This document shows, in pieces, positions 1-64,000 of a stretch of 64,000 nt of DNA. The DNA comes from Eudorina sp. 2006-703-Eu-15. Its lineage: Eukaryota > Chlorophyta > Chlorophyceae > Chlamydomonadales > Volvocaceae. The stretch spans positions 220,561 to 284,560 of the forward strand of contig BDSI01000087.1 in the NCBI GenBank assembly GCA_003117195.1, in the 5' to 3' direction. How positions within the stretch are numbered: position 1 is the stretch's first letter; the number at the start of each line of letters is the position of its first letter. The notes beneath the pieces are model-generated. The model had not been told where the DNA came from. It worked only from the letters and a program-made list of their open reading frames with translations, and searched no databases. A program made the translations under genes and the position numbers.

Positions 1-410
1 AATGCTGAGAACACGTGAATGTGTTGCATCACGCGTGCCTAGATGCTTTGCTTGTCGCTCGTGACAAAGCAGCCAGCCAGCAGCTGGGAGACGGCGCTGT
101 GCGATACGCCTGTACCCCGCTAGGCAGCTAAGTATCTAGTGGGCCAGTTGACCGTCCAACACTGCGCATACGGCACCCCAGAGTCAGGCCTGCTGGTTGG
201 TTGGCCATCCAGCTGCCTGACCGACGTAAGTCCTTACGGGCCTGCTGCGCACTACGCACTGCTGCGCGTGCGCCAGTGGAGTAGTAGACCAACACTCACC
301 TGGCCTGCTGGTGGGGGCGGCGCTGCGTATGGCACCAGTGCTGCTGCTCCAGCCCTGCCACAGCCGGGACATAACCCAGGACGGCTGTGTGTAGGACGCC
401 CGTACCATAC
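1..410 (-). other. Probable intron of gene A (incomplete)
   Basis: The reading frame stays open for about 75 codons beyond the gene A donor but loses all family resemblance. In paralogues B and C the homologous donor is followed by an intron of about 1 kb before a PAN exon. No PAN-like Cys-rich sequence is present here, so this is read as the 5' part of an intron. Confidence 0.5.
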
Positions 411-3400
411 CCGCCGGTACGCCGTACACCTGCAGCTCCGCGACCTGCAGCAGGGTGTCGCCGCCCGTCGCCGCCGCCACCCCGCCGCCGCCGCCGCCGC
501 CGCCGCCACCGCTGCCGCCGCGGAAGCTCTGCACGGTCACGTAGCGCCCGGTCGGGGGCGCGGCGCTGAGGTCGATGACGATTACCTCGCCGGTGGAGCC
601 GGGCGCGGTTGTGGTGTGCACCAGCTGGTTCAGTTGGATCTGACCGTTGGTCAGTCGGTTGCTGACCAGCGCGCCGCCAACGCGGAACTCCGTGCCAGCG
701 GGGCGCTCGCCGCAGCAGTCCCGCCGGTTGAAAAAGACGATGCGGCTGACGGTGACCAGCCCGCCCAAATCCAGGGACAGCCAGGGGCTTGCATCTCCGG
801 CACTGCTGCGGAAGATGGCAGTACCGCGGTCGGGTATGACGCCGTCTGACGCGAACTGGGGACCGAACAGAGAGGTGTTGGCGTCAGCGACCGAGGATGC
901 AAAGGTCATCCGGGCGTACGACAGAATCTGGGCCGGAGGTGGAGGCGGAGGCGGTGGCGATGGCGTTTGAGGAGGCGGCGTCGGCGAGGGAGGTAGCGGG
1001 CTGGGTGGTGGCGACGGCGGCAAAGGGCTTGGCGGCAGGGGCGGAGGCGATGGCGGTTGCGGTGATGGTGGTGGAGAGGGAGGAAGGGGGCTGGGCGGTG
1101 GCGACGGTGGCAAAGGGCTAGGTGGCGGAGGCGGTGGCGACGACGGTTGCGGAGACGGCGGCTGTGAGGGAGGTAGCGGGCTGGGTGGTGGCGATGGCGG
1201 CAAAGGGCTTGGCGGCAGGGGCGGAGGCGATGGCGGTTGCGGTGATGGTGGTGGAGAGGGAGGAAGGGGGCTGGGCGGTGGCGACGGCGGCAAAGGGCTT
1301 GGCGGCGGAGGCGGAGGCGATGGCGGTTGCGGAGACGGCGGCTGTGAGGGAGGAAGGGGGCTGGGTGGTGGCGACGGTGGCAAAGGGCTTGGCGGCGGAG
1401 GCGGAGGCGATGGCGGTTGCGTAGACGGCGGCTGTGAGGGAGGTAGCGGGCTGGGTGGTGGCGACGGTGGCAAAGGGCTTGGTGGCGGAGGCGGAGGCGA
1501 TGGCGGTTGCGGTGATTGTGGTGTAGAGGGAGGAAGGGGGCTGGGTGGTGGCGACGGTGGCAATGGGCTAGGTGGCGGAGGCGGTGGCGACGACGGTTGC
1601 GGAGACGGCGGCTGTGAGGGAGGTAGCGGGCTGGGTGGTGGCGATGGCGGCAAAGGGCTTGGCGGCAGGGGCGGAGGCGATGGCGGTTGCGGTGATGGTG
1701 GTGGAGAGGGAGGAAGGGGGCTGGGCGGTGGCGACGGCGGCAAAGGGCTTGGCGGCGGAGGCGGAGGCGATGGCGGTTGCGGAGACGGCGGCTGTGAGGG
1801 AGGAAGGGGGCTGGGTGGTGGCGACGGTGGCAAAGGGCTTGGCGGCGGAGGCGGAGGCGATGGCGGTTGCGTAGACGGCGGCTGTGAGGGAGGTAGCGGG
1901 CTGGGTGGTGGCGACGGCGGCAATGGGCTAGGAGTTGAAGGCGGTGGCGATGGCGGTTGCGGTGATGGTGGTGGAGAGGGCGGAAGCGGGCTGGGTTGTG
2001 GCGACGGTGGCAAAGGGCTAGGAGGTGGAGGCGGTGGCGATGGCGGTTGCGGTGATGGTGGTGGAGAGGGTAAAAGCGGGCTGGGTGGTGGCGACGGTGG
2101 CAAAGGGCTAGGTGGCGGAGGCGGTGGCGATGGCGGTTGCGGAGACGGCGGCTGTGAGGAAGGTTGCGGCAATGGGCTAGGTGGTGGAGGCGGTGGCGAT
2201 AGCGGTTGCGGTGATGGTGGTGGAGAGGGTGGAAGCGGGCAGGGTGGTGGCGACGGCGGCAATGGGCTAGGTGGCGGAGGCGGTGGCGATGGCGGTTGCG
2301 GAGACGGCGGCTGTGAGGGAGGTAGCGGGCTGGGTGGTGGCGACAGCGGCAATGGGCTAGGAGGTGGAGGCGGTGGCGATGGCGATTGCGGTGATGGTGG
2401 TGGAGAGGGCGGAAGCGGGCTGGGTGGTGGCGACGGTGGCAAAGGGCTAGGAGGTGGAGGCGGTGGCGATGGCGGTTGCGGTGATGGTGGTGGAGAGGGC
2501 GGAAGCGGGCTGGGTGGTGGCGACGGCGGCAAAGGGCTAGGTGGCGGCGGAGGCGTTGGCGATGGCGGTTGCGGTGATGGTGGTGGAGAGGGCGGAAGCG
2601 GGCTGGGTGGTGGCGACGGCGGCAATGGGCTAGGTGGTGGAGGCGGTGGCGATAGCGGTTGCGGTGATGGTGGTGGAGAGGGTAGAAGCGGGCTGGGTGG
2701 TGGCGACGGCGGCAAAGGGCTAGGTGGCGGAGGCGGTGGCGATGGCGGTTGCGGAGACGGCGGCGGCGAGGGAGGTAGGGGGCTGGGCGGTGGCGACGGC
2801 GGCAATGGGCTAGGTGGTGGAGGCGGTGGCGATAGCGGTTGCGGTGATGGTGGTGGAGAGGGTGGAAGCGGGCAGGGTGGTGGCGACGGCGGCAATGGGC
2901 TAGGTGGCGGAGGCGGTGGCGATGGCGGTTGCGGTGATGGTGGTGGAGAGGGCGAAAGCGGGCTGGGTGGTGGCGACGGCGGCAAAGGGCTAGGTGGCGG
3001 AGGCGGTGGCGATGGCGGTTGCGGTGATGGTGGTGGAGAGGGCGGAAGCGGGCTGGGTGGTGGCGACGGCGGCAAAGGGCTAGGTGGTGGAGGCGGTGGC
3101 GATAGCGGTTGCGGTGATGGTGGTGGAGAGGGTGGAGGCGGGCTGGGTGGTGGCGACGGTGGCAAAGGGCTAGGTGGCGGAGGCGGTGGCGATGGCGGTT
3201 GCGGAGACGGCGGCGGCGAGGGAGGTAGGGGGCTGGGCGGTGGCGACGGCGGCAAAGGGCTAGGTGGCTGAGGCGGTGGCGATGGCGGTTGCGGAGACGG
3301 CGGCCGCGAGGGAGGTAGCGGGCTGGGTGGTGGCGACGGCGGCAATGGGCTAGGAGTTGAAGGCGTTGGCGATGGCGGTTGCGGTGATGGTGGTGGAGAG

Positions 3401-6400
3401 GGCGGAAGCGGGCTGGGTTGTGGCGACGGTGGCAAAGGGCTAGGAGGTGGAGGCGGTGGCGATGGCGGTTGCGGTGATGGTGGTGGAGAGGGTAAAAGCG
3501 GGCTGGGTGGTGGCGACGGTGGCAAAGGGCTAGGTGGCGGAGGCGGTGGCGATGGCGGTTGCGGAGACGGCGGCTGTGAGGAAGGTAGCGGCAATGGGCT
3601 AGGTGGTGGAGGCGGTGGCGATAGCGGTTGCGGTGATGGTGGTGGAGAGGGTGGAAGCGGGCAGGGTGGTGGCGACGGCGGCAATGGGCTAGGTGGCGGA
3701 GGCGGTGGCGATGGCGGTTGCGGAGACGGCGGCTGTGAGGGAGGTAGCGGGCTGGGTGGTGGCGACGGCGGCAATGGGCTAGGAGGTGGAGGCGGTGGCG
3801 ATGGCGATGGCGGTGATGGTGGTGGAGAGGGCGGAAGCGGGCTGGGTGGTGGCGACGGTGGCAAAGGGCTAGGAGGTGGAGGCGGTGGCGATGGCGGTTG
3901 CGGTGATGGTGGTTCAGAGGGCGGAAGCGGGCTGGGTGGTGGCGACGGCGGCAAAGGGCTAGGTGGCGGCGGAGGCGTTGGCGATGGCGGTTGCGGTGAT
4001 GGTGGTGGAGAGGGCGGAAGCGGGCTGGGTGGTGGCGACGGCGGCAATGGGCTAGGTGGTGGAGGCGGTGGCGATAGCGGTTGCGGTGATGGTGGTGGAG
4101 AGGGTAGAAGCGGGCTGGGTGGTGGCGACGGCGGCAAAGGGCTAGGTGGCGGAGGCGGTGGCGATGGCGGTTGCGGAGACGGCGGCGGCGAGGGAGGTAG
4201 GGGGCTGGGCGGTGGCGACGGCGGCAATGGGCTAGGTGGTGGAGGCGGTGGCGATAGCGGTTGCGGTGATGGTGGTGGAGAGGGTGGAAGCGGGCAGGGT
4301 GGTGGCGACGGCGGCAATGGGCTAGGTGGCGGAGGCGGTGGCGATGGCGGTTGCGGAGACGGCGGCTGTGAGGGAGGTAGCGGGCTGGGTGGTGGCGACA
4401 GCGGCAATGGGCTAGGAGGTGGAGGCGGTGGCGATGGCGATTGCGGTGATGGTGGTGGAGAGGGCGGAAGCGGGCTGGGTGGTGGCGACGGTGGCAAAGG
4501 GCTAGGAGGTGGAGGCGGTGGCGATGGCGGTTGCGGTGATGGTGGTGGAGAGGGCGGAAGCGGGCTGGGTGGTGGCGACGGCGGCAAAGGGCTAGGTGGC
4601 GGCGGAGGCGTTGGCGATGGCGGTTGCGGTGATGGTGGTGGAGAGGGCGGAAGCGGGCTGGGTGGTGGCGACGGCGGCAATGGGCTAGGTGGTGGAGGCG
4701 GTGGCGATAGCGGTTGCGGTGATGGTGGTGGAGAGGGTAGAAGCGGGCTGGGTGGTGGCGACGGCGGCAAAGGGCTAGGTGGCGGAGGCGGTGGCGATGG
4801 CGGTTGCGGAGACGGCGGCGGCGAGGGAGGTAGGGGGCTGGGCGGTGGCGACGGCGGCAATGGGCTAGGTGGTGGAGGCGGTGGCGATAGCGGTTGCGGA
4901 GACGGCGGCGGCGAGGGAGGTAGGGGGCTGGGTGGTGGCGACGGCGGCAATGGGCTAGGTGGCGGAGGCGGTGGCGATGGCGGTTGCGGTGATGGTGGTG
5001 GAGAGGGCGAAAGCGGGCTGGGTGGTGGCGACGGCGGCAAAGGGCTAGGTGGCGGAGGCGGTGGCGATGGCGGTTGCGGTGATGGTGGTGGAGAGGGCGG
5101 AAGCGGGCTGGGTGGTGGCGACGGCGGCAAAGGGCTAGGTGGTGGAGGCGGTGGCGATGGCGGTTGCGGTGATGGTGGTGGAGAGGGTGGAGGCGGGCTG
5201 GGTGGTGGCGACGGTGGCAAAGGGCTAGGTGGCGGAGGCGGTGGCGATGGCGGTTGCGGAGACGGCGGCGGCGAGGGAGGTAGGGGGCTGGGCGGTGGCG
5301 ACGGCGGCAAAGGGCTAGGTGGCTGAGGCGGTGGCGATGGCGGTTGCGGAGACGGCGGCCGCGAGGGAGGTAGCGGGCTGGGTGGTGGCGACGGCGGCAA
5401 TGGGCTAGGAGTTGAAGGCGTTGGCGATGGCGGTTGCGGTGATGGTGGTGGAGAGGGCGGAAGCGGGCTGGGTGGTGGCGACGGCGGCAATGGGCTAGGT
5501 GGTGGAGGCGGTGGCGATAGCGGTTGCGGTGATGGTGGTGGAGAGGGTGCAGGCGGGCTGGGTGGTGGCGACGGTGGCAAAGGGCTAGGTGGCGGAGGCG
5601 GTGGCGATGGCGGTTGCGGAGACGGCGGCGGCGAGGGAGGTAGGGGGCTGGGCGGTGGCGACGGCGGCAAAGGGCTAGGTGGCGGAGGCGGTGGCGATGG
5701 CGGTTGCGGAGACGGCGGCCGCGAGGGAGGTAGCGGGCTGGGTGGTGGCGACGGCGGCAATGGGCTAGGTGGCGGAGGCGGTGGCGATGGCGGTTGCGGT
5801 GATGGTGGTGGAGAGGGCGGAAGCGGGCTGGGTTGTGGCGACGGTGGCAAAGGGCTAGGAGGTGGAGGCGGTGGCGATGGCGGTTGCGGTGATGGTGGTG
5901 GAGAGGGCGGAAGCGGGCTGGGTGGTGGCGACGGCGGCAATGGGCTAGGTGGTGGAGGCGGTGGCGATGGCGGTTGCGGTGATGGTGGTGGAGAGGGCGG
6001 AAGCGGGCTGGGTGGTGGCGACGGCGGCAAAGGGCTAGGTGGCGGCGGAGGCGTTGGCGATGGCGGTTGCGGTGATGGTGGTGGAGAGGGCGGAAGCGGG
6101 CTGGGTGGTGGCGACGGCGGCAATGGGCTAGGTGGTGGAGGCGGTGGCGATAGCGGTTGCGGTGATGGTGGTGGAGAGGGTAGAAGCGGGCTGGGTGGTG
6201 GCGACGGCGGCAAAGGGCTAGGTGGCGGAGGCGGTGGCGATGGCGGTTGCGGAGACGGCGGCGGCGAGGGAGGTAGGGGGCTGGGCGGTGGCGACGGCGG
6301 CAATGGGCTAGGTGGTGGAGGCGGTGGCGATGGCGGTTGCGGTGATGGTGGTGGAGAGGGTGGAAGCGGGCTGGGTGGTGGCGACGGTGGCAAAGGGCTA

Positions 6401-7362
6401 GGAGGTGGAGGCGGTGGCGATGGCGGTTGCGGTGATGGTGGTGGAGAGGGCGGAAGCGGGCCGGGTGGTGGCGACGGCGGCAAAGGGCTAGGTGGCGGAG
6501 GCGGTGGCGATGGCGGTTGCGGTGATGGTGGTGGAGAGGGCGGAAGCGGGCTGGGTGGTGGCGACGGCGGCAAAGGGCTAGGTGGTGGAGGCGGTGGCGA
6601 TGGCGGTTGCGGAGACGGCGGCGGCGAGGGAGGTAGGGGGCTGGGTGGTGGCGACGGCGGCAATGGGCTTGGCGGCGGAGGCGGGGGCAAGGGCGGTTGC
6701 GGAGATGGCGGCGGCGAGGGAGGTAGGGGGCTGGGCGGCGGAAGCGGTGGCGGCAGTGGGCTCGGCGGGGGCGAGGGCGGAATCGGGCTAGGAGGCGGCG
6801 AAGGAGGCAGGGGGCTGGGTGGCGGAGGCGGCGGTGGTGGCGGGATCGCCGCATCTGCCCACAACCACGAATAATCACCTCGCAGTATCACCGTTTTGTC
6901 TGGAGCGATGAGGGACGTCGTCATCCACGCCATGTTGGCTAATACATTCACATACTGGAAGACAAACAGGTTGAGGCCCGCCGGCAGGTCAACCCACAAT
7001 ACCGTACTGCCGGATGACGAGCCCTGTACGGCTGAGCCCACCTGCACGCCGTTCAAGTACACCTGCACGACATGGAAGTCGTTCGGGATGTATTGCATCT
7101 TCAGATAGAGAGTCGAGTTTGAGATAGGTGCCGCCAGGTTGAGTGTCCGGGCGAAGTAGGTCCAGCGGCTCGCCCTCTGCTGGATGAAGCGGCCGCTGTC
7201 GGTCGACCAGAGCATGGGCGCAGCCGGATCCACCGCCAAGAGGGGGTCGCCAGTCCAGTAGTACAAATTAGACCCTGCCACGAGGCCAGCCGAAATGATA
7301 CTAACTATTTGCAGGGGTGCGATTAGGCAACCAAGCACCGGTGTACGCACGCTTTCGTTCAT
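411..7362 (-). CDS. Gene A: giant Ser-Pro-rod extracellular matrix protein with fucolectin-like domain (3' partial)
   Basis: One exon of 2317 codons is visible, from ATG at 7362 to a likely phase-1 donor (GTATGG) at 410; the 3' exon lies off the left edge. The start gives a signal-peptide-like N-terminus (MNESVR, then a hydrophobic stretch to about residue 31). Residues ~32-172 form a beta-sandwich-like domain (motifs [23 protein letters not shown]) resembling galactose-binding folds. Residues ~173-2142 are an almost pure [25 protein letters not shown] rod, typical of volvocine hydroxyproline-rich glycoproteins. Residues ~2144-2317 resemble the F5/8C/fucolectin family, with the hallmark [20 protein letters not shown] and an ending [12 protein letters not shown] poly-Gly insert sits near the end of this domain. 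By analogy with gene B, a PAN exon probably follows outside the window. A role as a secreted wall/matrix rod with a sugar-binding head is inferred, not shown. The proline codons are highly repetitive, so assembly length may be unreliable. Confidence 0.8.
950..6840 (-). repeat. ~90-bp Ser-Pro codon repeat array with higher-order repeats
   Basis: Coding minisatellite of about 65 units, each about 90 bp (30 residues of S/P with periodic L and Q). Variant units recur far apart: a marker unit ending GGTGGCTGAGG appears near 3261 and again near 5316 (about 2.05 kb apart), and a shortened unit appears near 2161 and 3583 (about 1.42 kb apart). This indicates repeated segmental duplication inside the array. 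Almost all length changes are multiples of three, so the frame is kept. Confidence 0.9.
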
Positions 7363-7613
7363 GGGCAGATACGGAAGGCTACATACGTCCTTGATGATGG
7401 GCCGGGCTCAGGGACCTCTGTGCAACCTGAGGAGGAATGAGCTACAGCTACGGCTACGGCTATGGATACGGCTGCGGTTATGTCTATGGTGACAGTTACA
7501 GCTACGATTACGGTTACGATAACGGTTACAGTTGCAGTTGCGGTTACGGTTACGGCTACGGTTACGGTTACGGCTACATCAACGGCTCGCTATGGTTTCT
7601 CAAGCTTATGTTC
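7363..7613. other. Spacer between gene A start and gene B stop, with TACGGY repeat and poly(A) signals
   Basis: Holds the gene B 3' UTR and the gene A upstream region. Positions ~7442-7588 are a degenerate TACGGY/GTTACG hexamer repeat that reads as Tyr-Gly on the plus strand. On the minus strand it supplies TGTAA at 7530-7526 and 7500-7496, about 85-115 nt after the gene B stop, the usual volvocine poly(A) signal. The same spacer recurs at 10405-10655. Confidence 0.55.
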
Positions 7614-10404
7614 TTACGTCCACTTTACCGGAGCTGGTCGCTCACCCCTTCTCGCACCCACCACCCTGTCCGCATCCCTCCAGAACGGCAGCATGGTGTT
7701 GATCTGCTGGTCGGGTTTGAGGCGGCAGGTGCGCGTGCTCCGCTCGAAGTCCCAGTAGAGGCAGGCGGGGGTGGTGTAGCAGGCCTGGCAGCAGGCGCCC
7801 TCGTCGGGCGCGGCGAAGGCGGACACCACGTTGCTGTCGCTGCCGTACCCCGCGCCGTACAAGAGCTGCAGGCTGCAGGCTGCGTGGACAGGCAGCGCGG
7901 CGGGGGGCACATGACAGATCCACGCACGTGTGCTCGTTGGCGTCACCTCCACGCGGCGGTGGATCCGTCGGCGTTATCACTTTCACATACAACCATTTTG
8001 CTTGCAGGCAGGCACGCACGCACCCGGGCAGCGGACCAACGGACGGACTGGAGGACGCGACGATCGACACTCGGAGAACGCAACAGGGAACTTTGGATGT
8101 ATCTTATCCCCTTCATTCGGGAGGTCTATCTCCGGAAGGTCTTTGGCTGCTACATACTTGGACGTGATTTGGCCGCAGGCAAAGCACTCCAACAGCACCC
8201 TCAGCTGATGAAAGAATCCGCCGACAGCCTGCTGCCGACATGTGACGGCCCACGCAGCTCGGACGAATGCATGGCAAGCAGCTACGTAGGACGAATGACG
8301 GCAGACGCAGCTCGTCATTCGACCGCAGCCTTATTAGTGGGCATATCGCTCTTGGTGTTTATTTTATGGTCTGGGGCAGGGCGGGGCAGTCAGGTAGCGT
8401 GCTATGTACGTTCGGGCACCTCCGGGCGTAGCTGTGCCTCCTGCATGTTTGTCACGCACTCGTGCTCTGCCTGCTGCCTAGCTACCAAAACACAACCATA
8501 GCGATGGATAATGGGGTGCGACCTAGCTCCCCCGCCCGTGCTTGGCTATATCTACTTCTGGGGATCCCGCCCGTTGATGTGCCTATCCCGTCGGTAGTGG
8601 TGCCCCCCTGTGCGCCTCTGCTTACGTAGGTAATTGTCTGGGTGGGTGGGTTTATGGCCCTCTGCTGTGTGCTTGTTCGGGTCGTTGAGGTGTGGAGGTG
8701 TCTTGCCGGTGGGGCGCTGGGGCCTGCTGGGGCTTGCCCTGGTATATCTACACCGTTGATCCCTCTTCGGGGTCCGATGTAACGTTCATTCATTCGTTCA
8801 TAGCGATAGTACTTCGTTGCGATGCCCGGGCCGATGCAACCCTGAATTGCACCGACCCACGTTTGTAAAACAATCAGATACGGTAGTTTACTTGTTCGGC
8901 AAGCATGGTACTTACTTGCGGGTGTGCCGTACACCTTCAAATCGGCTATCTGCAGTGCCATATTCGTGTCGTTTCTGTTCCACTTCGGCATCTGTACGAC
9001 CACGAAGCGGCCCGTCAGCGGTGGATCCAGAACCAGGGTGTAGGTGCCGCCGGTGGTCAAGGGATTCTGCGTCGCGCCGTTTGTGAGGAGCGTTATGTTC
9101 GGGTTGGCGTTCGTCTGGCCGAATCGCCTGTCCCTGACCCCGGAACTGCCGAAGAAGAAATTCAGGGACCGGGTCTGGTTGCCGCAGCAATCGATCCGGT
9201 TGGTGTACACGATTTGTGTGACCGTAACCAGCTCATTGAAGTCCAGGCCAAACGAGGGCGAAGGTTGGGTATCGTTGAAATCGGTGCTGAAGAAGGTGTT
9301 CAGGTCGCCATCTGTGGCCATGGACGCTGCGTACATGTTCGAGTTGTTCAGCAGTGATGTCCATGCCAGCGTTTTGTTGATGGCGGCGTTGGCGACGAGG
9401 TCCAATGCGGGAGGGGGCGGCGGAGGCGGGGGCAAGGGCGGTTGCGGAGAAGGCGGCGGCGAGGGAGGAAGCGGGCTGGGAGGCGGTGACGGCGGCAAAG
9501 GGCTAGGCGGCGAAGGCGGCGGTGAGGGCGGTTGCGGAGACGGCGGCGGCGAGGGAGGAAGCGGGCTGGGAGGCGGTGACGGCGGCAAAGGGCTGGGCGG
9601 CGGAGGCGGCGGTGAGGGCGGTTGCGGAGACGGCGGCGGCGAGGGAGGAAGCGGGCTGGGAGGCAGTGACGGAGGTGGAACGCTTGGCAGTGAAGGAGGT
9701 GGCGAGGGCGGTTGCGGCGGGGGTGGCGGCGAGGGAGGCAGCGGGCTGGGGGCCGGCGACGGTGGCAGCGGGCTTGGCGGCGGTGGCGGTGGCGGCAGTG
9801 GGCTCGGCGGGGGCGAGGGCGGAATCGGGCTAGGAGGCGGCGAAGGAGGCAGGGGGCTGGGTGGCGGAGGCGGCGGTGGTGGCGGGATCGCCGCATCTGC
9901 CCACAACCACGAATAATCACCTCGCAGTATCACCGTTTTGTCTGGAGCGATGAGGGACGTCGTCATCCACGCCATGTTGGCTAATACATTCACATACTGG
10001 AAGACAAACAGGTTGAGGCCCGCCGGCAGGTCAACCCACAATACCGTACTGCCGGATGACGAGCCCTGTACGGCTGAGCCCACCTGCACGCCGTTCAAGT
10101 ACACCTGCACGACATGGAAGTCGTTCGGGATGTATTGCATCTTCAGATAGAGAGTCGAGTTTGAGATAGGTGCCGCCAGGTTGAGTGTCCGGGCGAAGTA
10201 GGTCCAGCGGCTCGCCCTCTGCTGGATGAAGCGGCCGCTGTCGGTCGACCAGAGCATGGGCGCAGCCGGATCCACCGCCAAGAGGGGGTCGCCAGTCCAG
10301 TAGTACAAATTAGACCCTGCCACGAGGCCAGCCGAAATGATACGAACTATTTGCAGGGGTGCGATTAGGCAACCAAGCACCGGTATACGCACCCTTTCGT
10401 TCAT
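7614..10404 (-). CDS. Gene B: chimeric secreted protein, N-terminal sandwich domain + short Ser-Pro rod + fucolectin-like + PAN/Apple domain
   Basis: Two exons: 10404-8916 and 7879-7614, joined in phase 1 (donor GTAAGT at 8915, acceptor CGCAG ending 7880), giving 584 aa. Residues 1-172 nearly match gene A (signal-like MNERVR plus hydrophobic run, then the sandwich domain). Residues ~173-335 are a short PPSP rod. Residues ~338-497 are a fucolectin/F5-8C-like domain with TNRIDCCGNQTRSLNFFFG and ADLKVYGTPA. Exon 2 encodes a PAN/Apple-like module with its Cys pattern in EGACCQACYTTPACLYWDF and RTCRLK. PAN and fucolectin domains bind carbohydrate or protein, so an extracellular matrix role is inferred. 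The 3' half is nearly identical to gene C and the 5' half to gene A. The start is the first Met of the conserved N-terminus; an unseen upstream exon cannot be excluded. Confidence 0.8.
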
Positions 10405-10655
10405 GGGCAGATACGGAAGGCTACATACGTCCTTGATGATGGGCCGGGCTCAGGGACCTCTGTGCAACCTGAGGAGGAATGAGCTACAGCTACGGCTACG
10501 GCTATGGATACGGCTGCGGTTATGTCTATGGTGACAGTTACAGCTACGATTACGGTTACGATAACGGTTACAGTTGCAGTTGCGGTTACGGTTACGGCTA
10601 CGGTTACGGTTACGGCTACATCAACGGCTCGCTATGGTTTCTCAAGCTTATGTTC
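10405..10655. other. Spacer between gene B start and gene C stop (copy of 7363-7613)
   Basis: Second copy of the Tyr-Gly-type hexamer spacer, 3042 bp away from the first. Minus-strand TGTAA signals at 10572-10568 and 10542-10538 are probable poly(A) signals for gene C. The 5' flank of gene B also lies here; no TATA-like box is obvious. Confidence 0.5.
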
Positions 10656-12806
10656 TTACGTCCACTTTACCGGAGCTGGTCGCTCACCCCTTCTCGCACC
10701 CACCACCCTGTCCGCATCCCTCCAGAACGGCAGCATGGTGTTGATCTGCTGGTCGGGTTTGAGGCGGCAGGTGCGCGTGCTCCGCTCGAAGTCCCAGTAG
10801 AGGCAAGCGGGGGTGGTGTAGCAGGCCTGGCAGCAGGCGCCCTCGTCGGGCGCGGCGAAGGCGGACACCACGTTGCTGTCGCTGCCGTACCCCGCGCCGT
10901 ACAAGAGCTGCAGGCTGCAGGCTGCGTGGACAGGCAGCGCGGCGGGGGGCACATGACAGACCCACGCACGTGTGCTCGTTGGCGTCACCTCCGCGCGGCG
11001 GTGGATCCGTCGGCGTTATCACTTTCACATACAACCATTTTGCTTGCAGGCAGGCACGCACGCACCCGGGCAGCGGACCAACGGACGGACTGGAGGACGC
11101 GACGATCGACACTCGGGGAACGCAACAGGGAACTTTGGATGTATCTTATCCCCTTCATTCGGGAGGTCTATCTCCGGAAGGTCTTTGGCTGCTACATACT
11201 TGGACGTGATTTGGCCGCAGGCAAAGCACTCCAACAGCACCCTCAGCTGATGAAAGAATCCGCCGACAGCCTGCTGCCGACATGTGACGGCCCACGCAGC
11301 TCGGACGAATGCATGGCAAGCAGCTACGTAGGACGAATGACGGCAGACGCAGCTCGTCATTCGACCGCAGCCTTATTAGTGGGCATCTCGCTCTTGGTGT
11401 TTATTTTATGGTCTGGGGCAGGGCGGGGCAGTCAGGTAGCGTGCTATGTACGTTCGGGCACCTCCGGTCGGAGCTGTGCCTCCTGCATGTTTGTCACGCA
11501 CTCCTGCTCTGCCTGCTGCCTAGCTACCAAAACACAACCATAGCGATGGATAATGGGGTGCGACCTAGCTCCCCCGCCCGTGCTTGGCTATATCTACTTC
11601 TGGGGATCCCGCCCGTTGATGTGCCTATCCCGTCGGTAGTGGTGCCCCCTTGTGCGCCTCTGCTAACGTAGGTAATTGTCTGGGTGGGTGGGTTTATGGC
11701 CCTCTGCTGTGTGCTTGTTCGGGTCGTTGAGGTGTGGAGGTCTCTTGCCGGTGGGGCCTGCTGGGGCTTGCCCTGGTGTATCTACACCGTTGATCCCTCT
11801 TCGGGGTCCGATGTAACGTTCATTCATTCGTTCAATTCGTTGCGATGCCCGGGCCGATGCAACCCTGAATTGCACCGACCCACGTTTGTATAACAATCAG
11901 ATACGGTAGTTTACTTGTTCGGCAAGCATGGTACTTACTTGCGGGTGTGCCGTACACCTTCAAATCGGCTATCTGCAGTGCCATATTCGTGTCGTTTCTG
12001 TTCCACTTCGGCATCTGTACGACCACGAAGCGGCCCGTCAGCGGTGGATCCAGAACCAGGGTGTAGGTGCCGCCGGTGGTCAAGGGATTCTGCGTCGCGC
12101 CGTTTGTGAGGAGCGTTATGTTCGGGTTGGCGTTCGTCTGGCCGAATCGCCTGTCCCTGACGCCGGAACTGCCGAAGAAGAAATTCAGGGACCGGGTCTG
12201 GTTGCCGCAGCAATCGATCCGGTTGGTGTACACGATTTGTGTGACCGTAACCAGCTCATTGAAGTCCAGGCCAAACGAGGGCGAAGGTTGGGTATCGTTG
12301 AAATCGGTGCTGAAGAAGGTGTTCAGGTCGCCATCTGTGGCCATGGACGCTGCGTACATGTTCGAGTTGTTCAGCAGCGATGTCCATGCCAGCGTTTTGT
12401 TGATGGCGGCGTTGGCGACGAGGTCCAATGCGGGAGGGGGCGGCGGAGGCGGAGGGAGACCTGCGGGTGGCGAAGGAAGGGCCACATACACATCTTGAGT
12501 TTTTGTAGTTTGATTGCAGAGCAGTACGTAGTGAACTATGCTATGCGTGCTATGACTGTCAATCTAGGCATCGTACCAGCCATCATTTGGAAGCCGGTAC
12601 AGCAAATCCAAGCCGTACAGACGCTCACGATATTGCTTGGGGAGCCAAATGCTATGGGTCCCAAACCATCCGGCACGCCTTTATTTGCGTCTTCGTTACA
12701 TTACTTTGAATATCTACATGCATATATACATAAATATCCCACCTTGCGCACTGACGGCTGCAGGGGCCGCTGCCAAGAGCCACAGCGCCAGCAGGGCCAG
12801 CAGCAT
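10656..12806 (-). CDS. Gene C: small secreted fucolectin-like + PAN/Apple protein
   Basis: Three exons: 12806-12743, 12460-11939 and 10921-10656, all junctions phase 1, giving 283 aa. Exon 1 is a clean signal peptide (MLLALLALWLLAAAPAAVSA) ending at the donor AAG|GTGGGA. Exon 2 starts after CACCCGCAG with a short proline run ([10 protein letters not shown]) and then a fucolectin/F5-8C-like domain that reads the same as gene B, including NRIDCCGNQ. Exon 3 is the same PAN/Apple module as in gene B. The Met at 12806 was chosen because it begins the signal peptide. An in-frame Met at 12950 would add 48 residues rich in Gln/Arg/His/Pro and would hide the signal. Gene C lacks the sandwich domain and long rod of A and B and is the likely donor of the 3' half of B. 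A secreted lectin-like function is inferred. Confidence 0.75.
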
Positions 12807-14544
12807 GTGCAGCAGCGGGGCCAGCGAGGGCTGTTGTCCGCCGCACCGCCACGCCGGCCGCCACGGAAGCTGCTGCGGCCGCTGGTGGTGGTGCTGCCGG
12901 CGAGGCCATTGTTGGCGGAGGCGCTGCATCGAAGGTTGCTGCATGTCCAAGCTCAGCGGCGCGGCGGATGGAGGCTAGGTAGCTCGGCGGGGATATATGG
13001 ATCTTTGCCAGCAGCCAGGGAGCAAGGTCGGTGTGTGTACTCAGCGCCGACCTGCAGCCGCGCACGCCCGCCGGCGGAGCTGTTATTAATTCAGCGTCGG
13101 CAGCCTATCGAGCGGCGGGCCACCCTCATACCGCGGGGAATGGCGGTCGACCGCCTGCGTGCGTGCGTGAACGGTGTGCGAGCGCGGGCGCCGACGTGCG
13201 TACGCGCGATGGATCAAATGTGGTCCACACAGACAGACGACCAAGTAAGAAAACAATGAATGAATGAAAACAGTGAATGAGTCAATGTAGTAGAATCATA
13301 AGCAAGGAGGCCATGCAGCAGTTGTGCTGTGCGTCAGGTCTGTGTGCTTTCTTCCGTCGTTTGTCGACCGTCGTTGAATGGCCCGTGCATGCGTGGCCAT
13401 GAGCCAACCGACACCACGGGCGCTGCCTGACCGATCAAAGCAATTGGCGATCGATGAAACCCGAATCCGACTGGCCATGTAAACAGGACTCATCTCGGCT
13501 TCGTACGAGTACAGCCCCACCTTCAGCGGCAAGCGGCCGGCTGGCGGGGATGCGAGCGACGAGGCAAGGCTGTACACAAGGAACGCCGCGGCGAGCCAAG
13601 GCGGTTGCAGTCATACAGCATGAGATGAAATTGCTACAATTAAGAAAATTTTGTATTTATGGTTTCTATGGAAAACCTGGTTCGCGGCTCTGTTACCTTT
13701 GACCAGGTTATATTACATGGCCTGCGTGACGTACACTTAGTGCAATCGCTCTGTAACTGCCACAAACTTTAACACATTAACAATTTACAAATATTTAATT
13801 TCATAGATCGGAAGTTCCATCCGTTTCTGTGTCATCGCGCGCTGCTCGAGTGCGCCGGTTAATCTTCGTTTCGTCGAGGCACTGACTTAATTAGGCAAGC
13901 ATGGCTTTCTGAATTCTTGTCTGAGGATCAATAGTGTCATACAATATCGCACACCTTGATACCGCGCATATGGAGCACCTACCCCATTGCGTTCGATGTT
14001 CTAGGCAGAAGGGGCAATATTGCGGGACCGAACACACTCACATAAAAATATTATTTTTGACATGCATCGACCTCCTAGAGACCTCTATTTCTTGCTGGAT
14101 GGTTCAAGTCGCTGCAGTGCTGCGGAAAAAGGAGCACGGAATTCCTCTGTACGACGGCGATGTACTACTGCTGCTGCTTCGCTAGCTACGTACATGCTGG
14201 GGGGGTCAGTCCTGCGACGCAGACATGCAACACCATGCGGGATCAGTCCTACAATGCCAATCTGATTTAAAGCAATTATTCATCGTTATGTCTGCTGATT
14301 TGTTGTAGGATTGGAAGGGCCAGCTTGGATGATGAGTTCACACCTCCACGCTTTTATGAGCCTAGCCCAGCCTGCTGGTCCGGATTGTACCAACGATAAT
14401 GAAATATTTATTTATTTGCCAAGCATTGATACTGTTACTCGGCTAATCAGTTTCCGCGCAGGGGGCCGCCCTGCGCCTCGCCCACGTGCGCGCCACAGTA
14501 TCATCCATCCGCACCCACCGTGCACAGCACGCAGTGTGTCATGT
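12807..14544. other. Upstream region of gene C and gene-poor AT-richer DNA
   Basis: Contains the 5' flank of gene C. From about 13600 to 14300 the base composition drops to unusually AT-rich for this window, with no conserved reading frame on either strand. No RNA gene or promoter could be supported. Confidence 0.4.
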
Positions 14545-15961
14545 ATGACAGATGAGCGTACTTGCGACATGGGATGTCATCCGCAGGATCCTCGCTGCCG
14601 GCCGCTATCTTCCCGCCTTACAGGACGTGGACACGATGCCGCTACCACCGGCAGGGGACTGGTGCCTAAACATGGGGAACTCGGTCCCCTATGGCCCAAC
14701 GGCGGCGCGGCAGCGGCAGCGCTAGGATCAACGGAGGACACCAGCAACGGGGATGACGACAACAGCACAGAGGCAAAAGCAGCGGCGGAACTGGCAGACG
14801 GAGCGGGGGCCCAAGGGGGAAACAGTGGAGGGGCGGACCCCGACTTCGTACCCGAAGAGGAGGTGGCAGCGGCCACCCAACCCAGTTCGGGGCCCAGGCG
14901 GGGCCTTGCACACCACCACACGCGGCTGGCGGCTGGCGGCGAATAGTAGGGGACGCATTGCGTGTCGGCCGAGCAGCGATGGCTGGGAACTCCCGATCCA
15001 GGCCTACCTCGCTGGCGCCCCGGGGGGCAGCTGGTTTCCGGCGGGGGCCAACCCTCGCCGCAATCCTCAGCCTCCTGGCGGACATCAACACTGACTGGCG
15101 GACTGCAGCAGGAGCGGTTCTGGACCACCCAGCGCGTGCAGCGGGACTAGACTCGGAGGACACGCTCCGTGCACGGTTCGTACAGCAGGTCAGGTGGCGG
15201 ATAGGGGGGACGACATGCATCAAGCTGGGCAAGCTCACAGTGCGCCTCGCAACCCAGCTACAGCAGCAGATGCACGAGACAACGGAACGACGGCCCGTCT
15301 GCACACAGCCTACGAGCGAGAGGGAGGCCCGAATGCAGCCGCCAATGGAATGCGGAGACAGTCGCCGCCATGGCCGTTGCAACCACGGTGGCGACTGTGC
15401 CCGCCCGACTGCGACGGCTGTGGCTCATCAAGAGGGAAAAGGAGAACAAGGAAACATTTCGGCGCCTGGCGGTCGACGGGGTCTTCTTACCCGGCAACAC
15501 CCATCTTCATGGCTCCCTACCAGACCGGTGCGGGTGCGGTGGCTTTGGAGGGGCAGGGCATCACGCAACCTCGCCGCGTGCACACCATTTCTGGGAGTGC
15601 CCGGTGGCAAAGGCCGTCGTCCAACAGATAGCCGCCCACGCACGTACCCGGGCCGATGACCCGGGCACAGGTGTGGCTGGCGGAGGCGCCGCAAGGCGTA
15701 CAACAATGCGTGTGGGATATCGTCAGTCTATCAGCATTAACAGCCATGGAACGCGCGCGGGTGGGACGGAGGGCAGCGATCCGAGACGCAACCGTTCCCC
15801 GCGCGGCGGCTCAGCAGCGGGCACCTCCTCCGGTTGAAGTGGCTACGGCGCGCGGTGCTAGATTCTGGCAGCGTGTCAGAGGGTTCACGGACCAGGGGGT
15901 AGCAAGGCGCTACTGGGAGGGAGGGAGTGGGGCCGAACCACCCCATTCTGGCGGTGGTTGA
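14545..15961 (+). mobile_element. Degenerate non-LTR retrotransposon (LINE) 3' fragment
   Basis: Broken frames on the plus strand read like the C-terminal half of a LINE ORF2. An N-terminal piece near 14558-14710 reads WDVIRRILAAGRYLPALQDV. A middle piece near 15010-15260 includes LRARFVQQVRWRIGG and LGKLTVRLATQL. A later piece at ~15525-15630 has a zinc-binding-like CGCGG...HHFWECPVAKAV segment as in zf-RVT regions. The last piece, 15656-15960, begins ITRAQVWLAEAPQGVQQCVW and contains ARFWQRVRGFTDQGV. The four pieces lie in different frames, so the element is dead. The match is to family features common in volvocine LINEs; the exact clade was not determined. Target-site duplications were not found. 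Confidence 0.6.
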
Positions 15962-18241
15962 AGGACGTCTCAAAATGTGCGCAACTCGCAGTCTTAGATG
16001 GTGCAGGAGACGAGGAAAGGTAGCTAATACCATAAAGGACAAGGAGGGATGGGGTGGGACCCGGTCACAGGCAGCGAGGGACTGGGGTCTCCTATGAATA
16101 GATAGGTACGGGTTGCGGCACCAGGGAGGCCGCGGGTGAGTCTGAGCGTTGGGGCTGGCCGGATCGCGGCTTAACGAGTGCGAATAGCCCGGCCAGCGAG
16201 CGCTATCCGGCATGGGCCCGCTCCCTCCACGGCCTGCCGCGTCTGGTCAGACTCCCTGAGGGGGGAGGGTTGCTTGGACGTACCACGCCCCAGAACTACT
16301 TATCTGACAGCCAGCGCGGGCCGGCCCGGTAGGTGTGCGAGTCGAGTTGATGGCGGGCGCGCACTGCATTTGAAACGAACGGTACCGCCCTCAGGTACGA
16401 GCCGACTTCCATCAACTTTAGTGCCCTAGCACGTTACGGCTCAAGACATACATGGCTTGGGCTCCGTCGCGGCCGCGAACGGACGCGCCAACGTGCCTCC
16501 GGGGTCCATGTAACCATGTAACACAACAACATTTGGATCACCGTCCCACCCCCGGGGCACAGGCGCATCCCTGCCTGGGGCTGCAACCTTGGGGCTGCAA
16601 CCTTGGGGCTGCAACCTTGGGGCTGCAACCTTGGGGCTGCAACCTTGGGGCTGCAACCTTGGGGCTGCAACCACGCAAAGTACATGAAACTCTGGTAATT
16701 CGAAAGGCTCATCCTCGCCGCGACCCGTGGGACACATCTCCATAGATCTCCGCTGCCACGGAACAACCGGGCAACCCGTCAACTAACCGTACACATGCGC
16801 ATCTAGGGTAAGGGCGCACGTAGGGCACAGGGTTCGACATGCGCGGCGGGCGGGCGGGGTACGGCAGTCCCCCGCTGCACGTACCTCCGCCCGCCTGATG
16901 ATGGCCGCCGCGGTTTCGATTCTGCAGGGTGTGTGGTGTGTGGATACGGTAGCCAGGAGGCCTCGACTGTCGCGCGGGGTCCGCTATTACGTCAGCCCCC
17001 AACACGCCAGAGTCACAGACCGCTGGTACCGTCCCTCCAGGGAGACACGCCTCCTTGGCTGCTGGCACGCTGATGAGACGCGACACGCCAGCGGGGATCA
17101 AAGCTGCTCGCCGGCACCGTCGTCGGCGTTTCATTCTATCGAGCGAGCGATGGCCTCTACGATTGGCAGATAGAATGACGACGTGTACCAGCCACCCGTT
17201 GGCGGCCGTGCTGCAGCAGCGAGCACGCACGGTACCGCAAACATTGATACACTTGAATTTTCGCCGAGGTTGGAACTCGTCAAGTTCGCGCCAGCGTATG
17301 AGATTTCGCGGGTCTGGCTCACGCATTAAGCACGCAGCGAAACGAAATCGCTGCGACAGGTAAGGATGGCGGGCGGGGCGCGATCGGATGCGGAACGCAC
17401 AAGCAAGAACAACAGTTTCAAAAATACGTCAGAAGAAGCAAGCGGATCAGAAACTTTGGTGGCGATGCTGTCAGAGCTCCTAGAGGACGACATGGTGTAA
17501 AAATCAGCGCTGTTCCGTAGGGTTCCATTCGTTCGATAGGAGATGGAGGCCGCGGGCAGTTCAGGCGCAAATTTTCTGCTGCGCTGCTGCGCTATGAGCG
17601 ATTCAATACAAATTTACTGGTCATATCAAGTCGCTATTATGTGGAGGCTTTCCTGGTTAGCAAATGTTTGTGAGCTATTACGAACTGGCCATTCCGCCTC
17701 GTCGGTAGGGCCCCGCATATGATTTGGCCCCAACTATGAAACAACATAAGCTTACAAGCATTCAATTTACTGTTGGGCGCAATTTCCTCGCGGCGTACAA
17801 CTGTAACGTTCCGCGGCGGTACGTTACAACGAATCTGGCATCGGGTAAATCCAAGCAAGTCGAAATTCAGTGCCAAATTTTTATATGTGTAAAACATTAT
17901 TCATTTCACGGTGCATAGATAGGTCAGGTTTGCGCAGGGCAGAGACTGCGCTAACACGACGGCCCGCCACACTGACCTTCCCAGCTATGCCACACGCAAT
18001 CCACATACGAAATAGTTGAAGTTGTTAGAAAGTAGTAATATAGTTATTGGGATCAAGAAAACCGCTGCCAAGCAACCGATTTGCATTTCACCGACCGGAT
18101 CAACCCCATCATTTTTTCGAAAATCCGATGATTTTCATATATGCATTACTTTGATATTAAAACAATTGATTGCCTAAGTACATTCCTCAGTATTAATTGC
18201 AGCAGCCTGACTACCCTAGGTCTGCACCTAGGTACTGCAGA
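15962..18241. other. Intergenic region upstream of the CAP-domain gene
   Basis: 15962-16430 may be the 3' untranslated tail of the LINE. Apart from the 14-bp minisatellite, 16430-17380 shows nothing supportable. 17380-18240 is AT-rich and includes the promoter side of the gene at 18242; a TATA-like CATATATG lies near 18136. Confidence 0.4.
16577..16672. repeat. 14-bp minisatellite, ~7 copies
   Basis: Near-perfect tandem copies of GGGGCTGCAACCTT, last copy truncated. It lies between the LINE remnant and the CAP-domain gene; no gene is associated with it. Confidence 0.95.
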
Positions 18242-25390
<7,149 letters not shown>

Positions 25391-28300
25391 GCACGAGAGC
25401 GTCTCGGGGTGCGGCAGCGCCGCCGTAACGCAGCGACACGTCCTGGGGACTCGTCTCGCGGGTACTCGTCTCAGGAACTCGATCGCGGGTACTCGCAACC
25501 GCAGAGCTGTTCCGTGCGGCTGCGGGAGCGCTTTCGGGTGTGGAAGAGCTGACTCGTGCGTGGGTTGGGGACCATAGCAGGTAGGGTAAACGGCTGGCTG
25601 TTCTGTTAGGCCGTTGCGGGCGACAGGGGCGGCGCGGGAACTAGCTCGGTTGCAGGTAGGGGCCGGGGCAGACCTGTCTAACAGTTGGGCGGGAGTAGTA
25701 GTCGAGCTGACCGCTATAGCGGGACTGGTTGACGACATCAGCACATGAGGTGAGCCAGAGAGCATCGCTTAGCCACTTGTCCACAAGACATCTGAAGAAA
25801 GACAATGCTGCCGCATCGGACTTGCCTCGGGGGGTTTACCCAATGATGGAGATATTCGGTGGGGCGCGGGGGGCGGCGTGTGGATTGCCATATGACCAAG
25901 CTGACAGCTGACGCGGTTCGAATCTTCGATGATCGTACTGGGATAGTAGTACGGCACTGGTTCGTACCTATACCGAAGCGACTTGACCCGAACTGCAAGC
26001 AATGGGGCTGTTCTGACGCGAAAACGATAGATTCCAAGCTATAGTATGCATACCCCGTACGACAACTGCGTGTTGTATATGCCGTGCCCGTGACCATATT
26101 CATGTTCGTGATGATGATGATGAAGAGCACTGACGCACGAAGCCCATGAACTGGCTTGGCCACAGTTCACCGGTGTCTACCGGTTGGTGTCGTTCCATGT
26201 GGTATTCTCAAAGTGTGTGTCACACAGCGCGGTTTGCGGGGGCCCTGCATTGCGGCTCGCTCGCGTCATCCTCGTGCGATCCAGCCGTCACGACGCGGGG
26301 AGCGGCCGGCCGTGCAAAAGGCGGCCTGCCGTATGCGATAGACTGGGTGGCCGGTTTCGTAGGCTCTCGGAGAGGGCAAATTTTGTTGAAGTGTTGCGTG
26401 ACTGGGGTGCTCGATTGCCGTGGTTTCGCGGCCTGTGGTGAAAAAAAAGAACTCGCGCTGGCGTGCAAACGACTGGTTGTGATGGCATTCGGCATACTGT
26501 TGGTGGTGGGGCGCTTCGCACACAAGCACGGCAGGTACCGTTGAGGCACGAACCGTCAGTTGTGTTTAGAGAGAAACCCGCCCGACCCGGCTGTTGTGTG
26601 TTTCCGACATGGAGATGTACGGCGTGTGTTCTCAAGTACTTAAAGTCCGGGGTCTCGAGGGGCACGTGACGGGTTCTGTGTTCCAATGGGCGTGATCGGT
26701 GTGTGACTAATTTGCCCTGATGTCAGTCAGACTCCTTGCTTGGGGACGGGCGAGTACTTTGGCGACCATGGCGCGTTTAATATGGGGTGCGTGCCAATGT
26801 GGGATCGTGTGGGATGAGTGGCAACGTGCGAGGCGCCCCGAACACACCCGAATCCCGAAAACGAAGCATGGTGGATTAATTCGTGCGGATTCTTCTATCC
26901 GCGTTCAATGGAAACGTGAAGCGGTGGGGTTTTCCAAGGAGGCCGCAGCTGTCGATGGCAGCAGCACGGCGCGGGCGGGCGGTTCGGCGGTGTGGAGCTG
27001 TGTGAGTTGGGATATTGTCATCAGGGCGCGCCTGCAGGCAGCGGCCATGAAGCGGTCTGGGTCCGCGAAGCTGGGTTACCAAGCTTGTCTGTGCGTGTGC
27101 TAGGTGGTACGGCAGGAGGGCTGATAGATGCGGTTACAGAGCCGGGGTGGGCATGTGAGTTGGAGCGAATTGAAGGCGAGAACTCGGGGAGTGCAGCGCG
27201 AAGACGTGATGCATGGTGACAATCATTGTCGATGGTGAGGGTTAGCAGGAACGGTGTGAGCGTGCTTGGACCTTGCGTCATGGTTGGTGTGGAAACACAA
27301 CCGTCGAGTTACCGTAGTCCGTCGTAAGTTCTTGACGAGGTCCTGTTGTGGGCTCCGGTTTGCGGGCTTGAGAACAGGCGGTGCTTGAGGTTTGAGAACA
27401 GGCCGCGCTCAGGTGGGGACCAGGTGGGGACGCCCCGCTGTATTACATACAGTACTCAACCAAGAATCTTGCATGATCGCGCCAAGTGCAGATGATGTTC
27501 AGCTTAGCACGCCCAGATGTTGGTTTGCCTTGGTGGTCCTTCCGCTTTCTGAAATTCTCAAACTGGTTCGGATGGTACTCCCTGTGGCAGTTTCCACCCC
27601 GCCTGTGATTTGGGTGCGGATCGACAGCGCACCCGCGCGAATCGCAGCAATGTAATGGCGCCGCCCACAGCTCCCCCACATCGCATGCACCGGAACTACT
27701 CCACAACAAGGATGACGATGGCTGTCATCATCCTGGGCTGCGCGAGAGCCCTAGCCATGGCCCTGATGGCTGATGCAGGACCAGAAACCCGGACCACCTC
27801 TCACATACGGTATCAGCTGTCACCGATGACCCGCGGGGTCCGCTGTCACATCCGTAGTACCAGCAGCGGCCGTGCCGATCCGCGCCTCGTGCCGGCCGCC
27901 GTAAAACCCAGATGGTCGGCAATCAGGACTCTCGTGTACACACCGGTGCAGAGCGCGCCTGCTCACCGCGCCCACCGCAAACAACCCAACCCACCATCCA
28001 CCTGGGCTTTGTCGGACGGGCTCTTGTTCTAGTCCACCATTCAGATACACACGCAGGGGGCTAGTGCTGTGACAGAGTCGCGCGACTGTGACAGGGATCC
28101 AAGGGCAACAGGCGCTGCAGGGTAAGGACGCATGCTTCCATCCCAACAAGTGACATCGGAGGCCGCAGCCCTCTAGCCGTAGCTGTCGCCCTAGTCGTGG
28201 CTAGTCTGTCCAGCTGCATCGTTGCGGCCGAAGGGCCTCTCACGTACGGGAATGTCCGTAGCGGAGTATCCGCAGCAAGTAAGGCGGCGTCCCAAATACT

Positions 28301-28485
28301 GAGGGCGTAACACGGCGTTGTTCCCTGCTAGAGCGGGCGTTCTGCTTGAACAAAAAACCAATGCCGTCATAAGCCGTCCCTGCCTCCGGCATTCGATTTA
28401 GACACTCGGGTGCCCCCTTTGCCTGCTCGTCCAGGTCCCACTTCGGGCCCTGTTCCCAGCCAGTGCCGGTGCCAGGGGCCCCCCG
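25391..28485. other. 3.1-kb region with no recognised gene
   Basis: Lies between the convergent ends of gene D and CAP-H, so it should contain both 3' UTRs. No frame shows conserved residues or signal sequences. Short direct repeats of GCGGGTACTCG occur near 25456-25495, and a dispersed repeat copy sits at 27822-27852. Confidence 0.4.
27822..27852. repeat. Dispersed ~31-bp repeat, copy 1
   Basis: The core GATGACCCGCGGGGTCC recurs with few changes at 47763-47793 (GATGACCCGTGGGGTCC), both followed by a GT.ACATC segment. Both copies are in gene-free DNA. Too short to assign to an element family. Confidence 0.5.
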
Positions 28486-31400
28486 CTACCGGCCCTCCGC
28501 AGCCATCAGGTCGCCAAGACCCGTGATCATTAACGTGTCAAGCTGCTCCGAGCTGCCCAACGCCAAGCCCTTCTCATTCGCCAGGTGCAGCAGGCAGATG
28601 AAGGCCAGGTGGGTACTAACGCCCGCGAGCGAGTAGGCAGGTCCCTTAGTTGCGGCGGCGGCGGCGCCGCCATTGCTGGCCGGAACGATGCCGCCGCCAG
28701 CGGCGGAGGTGCAGGGACCCTCCTGTGAGGCTGCGGGTCCGCCGGCGGCCCTTGCAGAGACTTGGTCGAGGACGCTCTGGAAGGATAGCGGCGGGGCGAC
28801 GAGGGGTGCGGATTGGCGGCGCCGTGAAGCTGTGGCGACCGCCAGCTCCCTGGGGCAATGGACGGGGTTGCGCCGGGGAGGCAGAAGGGCGTGCGGGGGC
28901 GGGGGGCGATGGCGTGATTCGTGGGCGTGCCATTTCAACAAAGGCATATATCTATGGCATACACACAGCTTGCCCATTTACTACTTGCCTGGTGGTGAGA
29001 CAGGCCGGGCAGTGATGCCTGGCAACGGGCAGACGCGGATCCCCGCGATCCGGTCACGAAATGGAGACAGGCATTGGGTAGCGGTTGGGGGGTCAAGCGG
29101 GCACTCCTTCACCAGAGACAGAGGCAGAGGCAACAATCGTATCTTATCACCCTAGAGACACTCTTGAGCTAGCTGTCGACTGACTTGAGCGAGACTTCGA
29201 TGTTGGCCTTGAGCGTCGCCACGTCCGCCACGCCCGCCGTCTTGTCGAATTTCACCGGCAGGCGACGCACGCGCCGTGGCGGCTGCAGCAGCTCCTCCAG
29301 GGTGGGCGCCCGGCCGTCCTGGCCACCATGCACGACCAGGCGCACGGCGCCGTCGCCCCCAGCAGCGCCGTCATCGACATCGTAATCGTCGTCATAGTCA
29401 GCGTAGCTCCCCCCAGCACCTGCAGCCAGAACACCACCCCCTTTGGATCAGCCGACGACATGCGTCGTTTCAGGGTGTGCCAGAACCTAGACGCTGGGCT
29501 ATTGACTCTCTCTACATAATGTAACCGTGACCTCTCTCTCTATGCCAATTCGTCCCTGTCCCCCGGACGCGGAGGGAAGTTGCGCTGTCTAGTTTGTTAT
29601 CGTTACAAGGTGGACCCGAGTCCCGATCGGGTGTTCCAACGGGCCCAGATAGCTCGTGAGCGCCGGCGCTGTCGGCGGAAGGGCGGAGGCAGCGGTGCGG
29701 GCGATGGAGGCCCTGGCTCCGGACGCCCGTATCCGCCAGAAGCCACGCAGCCACCACGAGACCACAAAATCTGGATACTGCGACCAGTGCCCGGGTCACT
29801 CCTACCCGCATCATCGAAACCGCCGTCATCCCCGCCATCGCCATCATACTGGCCAGCAGAGTCCAGCACTGCACCGCCGCCGGGCGTGTCGTACGGGCCG
29901 TCCGTGGCACTCGCTGCGGGACCGCCGCCGTGGACGGCAGGGGTCCCGGGGGTGCCGGCCGCCGCTGCCGCGGCGGCGATCCCGAGCGATTTCCTTGCTG
30001 CGGCCGCCGCCGGCCCCCGGGCACCGCGACGCAGCAGCCGTTCGCGCTGGTTGTCCGAGATCAGCAACGCGCGCCACGTCTCCTGCACCGAGCAGGAGAA
30101 GCTGCTGCACCCGTCGGTGGTGCCGCTGTGCCCGCGGGCCCTTCCTCCCAGCACGCCGAGGATGCCAGGCCCGCCGCCCACAGCGGGGCAGCCCATGTCC
30201 GATACCGCCGGTGCCGCGGAGAAGTAGCAGCGCAGGGCATCCAGCCGCGCGGGCTCCTCCAGCGGCATGCACAGCTTGGCGGAGGCGTCGCGCCGCGCGG
30301 TCTTGTAGGTGTGCTGGCTCACGGGCTCCAGTTGTGGCTCCGGAGAGGCTCGCCAGTCCAGGGCCTGGTACTCGGGCTTCGGCCTGCACGGGAGAGATGC
30401 ACGCATGGGGGGCCGGGGGTAGGGGGCCGGACCGGGTGGCTAAGGCATCTCCGGGCGGCAGCTGTGGCGCCGGGGCAGGCTACCGCCTGAGCGAGCACGC
30501 TGCTCTTCACGTGATGAGTAGCTATGCCGACGAGGTTGCTTCATTCTTTTCACTTTATGCATCCGTAGGCGTCGGCGCCGTGCTCCGCCTATTTCCACTC
30601 ACAGGAGCTCCTCTATTGCGCGGGTGCGGTGCGCTGCGTTCAACCAACACAATACACGGCGCCTGCGTCATGATTTCATTCCCCCAGGTTGTTCTACGCA
30701 CGAGTATATGTCGGGTCTGTTCTCTAAACACATATACACACGAGGAGGTTGCGCACAACGACTACTTGGCACCTGGATCGGCAGATAGGAGAGGTGCTCG
30801 ACCGAAACACAAGAGGGCCGCCCCGGGAGCCTAACAGAATCTCCTACTTTCGAACTCGTGGCTTCGTCGCCGCCCCTGCCGCCTTCCGAGCGTGAGTCTT
30901 CCACCAGGTCCGTTGAAGCGCCACGGAGCCGCCCGGTGCGCTGCTGGAGGCAACCCCGAGCAGGCTGAGGAGCGCCGACTCGTCGTCTGACGCGGCCCCA
31001 TCGGCGCCCGCAGCGTCGTTCCCGAACGCACCGGCAGCCTGGGATTGTGCAAGCGTAGACGGCGGAAGGATACCTTACGCGCTTCCGCATGCCCGGTCGC
31101 CTGCCGCGTGGGTCTCCGTCGCACTAACCCCCAAACCGCGCGGCGTAAAAGCAACAGTGCCCGGCATTTCAGTCAAGGGCACGTTATGAAGAGCGGCTGC
31201 GCGCTGCAGTGCGCCCCAAATCATATCCATAACGTTTGATTTTCCAAATACATGTGAAGCAACATTTTAGCAATCTGTTGAATGGGCCCATCAAGCGGTG
31301 GCCCCGATCCACACATACCTGGCCATCAGCCCGCTCATCGTCCGAAGCAGCTGCACCGAAGTGCCCGTCCCGCTGGTCGTCTTCGTTGGTGTACGGCTCG

Positions 31401-34400
31401 TCATCGCCTCCGGCCCCGTACCCCGGGGAATCGTACCCCTCAGCGGATGCGTCCATTGGCGGCTCAGCTTGGTCATCGCCGCCGTCGCCCCATGGCCCGT
31501 CCTGCTGCTGCTGTTGCTGCTGGTGCCGGTCTCCATCCCCCTGCGCCCCGGCTGGGTCGTCCATGTCCACGTCCATGGCGTCCTCGGCCTGCCGAACAAC
31601 CTGCCGCACCACGAGGTTGCGCTGGGCCTCCGCCCGCGCGCTCTCATTCGCGGCTGGGGGCCGGGTCGATGCCGGGCCCGGGTCGCCGTCCAAGTCCGCA
31701 TCCGGGCCGATCATAGCCACCGGCATACCGTCACGCGCAAGGCAAATAGGAGCGCATGAGAAGAAAAAGCCGTCAGTGGAAAGTATGTCCGGCTTGCCGT
31801 GTCGGGTGTGGTCCCCTGATGATCAGCTTTGGCTTGGCTGTTTGGGGCAGCGGGTTCGGCAATTCTGCACCCCGTCTTGTTTGGGGACCAAACGTGGATA
31901 CATGCCAATCATTGCGAAGGTGCCCCCTGCAGCTCAATGGCAGCGTCGACATGGCCACTCACCCAGCGCATCCCGGAGGAGCTTCTCGGGGTCCACCTGC
32001 CTTGCAACCTCCAGGCCAGGCAAGTCCAGCCGCGGCTGTCACCAAGGGGGCGCAACATCCCGGCACCATGCATCGCACAGAGCGACGCAGGGAAGGGCGC
32101 TTTCGCTGAGCTGAGCAACAATACGCGGCGACGAACATGCGATGATCGACTTGTCTACCGCTGCTGCGCTCAAGGGCCAAAGCAGGCACGCATGCGACGT
32201 CCCGCTGCTCGCTTACGCGGCTTACTCCCGGCTGGTGCATGCAGAGTCGCCTCTGCTGACGTCGCAACAGCCCCTCATGTAGACACGGTAATTCGGTAAC
32301 AGGGCCCGGGGCGCCCTGCTTCTCTCAAAGTGACACATTCGTGCCTTCCAACACACATCTTACGAATGCTGATGGCCCTGATGCAGCGCACGCCCACCTG
32401 CAGCAGCGCGTATAGCTGCTCGATGCCTGGGCTGAGCGGCGCGGAAGCCGCGGCCCTGAGGCAGTCCTTCACTCCCGGCAGCGCCGCCAGGTCCACCTGC
32501 GCGAGCACGGCACACGCTGCGTGGAGAAGCTTCCAATGCTCATAACGACCACAGGCGCCCTTCAGTCCCGGCGCGTTACCGGCTTGGAATGCGCCCACAT
32601 TGATGCTGCCCAAATGAGATTTTGCGGGTCATTTTTGCGCTGCACCCTCATAGCCAGAAGCAAGCACAGGGACAGCAGAGTTCATTGCCCCCTCTCAACT
32701 CTCCACGTCCGACGCGTGTCGCATGTCTCTCCGACGCGTAGACGCCGCGAGGCGCCATTGTTTGCGCAGCTGCGGGTGCGCGACATCGACTGACGTCCCT
32801 GACACACGCACCAGCGCATCTCCAGGTCCCGCTGTACCAGCGCCTTCGGGGACTTGGGGCAGCAATCCCTGGGGCCTACAGATCAAGAAACGGACGCGTC
32901 ATGGGTCACATGCATAAGCGCATTCACGCCTGTTCGCACCCCCCCCCTCCTGCACATCAGAAGAGAGGCCTTCACGTGCAGGCGCGCCTAGATGGGCGGA
33001 CGCGAAGCCGCCTATCGCAGCCCTGTGAGCACCTGGCCAGAAACATCTGGCCTCGTCAAAAAGGCCGCAATGCCTCCCCGAATGTGCGGACGGAATGCGG
33101 GCAGGGTTGACCACCGCTGTGCGGTCTGTCGGCAGCTGTCTGACCTGATATTGGGGTCGAAGACGACGTCCGTGCCGCACAGTACCGGCAGGTTGTGCAG
33201 CAACAGCCCTGCGGGGCAGGACCCGACCACCGCATGGCAGAACACGCTACGACGTCATAATCATAGTCAGACAACCGCTGGATTGCAGCAACTGCAGAGC
33301 TGCCATCTCCGCGAACGACCTAAATAGCAAGCGCCGTTTCCCAAACGTGGCTCAGGCCCATCAGGCCGGGTCAGCCTTACAGCTCGTTGTCTGACTAGGA
33401 AATTCGGCTATAACCAGGATGCCACCGACTATTTGATGCCCGCGCCAGTGCGTGCCGCGATTGCAGCTGGTGACGGGGTCCTGGCACCCACCGACCCGAG
33501 TTGCCAGATTGCCCCCTGGCGTGTGCTCCTGGCTGAGCAGCGCCGAACCGCACCTTGTGGGCTGTTCTCGTCGATGAGGCGGGACGTCCGGATGAAAAAT
33601 GGGTCTGCGTCGAAAGTCGCCTCCTGTGCATGGGCGCGCGATCCAGGCGATTGCGATGTGGATCGCCAAGAGCGGACCGGCAGCCCGAACAGAGGGCATC
33701 CAGAAACGTGGCTGTCGGCTGCCCGCTACTGCAAACCCAACCGTGATGTACCTTGACGCGCTGCTTCAGGTCGCCATTTTCAGCCAACGTCGCCTCCACG
33801 TTCGCGGCTCCCTGCCGCCTCCTAGCTTTTGCGGCGCGCCCAGCGCCGCCGTCCGCGTCGCCCTCCCCTTGCGTGAGGTTCTGATCCTTGTCGGCGCCGT
33901 CCACGTCTGCGGCGGCAATCAAGGGCCGCGAAAAAAACATCCCCAAATCATGTTCGCCTGTCTGCTAAGCGTTTCACCGCTGGCTTCTGGCCCCTAAACA
34001 TAATAACCAACCCTCATACCCGTGCACATGGGTCTCGTCATTTGCAGAACTTACCATCACCCTTGCGCGCGACCCCAGAGCAGATGTCCAGGATGGATAG
34101 GGTGATATTGTATGTTGCATCCACCCGTTTCTGCATGTTTGGGTATCGCAAGACGTTCGGTCGCACTCGTGCGAGGGCTTCGCAGCATCACGATCAAGGA
34201 CCAGCACTCCGGGTGCCGACCCCACGCCCACCTCATAGATTTTCATGCCGATGTCGAGCCCTTGTCCTGCGGTTTGAAAATGTGACTCTCCACCGAGGGC
34301 GTGCGCTTTCGCCTCATCGGAGAATACGATGGTCTGAGACCAACAGGTTCACGAAGGGATGTGATTAGTCATGGCTAACGACTTCGGTACGATCATGGGC

Positions 34401-34739
34401 CGGGCGGCTGGCAACGGGAACTCACACTGAGGGCGTCAATCCCTTGCAGGTCAAAGGCGTTGTTAGTGCTGATCTTGTTTCCACCGAAGAGCGCAGCGAG
34501 ATTTCTCAGGATCTCCCTGGCTTGGGCGGTCCCCATATTCTTCGCCTCCGGACCAGGCTTCCCAGTGGCGAATCGGCCGGCAAGTTTTTCAGCTGCACGC
34601 TGCCGACGTCCCTGATCCATCTCCACCTCTTCATCATCGACATCCATGTCGTCCATCTGTCCAAGGCGCTGGCGCTCAACCAGCCAAAGCATTCCAACTT
34701 CCCAACATGTTCTTCGTTACTCACCTCGGTATCAACCAT
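28486..34739 (-). CDS. CAPH: Condensin complex subunit CAP-H (Barren, kleisin)
   Basis: Condensin I/II kleisin bridging the SMC2/SMC4 heads in chromosome condensation. Exons (minus): 34739-34725, 34656-34426, 34333-34232, 34130-34055, 33906-33752, 33623-33554, 33208-33033, 32496-32398, 32035-31963, 31653-31319, 31038-30848, 30383-29806, 29419-29181, 28776-28486; ~876 aa, all phases fit. Barren-family landmarks in order: NKISTNNAFDLQGID; HFQTAGQGLDIGMKIYEKRVD; ANVEATLAENGDLKQ; FDADPFFIRTS; GLLLHNLPVLCGTDVVFDP; VDLAALP..LSPGIEQLYALL; an acidic stretch DDEPYTNEDDQRDG; PKPEYQALDW; VRRLPVKFDKTAGVADVATLK; and the C-terminal AFICLLHLANEKGLAL. CAP-H over II-kleisin CAP-H2 is favoured by these motifs. 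A long Ala/Gly/Pro insert precedes the last third. Weak points: the tiny first exon (alternative start 34692 in a longer second exon), the junction 29181/28776, and a possible missed exon between 33033 and 32496. Confidence 0.88.
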
Positions 34740-36341
34740 TTCCTTTCAGCTGGGAGAATGGCAAGCTGTTGAGCACAGGGCGCTTCAACGCGCCCCTTAA
34801 GCAAGCCTCGCGTGCCAACGCGCGCGCCCCTTTTGCAGGAGAGCCACGTTGACAAATTGTTGACGATATTTGTACCGAAAACCTAGGATATGATTTTCAC
34901 GTGCTTGTTTTGCGGGATGCACATCTGTCCCAAATTTGAAATTCAATGCTGCCTTCGAGGATTCGTGGGCATAGAGAAATTGACACGCAGTGATTCCTAA
35001 AACCATAGCTTCAAATGTAACAGCTGTAAAAACACTGTATAACTGCAGTAACAGCCAGGTCGGGGTCGGTTGGTTGGGTTGGTTTTTGAGTACGAATACG
35101 GTAATATCATCTTGCGTCCAGGCGTCCCGCGACGTCAGCCCACCTCCGCGTTGCGCTGCCAGGTAAGTAAGCAGCAGTTTCTTCTGATTACTGATCCGGA
35201 AGTCCCGTTTGGCTCCAGTGTTAGTACTACGGAAGGCTACGGGAGATGGGCAACAGTGGGCAACCCGTGCGCAACATTCGGCACACCTTCACAGGCGTGC
35301 CGCCTGCTTTCTACAGATTTAGGAAAACTCAAATGTGCGCATACCATGGACGTGACGGATCAAGCAGCGCTGCAAGCTCGATATGACACGAAAGAGAAAT
35401 CGTCCTGCTGGGAAGAGTACCCCAAGTGCCTAAACGATGACTGCTGAACGACAACCTGATAGTTCTGGTCCGTCGTCTCACATCTCGCCGTCATGCTGCC
35501 AACGCGGACTTGACACGAGCGCACCGCACACACGGGCGATGCGGCATCCCCAACAATCTTACCCGTGCGCTCAAGGACCAGTTCCAAGGACCAGTGCCCT
35601 AGCCCTGCCCAGGCACACATCCTCCAATCCCCAAATGGTCAGCATGCAACACGCCCTGCATCCCTAACCAGCAACCTACCCGAAAGCGGCAGGAAGCGGC
35701 CCATGACAACCTGCCATGCTGAAAGGCGCCGCCCTGCAGGTCCCCAACCCTGCGCCGCCGTCTATCCCACGCAAACCCCAATACCCAACTCGTCCTGGGG
35801 CCAACACGTATCAAGCCGCGCAGGGACCCAGACAAGCCGGACGCAGCCATCCCTGGGCGGGATATCCCTGAGCATGATAACTTGATAAGCCATCCCTGCC
35901 ATGCCAAGCTCCGTCCGGCGCTGCGCAGTCCGACGCGGGAGACGGCGCCGCCGCTCGCAGCCGTGGCAAGTGGCGCCGCCGCCGCCGTTGCACCCTGGTC
36001 AAGGTCCATGCCCCACCCAGCGCGTCAATGTGATCCTGTGATCCCGGCAGCTGTGCAGCCCTACCAGGCCGTCGCATGACCATCCCTGCAGGGCCGGTTG
36101 GGGGGGCAGGGTCCACGGACACGCGCCACACCGGCCGCGAGCCCCATGCCCCTCAGCCCAGACGCAACCTACCCGACCCAGTTCCCGTTTTTCCCTGCAC
36201 TGCCAGCGGTTTGAGCACCCCTGACAAGCCAACTAAGGTTGCGAAACCGTAAAAGCGCAACAAACCGAGCACCCACCCCTCTTCCTCACGCTCAATCAAT
36301 ACTCACGCTTCGAACTAAAACACATACCCGCGACCCCGTCC
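34740..36341. other. MPND-like 3' UTR and CAP-H upstream region
   Basis: 1.6 kb between two same-strand genes. It must hold the 3' UTR of the MPND-like gene and the CAP-H promoter. No TGTAA on the minus strand and no clear TATA box were seen. No conserved frame. Confidence 0.4.
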
Positions 36342-39300
36342 TCATATCTCGTGGTCATCGTCCGGGACATCGTCGTCCTCCAACACAATCTCCTCGTCGT
36401 CCTCCGTCTCCTCCTCATCGCTGTTGAACCGTACGGCAGCCGCCAGCGCGCCGTTGGCCTTCGGCGCGCGACGCGACCTCGCCGCCGCCAGACTGCCGCC
36501 CGCGTGCCCGTACTCGTACCCGTACCCGCCGCCCTCGCTGCCGCCGTCCCGCGAGCCGCGGCTCCCGCCACCGCGCTGCTGCTGCTGCTGCTGCTGCTGC
36601 CCCGAGCGCTCGAATTCGTGCTGGACCATGTCGCGTACCATGTTGCCGTACGTGATCTTCAGATCTCCTTCGAACATCTCGGGCAGGTGAGACGTGACGG
36701 ACCCCACCAGCTTCTCCAGGCAGGTCTGCGGCGGCCGGCCGGGGCCGGCGGGTCGCCAAGGCAGCGCCATGGGGGCGCGCGTGGGCCGCCCCGCGTACGT
36801 CCGCGCCGTGTGCTGTCCACAGGAGGGGTCCGTTGGGCGAGAGGGGCAGCGGAGGTGAGAGAGGGGAGGGCGCGAGGGGTTTAGGGCATTGACAGACATA
36901 AATTCAGCCGCGCTGCTGCTGCTGCTGCTGCCAGATCTCAGATCCGCTCGGGGTACGACGGAAGCGAAAGCTTGTCTGGACAGGCAGGGGAACGGGCCAA
37001 GTGTCAAGGAGACCCGAGCAGGCCGGACCACCGAACCAGCATCAGGTTTGCCTACATCAAGCGATGACGAGGTTCAAAATGACAGTTAAAACTACGCAGG
37101 AGGAGCTAGCTAGCTAGCTAGCTAGCTAGCTGATATGGCCGCAAGATGCGGCACGAGGTTGCGAGGCACCCGGTAGTCCACGTGGGCGGCGCTGATGGAT
37201 GTACCGCAGACGCAACATACGGCAGCGAGTGCCGCCGTTCTTGCGGCCGCCGCCATCACCATCACCATCACCATCACAGCCCAACGGGAGATTGGGAGTA
37301 CCATCGCGGATCGGACGCAGCCAGCCGCGAAGTACATGTCATAGGCATCACATCAACCCGCCACCTAGCCCTCCATCCAACCCTCCATCCAACCCTCCAT
37401 CCAACCCTCCAGCCAACCCTCCATCCAACCCGCCACCTAGCCCTCCATCCAACCCTCCCATCCATCCACCTCCCTCCATCCAGCCGCCACCTAGCCAGCC
37501 CGCCCTCCATCCATCCATCCAGCCCTCCATCCAACCCTCATCCAACCCTCCATCCAGCCTCCAGCCAACCCTCCATCCAACCCGCCACCTAGCCCTCCAT
37601 CCAACCCTCCATCCAACCCTCCATCCAACCCGCCACCCAGCCCTCCATCCAGCCCTCCATCCAACCCTCCATCCAACCCTCCATCCAGCCCTCCATCCAA
37701 CCCTCCATCCAACCCTCCATCCGACCCTCCATCCAACCCTCCATCCAACCCTCCATCCAACCCGCCACCCAGCCCTCCATCCAGCCCTCCATCCAACCCT
37801 CCATCCAGCCCTCCATCCAACCCTCCATCCAACCCTCCATCCAACCCTCCATCCGACCCTCCATCCAACCCTCCATCCAACCCTCCATCCAACCCTCCAT
37901 CCAACCCTCCATCCAACCCTCCATCCAACCCTCCATCCAACCCTCCATCCAACCCTCCATCCAACCCTCCATCCAACCCTCCATCCGACCCTCCATCCAA
38001 CCCTCCATCCAACCCTCCATCCAACCCGCCACCCAGCCCTCCATCCAGCCCTCCATCCAACCCTCCATCCAGCCCTCCATCCAACCCTCCATCCAACCCT
38101 CCATCCAACCCTCCATCCGACCCTCCATCCAACCCTCCATCCAACCCTCCATCCAACCCTCCATCCAACCCTCCATCCAACCCTCCATCCAACCCTCCAT
38201 CCGACCCTCCATCCAGCCCTCCATCCAACCCTCCATCCAACCCTCCATCCAACCCTCCATCCAACCCTCCATCCAGCCCTCCATCCAACCCTCCATCCGA
38301 CCCTCCATCCAACCCTCCATCCAGCCCTCCATCCAGCCCTCCATCCAACCCTCCATCCAACCCTCCATCCAACCCTCCATCCAACCCTCCATCCAACCCT
38401 CCATCCAGCCCTCCAGCCGACCCTCCATCCAACCCGCCACCTAGCCCTCCATCCAACCCTCCATCCAACCCTCCATCCAACCCGCCACCTAGCCCTCCAT
38501 CCAACCCTCCATCCAGCCCTCCATCCAGCCCTCCATCCAACCCTCCATCCAACCCTCCATCCAACCCTCCATCCAACCCTCCATCCGACCCTCCATCCAA
38601 CCCTCCATCCAACCCTCCATCCAACCCTCCATCCAACCCTCCATCCAGCCCTCCATCCAACCCTCCATCCGACCCTCCATCCAGCCCTCCATCCAACCCT
38701 CCATCCAACCCTCCATCCAACCCTCCATCCAACCCTCCATCCAGCCCTCCATCCAACCCTCCATCCGACCCTCCATCCAACCCTCCATCCAGCCCTCCAT
38801 CCAGCCCTCCATCCAACCCTCCATCCAACCCGCCACCCAGCCCTCCATCCAACCCTCCATCCAACCCTCCATCCAGCCCTCCAGCCGACCCACATGGAAC
38901 TGCGTGGACACGAGGCTCATGATGTCCATGTGGGAAGTGGGGTTCTCCGCCATCTCCACCGCCAGGGCCATCGGCTGGAGCCCAGCCGGCGGCGCCGCGG
39001 CCGCGGCGGCAGCACCGCCGCCGCTGTCGCCGTCGGCGCCGCCGGGCGGCAGCGACGGCACCGCCCGCGACCTGTCGTACTCAACGTGGAACCAGGTGAT
39101 GGCGCTGGATACGGTGTCTGGCGGGGCATCCGGCAACGGCGCAAGATGGGCAGCGGCGAAGCGGATGTGAGCGGCGGCTCCCCGGCGGCTCAGTACCACC
39201 CGAACCAGAGATAGCAGGGGGTCGGGGCCCCATACCGTGCACCAGGCTCCCTCGCCAGCCATCATCCCTCACCGGCTCGCCGGCCATCATCCCTCACCGG

Positions 39301-42300
39301 CCATCATCCCTCACCGGCCATCATGAGAAGGTGGCTGATGCTGATGACGGGGCCTTCCTGCCTGATGCACTGACGGGGCCCTCTCGGCCCCCGAGAATGT
39401 GCCTCGCGGCCATCACCCGAATCCCCGCTGCGCACCCTCACCCGCCCACCCATCCACCATGCCCCCGAGGGAAACTGCCCGACCGCGCCCGCGCTCACCC
39501 GGCGGCACCGCGGGGTCGTACGGCGACACGATGGCGCACACGCACGGCTCGTCGCCGGCCGCCGTGCGCGCCTCCTCCTGCGCGCGCGCCGCGAACAGCA
39601 CGTCCAGCGCGTTGGGCGCGGCGCCATAGGCGGGATGCGACCTGTAGGCACCGACGCACTGGAGGTCCCAGTTGCGGATCACCTCCAACACACGGGCGCG
39701 GTCCGACGGGTCGAACTCCACAGCCACGGGCGGCCGCGACGCGGGCCCGGCCGAGGCGGCGGCGCCGGCGCCGCCGGCGGAAGCCCCCGGCGGCAGCGGA
39801 GGCGGCGGCAACGCCTGCGGCACTTCCAGCACGGGGAATGCTCGGCTGACGGTCAGGGTACGCGTGGCGGGGTCGAAGGCGCCGGCGAGGAGGCCGCCCA
39901 CCTCCGCGGAGGAGCAGTGGGCGTGGAAGTCCATCACGATGATAACCCTGCGGCGCATGGCCGTCGTCGTCGGGGGCCAAGCAAGCACGCGCGCGCGCGG
40001 GGGTGGGGGGAAGGGTATGGGAAATTGGTAGACAGTGCAAACTGGGGGGGGGGAGGGGGGCGTGGGGTACGAGAAGGTGGGCGGAATAGGATGAAGGGTT
40101 TGGGGCCTGCTGGGCTGCTGGGCAGGGGAGTGGGGCGGGGGCAGCTCGCTGCGCGGGAGGCTTAGTTGCCCTGTGGCCCTAGGGTACGGGCCTGATGACC
40201 TCGACGACCAGGTGCCAGGCAGCATCCCACAGGCTATAGACGACACCCGCGAAGCGCCCCACGCATCGGCGCCTGTTTGCCGGAAGCGGCATTCGGGTCC
40301 GGGGTCCGCAACACGCAACCCTGCCCGCGCAGAGCGCATGCACCTGCGGTTGGGGCGGGGCTTTCAAAATGAAGCATCATCTCGCCCTCGTCCCTTCCCT
40401 CTACTGTGCGTTTGTCCCCCCCTTTCGGTTCGAGCCGTTAGCGTCACCCCAGCCCTGCCCTGCCCGCCTGCGCCTTGGGCTCGTGCACGCAAGGGAAGGC
40501 CTTTTGAGTCCCGCGAGTCCCTCGCCCCGTCTCCGGAAAACGACCCACATGTCCGAGACCTGCAGCCGGAAGGGCTGCGCGCCCGCCTCGCCGCTGCCGG
40601 GGCGGGCGGTCGCGGAGTAGCTGCCGCAGGGGACCGTGGCCACCGGCGGCGGAGGGAGGGGGAAGAGCGGGCCCTGGTGCACCGGCGCGGGTGCGGGGGC
40701 TGCCGGCTGCGGGCAGGAAAGGCACGGGCGAGGGGAGGCGTCAGACTGCCCTCAGTGACGCCATCACACACGGGTGGTCACCTGATCGGGGTAGGTTGCT
40801 CGTTGGAAGCACGGGGCAATCAAAAGGGACCATCAAGCAGGGAGACCCGTCCTGGGGTCGCACACACGGCCGGTCGAGACATCGTGGCATCGGGCCATCT
40901 TTGGGAGCAGGGCTCACGCGAGGTCACGCAGCTTCCATCAGCGGCGCGATGGCAGGTTGCGAGGTCAGTGTTACTTCCCTCGCACTGTGGCTAATGGGCA
41001 ACAGACCCGCCGCCGCTGTCACGTCTCGTACGCTTCACCACTGCCCCCCTCCCTGCCCCCCTCCCCGCCCCTCTCCCTGCCCCCATCGTGGCTCGCCCGT
41101 GACTCCCAATCCCCAAGGGCCAGCCGCGCTTGCTTCCCCAACCCCGCTCCCGACTTCCCTGTGGGACGAACCGCAGCGCAGCCCCGGCCGGCGTGAACCC
41201 CCCGCGTGAACCCCGCGCACCTTCAGCTTCAGTTTGATCTTCAGGCCTGGCCGCCCCGCCCCGCCCGACCCGGGACCTCCATCCGCATCGCCGTCCGTGC
41301 GCTGCCGTTTGCGGGGCGGCCCATCTGGGTAGGGGGGCGTACAGGCGGCAACACGGCAGGCGGAGGATCGAATCACGAGATCACGCAGCGTCCGTTCATT
41401 CGACCTCTTACCGACGCTACTGGGTCTGGCCTGAAGCAACAACCAGTCGCTGGTTTGGTGTTTATGCACACATGTGACATGTGACGGTGTCGCTCATGTA
41501 CCGGCAAGCCCAGGCTAACCATCGCGCGCACACAACACACTTCCGGGCCTGGGCGGTCATGGGTGGGCTCTTCATTAACACACACCCTTTATTTTCAGTT
41601 TTCCTCAGTTTTCTCCTCACCTCCTCAGTTTTCATTTACACACACTTTCTCTCACACAGCACATCGCCCTCACCCTCCTCCGTGCCGTTGGTGTCTCCGC
41701 CCTGCCGCAGCGGCGAGGGATGCGAGCTGGAGTGCGGCGAGGGCCCGGTGACGCCGCCCGGCGGCGTGGCCCCGCGCGCCGTGGCCCCGCTGCCCAGCCC
41801 CGACGCCGCCAGCTGCTGCCGAAGGTACTGCTCCTTGAAGTGCTCCAACAGCCTGCAGCGCAGCGCAGTGCAGTGCAGCAGAACGACTCACGTTCGACTG
41901 GGCGCCAAGGATGCGCTCCTCCCATCGCCGGGTGGCGAGGTGCAGCGCTGTATCATTCTTAGGACGTTCGGAGGGTGAAAACGTTCGGAGTGGTACACCA
42001 GCCGCATGCACTCGCGGACCGACAGGCACTCCTCAGAGCGTGCCGTGCGCTATTGAAGGCAAGGGGCCGTGCAGTACGTACGCGTGCACGGCCCCGTGCC
42101 GTTGCTGCTGCTTCCGCTGCCTTTTCCGTCAAAGGCGCCGCCGCGTTTGGCGCACTCACTTTCCCGCGTACTTCACCGCCTTCCAGCCGTCATCCGCCTT
42201 GCGCTCCGGGTTGAGCTTCCGCTTGACGAAGATGGAGAAGGCGGAGGGCGATTCGAAGGATTGGCCTGCGGAGGAGGGCGACGCCGCGCCGCAGGGTCGG

Positions 42301-43373
42301 GAAGGGCGACCCGGGATCAGCGTGGCCTGCTGCCTTAAACCCAGGCAACTGCGCACAGGTCGCGGAGTTCCCGACGCCGAAGACGTGACTAGAAGAGAAC
42401 TGAGCCGCGAGACTTGTGTGTGTGTGTTTAAGAAGACGCCCACCCATAACGTGTGCTTGTGTATGCCGCCACCCGCCAGCGGCCCAAGGTCCAATCGTCA
42501 AGCTACGCGTCAGGGCATGGAGACTGGGCGAGCTCCATGGCCTGTTCTCCAGACCCGCCGCGAATCCAGAATAACCCAGAAAAGGATGGCCCGCATCTGG
42601 GGCTGCTTCATCTGGGTTTGGTTCAAGATCCACTGCCCCCCCCGCCCCCGCGCCCGCAGGCTGGATGTGATGGCTGCGCCGCACCGACGCGCCTCGCGCA
42701 TCTCTGGACCGGAGCTGACCCACCGACCCGCGCGCCGGCGAGCCGGTGCGCAGTAGCACCCACCATCGCAAATGATCGACCCCTCCTCCGACAGATCTGC
42801 CCACGTGATGAGGCCCTTGTACTCCACGTACAGCACTTTGGTGCCCGGCACCAGGAAACCCGCGTCCAGGAGCGTCCGCAACGTGATGGCGCCCGCGGGC
42901 CGCTTCGGCGCCGCCTTCCCCTTGGCAGTGCTCGCGGCCGGGGGGCGCGGCGGCGCCGGCGCACGGGCCGCGGGGCCTGCTGGGAACGGGAGAGCGGCCG
43001 CGGGGGCTCCAGACGAGGCTATGACTGGGCCACGCGACGAGGAGGGCTTGGCGACGACGGGCCCCGGGGGCCCAGATGGGGGCTCCGAGCCACGGAATTT
43101 CGCACTGGCTGCGGCCTGCGTAGGGAAAGTCACGCACAGCGTGTTGGCGCGTTGGATTGGGGGCAGCCGTCGGCCTCCCGCCAACAGTTACGGTAACGAA
43201 CCAAGAGAGACCCGAGACACGACCTGCTGGATGAGGCGCCCCTCATCGTCTGTATCTGTACCGCTGTCGTCCGCATCGTCCGCAGGTCGCCCGTGAACGG
43301 GCTGCGCCGAAGTTGGGTGGCCAAGGCCGCCAGAGTCAGGCTGCTGGCGCTGCCTTGACGCTGTATCCGCCAT
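36342..43373 (-). CDS. MPND: MPND-like protein: RAMA domain + MPN/JAMM domain
   Basis: Exons (minus): 43373-43224, 43115-42764, 42265-42160, 41852-41674, 41324-41221, 40706-40549, 39947-39499, 39117-38894, 36725-36342; 701 aa, all phases match. Residues ~127-203 are a RAMA domain ([49 protein letters not shown]), a module linked to DNA-methylation sensing. A nuclear-localisation-like PPRKRQR follows in exon 5. Residues ~344-510 are an MPN domain ([66 protein letters not shown]). The RAMA+MPN pair is diagnostic of MPND. The JAMM signature HSHP...PSxxD reads RSHP...PNALD: the first metal His is Arg and the Ser is Asn, while the Glu, second His and Asp remain. Deubiquitinase activity is therefore doubtful. 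The C-terminus is acidic ([16 protein letters not shown]). It shares a 381-bp divergent region with the next gene. Confidence 0.87.
37097..37130. repeat. GCTA microsatellite
   Basis: Eight AGCT/GCTA tetramers in tandem, inside the same intron of the MPND-like gene. Confidence 0.9.
37370..38886. repeat. 1.5-kb 12-bp minisatellite in intron 8 of the MPND-like gene
   Basis: About 125 copies of CCATCCAACCCT (plus strand) with A/G/C substitutions at one position (CCAACC, CCAGCC, CCGACC) and occasional CCGCCACC units. It lies within the 2.17-kb intron 38893-36726. Because 12 is a multiple of three, several frames stay open on both strands. They give long false proteins (TLHP-, GWME- and GLDG-type repeats) with no start context or conservation. 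Confidence 0.95.
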
Positions 43374-43754
43374 TATAAATCTTGTTTGTTGTAAAACAAA
43401 AGTTGTGTGGGAAGTCCGACTCTAGTCCTGGACGGTTCCAGGCTGCGTGCAACGAGTTTTGCGGCACGGCCCGGTATTGAATACAATTTTGATGCAGGTA
43501 ATCAACTCATCAATACTATGCAATTTGCGGACACTGCACCGGCTGGTAAGATCTTTATTGAAAGTACAACCACCTGAACGGTTGTTGTCAAGGTTGTCAC
43601 ACGGAACCAGTTTCAACGTTTTAATATATAAGGAGATTACAGATATATTGAAATGCGCCTCAGAGACCAACAATTTAAGCGTCCGTCTTGGCAACTGCCG
43701 AAGTTGCATCCCCGGCTCGTCGCGTCTGCAGCGAGGCTGGCGGCAGTAACGGCT
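43374..43754. promoter_or_regulatory. Divergent (bidirectional) promoter region, MPND-like / gene F
   Basis: The start codons of the MPND-like gene (minus, 43373) and gene F (plus, 43755) face away from each other across 381 bp. The region is AT-rich compared with its flanks, as expected for a promoter in a GC-rich genome. No other gene fits between. Confidence 0.55.
43625..43631 (+). promoter_or_regulatory. TATA box candidate for gene F
   Basis: TATATAA. Transcription should begin about 25-30 nt downstream, near 43653. That makes an ATG at 43653 too early and supports the ATG at 43755 as the start of gene F. Confidence 0.4.
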
Positions 43755-46653
43755 ATGGCGCAAGCTTCAAGTGCAGTGTCGACTTCGGGAGCTGATGCGG
43801 CCGGGGCCCGGCCCAAGGGCCGCCCCGCAGCGGCGCCCACGTACCCAGAGCGTGTGTCAGCGGTCCTTGAGCACCTGGAGGCTCATCCCATGCGGATACA
43901 GTCAATACCCATGGTACGCCATCTCTGACGGGCGTTGCAGTCGCCCCCGCGTGTCCCTGCCGCCCTCGCACGTGATAAGCTTTCAAGCGGATGGGGAGGC
44001 GGACGTCCGATCCGGTCGCACCGCCCCCGGGTGCATCGGCGGGTGCGCGGAAGCGCATCGCGTGGAGGGTTCGTCCCGATTGGGATCAAAGGAAATATAG
44101 CAGCAGCAATTACAGAAACCAGGACCTGCGGGCGACATGGCCGCACCTGCGTGGATCGTCCCGGTCAATGCCTTAGGCACGCGACGTTCATTTGCTCCAT
44201 CATGACCCCTGGCCCTTACAGGTTCCTTGCTTCGCTGTTGCTTGCTTTGTTTCCCCTTGCTGTTCCTTGCTTTGCTGCCCCTTGCTGTTGCTTGCCCGCC
44301 GCCCCTTGCTGTTGCTTGCCACCAAGGGTGTAGGAGGTCAGGCAAACAGGTCAAAGGGGGGGAGGGGTCCCTGCAACCCGCCTATCCTATTCCACGCGCC
44401 CAAGGAAACAGCACCGCCACCGACCCCTGCCTGCGCGGACCTCCCGCCGCGCCGCGCCATCGACGCTGCGCAGTGCGGACCCCGGGTCGTTGCGCGCAGG
44501 TGTACGAGGCGGACGTGTCCTCGGCGCACCTGCCGACTGCCGTACAGGGTCTGACGCCCGCTGACGTCATGCCACCGCCGTCGCAGCGGCGGGGCGCCGA
44601 CCCGGTTGCCGCGGAGCACTTTGCGCGCGTGGTGGCGGGGCTGCTGTACACTGCGTGCGGGTGCGTGTGCATGCGTGTGCGTGTGCGTGTGCGTGCGTGC
44701 GGGGTGCGGAATGGGGTGCGTTCGAGGGTTGGTGGCATCGCCGCCGTCGAGTCCGGTGACGCTCGCCTCACCTTGATGGTTAGTCAGACACACGGGGCGG
44801 GCCCTGGCCATGGCAGTGTCTGGTGTGGCGTGGCATCTTGGGGCGGGACGCCTGTCCGCCCTTCCTGTCCTGCAAAATCCTTGGGCTCCAAGACGCACTC
44901 CTTGCTTACGGGTCACTCCAGGGCTTGGTTTGCATGCGCGTCTCTCCTTCGGGGCAGCCGGACTGTTTTGATCCGGACACGGCGACATATCCGACGTTGA
45001 TATGGCCCCGTTGCGGCGGCGCGTCGGGCCTACGGGATTCCTACCACGTAGCCACGGCTGTTGTCATCCGTACCTGCCGTACCAGCAGCCAGCCATCGCG
45101 CCCTGCGTGTTACCGAACACACCGGGGGGAAGATGGCGTCGTTCGGCGGTCCGGGATTTCGCTAAACCCCCAACGTAACTCCCACTCGTGCTTGTAAGGC
45201 GGCATCCTAGCAGCGGTCCCACACGAGCCCAACGCGCTCGTGCCCACGCGCCCCCGCCCGCCCGGGTCTCTTCCCCGCCCTGCCTCAAAAAGGGGCCTCG
45301 ACCAGGCCCACAACCTGATCACGCCGCTGTGCTGGGGTGCGCCCACGCACTACGCGGGGAAGCCCATCCCGGGCAGCCCCGCCGCGCAGGACGCCGCCTA
45401 CGTTCACGCTTTGGTGCACCACAGGGAGGTGCGTGGTGGTGGTGCAGGACGGGCCATTGGGCATTCGGGGTCGGCACGGCGTGGGTTTGGCGGGGAGGCA
45501 AACGCAGACCGCAGACCAGCCGGAGGCCGACCACATTCGCATTCAATGTTCCACCGCTGCATCTTTTTGTACTGCACTCAGTTACGTCATGTGTTTCCTG
45601 CTGTGGGTGCTTGGCCTCCAACCTGTCCTTTGCTTTCAAGGGTCTGAACGACGGCGAGTTCGGGTCCGGCTTTTCAAACGCCAACTACTGTGAGTCGGGG
45701 GCGGCTCGGGTCAGCCGGCTGGTTCGAGTGGACATGCGCGCACGCACTGCTCGCAGCGCGACGACGGGAGCCCGGCTGCGGGTCTGAACGGTCGAGGTCG
45801 GGTGGCCACACGAGGAGGTGTCGGAACCCAGCTGCGCATATCTACTTCCGATCACGCACGCGACTGCGCGACCCCAGCTGCGCATCCCTACTTCCGATCA
45901 CACACGCGACTGCGCGACCCCAGCTGCGCATCCCTACTTCCGATCACACACGCGACTGCGCGACCCCAGCTGCGCATCCCTACTTAAGATCACACACGCG
46001 ACTGCGCGACCCCAGCTGCGCATCCCTACTTAAGATCACACACGCGCGCGCGGGCGACCACCTGCCGACGACCTTGGCTCTGGCCGCAGCGCAGTTTGAA
46101 TATGTCCACCAATTTCCTATACCCCGCCTCCGTGCGCATCCTTTCGGCCATTCGCTTCACGCGCACGTGCGTAGCCCACCTGCCGGCGTTCGCACTCTGT
46201 TTTACCCTGGCCATCTGGGTCGCATCTACCTTCATCCTCCTCACCCTGCCAAGGATTGTCGATCGTTCTGGTCGCATCCCGACCTAGTCCCATCCCATCC
46301 CAGCCCAGCCCAGCCAACCTTGTCCTATCCCATACATGTCCCTGTGTCCTCGGCTGGTTGGCTGTTGCCCTCCAACGCGTGGATTGCCCGCAGGGTACGC
46401 CGCCACGGGGCCCCACCCGGTGCAGCGCCGCGTGCTGGAGGCCATGCGCCGCCACGCCGCCGGCGACCCGCGGCTGACGCAGCTGGCGGCCAACCACGGC
46501 GAGGCCTTCTCGCCCGCCAAGTGGGTGGCGGTGTGCGGCGAGGCGGCCCGCGGCGGCGACGCGGCGCTCACGAGGTGGTGTGAGGCGGTGATGGCGGAGG
46601 AGTTCCGGGGGCTGCTGGAGCACTGCTACGGCCGCCTGGCGGCTGCAGCATGA
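43755..46653 (+). CDS. Gene F: conserved protein of unknown function (HRE...N-x-YW type)
   Basis: Exons: 43755-43913, 44500-44654, 45293-45428, 45641-45689, 46394-46653 (phases 0, 2, 0, 1), 252 aa. The N-terminus is Ala/Ser-rich, then TYPERVSAVLEHLEAHPMRI. Conserved-looking core: AGLDQAHNLITPLCWGAPTH, YVHALVHHREG, GFSNANYWYAATGPHPVQ. Bacterial and plant proteins that I recall share an H-x-x-x-HR-E ... N-x-x-YW ... G-x-HPV pattern, with no established activity. The C-terminal ~70 residues are helical (LTQLAANHGEAFSPAKWV, CEAVMAEEFRGLLEHCYGRL). The ATG at 43755 (GCTATGGCG) is chosen because of the TATA position. An in-frame ATG at 43653 would add 34 mostly basic residues that could act as a targeting peptide. 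The Trp codon split by intron 4 (T|GG) supports that junction. Confidence 0.75.
45846..46045 (+). repeat. 46-bp minisatellite, ~4.3 copies, in intron 4 of gene F
   Basis: The unit begins GATCACACACGCGACTGCGC; copies start at 45850, 45896, 45942 and 45988, with a partial copy at 46034. The last copies change TTCCGATC to TTAAGATC. No spacers, so it is not CRISPR-like. Confidence 0.9.
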
Positions 46654-47330
46654 CGCACAGGCGACAGGACGGGGCAGCGGGCGTCAGTTGTGGCAGTTGG
46701 AGCAGCAGCGGCCAAGGGATTCGGGGCTATGGGGCTGTGTTGGTGGGGTGAGGGAAGGTGTTGGGGTTATGGGCGATGGTGATCGCAGGCAGGGCCGCAC
46801 GCAAGTGTCGTCGATCCCTGAGGTACGGTGTTGCATGTTCCAATGGCAACGCGGGTGGCGAGCTGACCACCAGGCGCCTGGGAGACGTACACCAGCGCGG
46901 TTCCGGAGGCGAGGCGCGGCCTCGCGGCGGATGCCTGCCTGCCTGCCTGCCTGCCTGCCTGCCAGCTGCCACTGAAGATTCGGGCGTGGGAGCGCACCTG
47001 TTACGTGCCTGCACCAAGGCTATTAAAGAGGGCACCAAGGGTATTAGAGAGGTACTGTGTGCGTGAGATGCCGGATGGCTGGCGCCATGGCAAAAGGGTG
47101 TGAGGTACGTGTGCACATCGCGGCGACGACGTCTGGGGATGGGTGGGTTGCGCGTTTGCCGTATGGTTCGATGTATTTGTGTACCGACATCGATTGGGAC
47201 GGATCCGTGGCTTGCTAAGAGGTGTACGGCAAGGTGCAGAGATGCATCCGGGACACGAGCCGGGCCCGGGTTGTCGCGGGTCTGTAGCTGCTTGCGGGAG
47301 CTCAGGAAGCGATATGTAGATAGCCGTACC

Positions 47331-47335
47331 TGTAA
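47331..47335 (+). terminator. TGTAA poly(A) signal candidate for gene F
   Basis: First TGTAA seen downstream of the gene F stop, 678 nt away; long 3' UTRs are usual in volvocine algae. Confidence 0.3.
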
Positions 47336-47762
47336 GGTTATGTAGGTAGCTGTATCTGTACGATTTGTAGGTTGTCGTGCCTGTATGGTATGTAGGCTGC
47401 GGTGCCTGTACGGCGTGCAATAGTGCGCCAGCGCGTCTTCAGCCACACCACACGCCGCACCCGCATGTGGCGCGGGCGCCGCTCTGTCCTTCGGGCGCCG
47501 CTGCGCCTCTTGCATGCCACACACACTCCTGCCTTGCCTGCCGACGAACACACAGACATCACCACTCGTGGCTCTTGGCCATGGAGCAGCGCATGTTCGT
47601 CTTGACGGCAGCTACGGTGAACAAATGAAGCGCCCTGTTGTTGGGATGCGGGGTCGTGCCATGTGAGTGTCCTAGCTGGGTTGCACATAACCTGCGGGTT
47701 GTGTGCGGCCAGGTAAAGCAGGGTGAAAGCCGGCGACCCGCGTAAGCAGGCGTAACAGCTGG

Positions 47763-47793
47763 CCGATGACCCGTGGGGTCCCCCGTAACATCA
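47763..47793. repeat. Dispersed ~31-bp repeat, copy 2
   Basis: Match to 27822-27852 around GATGACCCGTGGGGTCC; see that entry. Confidence 0.5.
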
Positions 47794-49218
47794 TTCGCAA
47801 CAGCTGGCGGCACCTGTGACGTAATCGGTGGCCGTGGCCCTTGTACCCCAGGGCCCTAGAAGGGGTCTGCAGCTGCGTTATTCGCTTGTGCTGGTGCATC
47901 TTACTACTGGTGCTGCGATTGAGGCCGGAATTATGTTTGACTTGTCTTGGGGCTGATGGCGGAGCTTCACGGCCTGGTCTAAGCCCGTGTGCGAGCTCGC
48001 ACAGCCATCCGTCGCACGTTGGAAACTTGGAATGCCGGCAGGGGCGCCGGTCGCGTGCGAAGACGGGGATTCGTGTCACGCAGGTCGCCGGGTGTGTTTG
48101 GCTGGCAGCCGGCGACAACTTGGGACGTGGCAGTGCATGGCGCTACAAGCAAAACTGGAATGGCGGAGGCTGCTGCTGCAAACCCGGCGGGATGCGCTGC
48201 GCCTCCAGAGCTAAGCGAACCAGCGCTCGCTTTCACTTTAACGCCTGCAGGCTTTGACGTCCGAGCCGTTCTCTGGACGTGCGGGTGCGGGGTATGGAGG
48301 GTTGGAAGTTGGCGGGGATTACATGGCTGGCCCTTTCAGACGGGTACGCCATGACTACGGCCCACTGCCGGGGAAGGGGATGGGTTTCATGTCGTAGGTG
48401 GGTGGCTCGCTGATAGGGGCGCCTGTGTGGCTGACTCCCCATGAGTGGGCCTACGCTTTTGCCTTCGACTGGTTGGTTCCCATGGCCGTGGGGTTCCTTA
48501 GTAATGCTCGCCTCTTCCCTGCCCTTCGGTGCGCTAGGGTCCGGTCGCAGAAGCGCAGGTTGTGTTCTGTCTATCTTCCTCAGCAGCGGTGCCGCACAGA
48601 TGCCAAGGAGAACGACCTCATTATGGCGGATACGGTACCAAAAGGGGGCAGGCCTGTCGTTTACGGCACTCGCGACAAGACGGGACAGGACCGTAATGGA
48701 CCCACTGAAATGACGACTATAGGGTAACAGTAAACTAGACGCAGCGGGATCCGGAAGGTTACGTAGCGATGCTAGGCGATGCAACCAGGGCTGCCCCACC
48801 GTTGCGGGTTACGACGTGTTACGACCTTGCATCACATTACATCGCTTCGCGAGCATCTGCGCCAGTTGCACTTTACTCATTTATTAACTAAAGACTTGGA
48901 AGACTAACCATTTTCTTTGGCTATTCGTGTTTTGCCCAGAGGAGGGCAACCGTTACCTGTCAGAAGACGGTACACTTACTGTAAGCGTAGGGTTATATGT
49001 CTAAAACGTGGGTCTTTTAATCGACGCACGTACAGCTTTCTAGATCTTGCTGTAAAGTCAACGATCGTCGTGCTCCGCAAAGGTTTCCGTAATGAACCTG
49101 ACTGCTACTGACGTTTCGACCTTTGCCGCTATCCGGGCTATCATATGGTGTAGCTTGATCCTGTAGTAAGCAGCGTAACACGACAGCAAGACCTGACCTT
49201 TTGAGAGGGCCCACATCG

Positions 49219-52200
49219 ATGGCGCACAACCCGGCCAACGCAGTGGATTATGGCAGGCAACGTGCGCTGCTCCAAAGCGCCCAGACTCTTGTTACAGAGC
49301 TGCGGGCGCTGCCGCTTGACCCCGCGACGACGCGGGCCAGTTACCCGCGGATGTTCGAACTGGTGCGCCTGGTCAAGCGCTACAGCGAAGCCACGGCAGC
49401 GCTGCCTCCCGGCGAGGCGCGCGCCATGTGGGAGCAGCGAGGACAGTGGCTCCAAGAAGAGTAAGTAACGGTCCAGACCGTGCCGTACCTCGGACACGCC
49501 AGCACCCTCTCGTCCTTCCCCCTGTCCACAACGCGGCTTGCCCCGCGACCAGCTCGACCTGCCACGCATGCTCCAGCCCCTCCCTTTCTGGTGCCTCTCC
49601 GGCCCACCCAGGCGCAGGCAAACTCCCCGCCTCAGGGTTGGCTGGCTTGCGTGTTTGATCCGCTCTTTCTGCACCATCTCTCAACACATCCAACCGCAGC
49701 ACCATCGTGTGCCCACACGTGCGCCTTAATGCGCCCCGTCAGGGTTGCGGGCCTGGCCCAGGAACGGATCTACTCCCCCGAACAACAGCAGTACTGGCTC
49801 AATCTGCTGTTGCTGCTGTTCGCCGGGGCGGAGGCGTGTGACCGGGCGCTGAGGGACAAGGTGCGGACGGGGCGCGGGCAGCCGGGATGTGGAGGTGCAG
49901 GCGGAAGGAGCTGGCATGTGGCGATGCGGATGGAACAGGGCGGACTCCCCTCCCAATGTGCCATACCCCCCTCCCCTCCCGGTCGGCCCTCCCCGCAGCT
50001 GGAGCTGGAGCTGGCAGCGCAGACCCACACCCGGCAGGTGGCGGAGCTGCAGGAGCAGCTGCGGGCGGCGAGGGCGGAGGCGGAGCAGGCGGCGCAGGTG
50101 GGAGGGGCCGTAGCGAAGGAACCCACGTACCCGCCCGACCCAAACCAGCGGCACTTGTGTACATCTATTGTGTCTTCTGTTGTGCCTTGTAATCTGCAAG
50201 CATCGTGAAAGATCTACTGTGCAAGCATCGTGAAAGATCTACTGTGCAAGCATAGTGGAAGATCTTTTGTGCAACAAGTATAGAGGAAAGGTGTTTTGTT
50301 GGCTTCCAACAGGGGGCGCGCCCCCAACGATTGCCCTGTGCGCTGGGGTCCCAGCCGCGCGAACATGCAACCCACCGACCCCACCGGGGGTCACCCGCCG
50401 GATGGTCTCCTCCTCGCACGGCCCCTCCTCCTCGCACGCCCTCGACGGCAGCACACAGGCTGTGGCCCCTTCCGTTGTCGCTCACTCCGCCTCCCGCGCC
50501 CCCCCTCTTGATGCAGCGCACGGCGGTGCCCCCCGACCTGGCTGAGGAGCTGTTGGAGCTGCGCTCCAAGGTGGCGGTGCTGGGGGCGGAGCTGGACAAG
50601 GGGAGGGGCGAGGTGGCGGCGGCCCAGCAGCAGATGCAGGTGGGGGGGCGCGGCGGCAGAGGGGGCGGGGGCGTGGGAGGACGCGGGGGCGGTTAGGCAG
50701 GAGGCAGGCGGGTGGCGCGGGGGACGGAGGGAAGACTCACGGGTCGAAACGCCCCCTGAAGGGCGCTTGGCCCACTCCGTACAGCGCATACCTGCGTGCC
50801 TACTTGAAGTGCATTAGGGCTCACCCCGGGTCGGGCCGGTGGCTCGCCGCCCGGGGCTGGGGCTGGGGCTGTGTGCTCATCTCTCGCAAGGTGTGCACCG
50901 CTTCCGCGGCTGCCTTGCGGGGTGCGCATGCCGTCGGTCTGCGGCGGTCGCGTCCACCGTCATCGTGTTCCAACGCACCGGGTACCTGATGATGCGCTGC
51001 GCACCTGGCATCTGGGTCCGGTCGGATCGGGTCGCGCCGCGCCGCGTCGGGTCGGGTCGGGTCGGGTCGGTTGGATCTCTTGCCTCGAAAGCGCGCTCAA
51101 CCCCTGACGCCCGACACATCCACCTTTTGCTTTTCTTTTAGAAACCCTCGAAACATCCACCCCCGACCAATCCAACGCACGGCACCTCCAAACCCCGGCC
51201 GCTGTCGCCGCAGCTTCTGGTGGCGGAGCGCGACTCGCTTCGGCAGCAGACCGACGGCCTTCGGTCGGAGCTGGCGGCGGCGCAGAGCTCCGCGGCCAGT
51301 CGTCAGGAGGTGATCCAGCAGCTGATGCAGCGGACGGAGGCCTCCACCCACCAGGGCCAGGCGGCGGCGGCGGAGCTGAGCAGGCTGCAGGTGGGGGCTG
51401 GCAGGGAGGCATAGCGGGAGAGGGGCATGCGAAGGTGGTAGGCGGTCTGTTGCTGCGGCGCTGCCACTCGCGCAAAGGTCCAGCGAAGAAAGGGGCGGGG
51501 GGGGGAGGGGGCGGGGGAATGTGGGGAATGAGTATACAGAAATTGTTGGAGGTGGCGGCGGGAAGGGGAGGGGGCTGAAAAACCAAGGACAGGGCCAGGG
51601 GGAGAGGGCGGGATTGCGGTCGGGGGAGAGGTGGAGAGGAGGCCATCAGGCAGAAGGCGTTACCCGGATGTACGGGGGAGGCATGAAGGGATGCTGACAT
51701 CGAACTGGGCGGGAATGGAGGGGTGGAAGGGTTTCCAGGGGGGGTCTTGATGCGGCGTCGATCTAGATGTTTCTGTAATCGACAGCTCTGTAACAGAACC
51801 GGCCTGGGCTGCTCGCCGCCGTACCGCAACCGCCGCAACCGCTGTGTGCCGCAGGTCCACTGCCGTACGCTCAGCGTGAACCTGGAGACCAATGCCAAGG
51901 TACGGTGGGGTGGGCGCGTGTGGGGGTGTGTGCGTGTGTGGGGGTGCGTGTGGGGGGGTGTGCGTGTGTGGGGGTGCGTGTGGGGGGGTGTGCGTGTGTG
52001 GGGGTGCGTGTGGGGGTGTACGTGTGTGGGGGTGCGTGTGTGGGGGGGTGCGTGTGTGGGGGTGCGTGTGGGGGTGGGTGCGTGTGGGGACGCACGTGAG
52101 GGATCGGCGCATCATGAGGAGGTCGGGCCCCGGGTGGTTCTGGAGGTCGGTCCCCTCCTGGGGCCGGCGGCAGCGCGTAGCACCGGCACCAGCATCACCC

Positions 52201-53432
52201 ACCCACCCACCCACCGGCGGCGACACACACGCCGCGGGTACGGCACCGTACCTGCCGCATGCTACGTCCGCACCGGATCGGGACGGCCGACCGCAGAGGG
52301 CGTGAGCCGGCATCGCCCGACCCTCGCCCGCTCCCGAGTTGTGCTCTTGTATGTTTCCGCACCCGGGGTTGCTCGTGTTCTCGTTGGTCGTTTGCCGTTA
52401 CTAGTTAAGTCGTTCCCCCGCCAGGTGATAGGGAAGCGCTTAGGGCTGGGTGGTGAGCTGGCATCGCCGGACTCCTCCGCCTCTCTTGGGCGTTGTGCTC
52501 CTTGATGTTTTCGCCCCCGGGGGCTACTGGCGTTCGTCGTTCCTCGTTCGTTGTCGCCGCCTGGTGCACCGGCGTCTGCGTCCTACCACCCCACAACCCC
52601 AACCCCAACCAACCCCCATCAGGTGATCGAAAAGCTCATGGAGCTGAACAGCGAGCTCATGGACAACCTCAACACGGCAACCGCCAGCGCGGAAATCAAG
52701 AGCAAACAGCAGCAACAGCAGCAGCAGCAGCAGCAACAACAACATTTGGGCGGGGGCGGAGGTGCATGGCCGGTGCCGGCGGCGGGGCCGGGTACGAGCT
52801 CGCGGCGCGCCAGCGGCTCTGGCTGCCATTACCACGACGGCGGCGGCAGCGGCAGCGGCGGCGGCGGCGCGGCGGGGGCGTCGTCGTACTTGCCGCCGAC
52901 GGTTGTGGGCCCGGCGGCATCTTTAGCGGACGCGGGCATCCCGAAGGTGCCGTCACGCAACGGCTTCTATGGCGCTGGAACCGGCGCGAGCACTAGTACG
53001 GCACCGCCGGCGGCGGCGGCGCCGATGGCGAACGGCGGGGTGGCGGCGGCGGCGACGGCGGGTGGCATTCCGCGGGTGGCGTCGCGGAACGGGGAACCTG
53101 CTTCGTTGACAGAGGCGTTTGCAATGTTTTTGAAGGACGAGACGCCGCCCAAACCCGCGACCGCGGATGTGCTGGCGGCGCCGCCGCCGCTGCCGACGTC
53201 GGCACCGGTGGCGGCGGTTCGGAACACCCACGCCGCCAGTGGAGGTGGAGGCGCTCCGGGCAAGGGCCGCGGGTTTGGGCTGATGAATGTTGTGCGTTAC
53301 GTGGCGGGGTCGGACCGGTCTGCGCAACAGGGCCAAGGTCCGGGTGGCAGGACGGGGGCAGGGCCGGGGGAAGCGCCACCGCTGCATGGGGTGTCGACGG
53401 GGACGCACGCGACGGGTGCAGCAATCGCGTAG
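49219..53432 (+). CDS. Gene G: coiled-coil protein with low-complexity C-terminus
   Basis: Exons: 49219-49460, 49743-49860, 49999-50097, 50517-50639, 51214-51390, 51855-51899, 52623-53432 (phases 2, 0, 0, 0, 0, 0), 537 aa. Not assigned to a family. Residues ~50-300 are predominantly helical with heptad-like patterns: YWLNLLLLLFAGAEACDRAL, RQVAELQEQLRAARAEAEQA, LLELRSKVAVLGAELDKGRG, ERDSLRQQTDGLRSELAAAQ, VIEKLMELNSELMDNLN. A Gln run follows at ~297-308, then Gly/Ala/Ser/Pro-rich sequence with a repeated motif GIPKVPSRNG (~373) and GIPRVASRNG (~416). No signal peptide or membrane segment. A scaffold or cytoskeletal role is only a guess. The start at 49219 (ATCGATGGCG) is the best-context Met; 49201 is in frame upstream. 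TGTAA lies 170 nt after the stop. Confidence 0.75.
51905..52090 (+). repeat. GTGTGTGGGGGTGC minisatellite in intron 6 of gene G
   Basis: G/T-rich tandem array of about 30-bp composite units of GTGTGTGGGGGTGCGTG type, starting directly after the donor at 51900. Confidence 0.85.
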
Positions 53433-53601
53433 ACAGGTAAGCGTAGAATGATTCGGAATTGTTGCACTTGTGATTATAATTTATCCGATGTTGTGGTGGC
53501 GAAATGCAAAAGGAGCTTAGCAGCGATGTTACAACGAGCTGTCGGCGCACGACAACGATGATTCGGTTAATGTTTTTCAAGGTAGAACGGAAAATACGCC
53601 G

Positions 53602-53606
53602 TGTAA
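53602..53606 (+). terminator. TGTAA poly(A) signal for gene G
   Basis: TGTAA 170 nt beyond the gene G stop and 60 nt before the next start codon, which limits where gene G can end. Confidence 0.55.
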
Positions 53607-53665
53607 TTTTCTTAGGTATGGCGCATTAGGATAGACAGTTCGCGGAAGCAAAGGGCACTACGCCG

Positions 53666-56600
53666 ATGCTGAAACCTCGGCCGTTGGGGAAAGCCGGCCG
53701 GTCGCTGACCGGCCGGACGGCCATCAAACCTATTCCAGTTCGCACATGGCCACTTGCAGTTCCGAAGCGCGCAGTTCCGAAGCTGATTCAAAGTCCGCGA
53801 CATTTACACTTGTGTCGAGTCGCGCAAGGCACCGCAACGCCACCGGGCCCTGCATCTGCGCCTCCAGCTTCAGACAATAATATCAATTGGAAGAAGGGCT
53901 TCTGGACCTTTGTGGATGTCGTCGCGATTCTGGGCTCCGTTGGAGGCGCGCTGGCGGCCATCCTCAACCTTTTCTCCGGCACCTACGTGCTTTTCTTACC
54001 GCTGGTGCTTCCTGTTGTATCTCTTCTGTCGGCACTCCAGCGTGAAGGACTGATCGCGGAGGTATGGGGCCTTTGACTTGCTCGTCGGCAGCCTGCGACG
54101 GTGGTACTGCGACGTCAGAATCTTCCCCCACACGCACAACATACATCTTTGATGCTGGGGTGGCACCTACCGTCCCCTCACCCAAACGAACGACCTCACA
54201 CAGCCAAGGCTTTCCTGCTGGGCAAGAGACGACGTCCCAGGCGCAGTAGTCGCAACAATGCAGCAAGCAGAGACTTTCCCTCCCCCACCGGGGATCACGC
54301 TCCCTCGCCAGCCCGTCTCGCGCAGCCAGCAACGCACACCTCGCCCCCTCCCACCCTCCATACAAACCAAGCCCCCACTTGCTCGCCACAAAAAATTGAC
54401 TGGACAAACACCCGCAAAACACACTCAAGCACACACACACAAAAGCACACGCAAGCACACGACCCGCTGACTCTCCCCCCCTCCCGGCCCCTCTCCCGGT
54501 TAGGACAACCGCCGGGCGTACGACACGCTGCGCGCGTCGTTGGCCCGCGACAGCACCGCCCTCCTTGCCGACGCTCGGAGCGCCATCGAGGACGTCCGGC
54601 GGGAGCTGAAGGGCCAGAACACCACCGCGGCCCGGCTGGGCACCATCGAGGCGCGGCTGAGCTCCCTGGAGGGATCCATCCTCAGCGCGGGTGAGCGGCG
54701 CACGCCACGCCGCAAGTGTGTGTGTGTGGTTGGGGGTGGGGGGTGGAGGGGGTGGGGGTGGGGGGTGGGGGGGGGGTCCAAAAGAAAAAGCAAACCGGGG
54801 GGAGGGCACAAGGGGGGACTGTCGTTGGCCCGCGTTGTGTCCCGCTGCGCTTCTGTGAGGGGTAGGCGTGGTCGGCTAGGATCGGTTCCCGGGGCAAGCA
54901 CGTCGAGGCACATCCCAGGCAGCAGGCTCGGTCCTCCAACCCAACGTGGGTGGGTGGGCGGTCGGGTGGGAGGGTGGGTGGGTCGTATGGCTTCGGGTTT
55001 GACAGGGGCGGGAAGGTGGGAAGCTCCCGCAGTTCCAGGTGAGGGCTGGGACGCCGGGGACGTCAACAGAGCTGGGCGGATATGGTCTTGGGATCTTGTT
55101 TGGGCGTTGGGAGGCCAACAACAGCTCTGGAAACACACAGGTCGTATTCATATGGGAGGGGGGGATAACCTGCTGGTCCGCACACACCATCACGGGTAAG
55201 TATATTGCCACCGGGGATCGGGCGGGCGGCCGTTGCAATTCTAAACACACCATCACAGCTGTGCTGCCAGGCCTTGACTCTTTGCACAAGACGGGAAATG
55301 GTGTGTTTAAGGTGCGCGGGTGTGGCGCTGCGGGGTGGCGCTGCGGGGTGGCGCTGCGGGGTGGCGCTGCGGGGTGGCGCTGCGGGGTGGCGCTGCGGGG
55401 TGGCGCTGCGGGGTGGCGCTGCGGGGTGGCGCTGCGGGGTGGCGCTGCGTGGCGCTGGTGCTGGTGATGTGGTGGTGATGTGGTGCCGTGTGGTGGCGCT
55501 GTGTTGCTGCGCAGGTCGGTCCGCGCGCGAGGCCGCCGCGGGGCTGGGGGTGCTCCCCGAGCGGCTGCAGGCGGAGCAGCGGGCCATGCTGGAGGGGCTG
55601 GTGGCGGCGATGCGGCTGGAGCTGCGGAGGGCGGCGGAGTCGCTGGCCAACAACGAGACCACGGCGCTGGCGCGACTGGACGCGCGGCTGGCGGTGAGGG
55701 GGCTATCGGAGGGGCGGTGAGGGGGCTGGTGTGGGAAGCCAAACCCAGAACGAACCCGGGCGGTGAGGGGGCGGAGGGGCGGGACCGGGGTGTCTCATGA
55801 GCTGTATCTTTCTAGGGGGAAGGGGAAATAGGGGATTTGGGGTTTGGGGTATGGGGCGGCGGAGGGGACGCAGAACTCTAAAGGAGGGTACAAGCGGGTG
55901 CAGGGTAAATTGATGGACAGATCGGAGCGGGTGCAGGGAGGGGGTGTGCTGGCGTCGCCGAGGTTTGGGGACGGCTTGGGGGAGTGGGCTTGCTCTTTGA
56001 GGCCTCCGTGGCGGTGTGGGCGTTGACTCACGTCTCTCAGTGCCTGGCCTGATGCCCTAGGCTGGTTATCATCGCCATCAACAAGACCACGGGCTGTGTT
56101 GGGCGCTGGGATCCGCTTCGTTGACTCCCTCCCGCCTCCGCCCCGTCTGGTCCACCCATCGGTCCATCCCTCTGTTCGCCCTCCTGCCCTTCCCTCCTCA
56201 GGCGGTGGAGGGCTCCCTGTCGGGCCTGGAGGTGGCCCAGAGCGAGGGGCTGAGGCGGCTGTCCATGTCCCTCAACAGCGCGCTGGCGGACGCGGAGGCC
56301 ACACTGCAGAGCAGCGTTAGGAACGAGGTGGCCAGGTGCGACGACCCGTGGGCCTGTCGGTTGGTCGGTTGGGTGCGCGATCCCGTTTGGTGATGGGCCT
56401 TAAGGAAATCAAGGTTCGAAGCGAGAATGAGACCTGAGCTTCTCCTTCATCCTTCATCCTTCATCCTTCATTCCTCCGTCTCGTCATGTCGTATGTATGA
56501 TGTCGTACAGGTCGATGGAGCCGGTACGGCGGCTGCCGCAGATGCTGGCGGTGGCGCTGCCGCCCGCGCTGGCGGCGGCGGAGGCGGTGGAGGCCGGCGT

Positions 56601-59498
56601 CGGGGGCCCGGGGGCGGCGGGGCCCGGCGCGGCGGCCGGACAGCCGGCGGCGCCGGCACTCAGCCCCGAGCAGTTGCAGGTGGGGTCGGGTCAGGCACCC
56701 GACTGGACGAGGGGACCCCTTGAGCAGTTGAAAGGGGTCGGTTGCATGGGGTCAAGCAATGTGTATTGCAGGGCTGTCGGGAGGCGAGGCGATCGGCGGT
56801 TGCGACGGTTGCCTGGCGGGTTCTGGGCTGCAGATCTTTTCTGTGTGTGTGTGTTTGTGTGGACCCCAGCCGCTGGCGTTGCTGCCACACAAAGGCTGTT
56901 GTCCTTCACCCGACCCAGTTCGCCCCCTAGCGGCGGCGCCACCGCTCACCACACCGCCCCACACCTCACCCATGCCGGCGTGTGTGCGAGCGAGCAGAAG
57001 CCCGCCGTACGATCCTCCTGCGTGTGTGTCTGGGGACAACTGTACGGCACCTGTACGGCGCTCTTCTTTCCCCCGCAGGCCATCGTGAGCCAGGAGGTGG
57101 AGGGAGCTGTCGTGCGCATCTTGGACTTCCAGGCGGACGCACTGGGTGGGTGGGTGGATGGGTGGGTGGGAAAGAAAACTGAGCCGCGAGGGTGGGTGGG
57201 TGGGTGGGTGTTGGCGGAGTTGGGGGTCCGCGGTGCGCCACATGCGCACCAGCAGGGGCAGAGTACGCACCCCGGTGGGTGCTGGTGATTGGGTTTGGGT
57301 TGCGTGGAGGGAGAGCTCCCCTGTGGGGACCTCGCACCCTCAGATGTCCCCAACGCGTCGAAGGTCCCTAGACCTGCACAGAAGCAAACCCAAACGGGCT
57401 GTCCAGGAAAAACGGATAAAACAGCGGTGTGCGTGTGTGTGTGTGTGTTTGTGTAGCAATTGAGGGGTGGTGTGTGTGTATGCCTGTGCGGTAAGGTGCA
57501 GTGCGCTGAACCGCTTCGCGCCAGGGGCGCGGCTGAAGGGGTCCGTTGGCGATGGCGGCGATGGTGATGATGATGACGGCGATGACGAAGCTTCACGATC
57601 CTGCCGGGTTCGGGTCTGGGGTCTGGGGTTTGGGGTTTGGCCGCAGGTCGCCTGAGCACGGTCCGCCCCGTCCCGATGGATGAGGAGCAGTGGGCGGCTC
57701 TGGGGCGGCGGCTCACCCGCCTGGAGCGCCTGGTGGAGGGCGTGCCGGCCGGCACCGAGGGCGCCCTGCTGCAGGGAGGGCAGCTGACGGCGGCGGTGGC
57801 TGCGATGGTCGCGAGCATGGTGGGCGAGGCGATGGCGGCGCAGCTGACGGAGGCGCGGGCGGAGGTGGCGGCGGCGGCGGCGCGGGAGGCGGAGGGCGTG
57901 CGGAACGACCTGCTGGCGTCGCGGGCAGTGCTGCGGGACAGCCTCGACGGGCTGGCGGCTGCGCTACAGCCGCTACAGCTGGGGGTGACGGAGCTGCAGA
58001 TGGCTGTAGCGGCGGTCGCGAAGGCGCAGGCGGATCAGCAGACGGAGCTGCTGGCCGTGCGGGAGGCGCAGCCGGCGACGGCGACGGCGGCGGCGGCAGC
58101 GGGGCAGGACGGCGTGGACGGCGCCGCTGAGGGGCCCGGGGCGGCGGCGGCGACGGCGGCGGCGGCGCCAGCGGCGCTGCCGCCGTCGGCGGAGGTGACG
58201 CGCCTGCTGGAAGGCCTGCAGGCTGTAGCGCAGCTGCTACGTGATGTGGACGCGAAGATGGATCGGGTGGCGGCGGCGGTCGGGGAGTTGCCCGCGGCGG
58301 CGGCGGGGGCGGCGGCTGCCGCCGTCGCCGCCGCGGCCGCGGTGGCGTCGCCGGCGCCGCCGCCACCGGCGCCGGCGCCGGCTGCTGCAGCCACACCAGC
58401 GGCGGAGGTGGAGGCGGCGAGGCAGCAGCAACGCGAGCTCCAGGCAAGCGTCGACGCGATGCGGGAGGCACTGGCGGCGCTAACGAGCCAAGTGGGGCTT
58501 ATGGCGAGCCGGGCGCCGGCTGCAGCCGTGGCGGAGGCGGCGGAGCCGCCAGCTGAGGCGGGCCGAGGGCCTGGCGGCAGCGGCGCCGGCGCCGGCGTCA
58601 TCGCCGACGTGCTGTCCTTCGAGGCGGGTCTGGCGGCGGCGGCGCCGGCGCCGCCGGAGCGCAACAGCGCCGCCGACGTCGCTGTCGTCGCTGCGGAGAG
58701 CCGCGGAAGCAGCGGCGGCGGAGGCGCGGACGCTGGGAAGCAGTCGCAGCCCTTGACGGCGGGTGGGACACGGGAAGAAGCGTACGACATGATGCTGCAG
58801 TTGGCGGAGGCGCGGCGGCGGTCGGGTTCGGAGGCGAGCTCGAGCGGCGCAACCGCTGCGAGCGGTACGGGCGATACCAGCTCGAGCGGCGCCGCCACGG
58901 CCGCCGGCACCGCTGCCGCCGCCGCCGCGGGCGGCACAGCCGCCCGGCCCGTGGATGCGCCGCTGCGTATAGAGGATCTGCCGCCCTTTGAGGGCTCTGC
59001 AGCAGCAGCAGCAGCTACCGTCGGGGCCCGCAGCGCGTCGGAGCTGCCGCCGCTGCCGCCGCTACAGCGTGACGTGGAGGAGGAGGGGCAAGGTACGACG
59101 CAGGTACGATTTCAGCAACAGGATCAGCAACGCCCTGAGCCGCTGCGACAACCGCCGCAGCTAGGGCAACAACAGCAGCAGGAGCAGCAGCAGCAGCAGC
59201 AGCAAGCTCCTCCTGTCTCTTGGCAGCAGCCGATCGGAACACAACAACAGCAGCAACAGGTCGTGGAGCCACTGATTGTGGCGTCGCCGCCAGCGGCGGC
59301 GGCTGACGAGATGTCCGGCACGCCGCCGCCGCCGCCAGCCACGGCCACGGCCACGGCGGAGACGCTGCCGGAGGCCGTGACGCCCCCGCCGGTGTACGGA
59401 ATGCAGACCGAGCCCTTGCCGTACGACCAGCCGCCGGGCCCATCCTCGGCAGCGTCGACGCCGCCGTCGGCGTTCGTCCCAACGGCGTCGCCCGCCGA

Positions 59499-59530
<32 letters not shown>

Positions 59531-62500
59531 TCTCGTCGTCGTACGTGCCACCGCCCGCCCCCTCAACGATGCCGTACTCGCTCGATGGCGGCTTCGATGC
59601 CGCCACCACCGCGGCCAATGCCGGATACGCACCGCAGGCCCAGTCGTACACCTGGGAACAGCAGTCACAAGCATCGCCGCCAGAGCCGCAACAACTTCCG
59701 CCACAGCCGCCGCCACGGATGCCGTACAATCCGTACGAACAGCCTGGGCAGGGGGGCTTCCCGGCAAGCAGCCTATACCAGGATGCCACCGGGTACGGCG
59801 ATGTGGCCGCCGCCTCACTTGCTGGGATGTCGTACCCCGAGCCGGCAGAGGCGCAGCCGCAATGGTACGGCAGCCAGCCGTCGTCGTCGCCGCCGCAGCA
59901 GCAGCAGCAGCCGTTCGGGCAGGCACCGCCGCAAACGCCGCCGAGGCTGACGCCGCAGCTGCCCCAGCTGCCTCAGATGCCGCAACTCCCGCAGATGCCC
60001 AGACTGCCCTTCTGGCCCCCTTTCGGCGGCGGCGCCGCGTCGTCGTCGCCGCCGCCGACGTCGCCGCCGCCTCAGCCGTTCTCCTGGCCAGGCGCCGCCG
60101 GTTCGGAGCCGGCTCGCGGGACTGCAGTCGGAGGGGCGTCCTCCTACCCATCCGCAGGGTACGGCACGGTGCCGGCACCGCCGCCGCTCACCCCACCTCC
60201 GTCGCTCCAACAGCAGCCGCAGCAGCCACCGCCGTCCCAGCAGCAGCAGCAGCAGATGGGTGTCGGGGCTGGCGCGGCAGGGCAGGGCGCGGCGGCGGCG
60301 GCGGCGTCGCCGCCTCCGGTGACGCCATCAGCGGCGGCGCCGTCAGCTGCCGGCTCGTCGTCGGCGGACTACCGCCCCCGGCCGCTGGACGGCATGAGCG
60401 GCAACGAGATGATCAGCGAGGGGTTGCGGCTGCTGCGGCTGGGCCGGGAGGAGACGCGGAAGGGCGAGGTGCGCGGGGAAGGGCGGGGAGGGGCGGGGAG
60501 GCGAGGGGAGGAGAGGGCAGGGGAGGCGAGGGGACGAAAGGGGAGGGGACGGGACGGAAGGGGAGGGGCGGGGAGTCCAGGCGAGGGGCCGTAATGTGTT
60601 GCGTGTGGCGGTGCTCATAACGCGGCGTGCTGTAAAAATGCGCTGTCACTGATGTGCGGTGGTTGCTGGGTTGATTAGTTGGTTGATTGGTTGACGGGTG
60701 CCGGTTGTTTCATCCCGTTTTGTCCCGATGCCTGTTACCCTTGTCCTCGTCCTGGTACTCCATTTCTTTGGATTGCCGCATGGTCTGGTTGGAGGCTCTC
60801 TGACCCGCCAAGCAGGAACCAACTAATTAGGTAACCAACTTTGGATTGCCGCCCACCCTTCGGCCTCAAAACCCCTCCAGGACTACGGCCTGGCGGACAC
60901 TCTGATCCAGGCCGCCATCGCCGCCTTCAGCCGGGCCGCGGAGCTGCCCAACTCGGACGCCAAGGCGCAGGGCAACCTGGGCAACGCGCTGCTGGCTCGG
61001 GGCGAGCTCAAGGTAGGTTGGGGGCGGCAGGATACGGCACGGTACGGCACGGTACTGCAGAGTTGGCACGGTACGGCACGCTACTGTAGAGTCGTAGGAT
61101 GTCGCTTGTCCAACGGGCCGGCTGATGGTGGTGGGCAGCTGCCAGAGATGTGCTCGGATGCCGCCTCCTCAGGCACGGAAAAGAATGGGCCCTGCTGGAT
61201 CCTGATACAGTCCTGAACTTCCCTACCTCATGACGACCTGAACTGCCGTGATCACTGGCGACCATCGCCGCCGTCGCCCCCGCCGTGCCCGTCGTCGCCG
61301 CCGTCGCCCCCGCCGTGCCCATCGTCGCCGCCGTCGCCCCCGCCGTGCCCATCGTCGCCGCCGTCGCCCCCGCCGTGCCCATCGTCGCCGCCGTCGCCCC
61401 CGCCGTGCCCATCGTCGCCGCCGTCGCCCCCGCCGTGCCCGTCGTCGCCACCCTGTGCTCCCTGTCGTCCACCTACCCGCTCCCTCAGGCGGCCTACCTT
61501 GAGGCGCTGCGGTCGGGTCCGCCCCCCGCCAGTCCACAAGAGGCTGCCACGCAGGTGGAGGCGGAGCGGGCCATGACGCTGGAGGCCAACTCGCTGCTCA
61601 CGGAGGCGGGCGTCATGTTCCTCAAGGTGGGGGCGGTGGCGGGAGGCGTACGTAAGGACGGTGTAGAGGCGGTAAAGGGGGGGGGCCCCAGCGGAGGCGT
61701 GAGGAGCGAAGGACGGTGTGGGGGGGCGGGGGCGGTAAGGGGGGAGGGGGGCCATGGCAGGATGGTGAGGACATCCCCTGGGTTCGTTGGGCGCGTGCGT
61801 GGGGGCAAGGGCGACGAAGGCGACGGAGGCATGCCGTGTGTTTAGAAGTGAAAGCCGCCCGCCCTCGCCGGGAGGGAGGGAGCGTGGGGGGGCTTGTAGT
61901 TGGGCAGAGTCGGAAGCTGATTTTCGTATGACACTTTTCACATGATGTATATTATATGTATTAAGTGCATGGTAATTGTGTAGCCGCGTCGACGGAGCCT
62001 CCGTCCGTCCCCCTGCCCGCGCTGCTGTGCGTGGCGGCGCCGCCGCCGGCAGGTGCTTGAGCTCGAGGGCTGGAGCTCCCGCGCGCTGGTCAACTGGGGT
62101 CGGGCGCTGGTGATCCGGGCGGACCTGCTGGCCGCCACCCCGGACGGCCTCTCGCCGGGCGGCCCCACGCTGCCGGTGGTGGCGCAGCTGTACACCTCGG
62201 CCATCGACAAGTTCGAGGGGGTGCTGGAGGGCGAGCCGGACATGGTGCCGGCCAAGTACAGGTTGGTGCGCCCGTGCGCCCGTGTGCCCGTGTGCGCGGG
62301 CGCTTGCATTAGCTTCTTCGTGTATGATTGTTTGTGTGCTTAGAAATGCAGCTTAGAAAGATTGTTTGTGTGCGAGAGCAGGTCTCACTCTGAGTGAAGT
62401 TGTGTACGGTTGAAGGTTAGTATGTGACCGTTACAAGGTGGACCCGTATCCCGAAGGTTGTTGTTTGTGTGTAGGATTGTCGCCGGGGGGGCCTTGATCA

Positions 62501-63098
62501 GCGTCGAGAGTTGGAGATGTCGCGTCTTCTGTGCTCGTACGTCACCGTTACCGTCCACCCTCTCGATCGCCCGTTGGGTCCGGCTCCCGGCTGCCATGTT
62601 CCTCCAGCTCACCGCCCCGTGCATGCTGACAGCCATCGAAACCCCGGCCGGCTGCTGTTGACACTGGGCGGTGAAAAGGCCACTCGAGCTGTTGTGCACC
62701 ACCCTACTTGCCTAGGTTCATATCCTTACGGCTATCTACACCGCCGTGTTACAGCTGCGCTGTTCATCCGTCACTCCGCCAACGTGGGACGGTTGGGCGC
62801 TGCGTGCCGCGCTGTCCGGCCGCCCGCCCGGCGGTGTGTAAAAGAGAACTGAGTCGCGAGAAGTGAAGTCCTGCGGTGTGTACACGTATGCAGATGCGCG
62901 CTGGCGATGGCGGGCCTGTCCCGCACCCGGGCCGCCGGCAGTCGGGAGCGGCTCACACTCCTGGCGGACGCCATCAACTACCTGCGGGACGTCATCTCCT
63001 CCCAGTCGCCGGACGCGGAGGCGCTGCGGCCCGCGGCCAGGGCGGCGCTGCAGCAGTACGAGGCGCAGCTGATGGCGCAGCGCGCCGCCCGGCAGTAG
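53666..63098 (+). CDS. Gene H: probable plastid membrane protein with coiled coils, Gln/Pro linker and TPR-like C-terminus
   Basis: Exons: 53666-54061, 54504-54690, 55515-55693, 56202-56335, 56511-56679, 57079-57145, 57647-60468, 60881-61012, 61489-61626, 62053-62261, 62894-63098 (phases 0, 1, 0, 2, 0, 1, 0, 0, 0, 2), 1545 aa. The first 69 residues contain no acidic residue and are rich in K/R/P/A/S, typical of an algal organelle transit peptide. Two hydrophobic segments follow (~82-103 and ~107-124, LFLPLVLPVVSLLSAL). Residues ~130-800 are Ala/Glu/Arg/Leu-rich coiled coil (DARSAIEDVRRELKGQ, LRRLSMSLNSALADAEATLQ). Residues ~860-1290 are a Gln/Pro/Ser-rich linker with poly-Gln and poly-Ser. 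The C-terminus carries TPR-like helices (AIAAFSRAAELPNSDAKAQG NLGNALLARGELK; ALVNWGRALVIRADLLAA; AIDKFEGVLEGEPDMVPAKY RCALAMAGLSR). Plausibly a membrane-anchored scaffold of plastid envelope or thylakoid; no named orthologue recognised. Confidence 0.78.
55325..55455 (+). repeat. 13-bp minisatellite in intron 2 of gene H
   Basis: About ten copies of GGTGGCGCTGCGG, ending shortly before the acceptor at 55514. Confidence 0.9.
61264..61446 (+). repeat. 30-bp minisatellite in intron 8 of gene H
   Basis: Six copies of a 30-bp unit made of CCGTCGCCCCCGCCGTGCCC followed by ATCGTCGCCG (GTCGTCGCCG in the outer copies). It lies inside the intron 61013-61488; the frame stays open across it because 30 is a multiple of three. 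Confidence 0.9.
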
Positions 63099-64000
63099 CG
63101 CGGCGGCGCCCGGCAGTCTGTGCGCGGCCAGGAAGTAGGCGGGCGAGCGGGTGGGGCGGCGAGGCAGGCGGGCGCGGGGCCGCACCGCCGGTGTGCCTCT
63201 CTGCTGGTGGATCGACGTCGGCGCCACTGACGGGCAACGTGATCAAGCATCGAGGGGGCGGCGTTGTTCGGCTTGTGGCAGGGCTCGGTCGGTTGCCGTT
63301 GCCAGTTTGGAAGTTGTCAGGGACGGACCGTGGGCTGGTGTCTTCTTGTTTCACCGGGTTTATAAAGCCGGCGATCGGTTGAATGGTCGGGCAGCTGGAT
63401 GGGCTGTGTGTTGCAGGGGGTTTGGGAATGCGTACGGCGGTGAAACGGCACGTACGGGTATGAGGGTGGGGGACCAGGGGCCAAGACTGGAAAGAGAATA
63501 CGGAAAACATACGGACACGGAAATCAGGGGCCGTCATTTGAATCTTTTCTTTGCACCAGTGGGACGAGACTTGTTAAAGGCGTAACCGACACGACTCGCA
63601 GGTAGCACAGGGCGCGAGGCGCCGTTGGGCGGGCGAGGATTCCGAACGAGGCACGGATGGACGATGCGCGATGAAAGCAGGCAGCCTTATTTGCGAGTTT
63701 GTAAGCTCGCTTCGCTTGGCGCACAGGCTTAATGTACGAACGTGCGTCTGTGCCGTATGTACGGATGTACGACCTCGGGCACTCACGTGTCGGGGCCTAC
63801 CGCTGCATGTGAGCACGGATGTTATGAGGGAGACCGTGCCCTCAGTTATCTGAAGCTGCTGCGCGAAAGCACCAGACTCGTTCGGGGACTTCGATGTCCA
63901 TTCGCGCCTCGGCCGCGGCGTCATTACGTAATATGGCACCCCCACACGCATGGGTTCCCAGCATTTGTTCTGAAGCGCAAGATTCTGAAGCGCGGCCAGG
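63099..64000 (+). other. Gene H 3' UTR and downstream DNA
   Basis: No further gene seen. A TGTAA poly(A) signal candidate lies at 63700-63704, about 600 nt after the stop. Confidence 0.4.

What the first reader, a model, noticed from the sequence alone, without database searches (positions are those of the whole stretch)
6743..12453. Gene B is a fusion gene born by tandem duplication with both breakpoints in proline-codon repeats
The duplicated block does not contain a whole gene. It runs from the rod of A leftward gene end across the spacer into the fucolectin domain of the next gene. The 5' half of B (signal, sandwich domain, first rod codons) copies A; the 3' half (fucolectin, intron, PAN) copies C; the private rod of B, 9430-9785, is exactly the junction. 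It shows Ser-Pro repeats acting as recombination sites that shuffle lectin heads between matrix proteins, in an event young enough that the copies are almost identical.
Basis: seen in the sequence. Interest (0 to 1): 0.75.

Follow-up and report, generated by a model that had tools for sequence, protein, structure and literature searches.

The report
Duplicated lectin module inside one gene
The three "genes" are most likely pieces of one long green-alga surface-protein gene in which a lectin-bearing block occurs twice in nearly identical form, so this is a repeated module within a gene rather than a newborn fusion gene.

Summary
Its edges lie in proline-coding DNA. The gene boundaries are wrong. 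The "spacers" fit 371-base phase-1 introns joining each PAN domain to the next sandwich domain. Six exons read open for 3147 codons: signal, Fuc, PAN, sandwich, short rod, Fuc, PAN, sandwich, long rod, Fuc'. The same phase-1 splice is found in 23 of 27 PAN-sandwich pairs in the genome, two of them this gene's own. A Pleodorina protein runs Fuc-PAN-sandwich twice in one chain. In the modelled exons no substitution changes an amino acid (11 expected if neutral). So there is no gene B but a compound exon and two near-identical modules. The short rod is only 85% like the long rod, whose pieces match each other at 99%, and paralogue C123 has the same layout. Recent homogenisation of an older module pair is therefore somewhat likelier than one recent duplication. 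No RNA or long-read test was possible.

The parts
12743..12929 (-). exon 1: signal peptide (MQRLRQQ...LLALLALWLLAAAPAAVSAQ, judged by eye), phase-1 donor; other in-frame ATGs at 12944 and 12806
   Evidence: a similar exon end lies ahead of the first Fuc in C123
10688..10921 (-). exon 3: PAN1
9433..9785 (-). rod1 stretch shared by neither block copy; best 60-base matches to the long rod average 85%
7880..8915 (-). phase-1 intron Fuc2 to PAN2 (its counterpart in module 1 is 10922-11938)
7646..7879 (-). exon 5: PAN2
6744..9429 (-). left copy of the repeated block (Fuc-intron-PAN-intron-sandwich-first rod codons, module 2)
9786..12452 (-). right copy of the repeated block (module 1)

Best explanation
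One gene on the minus strand, from about 12929 leftward past the window's left edge, encodes a secreted modular protein: signal, Fuc1-PAN1-sandwich1, short Ser-Pro rod, Fuc2-PAN2-sandwich2, a Ser-Pro rod of nearly 2000 residues, Fuc', and, beyond a run of N, probably PAN'-sandwich'-stop. Modules 1 and 2 are 99.3% identical, introns included. The introns of the model are all phase 1, so modules keep frame when copied; the seam between modules lies in exonic proline codons, where an in-frame joint is tolerated. The most likely history is an older internal duplication of one Fuc-PAN-sandwich module, followed by recent copying of one module's sequence onto the other (gene conversion or unequal exchange) that stopped where homology ends: the poly-proline linker on one side and the diverged rods on the other. 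The protein probably works as a cell-surface or matrix lectin with several sugar-binding heads spaced by stiff proline-rich rods; that function is inferred, not shown. Single gene: about 0.9. Homogenisation rather than first duplication: about 0.6. The confidence below is for the single modular gene.
For: Six exons joined at phase-1 GT-AG sites read open for 3147 codons. PAN-to-sandwich phase-1 donor and acceptor in 23 of 27 pairs in the genome, this gene's two included, against 1.2% of 20000 random placements (many pairs are near-copies, so fewer are independent). In C123 one of the two sandwiches has no ATG in its open upstream frame; the other has one. Pleodorina P0001 has [42 protein letters not shown] in one chain (domains read by eye); Volvox P0002 and P0003 also run PAN into sandwich, by eye. 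Between the copies the modelled exons carry 3 of 19 substitutions, all synonymous, and the introns 16 (Fisher p 0.005); 0 amino-acid changes against 11.1 expected. For an older pair: C123 has the same layout with introns at 39-40% yet a PAN patch with 49 intron bases at 2 of 286, against Fuc at 40 of 524 (p 3e-6), a conversion-like pattern; rod1 is no fresh copy of the long rod; the rod just left of 6744 looks like an array edge, 88-90% like the rest in its first two 60-base pieces.
Against: No transcript or annotated model of this gene was available; a search for long annotated relatives found none. The supposed intron before each sandwich is open for 44 codons and contains an ATG followed by a hydrophobic stretch that could pass for a signal peptide (no signal predictor was run); it also contains TGTAA, recalled as the volvocine poly(A) signal, within a GTAACC-like repeat. 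Four of 27 pairs do not meet the splice test, one of them at a contig end. Some paralogous copies carry a stop in a domain, so not every copy is intact. The PAN'-sandwich' pair lies across a 9892-base run of N, so its membership is inferred. Trees give C87 and C123 pairs by locus, which fits independent duplications as well as conversion, and the spread of substitutions fits one event too.
Confidence: 0.85

Rival explanations
1. Same single gene, but module 2 was born recently by one tandem duplication from the exon-2 proline linker to the start of the rod; the long rod later lost the stretch that survives as rod1.
For: Substitutions are spread as one event would give: introns 13 of 1017 and 3 of 371, synonymous 3 against 3.6 expected. 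The seam lies where linker and rod proline codons could pair. One-module genes (Fuc-PAN-sandwich-rod-Fuc') are found in C4 and C40.
Against: A single joint leaves no private sequence, yet rod1 has 353 bases found in neither flank; sampled 60-base pieces of the long rod match each other at 99.4% but rod1 pieces match it at 85%. The edge units left of 6744 do not look like internal units laid bare by a deletion. C123 shows the same two-module layout, which may be ancestral.
Confidence: 0.36
2. One reading: A, B and C are separate genes and B is a fusion gene of A's front and C's back.
For: Open frame with ATG and a hydrophobic stretch before each sandwich; stop codons when the spacer is read through; TGTAA in the spacer.
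Against: Phase-1 splice in 23 of 27 pairs; an annotated homologue with PAN and sandwich in one chain, twice, and two more by eye; a C123 sandwich without an ATG in its open upstream frame; the three substitutions nearest the sandwich would alter the supposed signal while the sandwich itself has none in 531 bases.
Confidence: 0.07
3. Assembly artefact: one module laid down twice.
For: High identity; an N run borders the window on the left.
Against: 19 substitutions and two indels between the copies with no amino-acid change, which random error would not spare; 353 private bases between them; C123, C27 and C40 have multi-module layouts too.
Confidence: 0.03

Closest known systems
Pleodorina starrii hypothetical protein PLESTM_001568000 (P0001)
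   Same: signal, then Fuc-PAN-sandwich twice in one chain with a poly-proline linker between (by eye); 35% identical over 96% of the queried part
   Different: 831 residues, no long rods, no third module; the two modules are diverged
Volvox carteri VOLCADRAFT_92832 and 92913 (P0002, P0003)
   Same: PAN runs directly into the sandwich domain; P0003 has a poly-proline linker and a Fuc fragment near its start (by eye)
   Different: shorter models; P0003 seems to end in a membrane span and tail (by eye)
Pherophorins
   Same: globular domains separated by a proline-rich rod of strongly varying length, matrix proteins of volvocine algae (passages of PMC9818292)
   Different: no pherophorin family was listed at E up to 1 for the five pieces scanned; the heads here are F5/8-type, PAN and an unnamed sandwich
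F-type lectins (eel lectin, 1k12)
   Same: Fuc' aligns to it at E 1.7e-10 and keeps the RxDCCGER stretch; Fuc2 aligns at 2.3e-6, behind a bacterial F5/8 protein at 1.2e-6
   Different: the residue aligned to chain position H52 is Ser in Fuc', and by eye the second Arg is Gln in Fuc1/2; the sugar-binding role of these residues is recalled, so fucose binding is not assured

Membership tests
Volvocine Fuc-PAN-sandwich modular proteins (P0001 type) | order Fuc-PAN-sandwich in one open chain after splicing | tested here: met
   gene model; domain order; P0001
Volvocine Fuc-PAN-sandwich modular proteins (P0001 type) | expressed as one transcript | not testable with these tools
   no RNA data
Fusion gene (two parent genes joined) | two separate parent genes with their own starts and ends | tested here: not met
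   phase-1 splice joins PAN to sandwich in 23 of 27 pairs; single-chain homologue
Gene conversion between internal modules | near-identity patches bounded by diverged homologous sequence | tested here: inconclusive
   sharp edges in C87; conversion-like PAN patch in C123; a duplication plus a deletion also fits C87
Fucose-binding F-type lectin | His and two Arg of the sugar site (motif recalled) | tested here: inconclusive
   alignment keeps both Arg in Fuc' but not the His; Fuc1/2 read RIDCCGNQ (by eye)
Pherophorin | pherophorin domains at the rod ends | tested here: not met
   one search lists none at E up to 1 in the five pieces scanned; the whole gene was not scanned

The most novel reading that the evidence does not exclude
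Proline-codon linkers act as standing recombination seams that let these genes gain, lose and overwrite whole Fuc-PAN-sandwich modules in frame, so that head number and spacing of a matrix lectin evolve as quickly as the rod repeats. The array of at least seven modules at 99.3-99.8% identity in C27 would be the extreme case; of its four inter-module stretches that could be read, two are proline rods open in one frame and two carry stops in every frame, so that array may be partly broken.
Probability: 0.3. Interest if true: 0.55.

Novelty: new member of a known kind. Interest (0 to 1): 0.36.

Why it matters
It turns a striking gene-birth claim into a module repeat within a gene, and points to a lectin-like matrix protein family in which module copies seem to be added or overwritten repeatedly. 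The listings of ten searches of the held papers, with passages seen in two papers, showed no description of this family; the library is limited and titles or abstracts were all I saw of the rest. Such genes would suit a test of how fast surface proteins change head number and spacing.

Tried and rejected
Considered that B's private rod is a fresh copy of A's rod: rejected, its best matches average 85%. Considered that C has a rod of its own: rejected, a splice acceptor precedes its linker. Tried trees to decide duplication against conversion: the C87 pair and the C123 pair come out by locus in the sandwich and Fuc trees and as identical pairs in the weakly resolved PAN tree, while in C40 the sandwiches group partly by position; this does not decide. 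Tried rod likeness between C87 and C123: no position signal (only part of the C123 long rod was held). The predicted fold of P0001 was useless (mean pLDDT 36). The sandwich model (pLDDT 67, pTM 0.65) gave only weak matches, TM-score to the query 0.47 or less in the 50 listed, among them tail-fibre, carbohydrate-binding and adhesin beta domains. The search for longer annotated relatives found none. Both protein searches that found something scored only the 7969 and 7995 candidates sharing most words.

Rows dropped: locus C176 was left out of the splice counts because I had turned it the wrong way round. The trees used 22 of 26 sandwich, 27 of 30 Fuc and 24 of 29 PAN rows (identical C27 rows left out), after short matches and C176 had been left out.

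Full report
What is there. The window is C87:220561-284560 of an unnamed 181-Mb assembly in 3033 contigs. Base composition (65% G+C), Ser-Pro rods and the fact that the few homologues found are from Pleodorina and Volvox suggest a volvocine green alga; that is inference. Within 5-14 kb a block is present twice in tandem: 6744-9429 and 9786-12452, with 19 substitutions in 2667 aligned bases and indels of 8 and 11 bases. Left of 6744/9786 the likeness falls at once inside a Ser-Pro rod; right of 9429/12452 it falls inside a poly-proline stretch.

Gene boundaries. On the minus strand the order is signal exon, Fuc (F5/8 type C, above its Pfam cut-off), PAN (PAN_1, above its cut-off), a sandwich domain with no Pfam family above cut-off, then rod, Fuc, PAN, sandwich, long rod, Fuc'. 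Three lines speak against the cut. First, PAN ends in G|GTGAG and the sandwich begins at CAG|G in matching phase 1, and the six exons join open for 3147 codons. Second, 23 of 27 PAN-sandwich pairs in the genome, this gene's two included, show a phase-1 donor and acceptor near the expected places, with intron lengths from about 140 to 1570 bases, against 243 of 20000 random placements. Many of the 27 are near-copies, so the more independent cases are the C87, C123, C40, C4 and C27-like groups. Third, P0001 of Pleodorina starrii reads, by eye, [42 protein letters not shown] in 831 residues, and Volvox P0002 and P0003 run PAN into sandwich. The substitutions agree: exons 3 of 1279, introns 16 of 1388 (p 0.005), the exon changes all synonymous (PAN GCC/GCT, Fuc GGG/GGC and TCA/TCG), none of about 11 expected amino-acid changes. 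Both modules therefore look constrained as modelled. Points against: each supposed intron contains an open frame of 44 codons with an ATG and a hydrophobic stretch, and TGTAA strings; no RNA evidence was available.

The gene's far end. Left of the window lie 9892 N (C87:210669-220560) and then, on the same strand, a PAN piece (209859-209761) and a sandwich (209092-208772 matched, 57% identical to the third sandwich of a C40 gene) followed by a stop, again with a phase-1-compatible donor and acceptor by eye. The gene probably has three Fuc-PAN-sandwich modules, the third of another type.

Relatives in the genome. C123 holds Fuc-PAN-sandwich-rod-Fuc-PAN-sandwich-long rod-Fuc'-PAN, the same layout. 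Between its two modules the introns are at 39-40% (unalignable), Fuc differs at 40 of 524, sandwich 20 of 426, PAN 1 of 237, and the 49 intron bases before PAN 1 of 49. The PAN patch of 2 in 286 against Fuc 40 in 524 gives p 3e-6, as conversion would. C40 holds two-module and one-module genes and C4 two one-module genes; some copies in C40 and small contigs carry a stop in a domain. C27 has at least seven modules at 99.3-99.8%; of four inter-module stretches that could be read, two are open proline rods and two carry stops in every frame as cut. In C87, C123, C27 and one C40 gene (C40-Z) the first module starts with a proline linker just after a splice acceptor, and the following module meets its rod at that linker, by eye; the second module of another C40 gene (C40-X), matched only in pieces, showed no proline-coding stretch there.

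Duplication or overwriting. A single recent tandem duplication would join A's rod to C's linker directly. Instead 353 private bases lie at the joint. Their 60-base pieces match the long rod at 85% on average (highest 92%), while sampled pieces of the long rod match each other at 99.4%. The first two 60-base pieces left of 6744 are 88-90% like the rest of the rod, as an array edge would be. Hence rod1 seems older than the 1.2% intron divergence of the block, and the simplest account is an older module pair, as in C123, recently made alike. A recent duplication followed by loss from the long rod stays possible at about 0.36, and the even spread of substitutions does not speak against it.

How it may work. 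Phase-1 introns on both sides of PAN and exonic proline seams let modules be copied without breaking frame. The product would be a secreted matrix or surface protein with several lectin-like heads on stiff rods, in general plan like pherophorins (passages of PMC9818292) but with other heads. Fuc' resembles eel lectin (E 1.7e-10) but lacks the aligned His; Fuc1/2 lack the second Arg by eye; sugar specificity is unknown. One passage of PMC10256686 mentions a male-specific Pleodorina gene with an FTP (fucolectin) domain; I did not test whether it is related.

Noticed in passing
G000:C27:11881-38696: At least seven Fuc-PAN-sandwich modules, introns included, at 99.3-99.8% identity, separated by stretches of different length; related pieces on small contigs C349, C1137 and C783 suggest a larger, unresolved array.
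   Followed up: partly
window 931-6840: The long rod holds about 65 units of 90 bases with larger repeats inside it: 60-base pieces recur almost identically at offsets such as 2055, 450 and 1443 bases.
   Followed up: partly
P0003 (Volvox carteri): A relative with poly-proline linker, Fuc fragment, PAN and sandwich that seems by eye to end in a membrane span and a short tail, so some family members may be membrane-bound.
   Followed up: no
window 37351-38891: About 1.5 kb of tandem repeat with many matches to itself.
   Followed up: no
G000:C40:477025-534905: Cluster of about four family members on one strand, with one or two modules each plus Fuc'-PAN'; a third sandwich was matched in three of them, and some copies carry a stop or are matched in pieces.
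   Followed up: partly
G000:C87:210669-220560: A 9892-base run of N ends exactly where the window begins, between Fuc' and the probable PAN'-sandwich' end of the gene.
   Followed up: no
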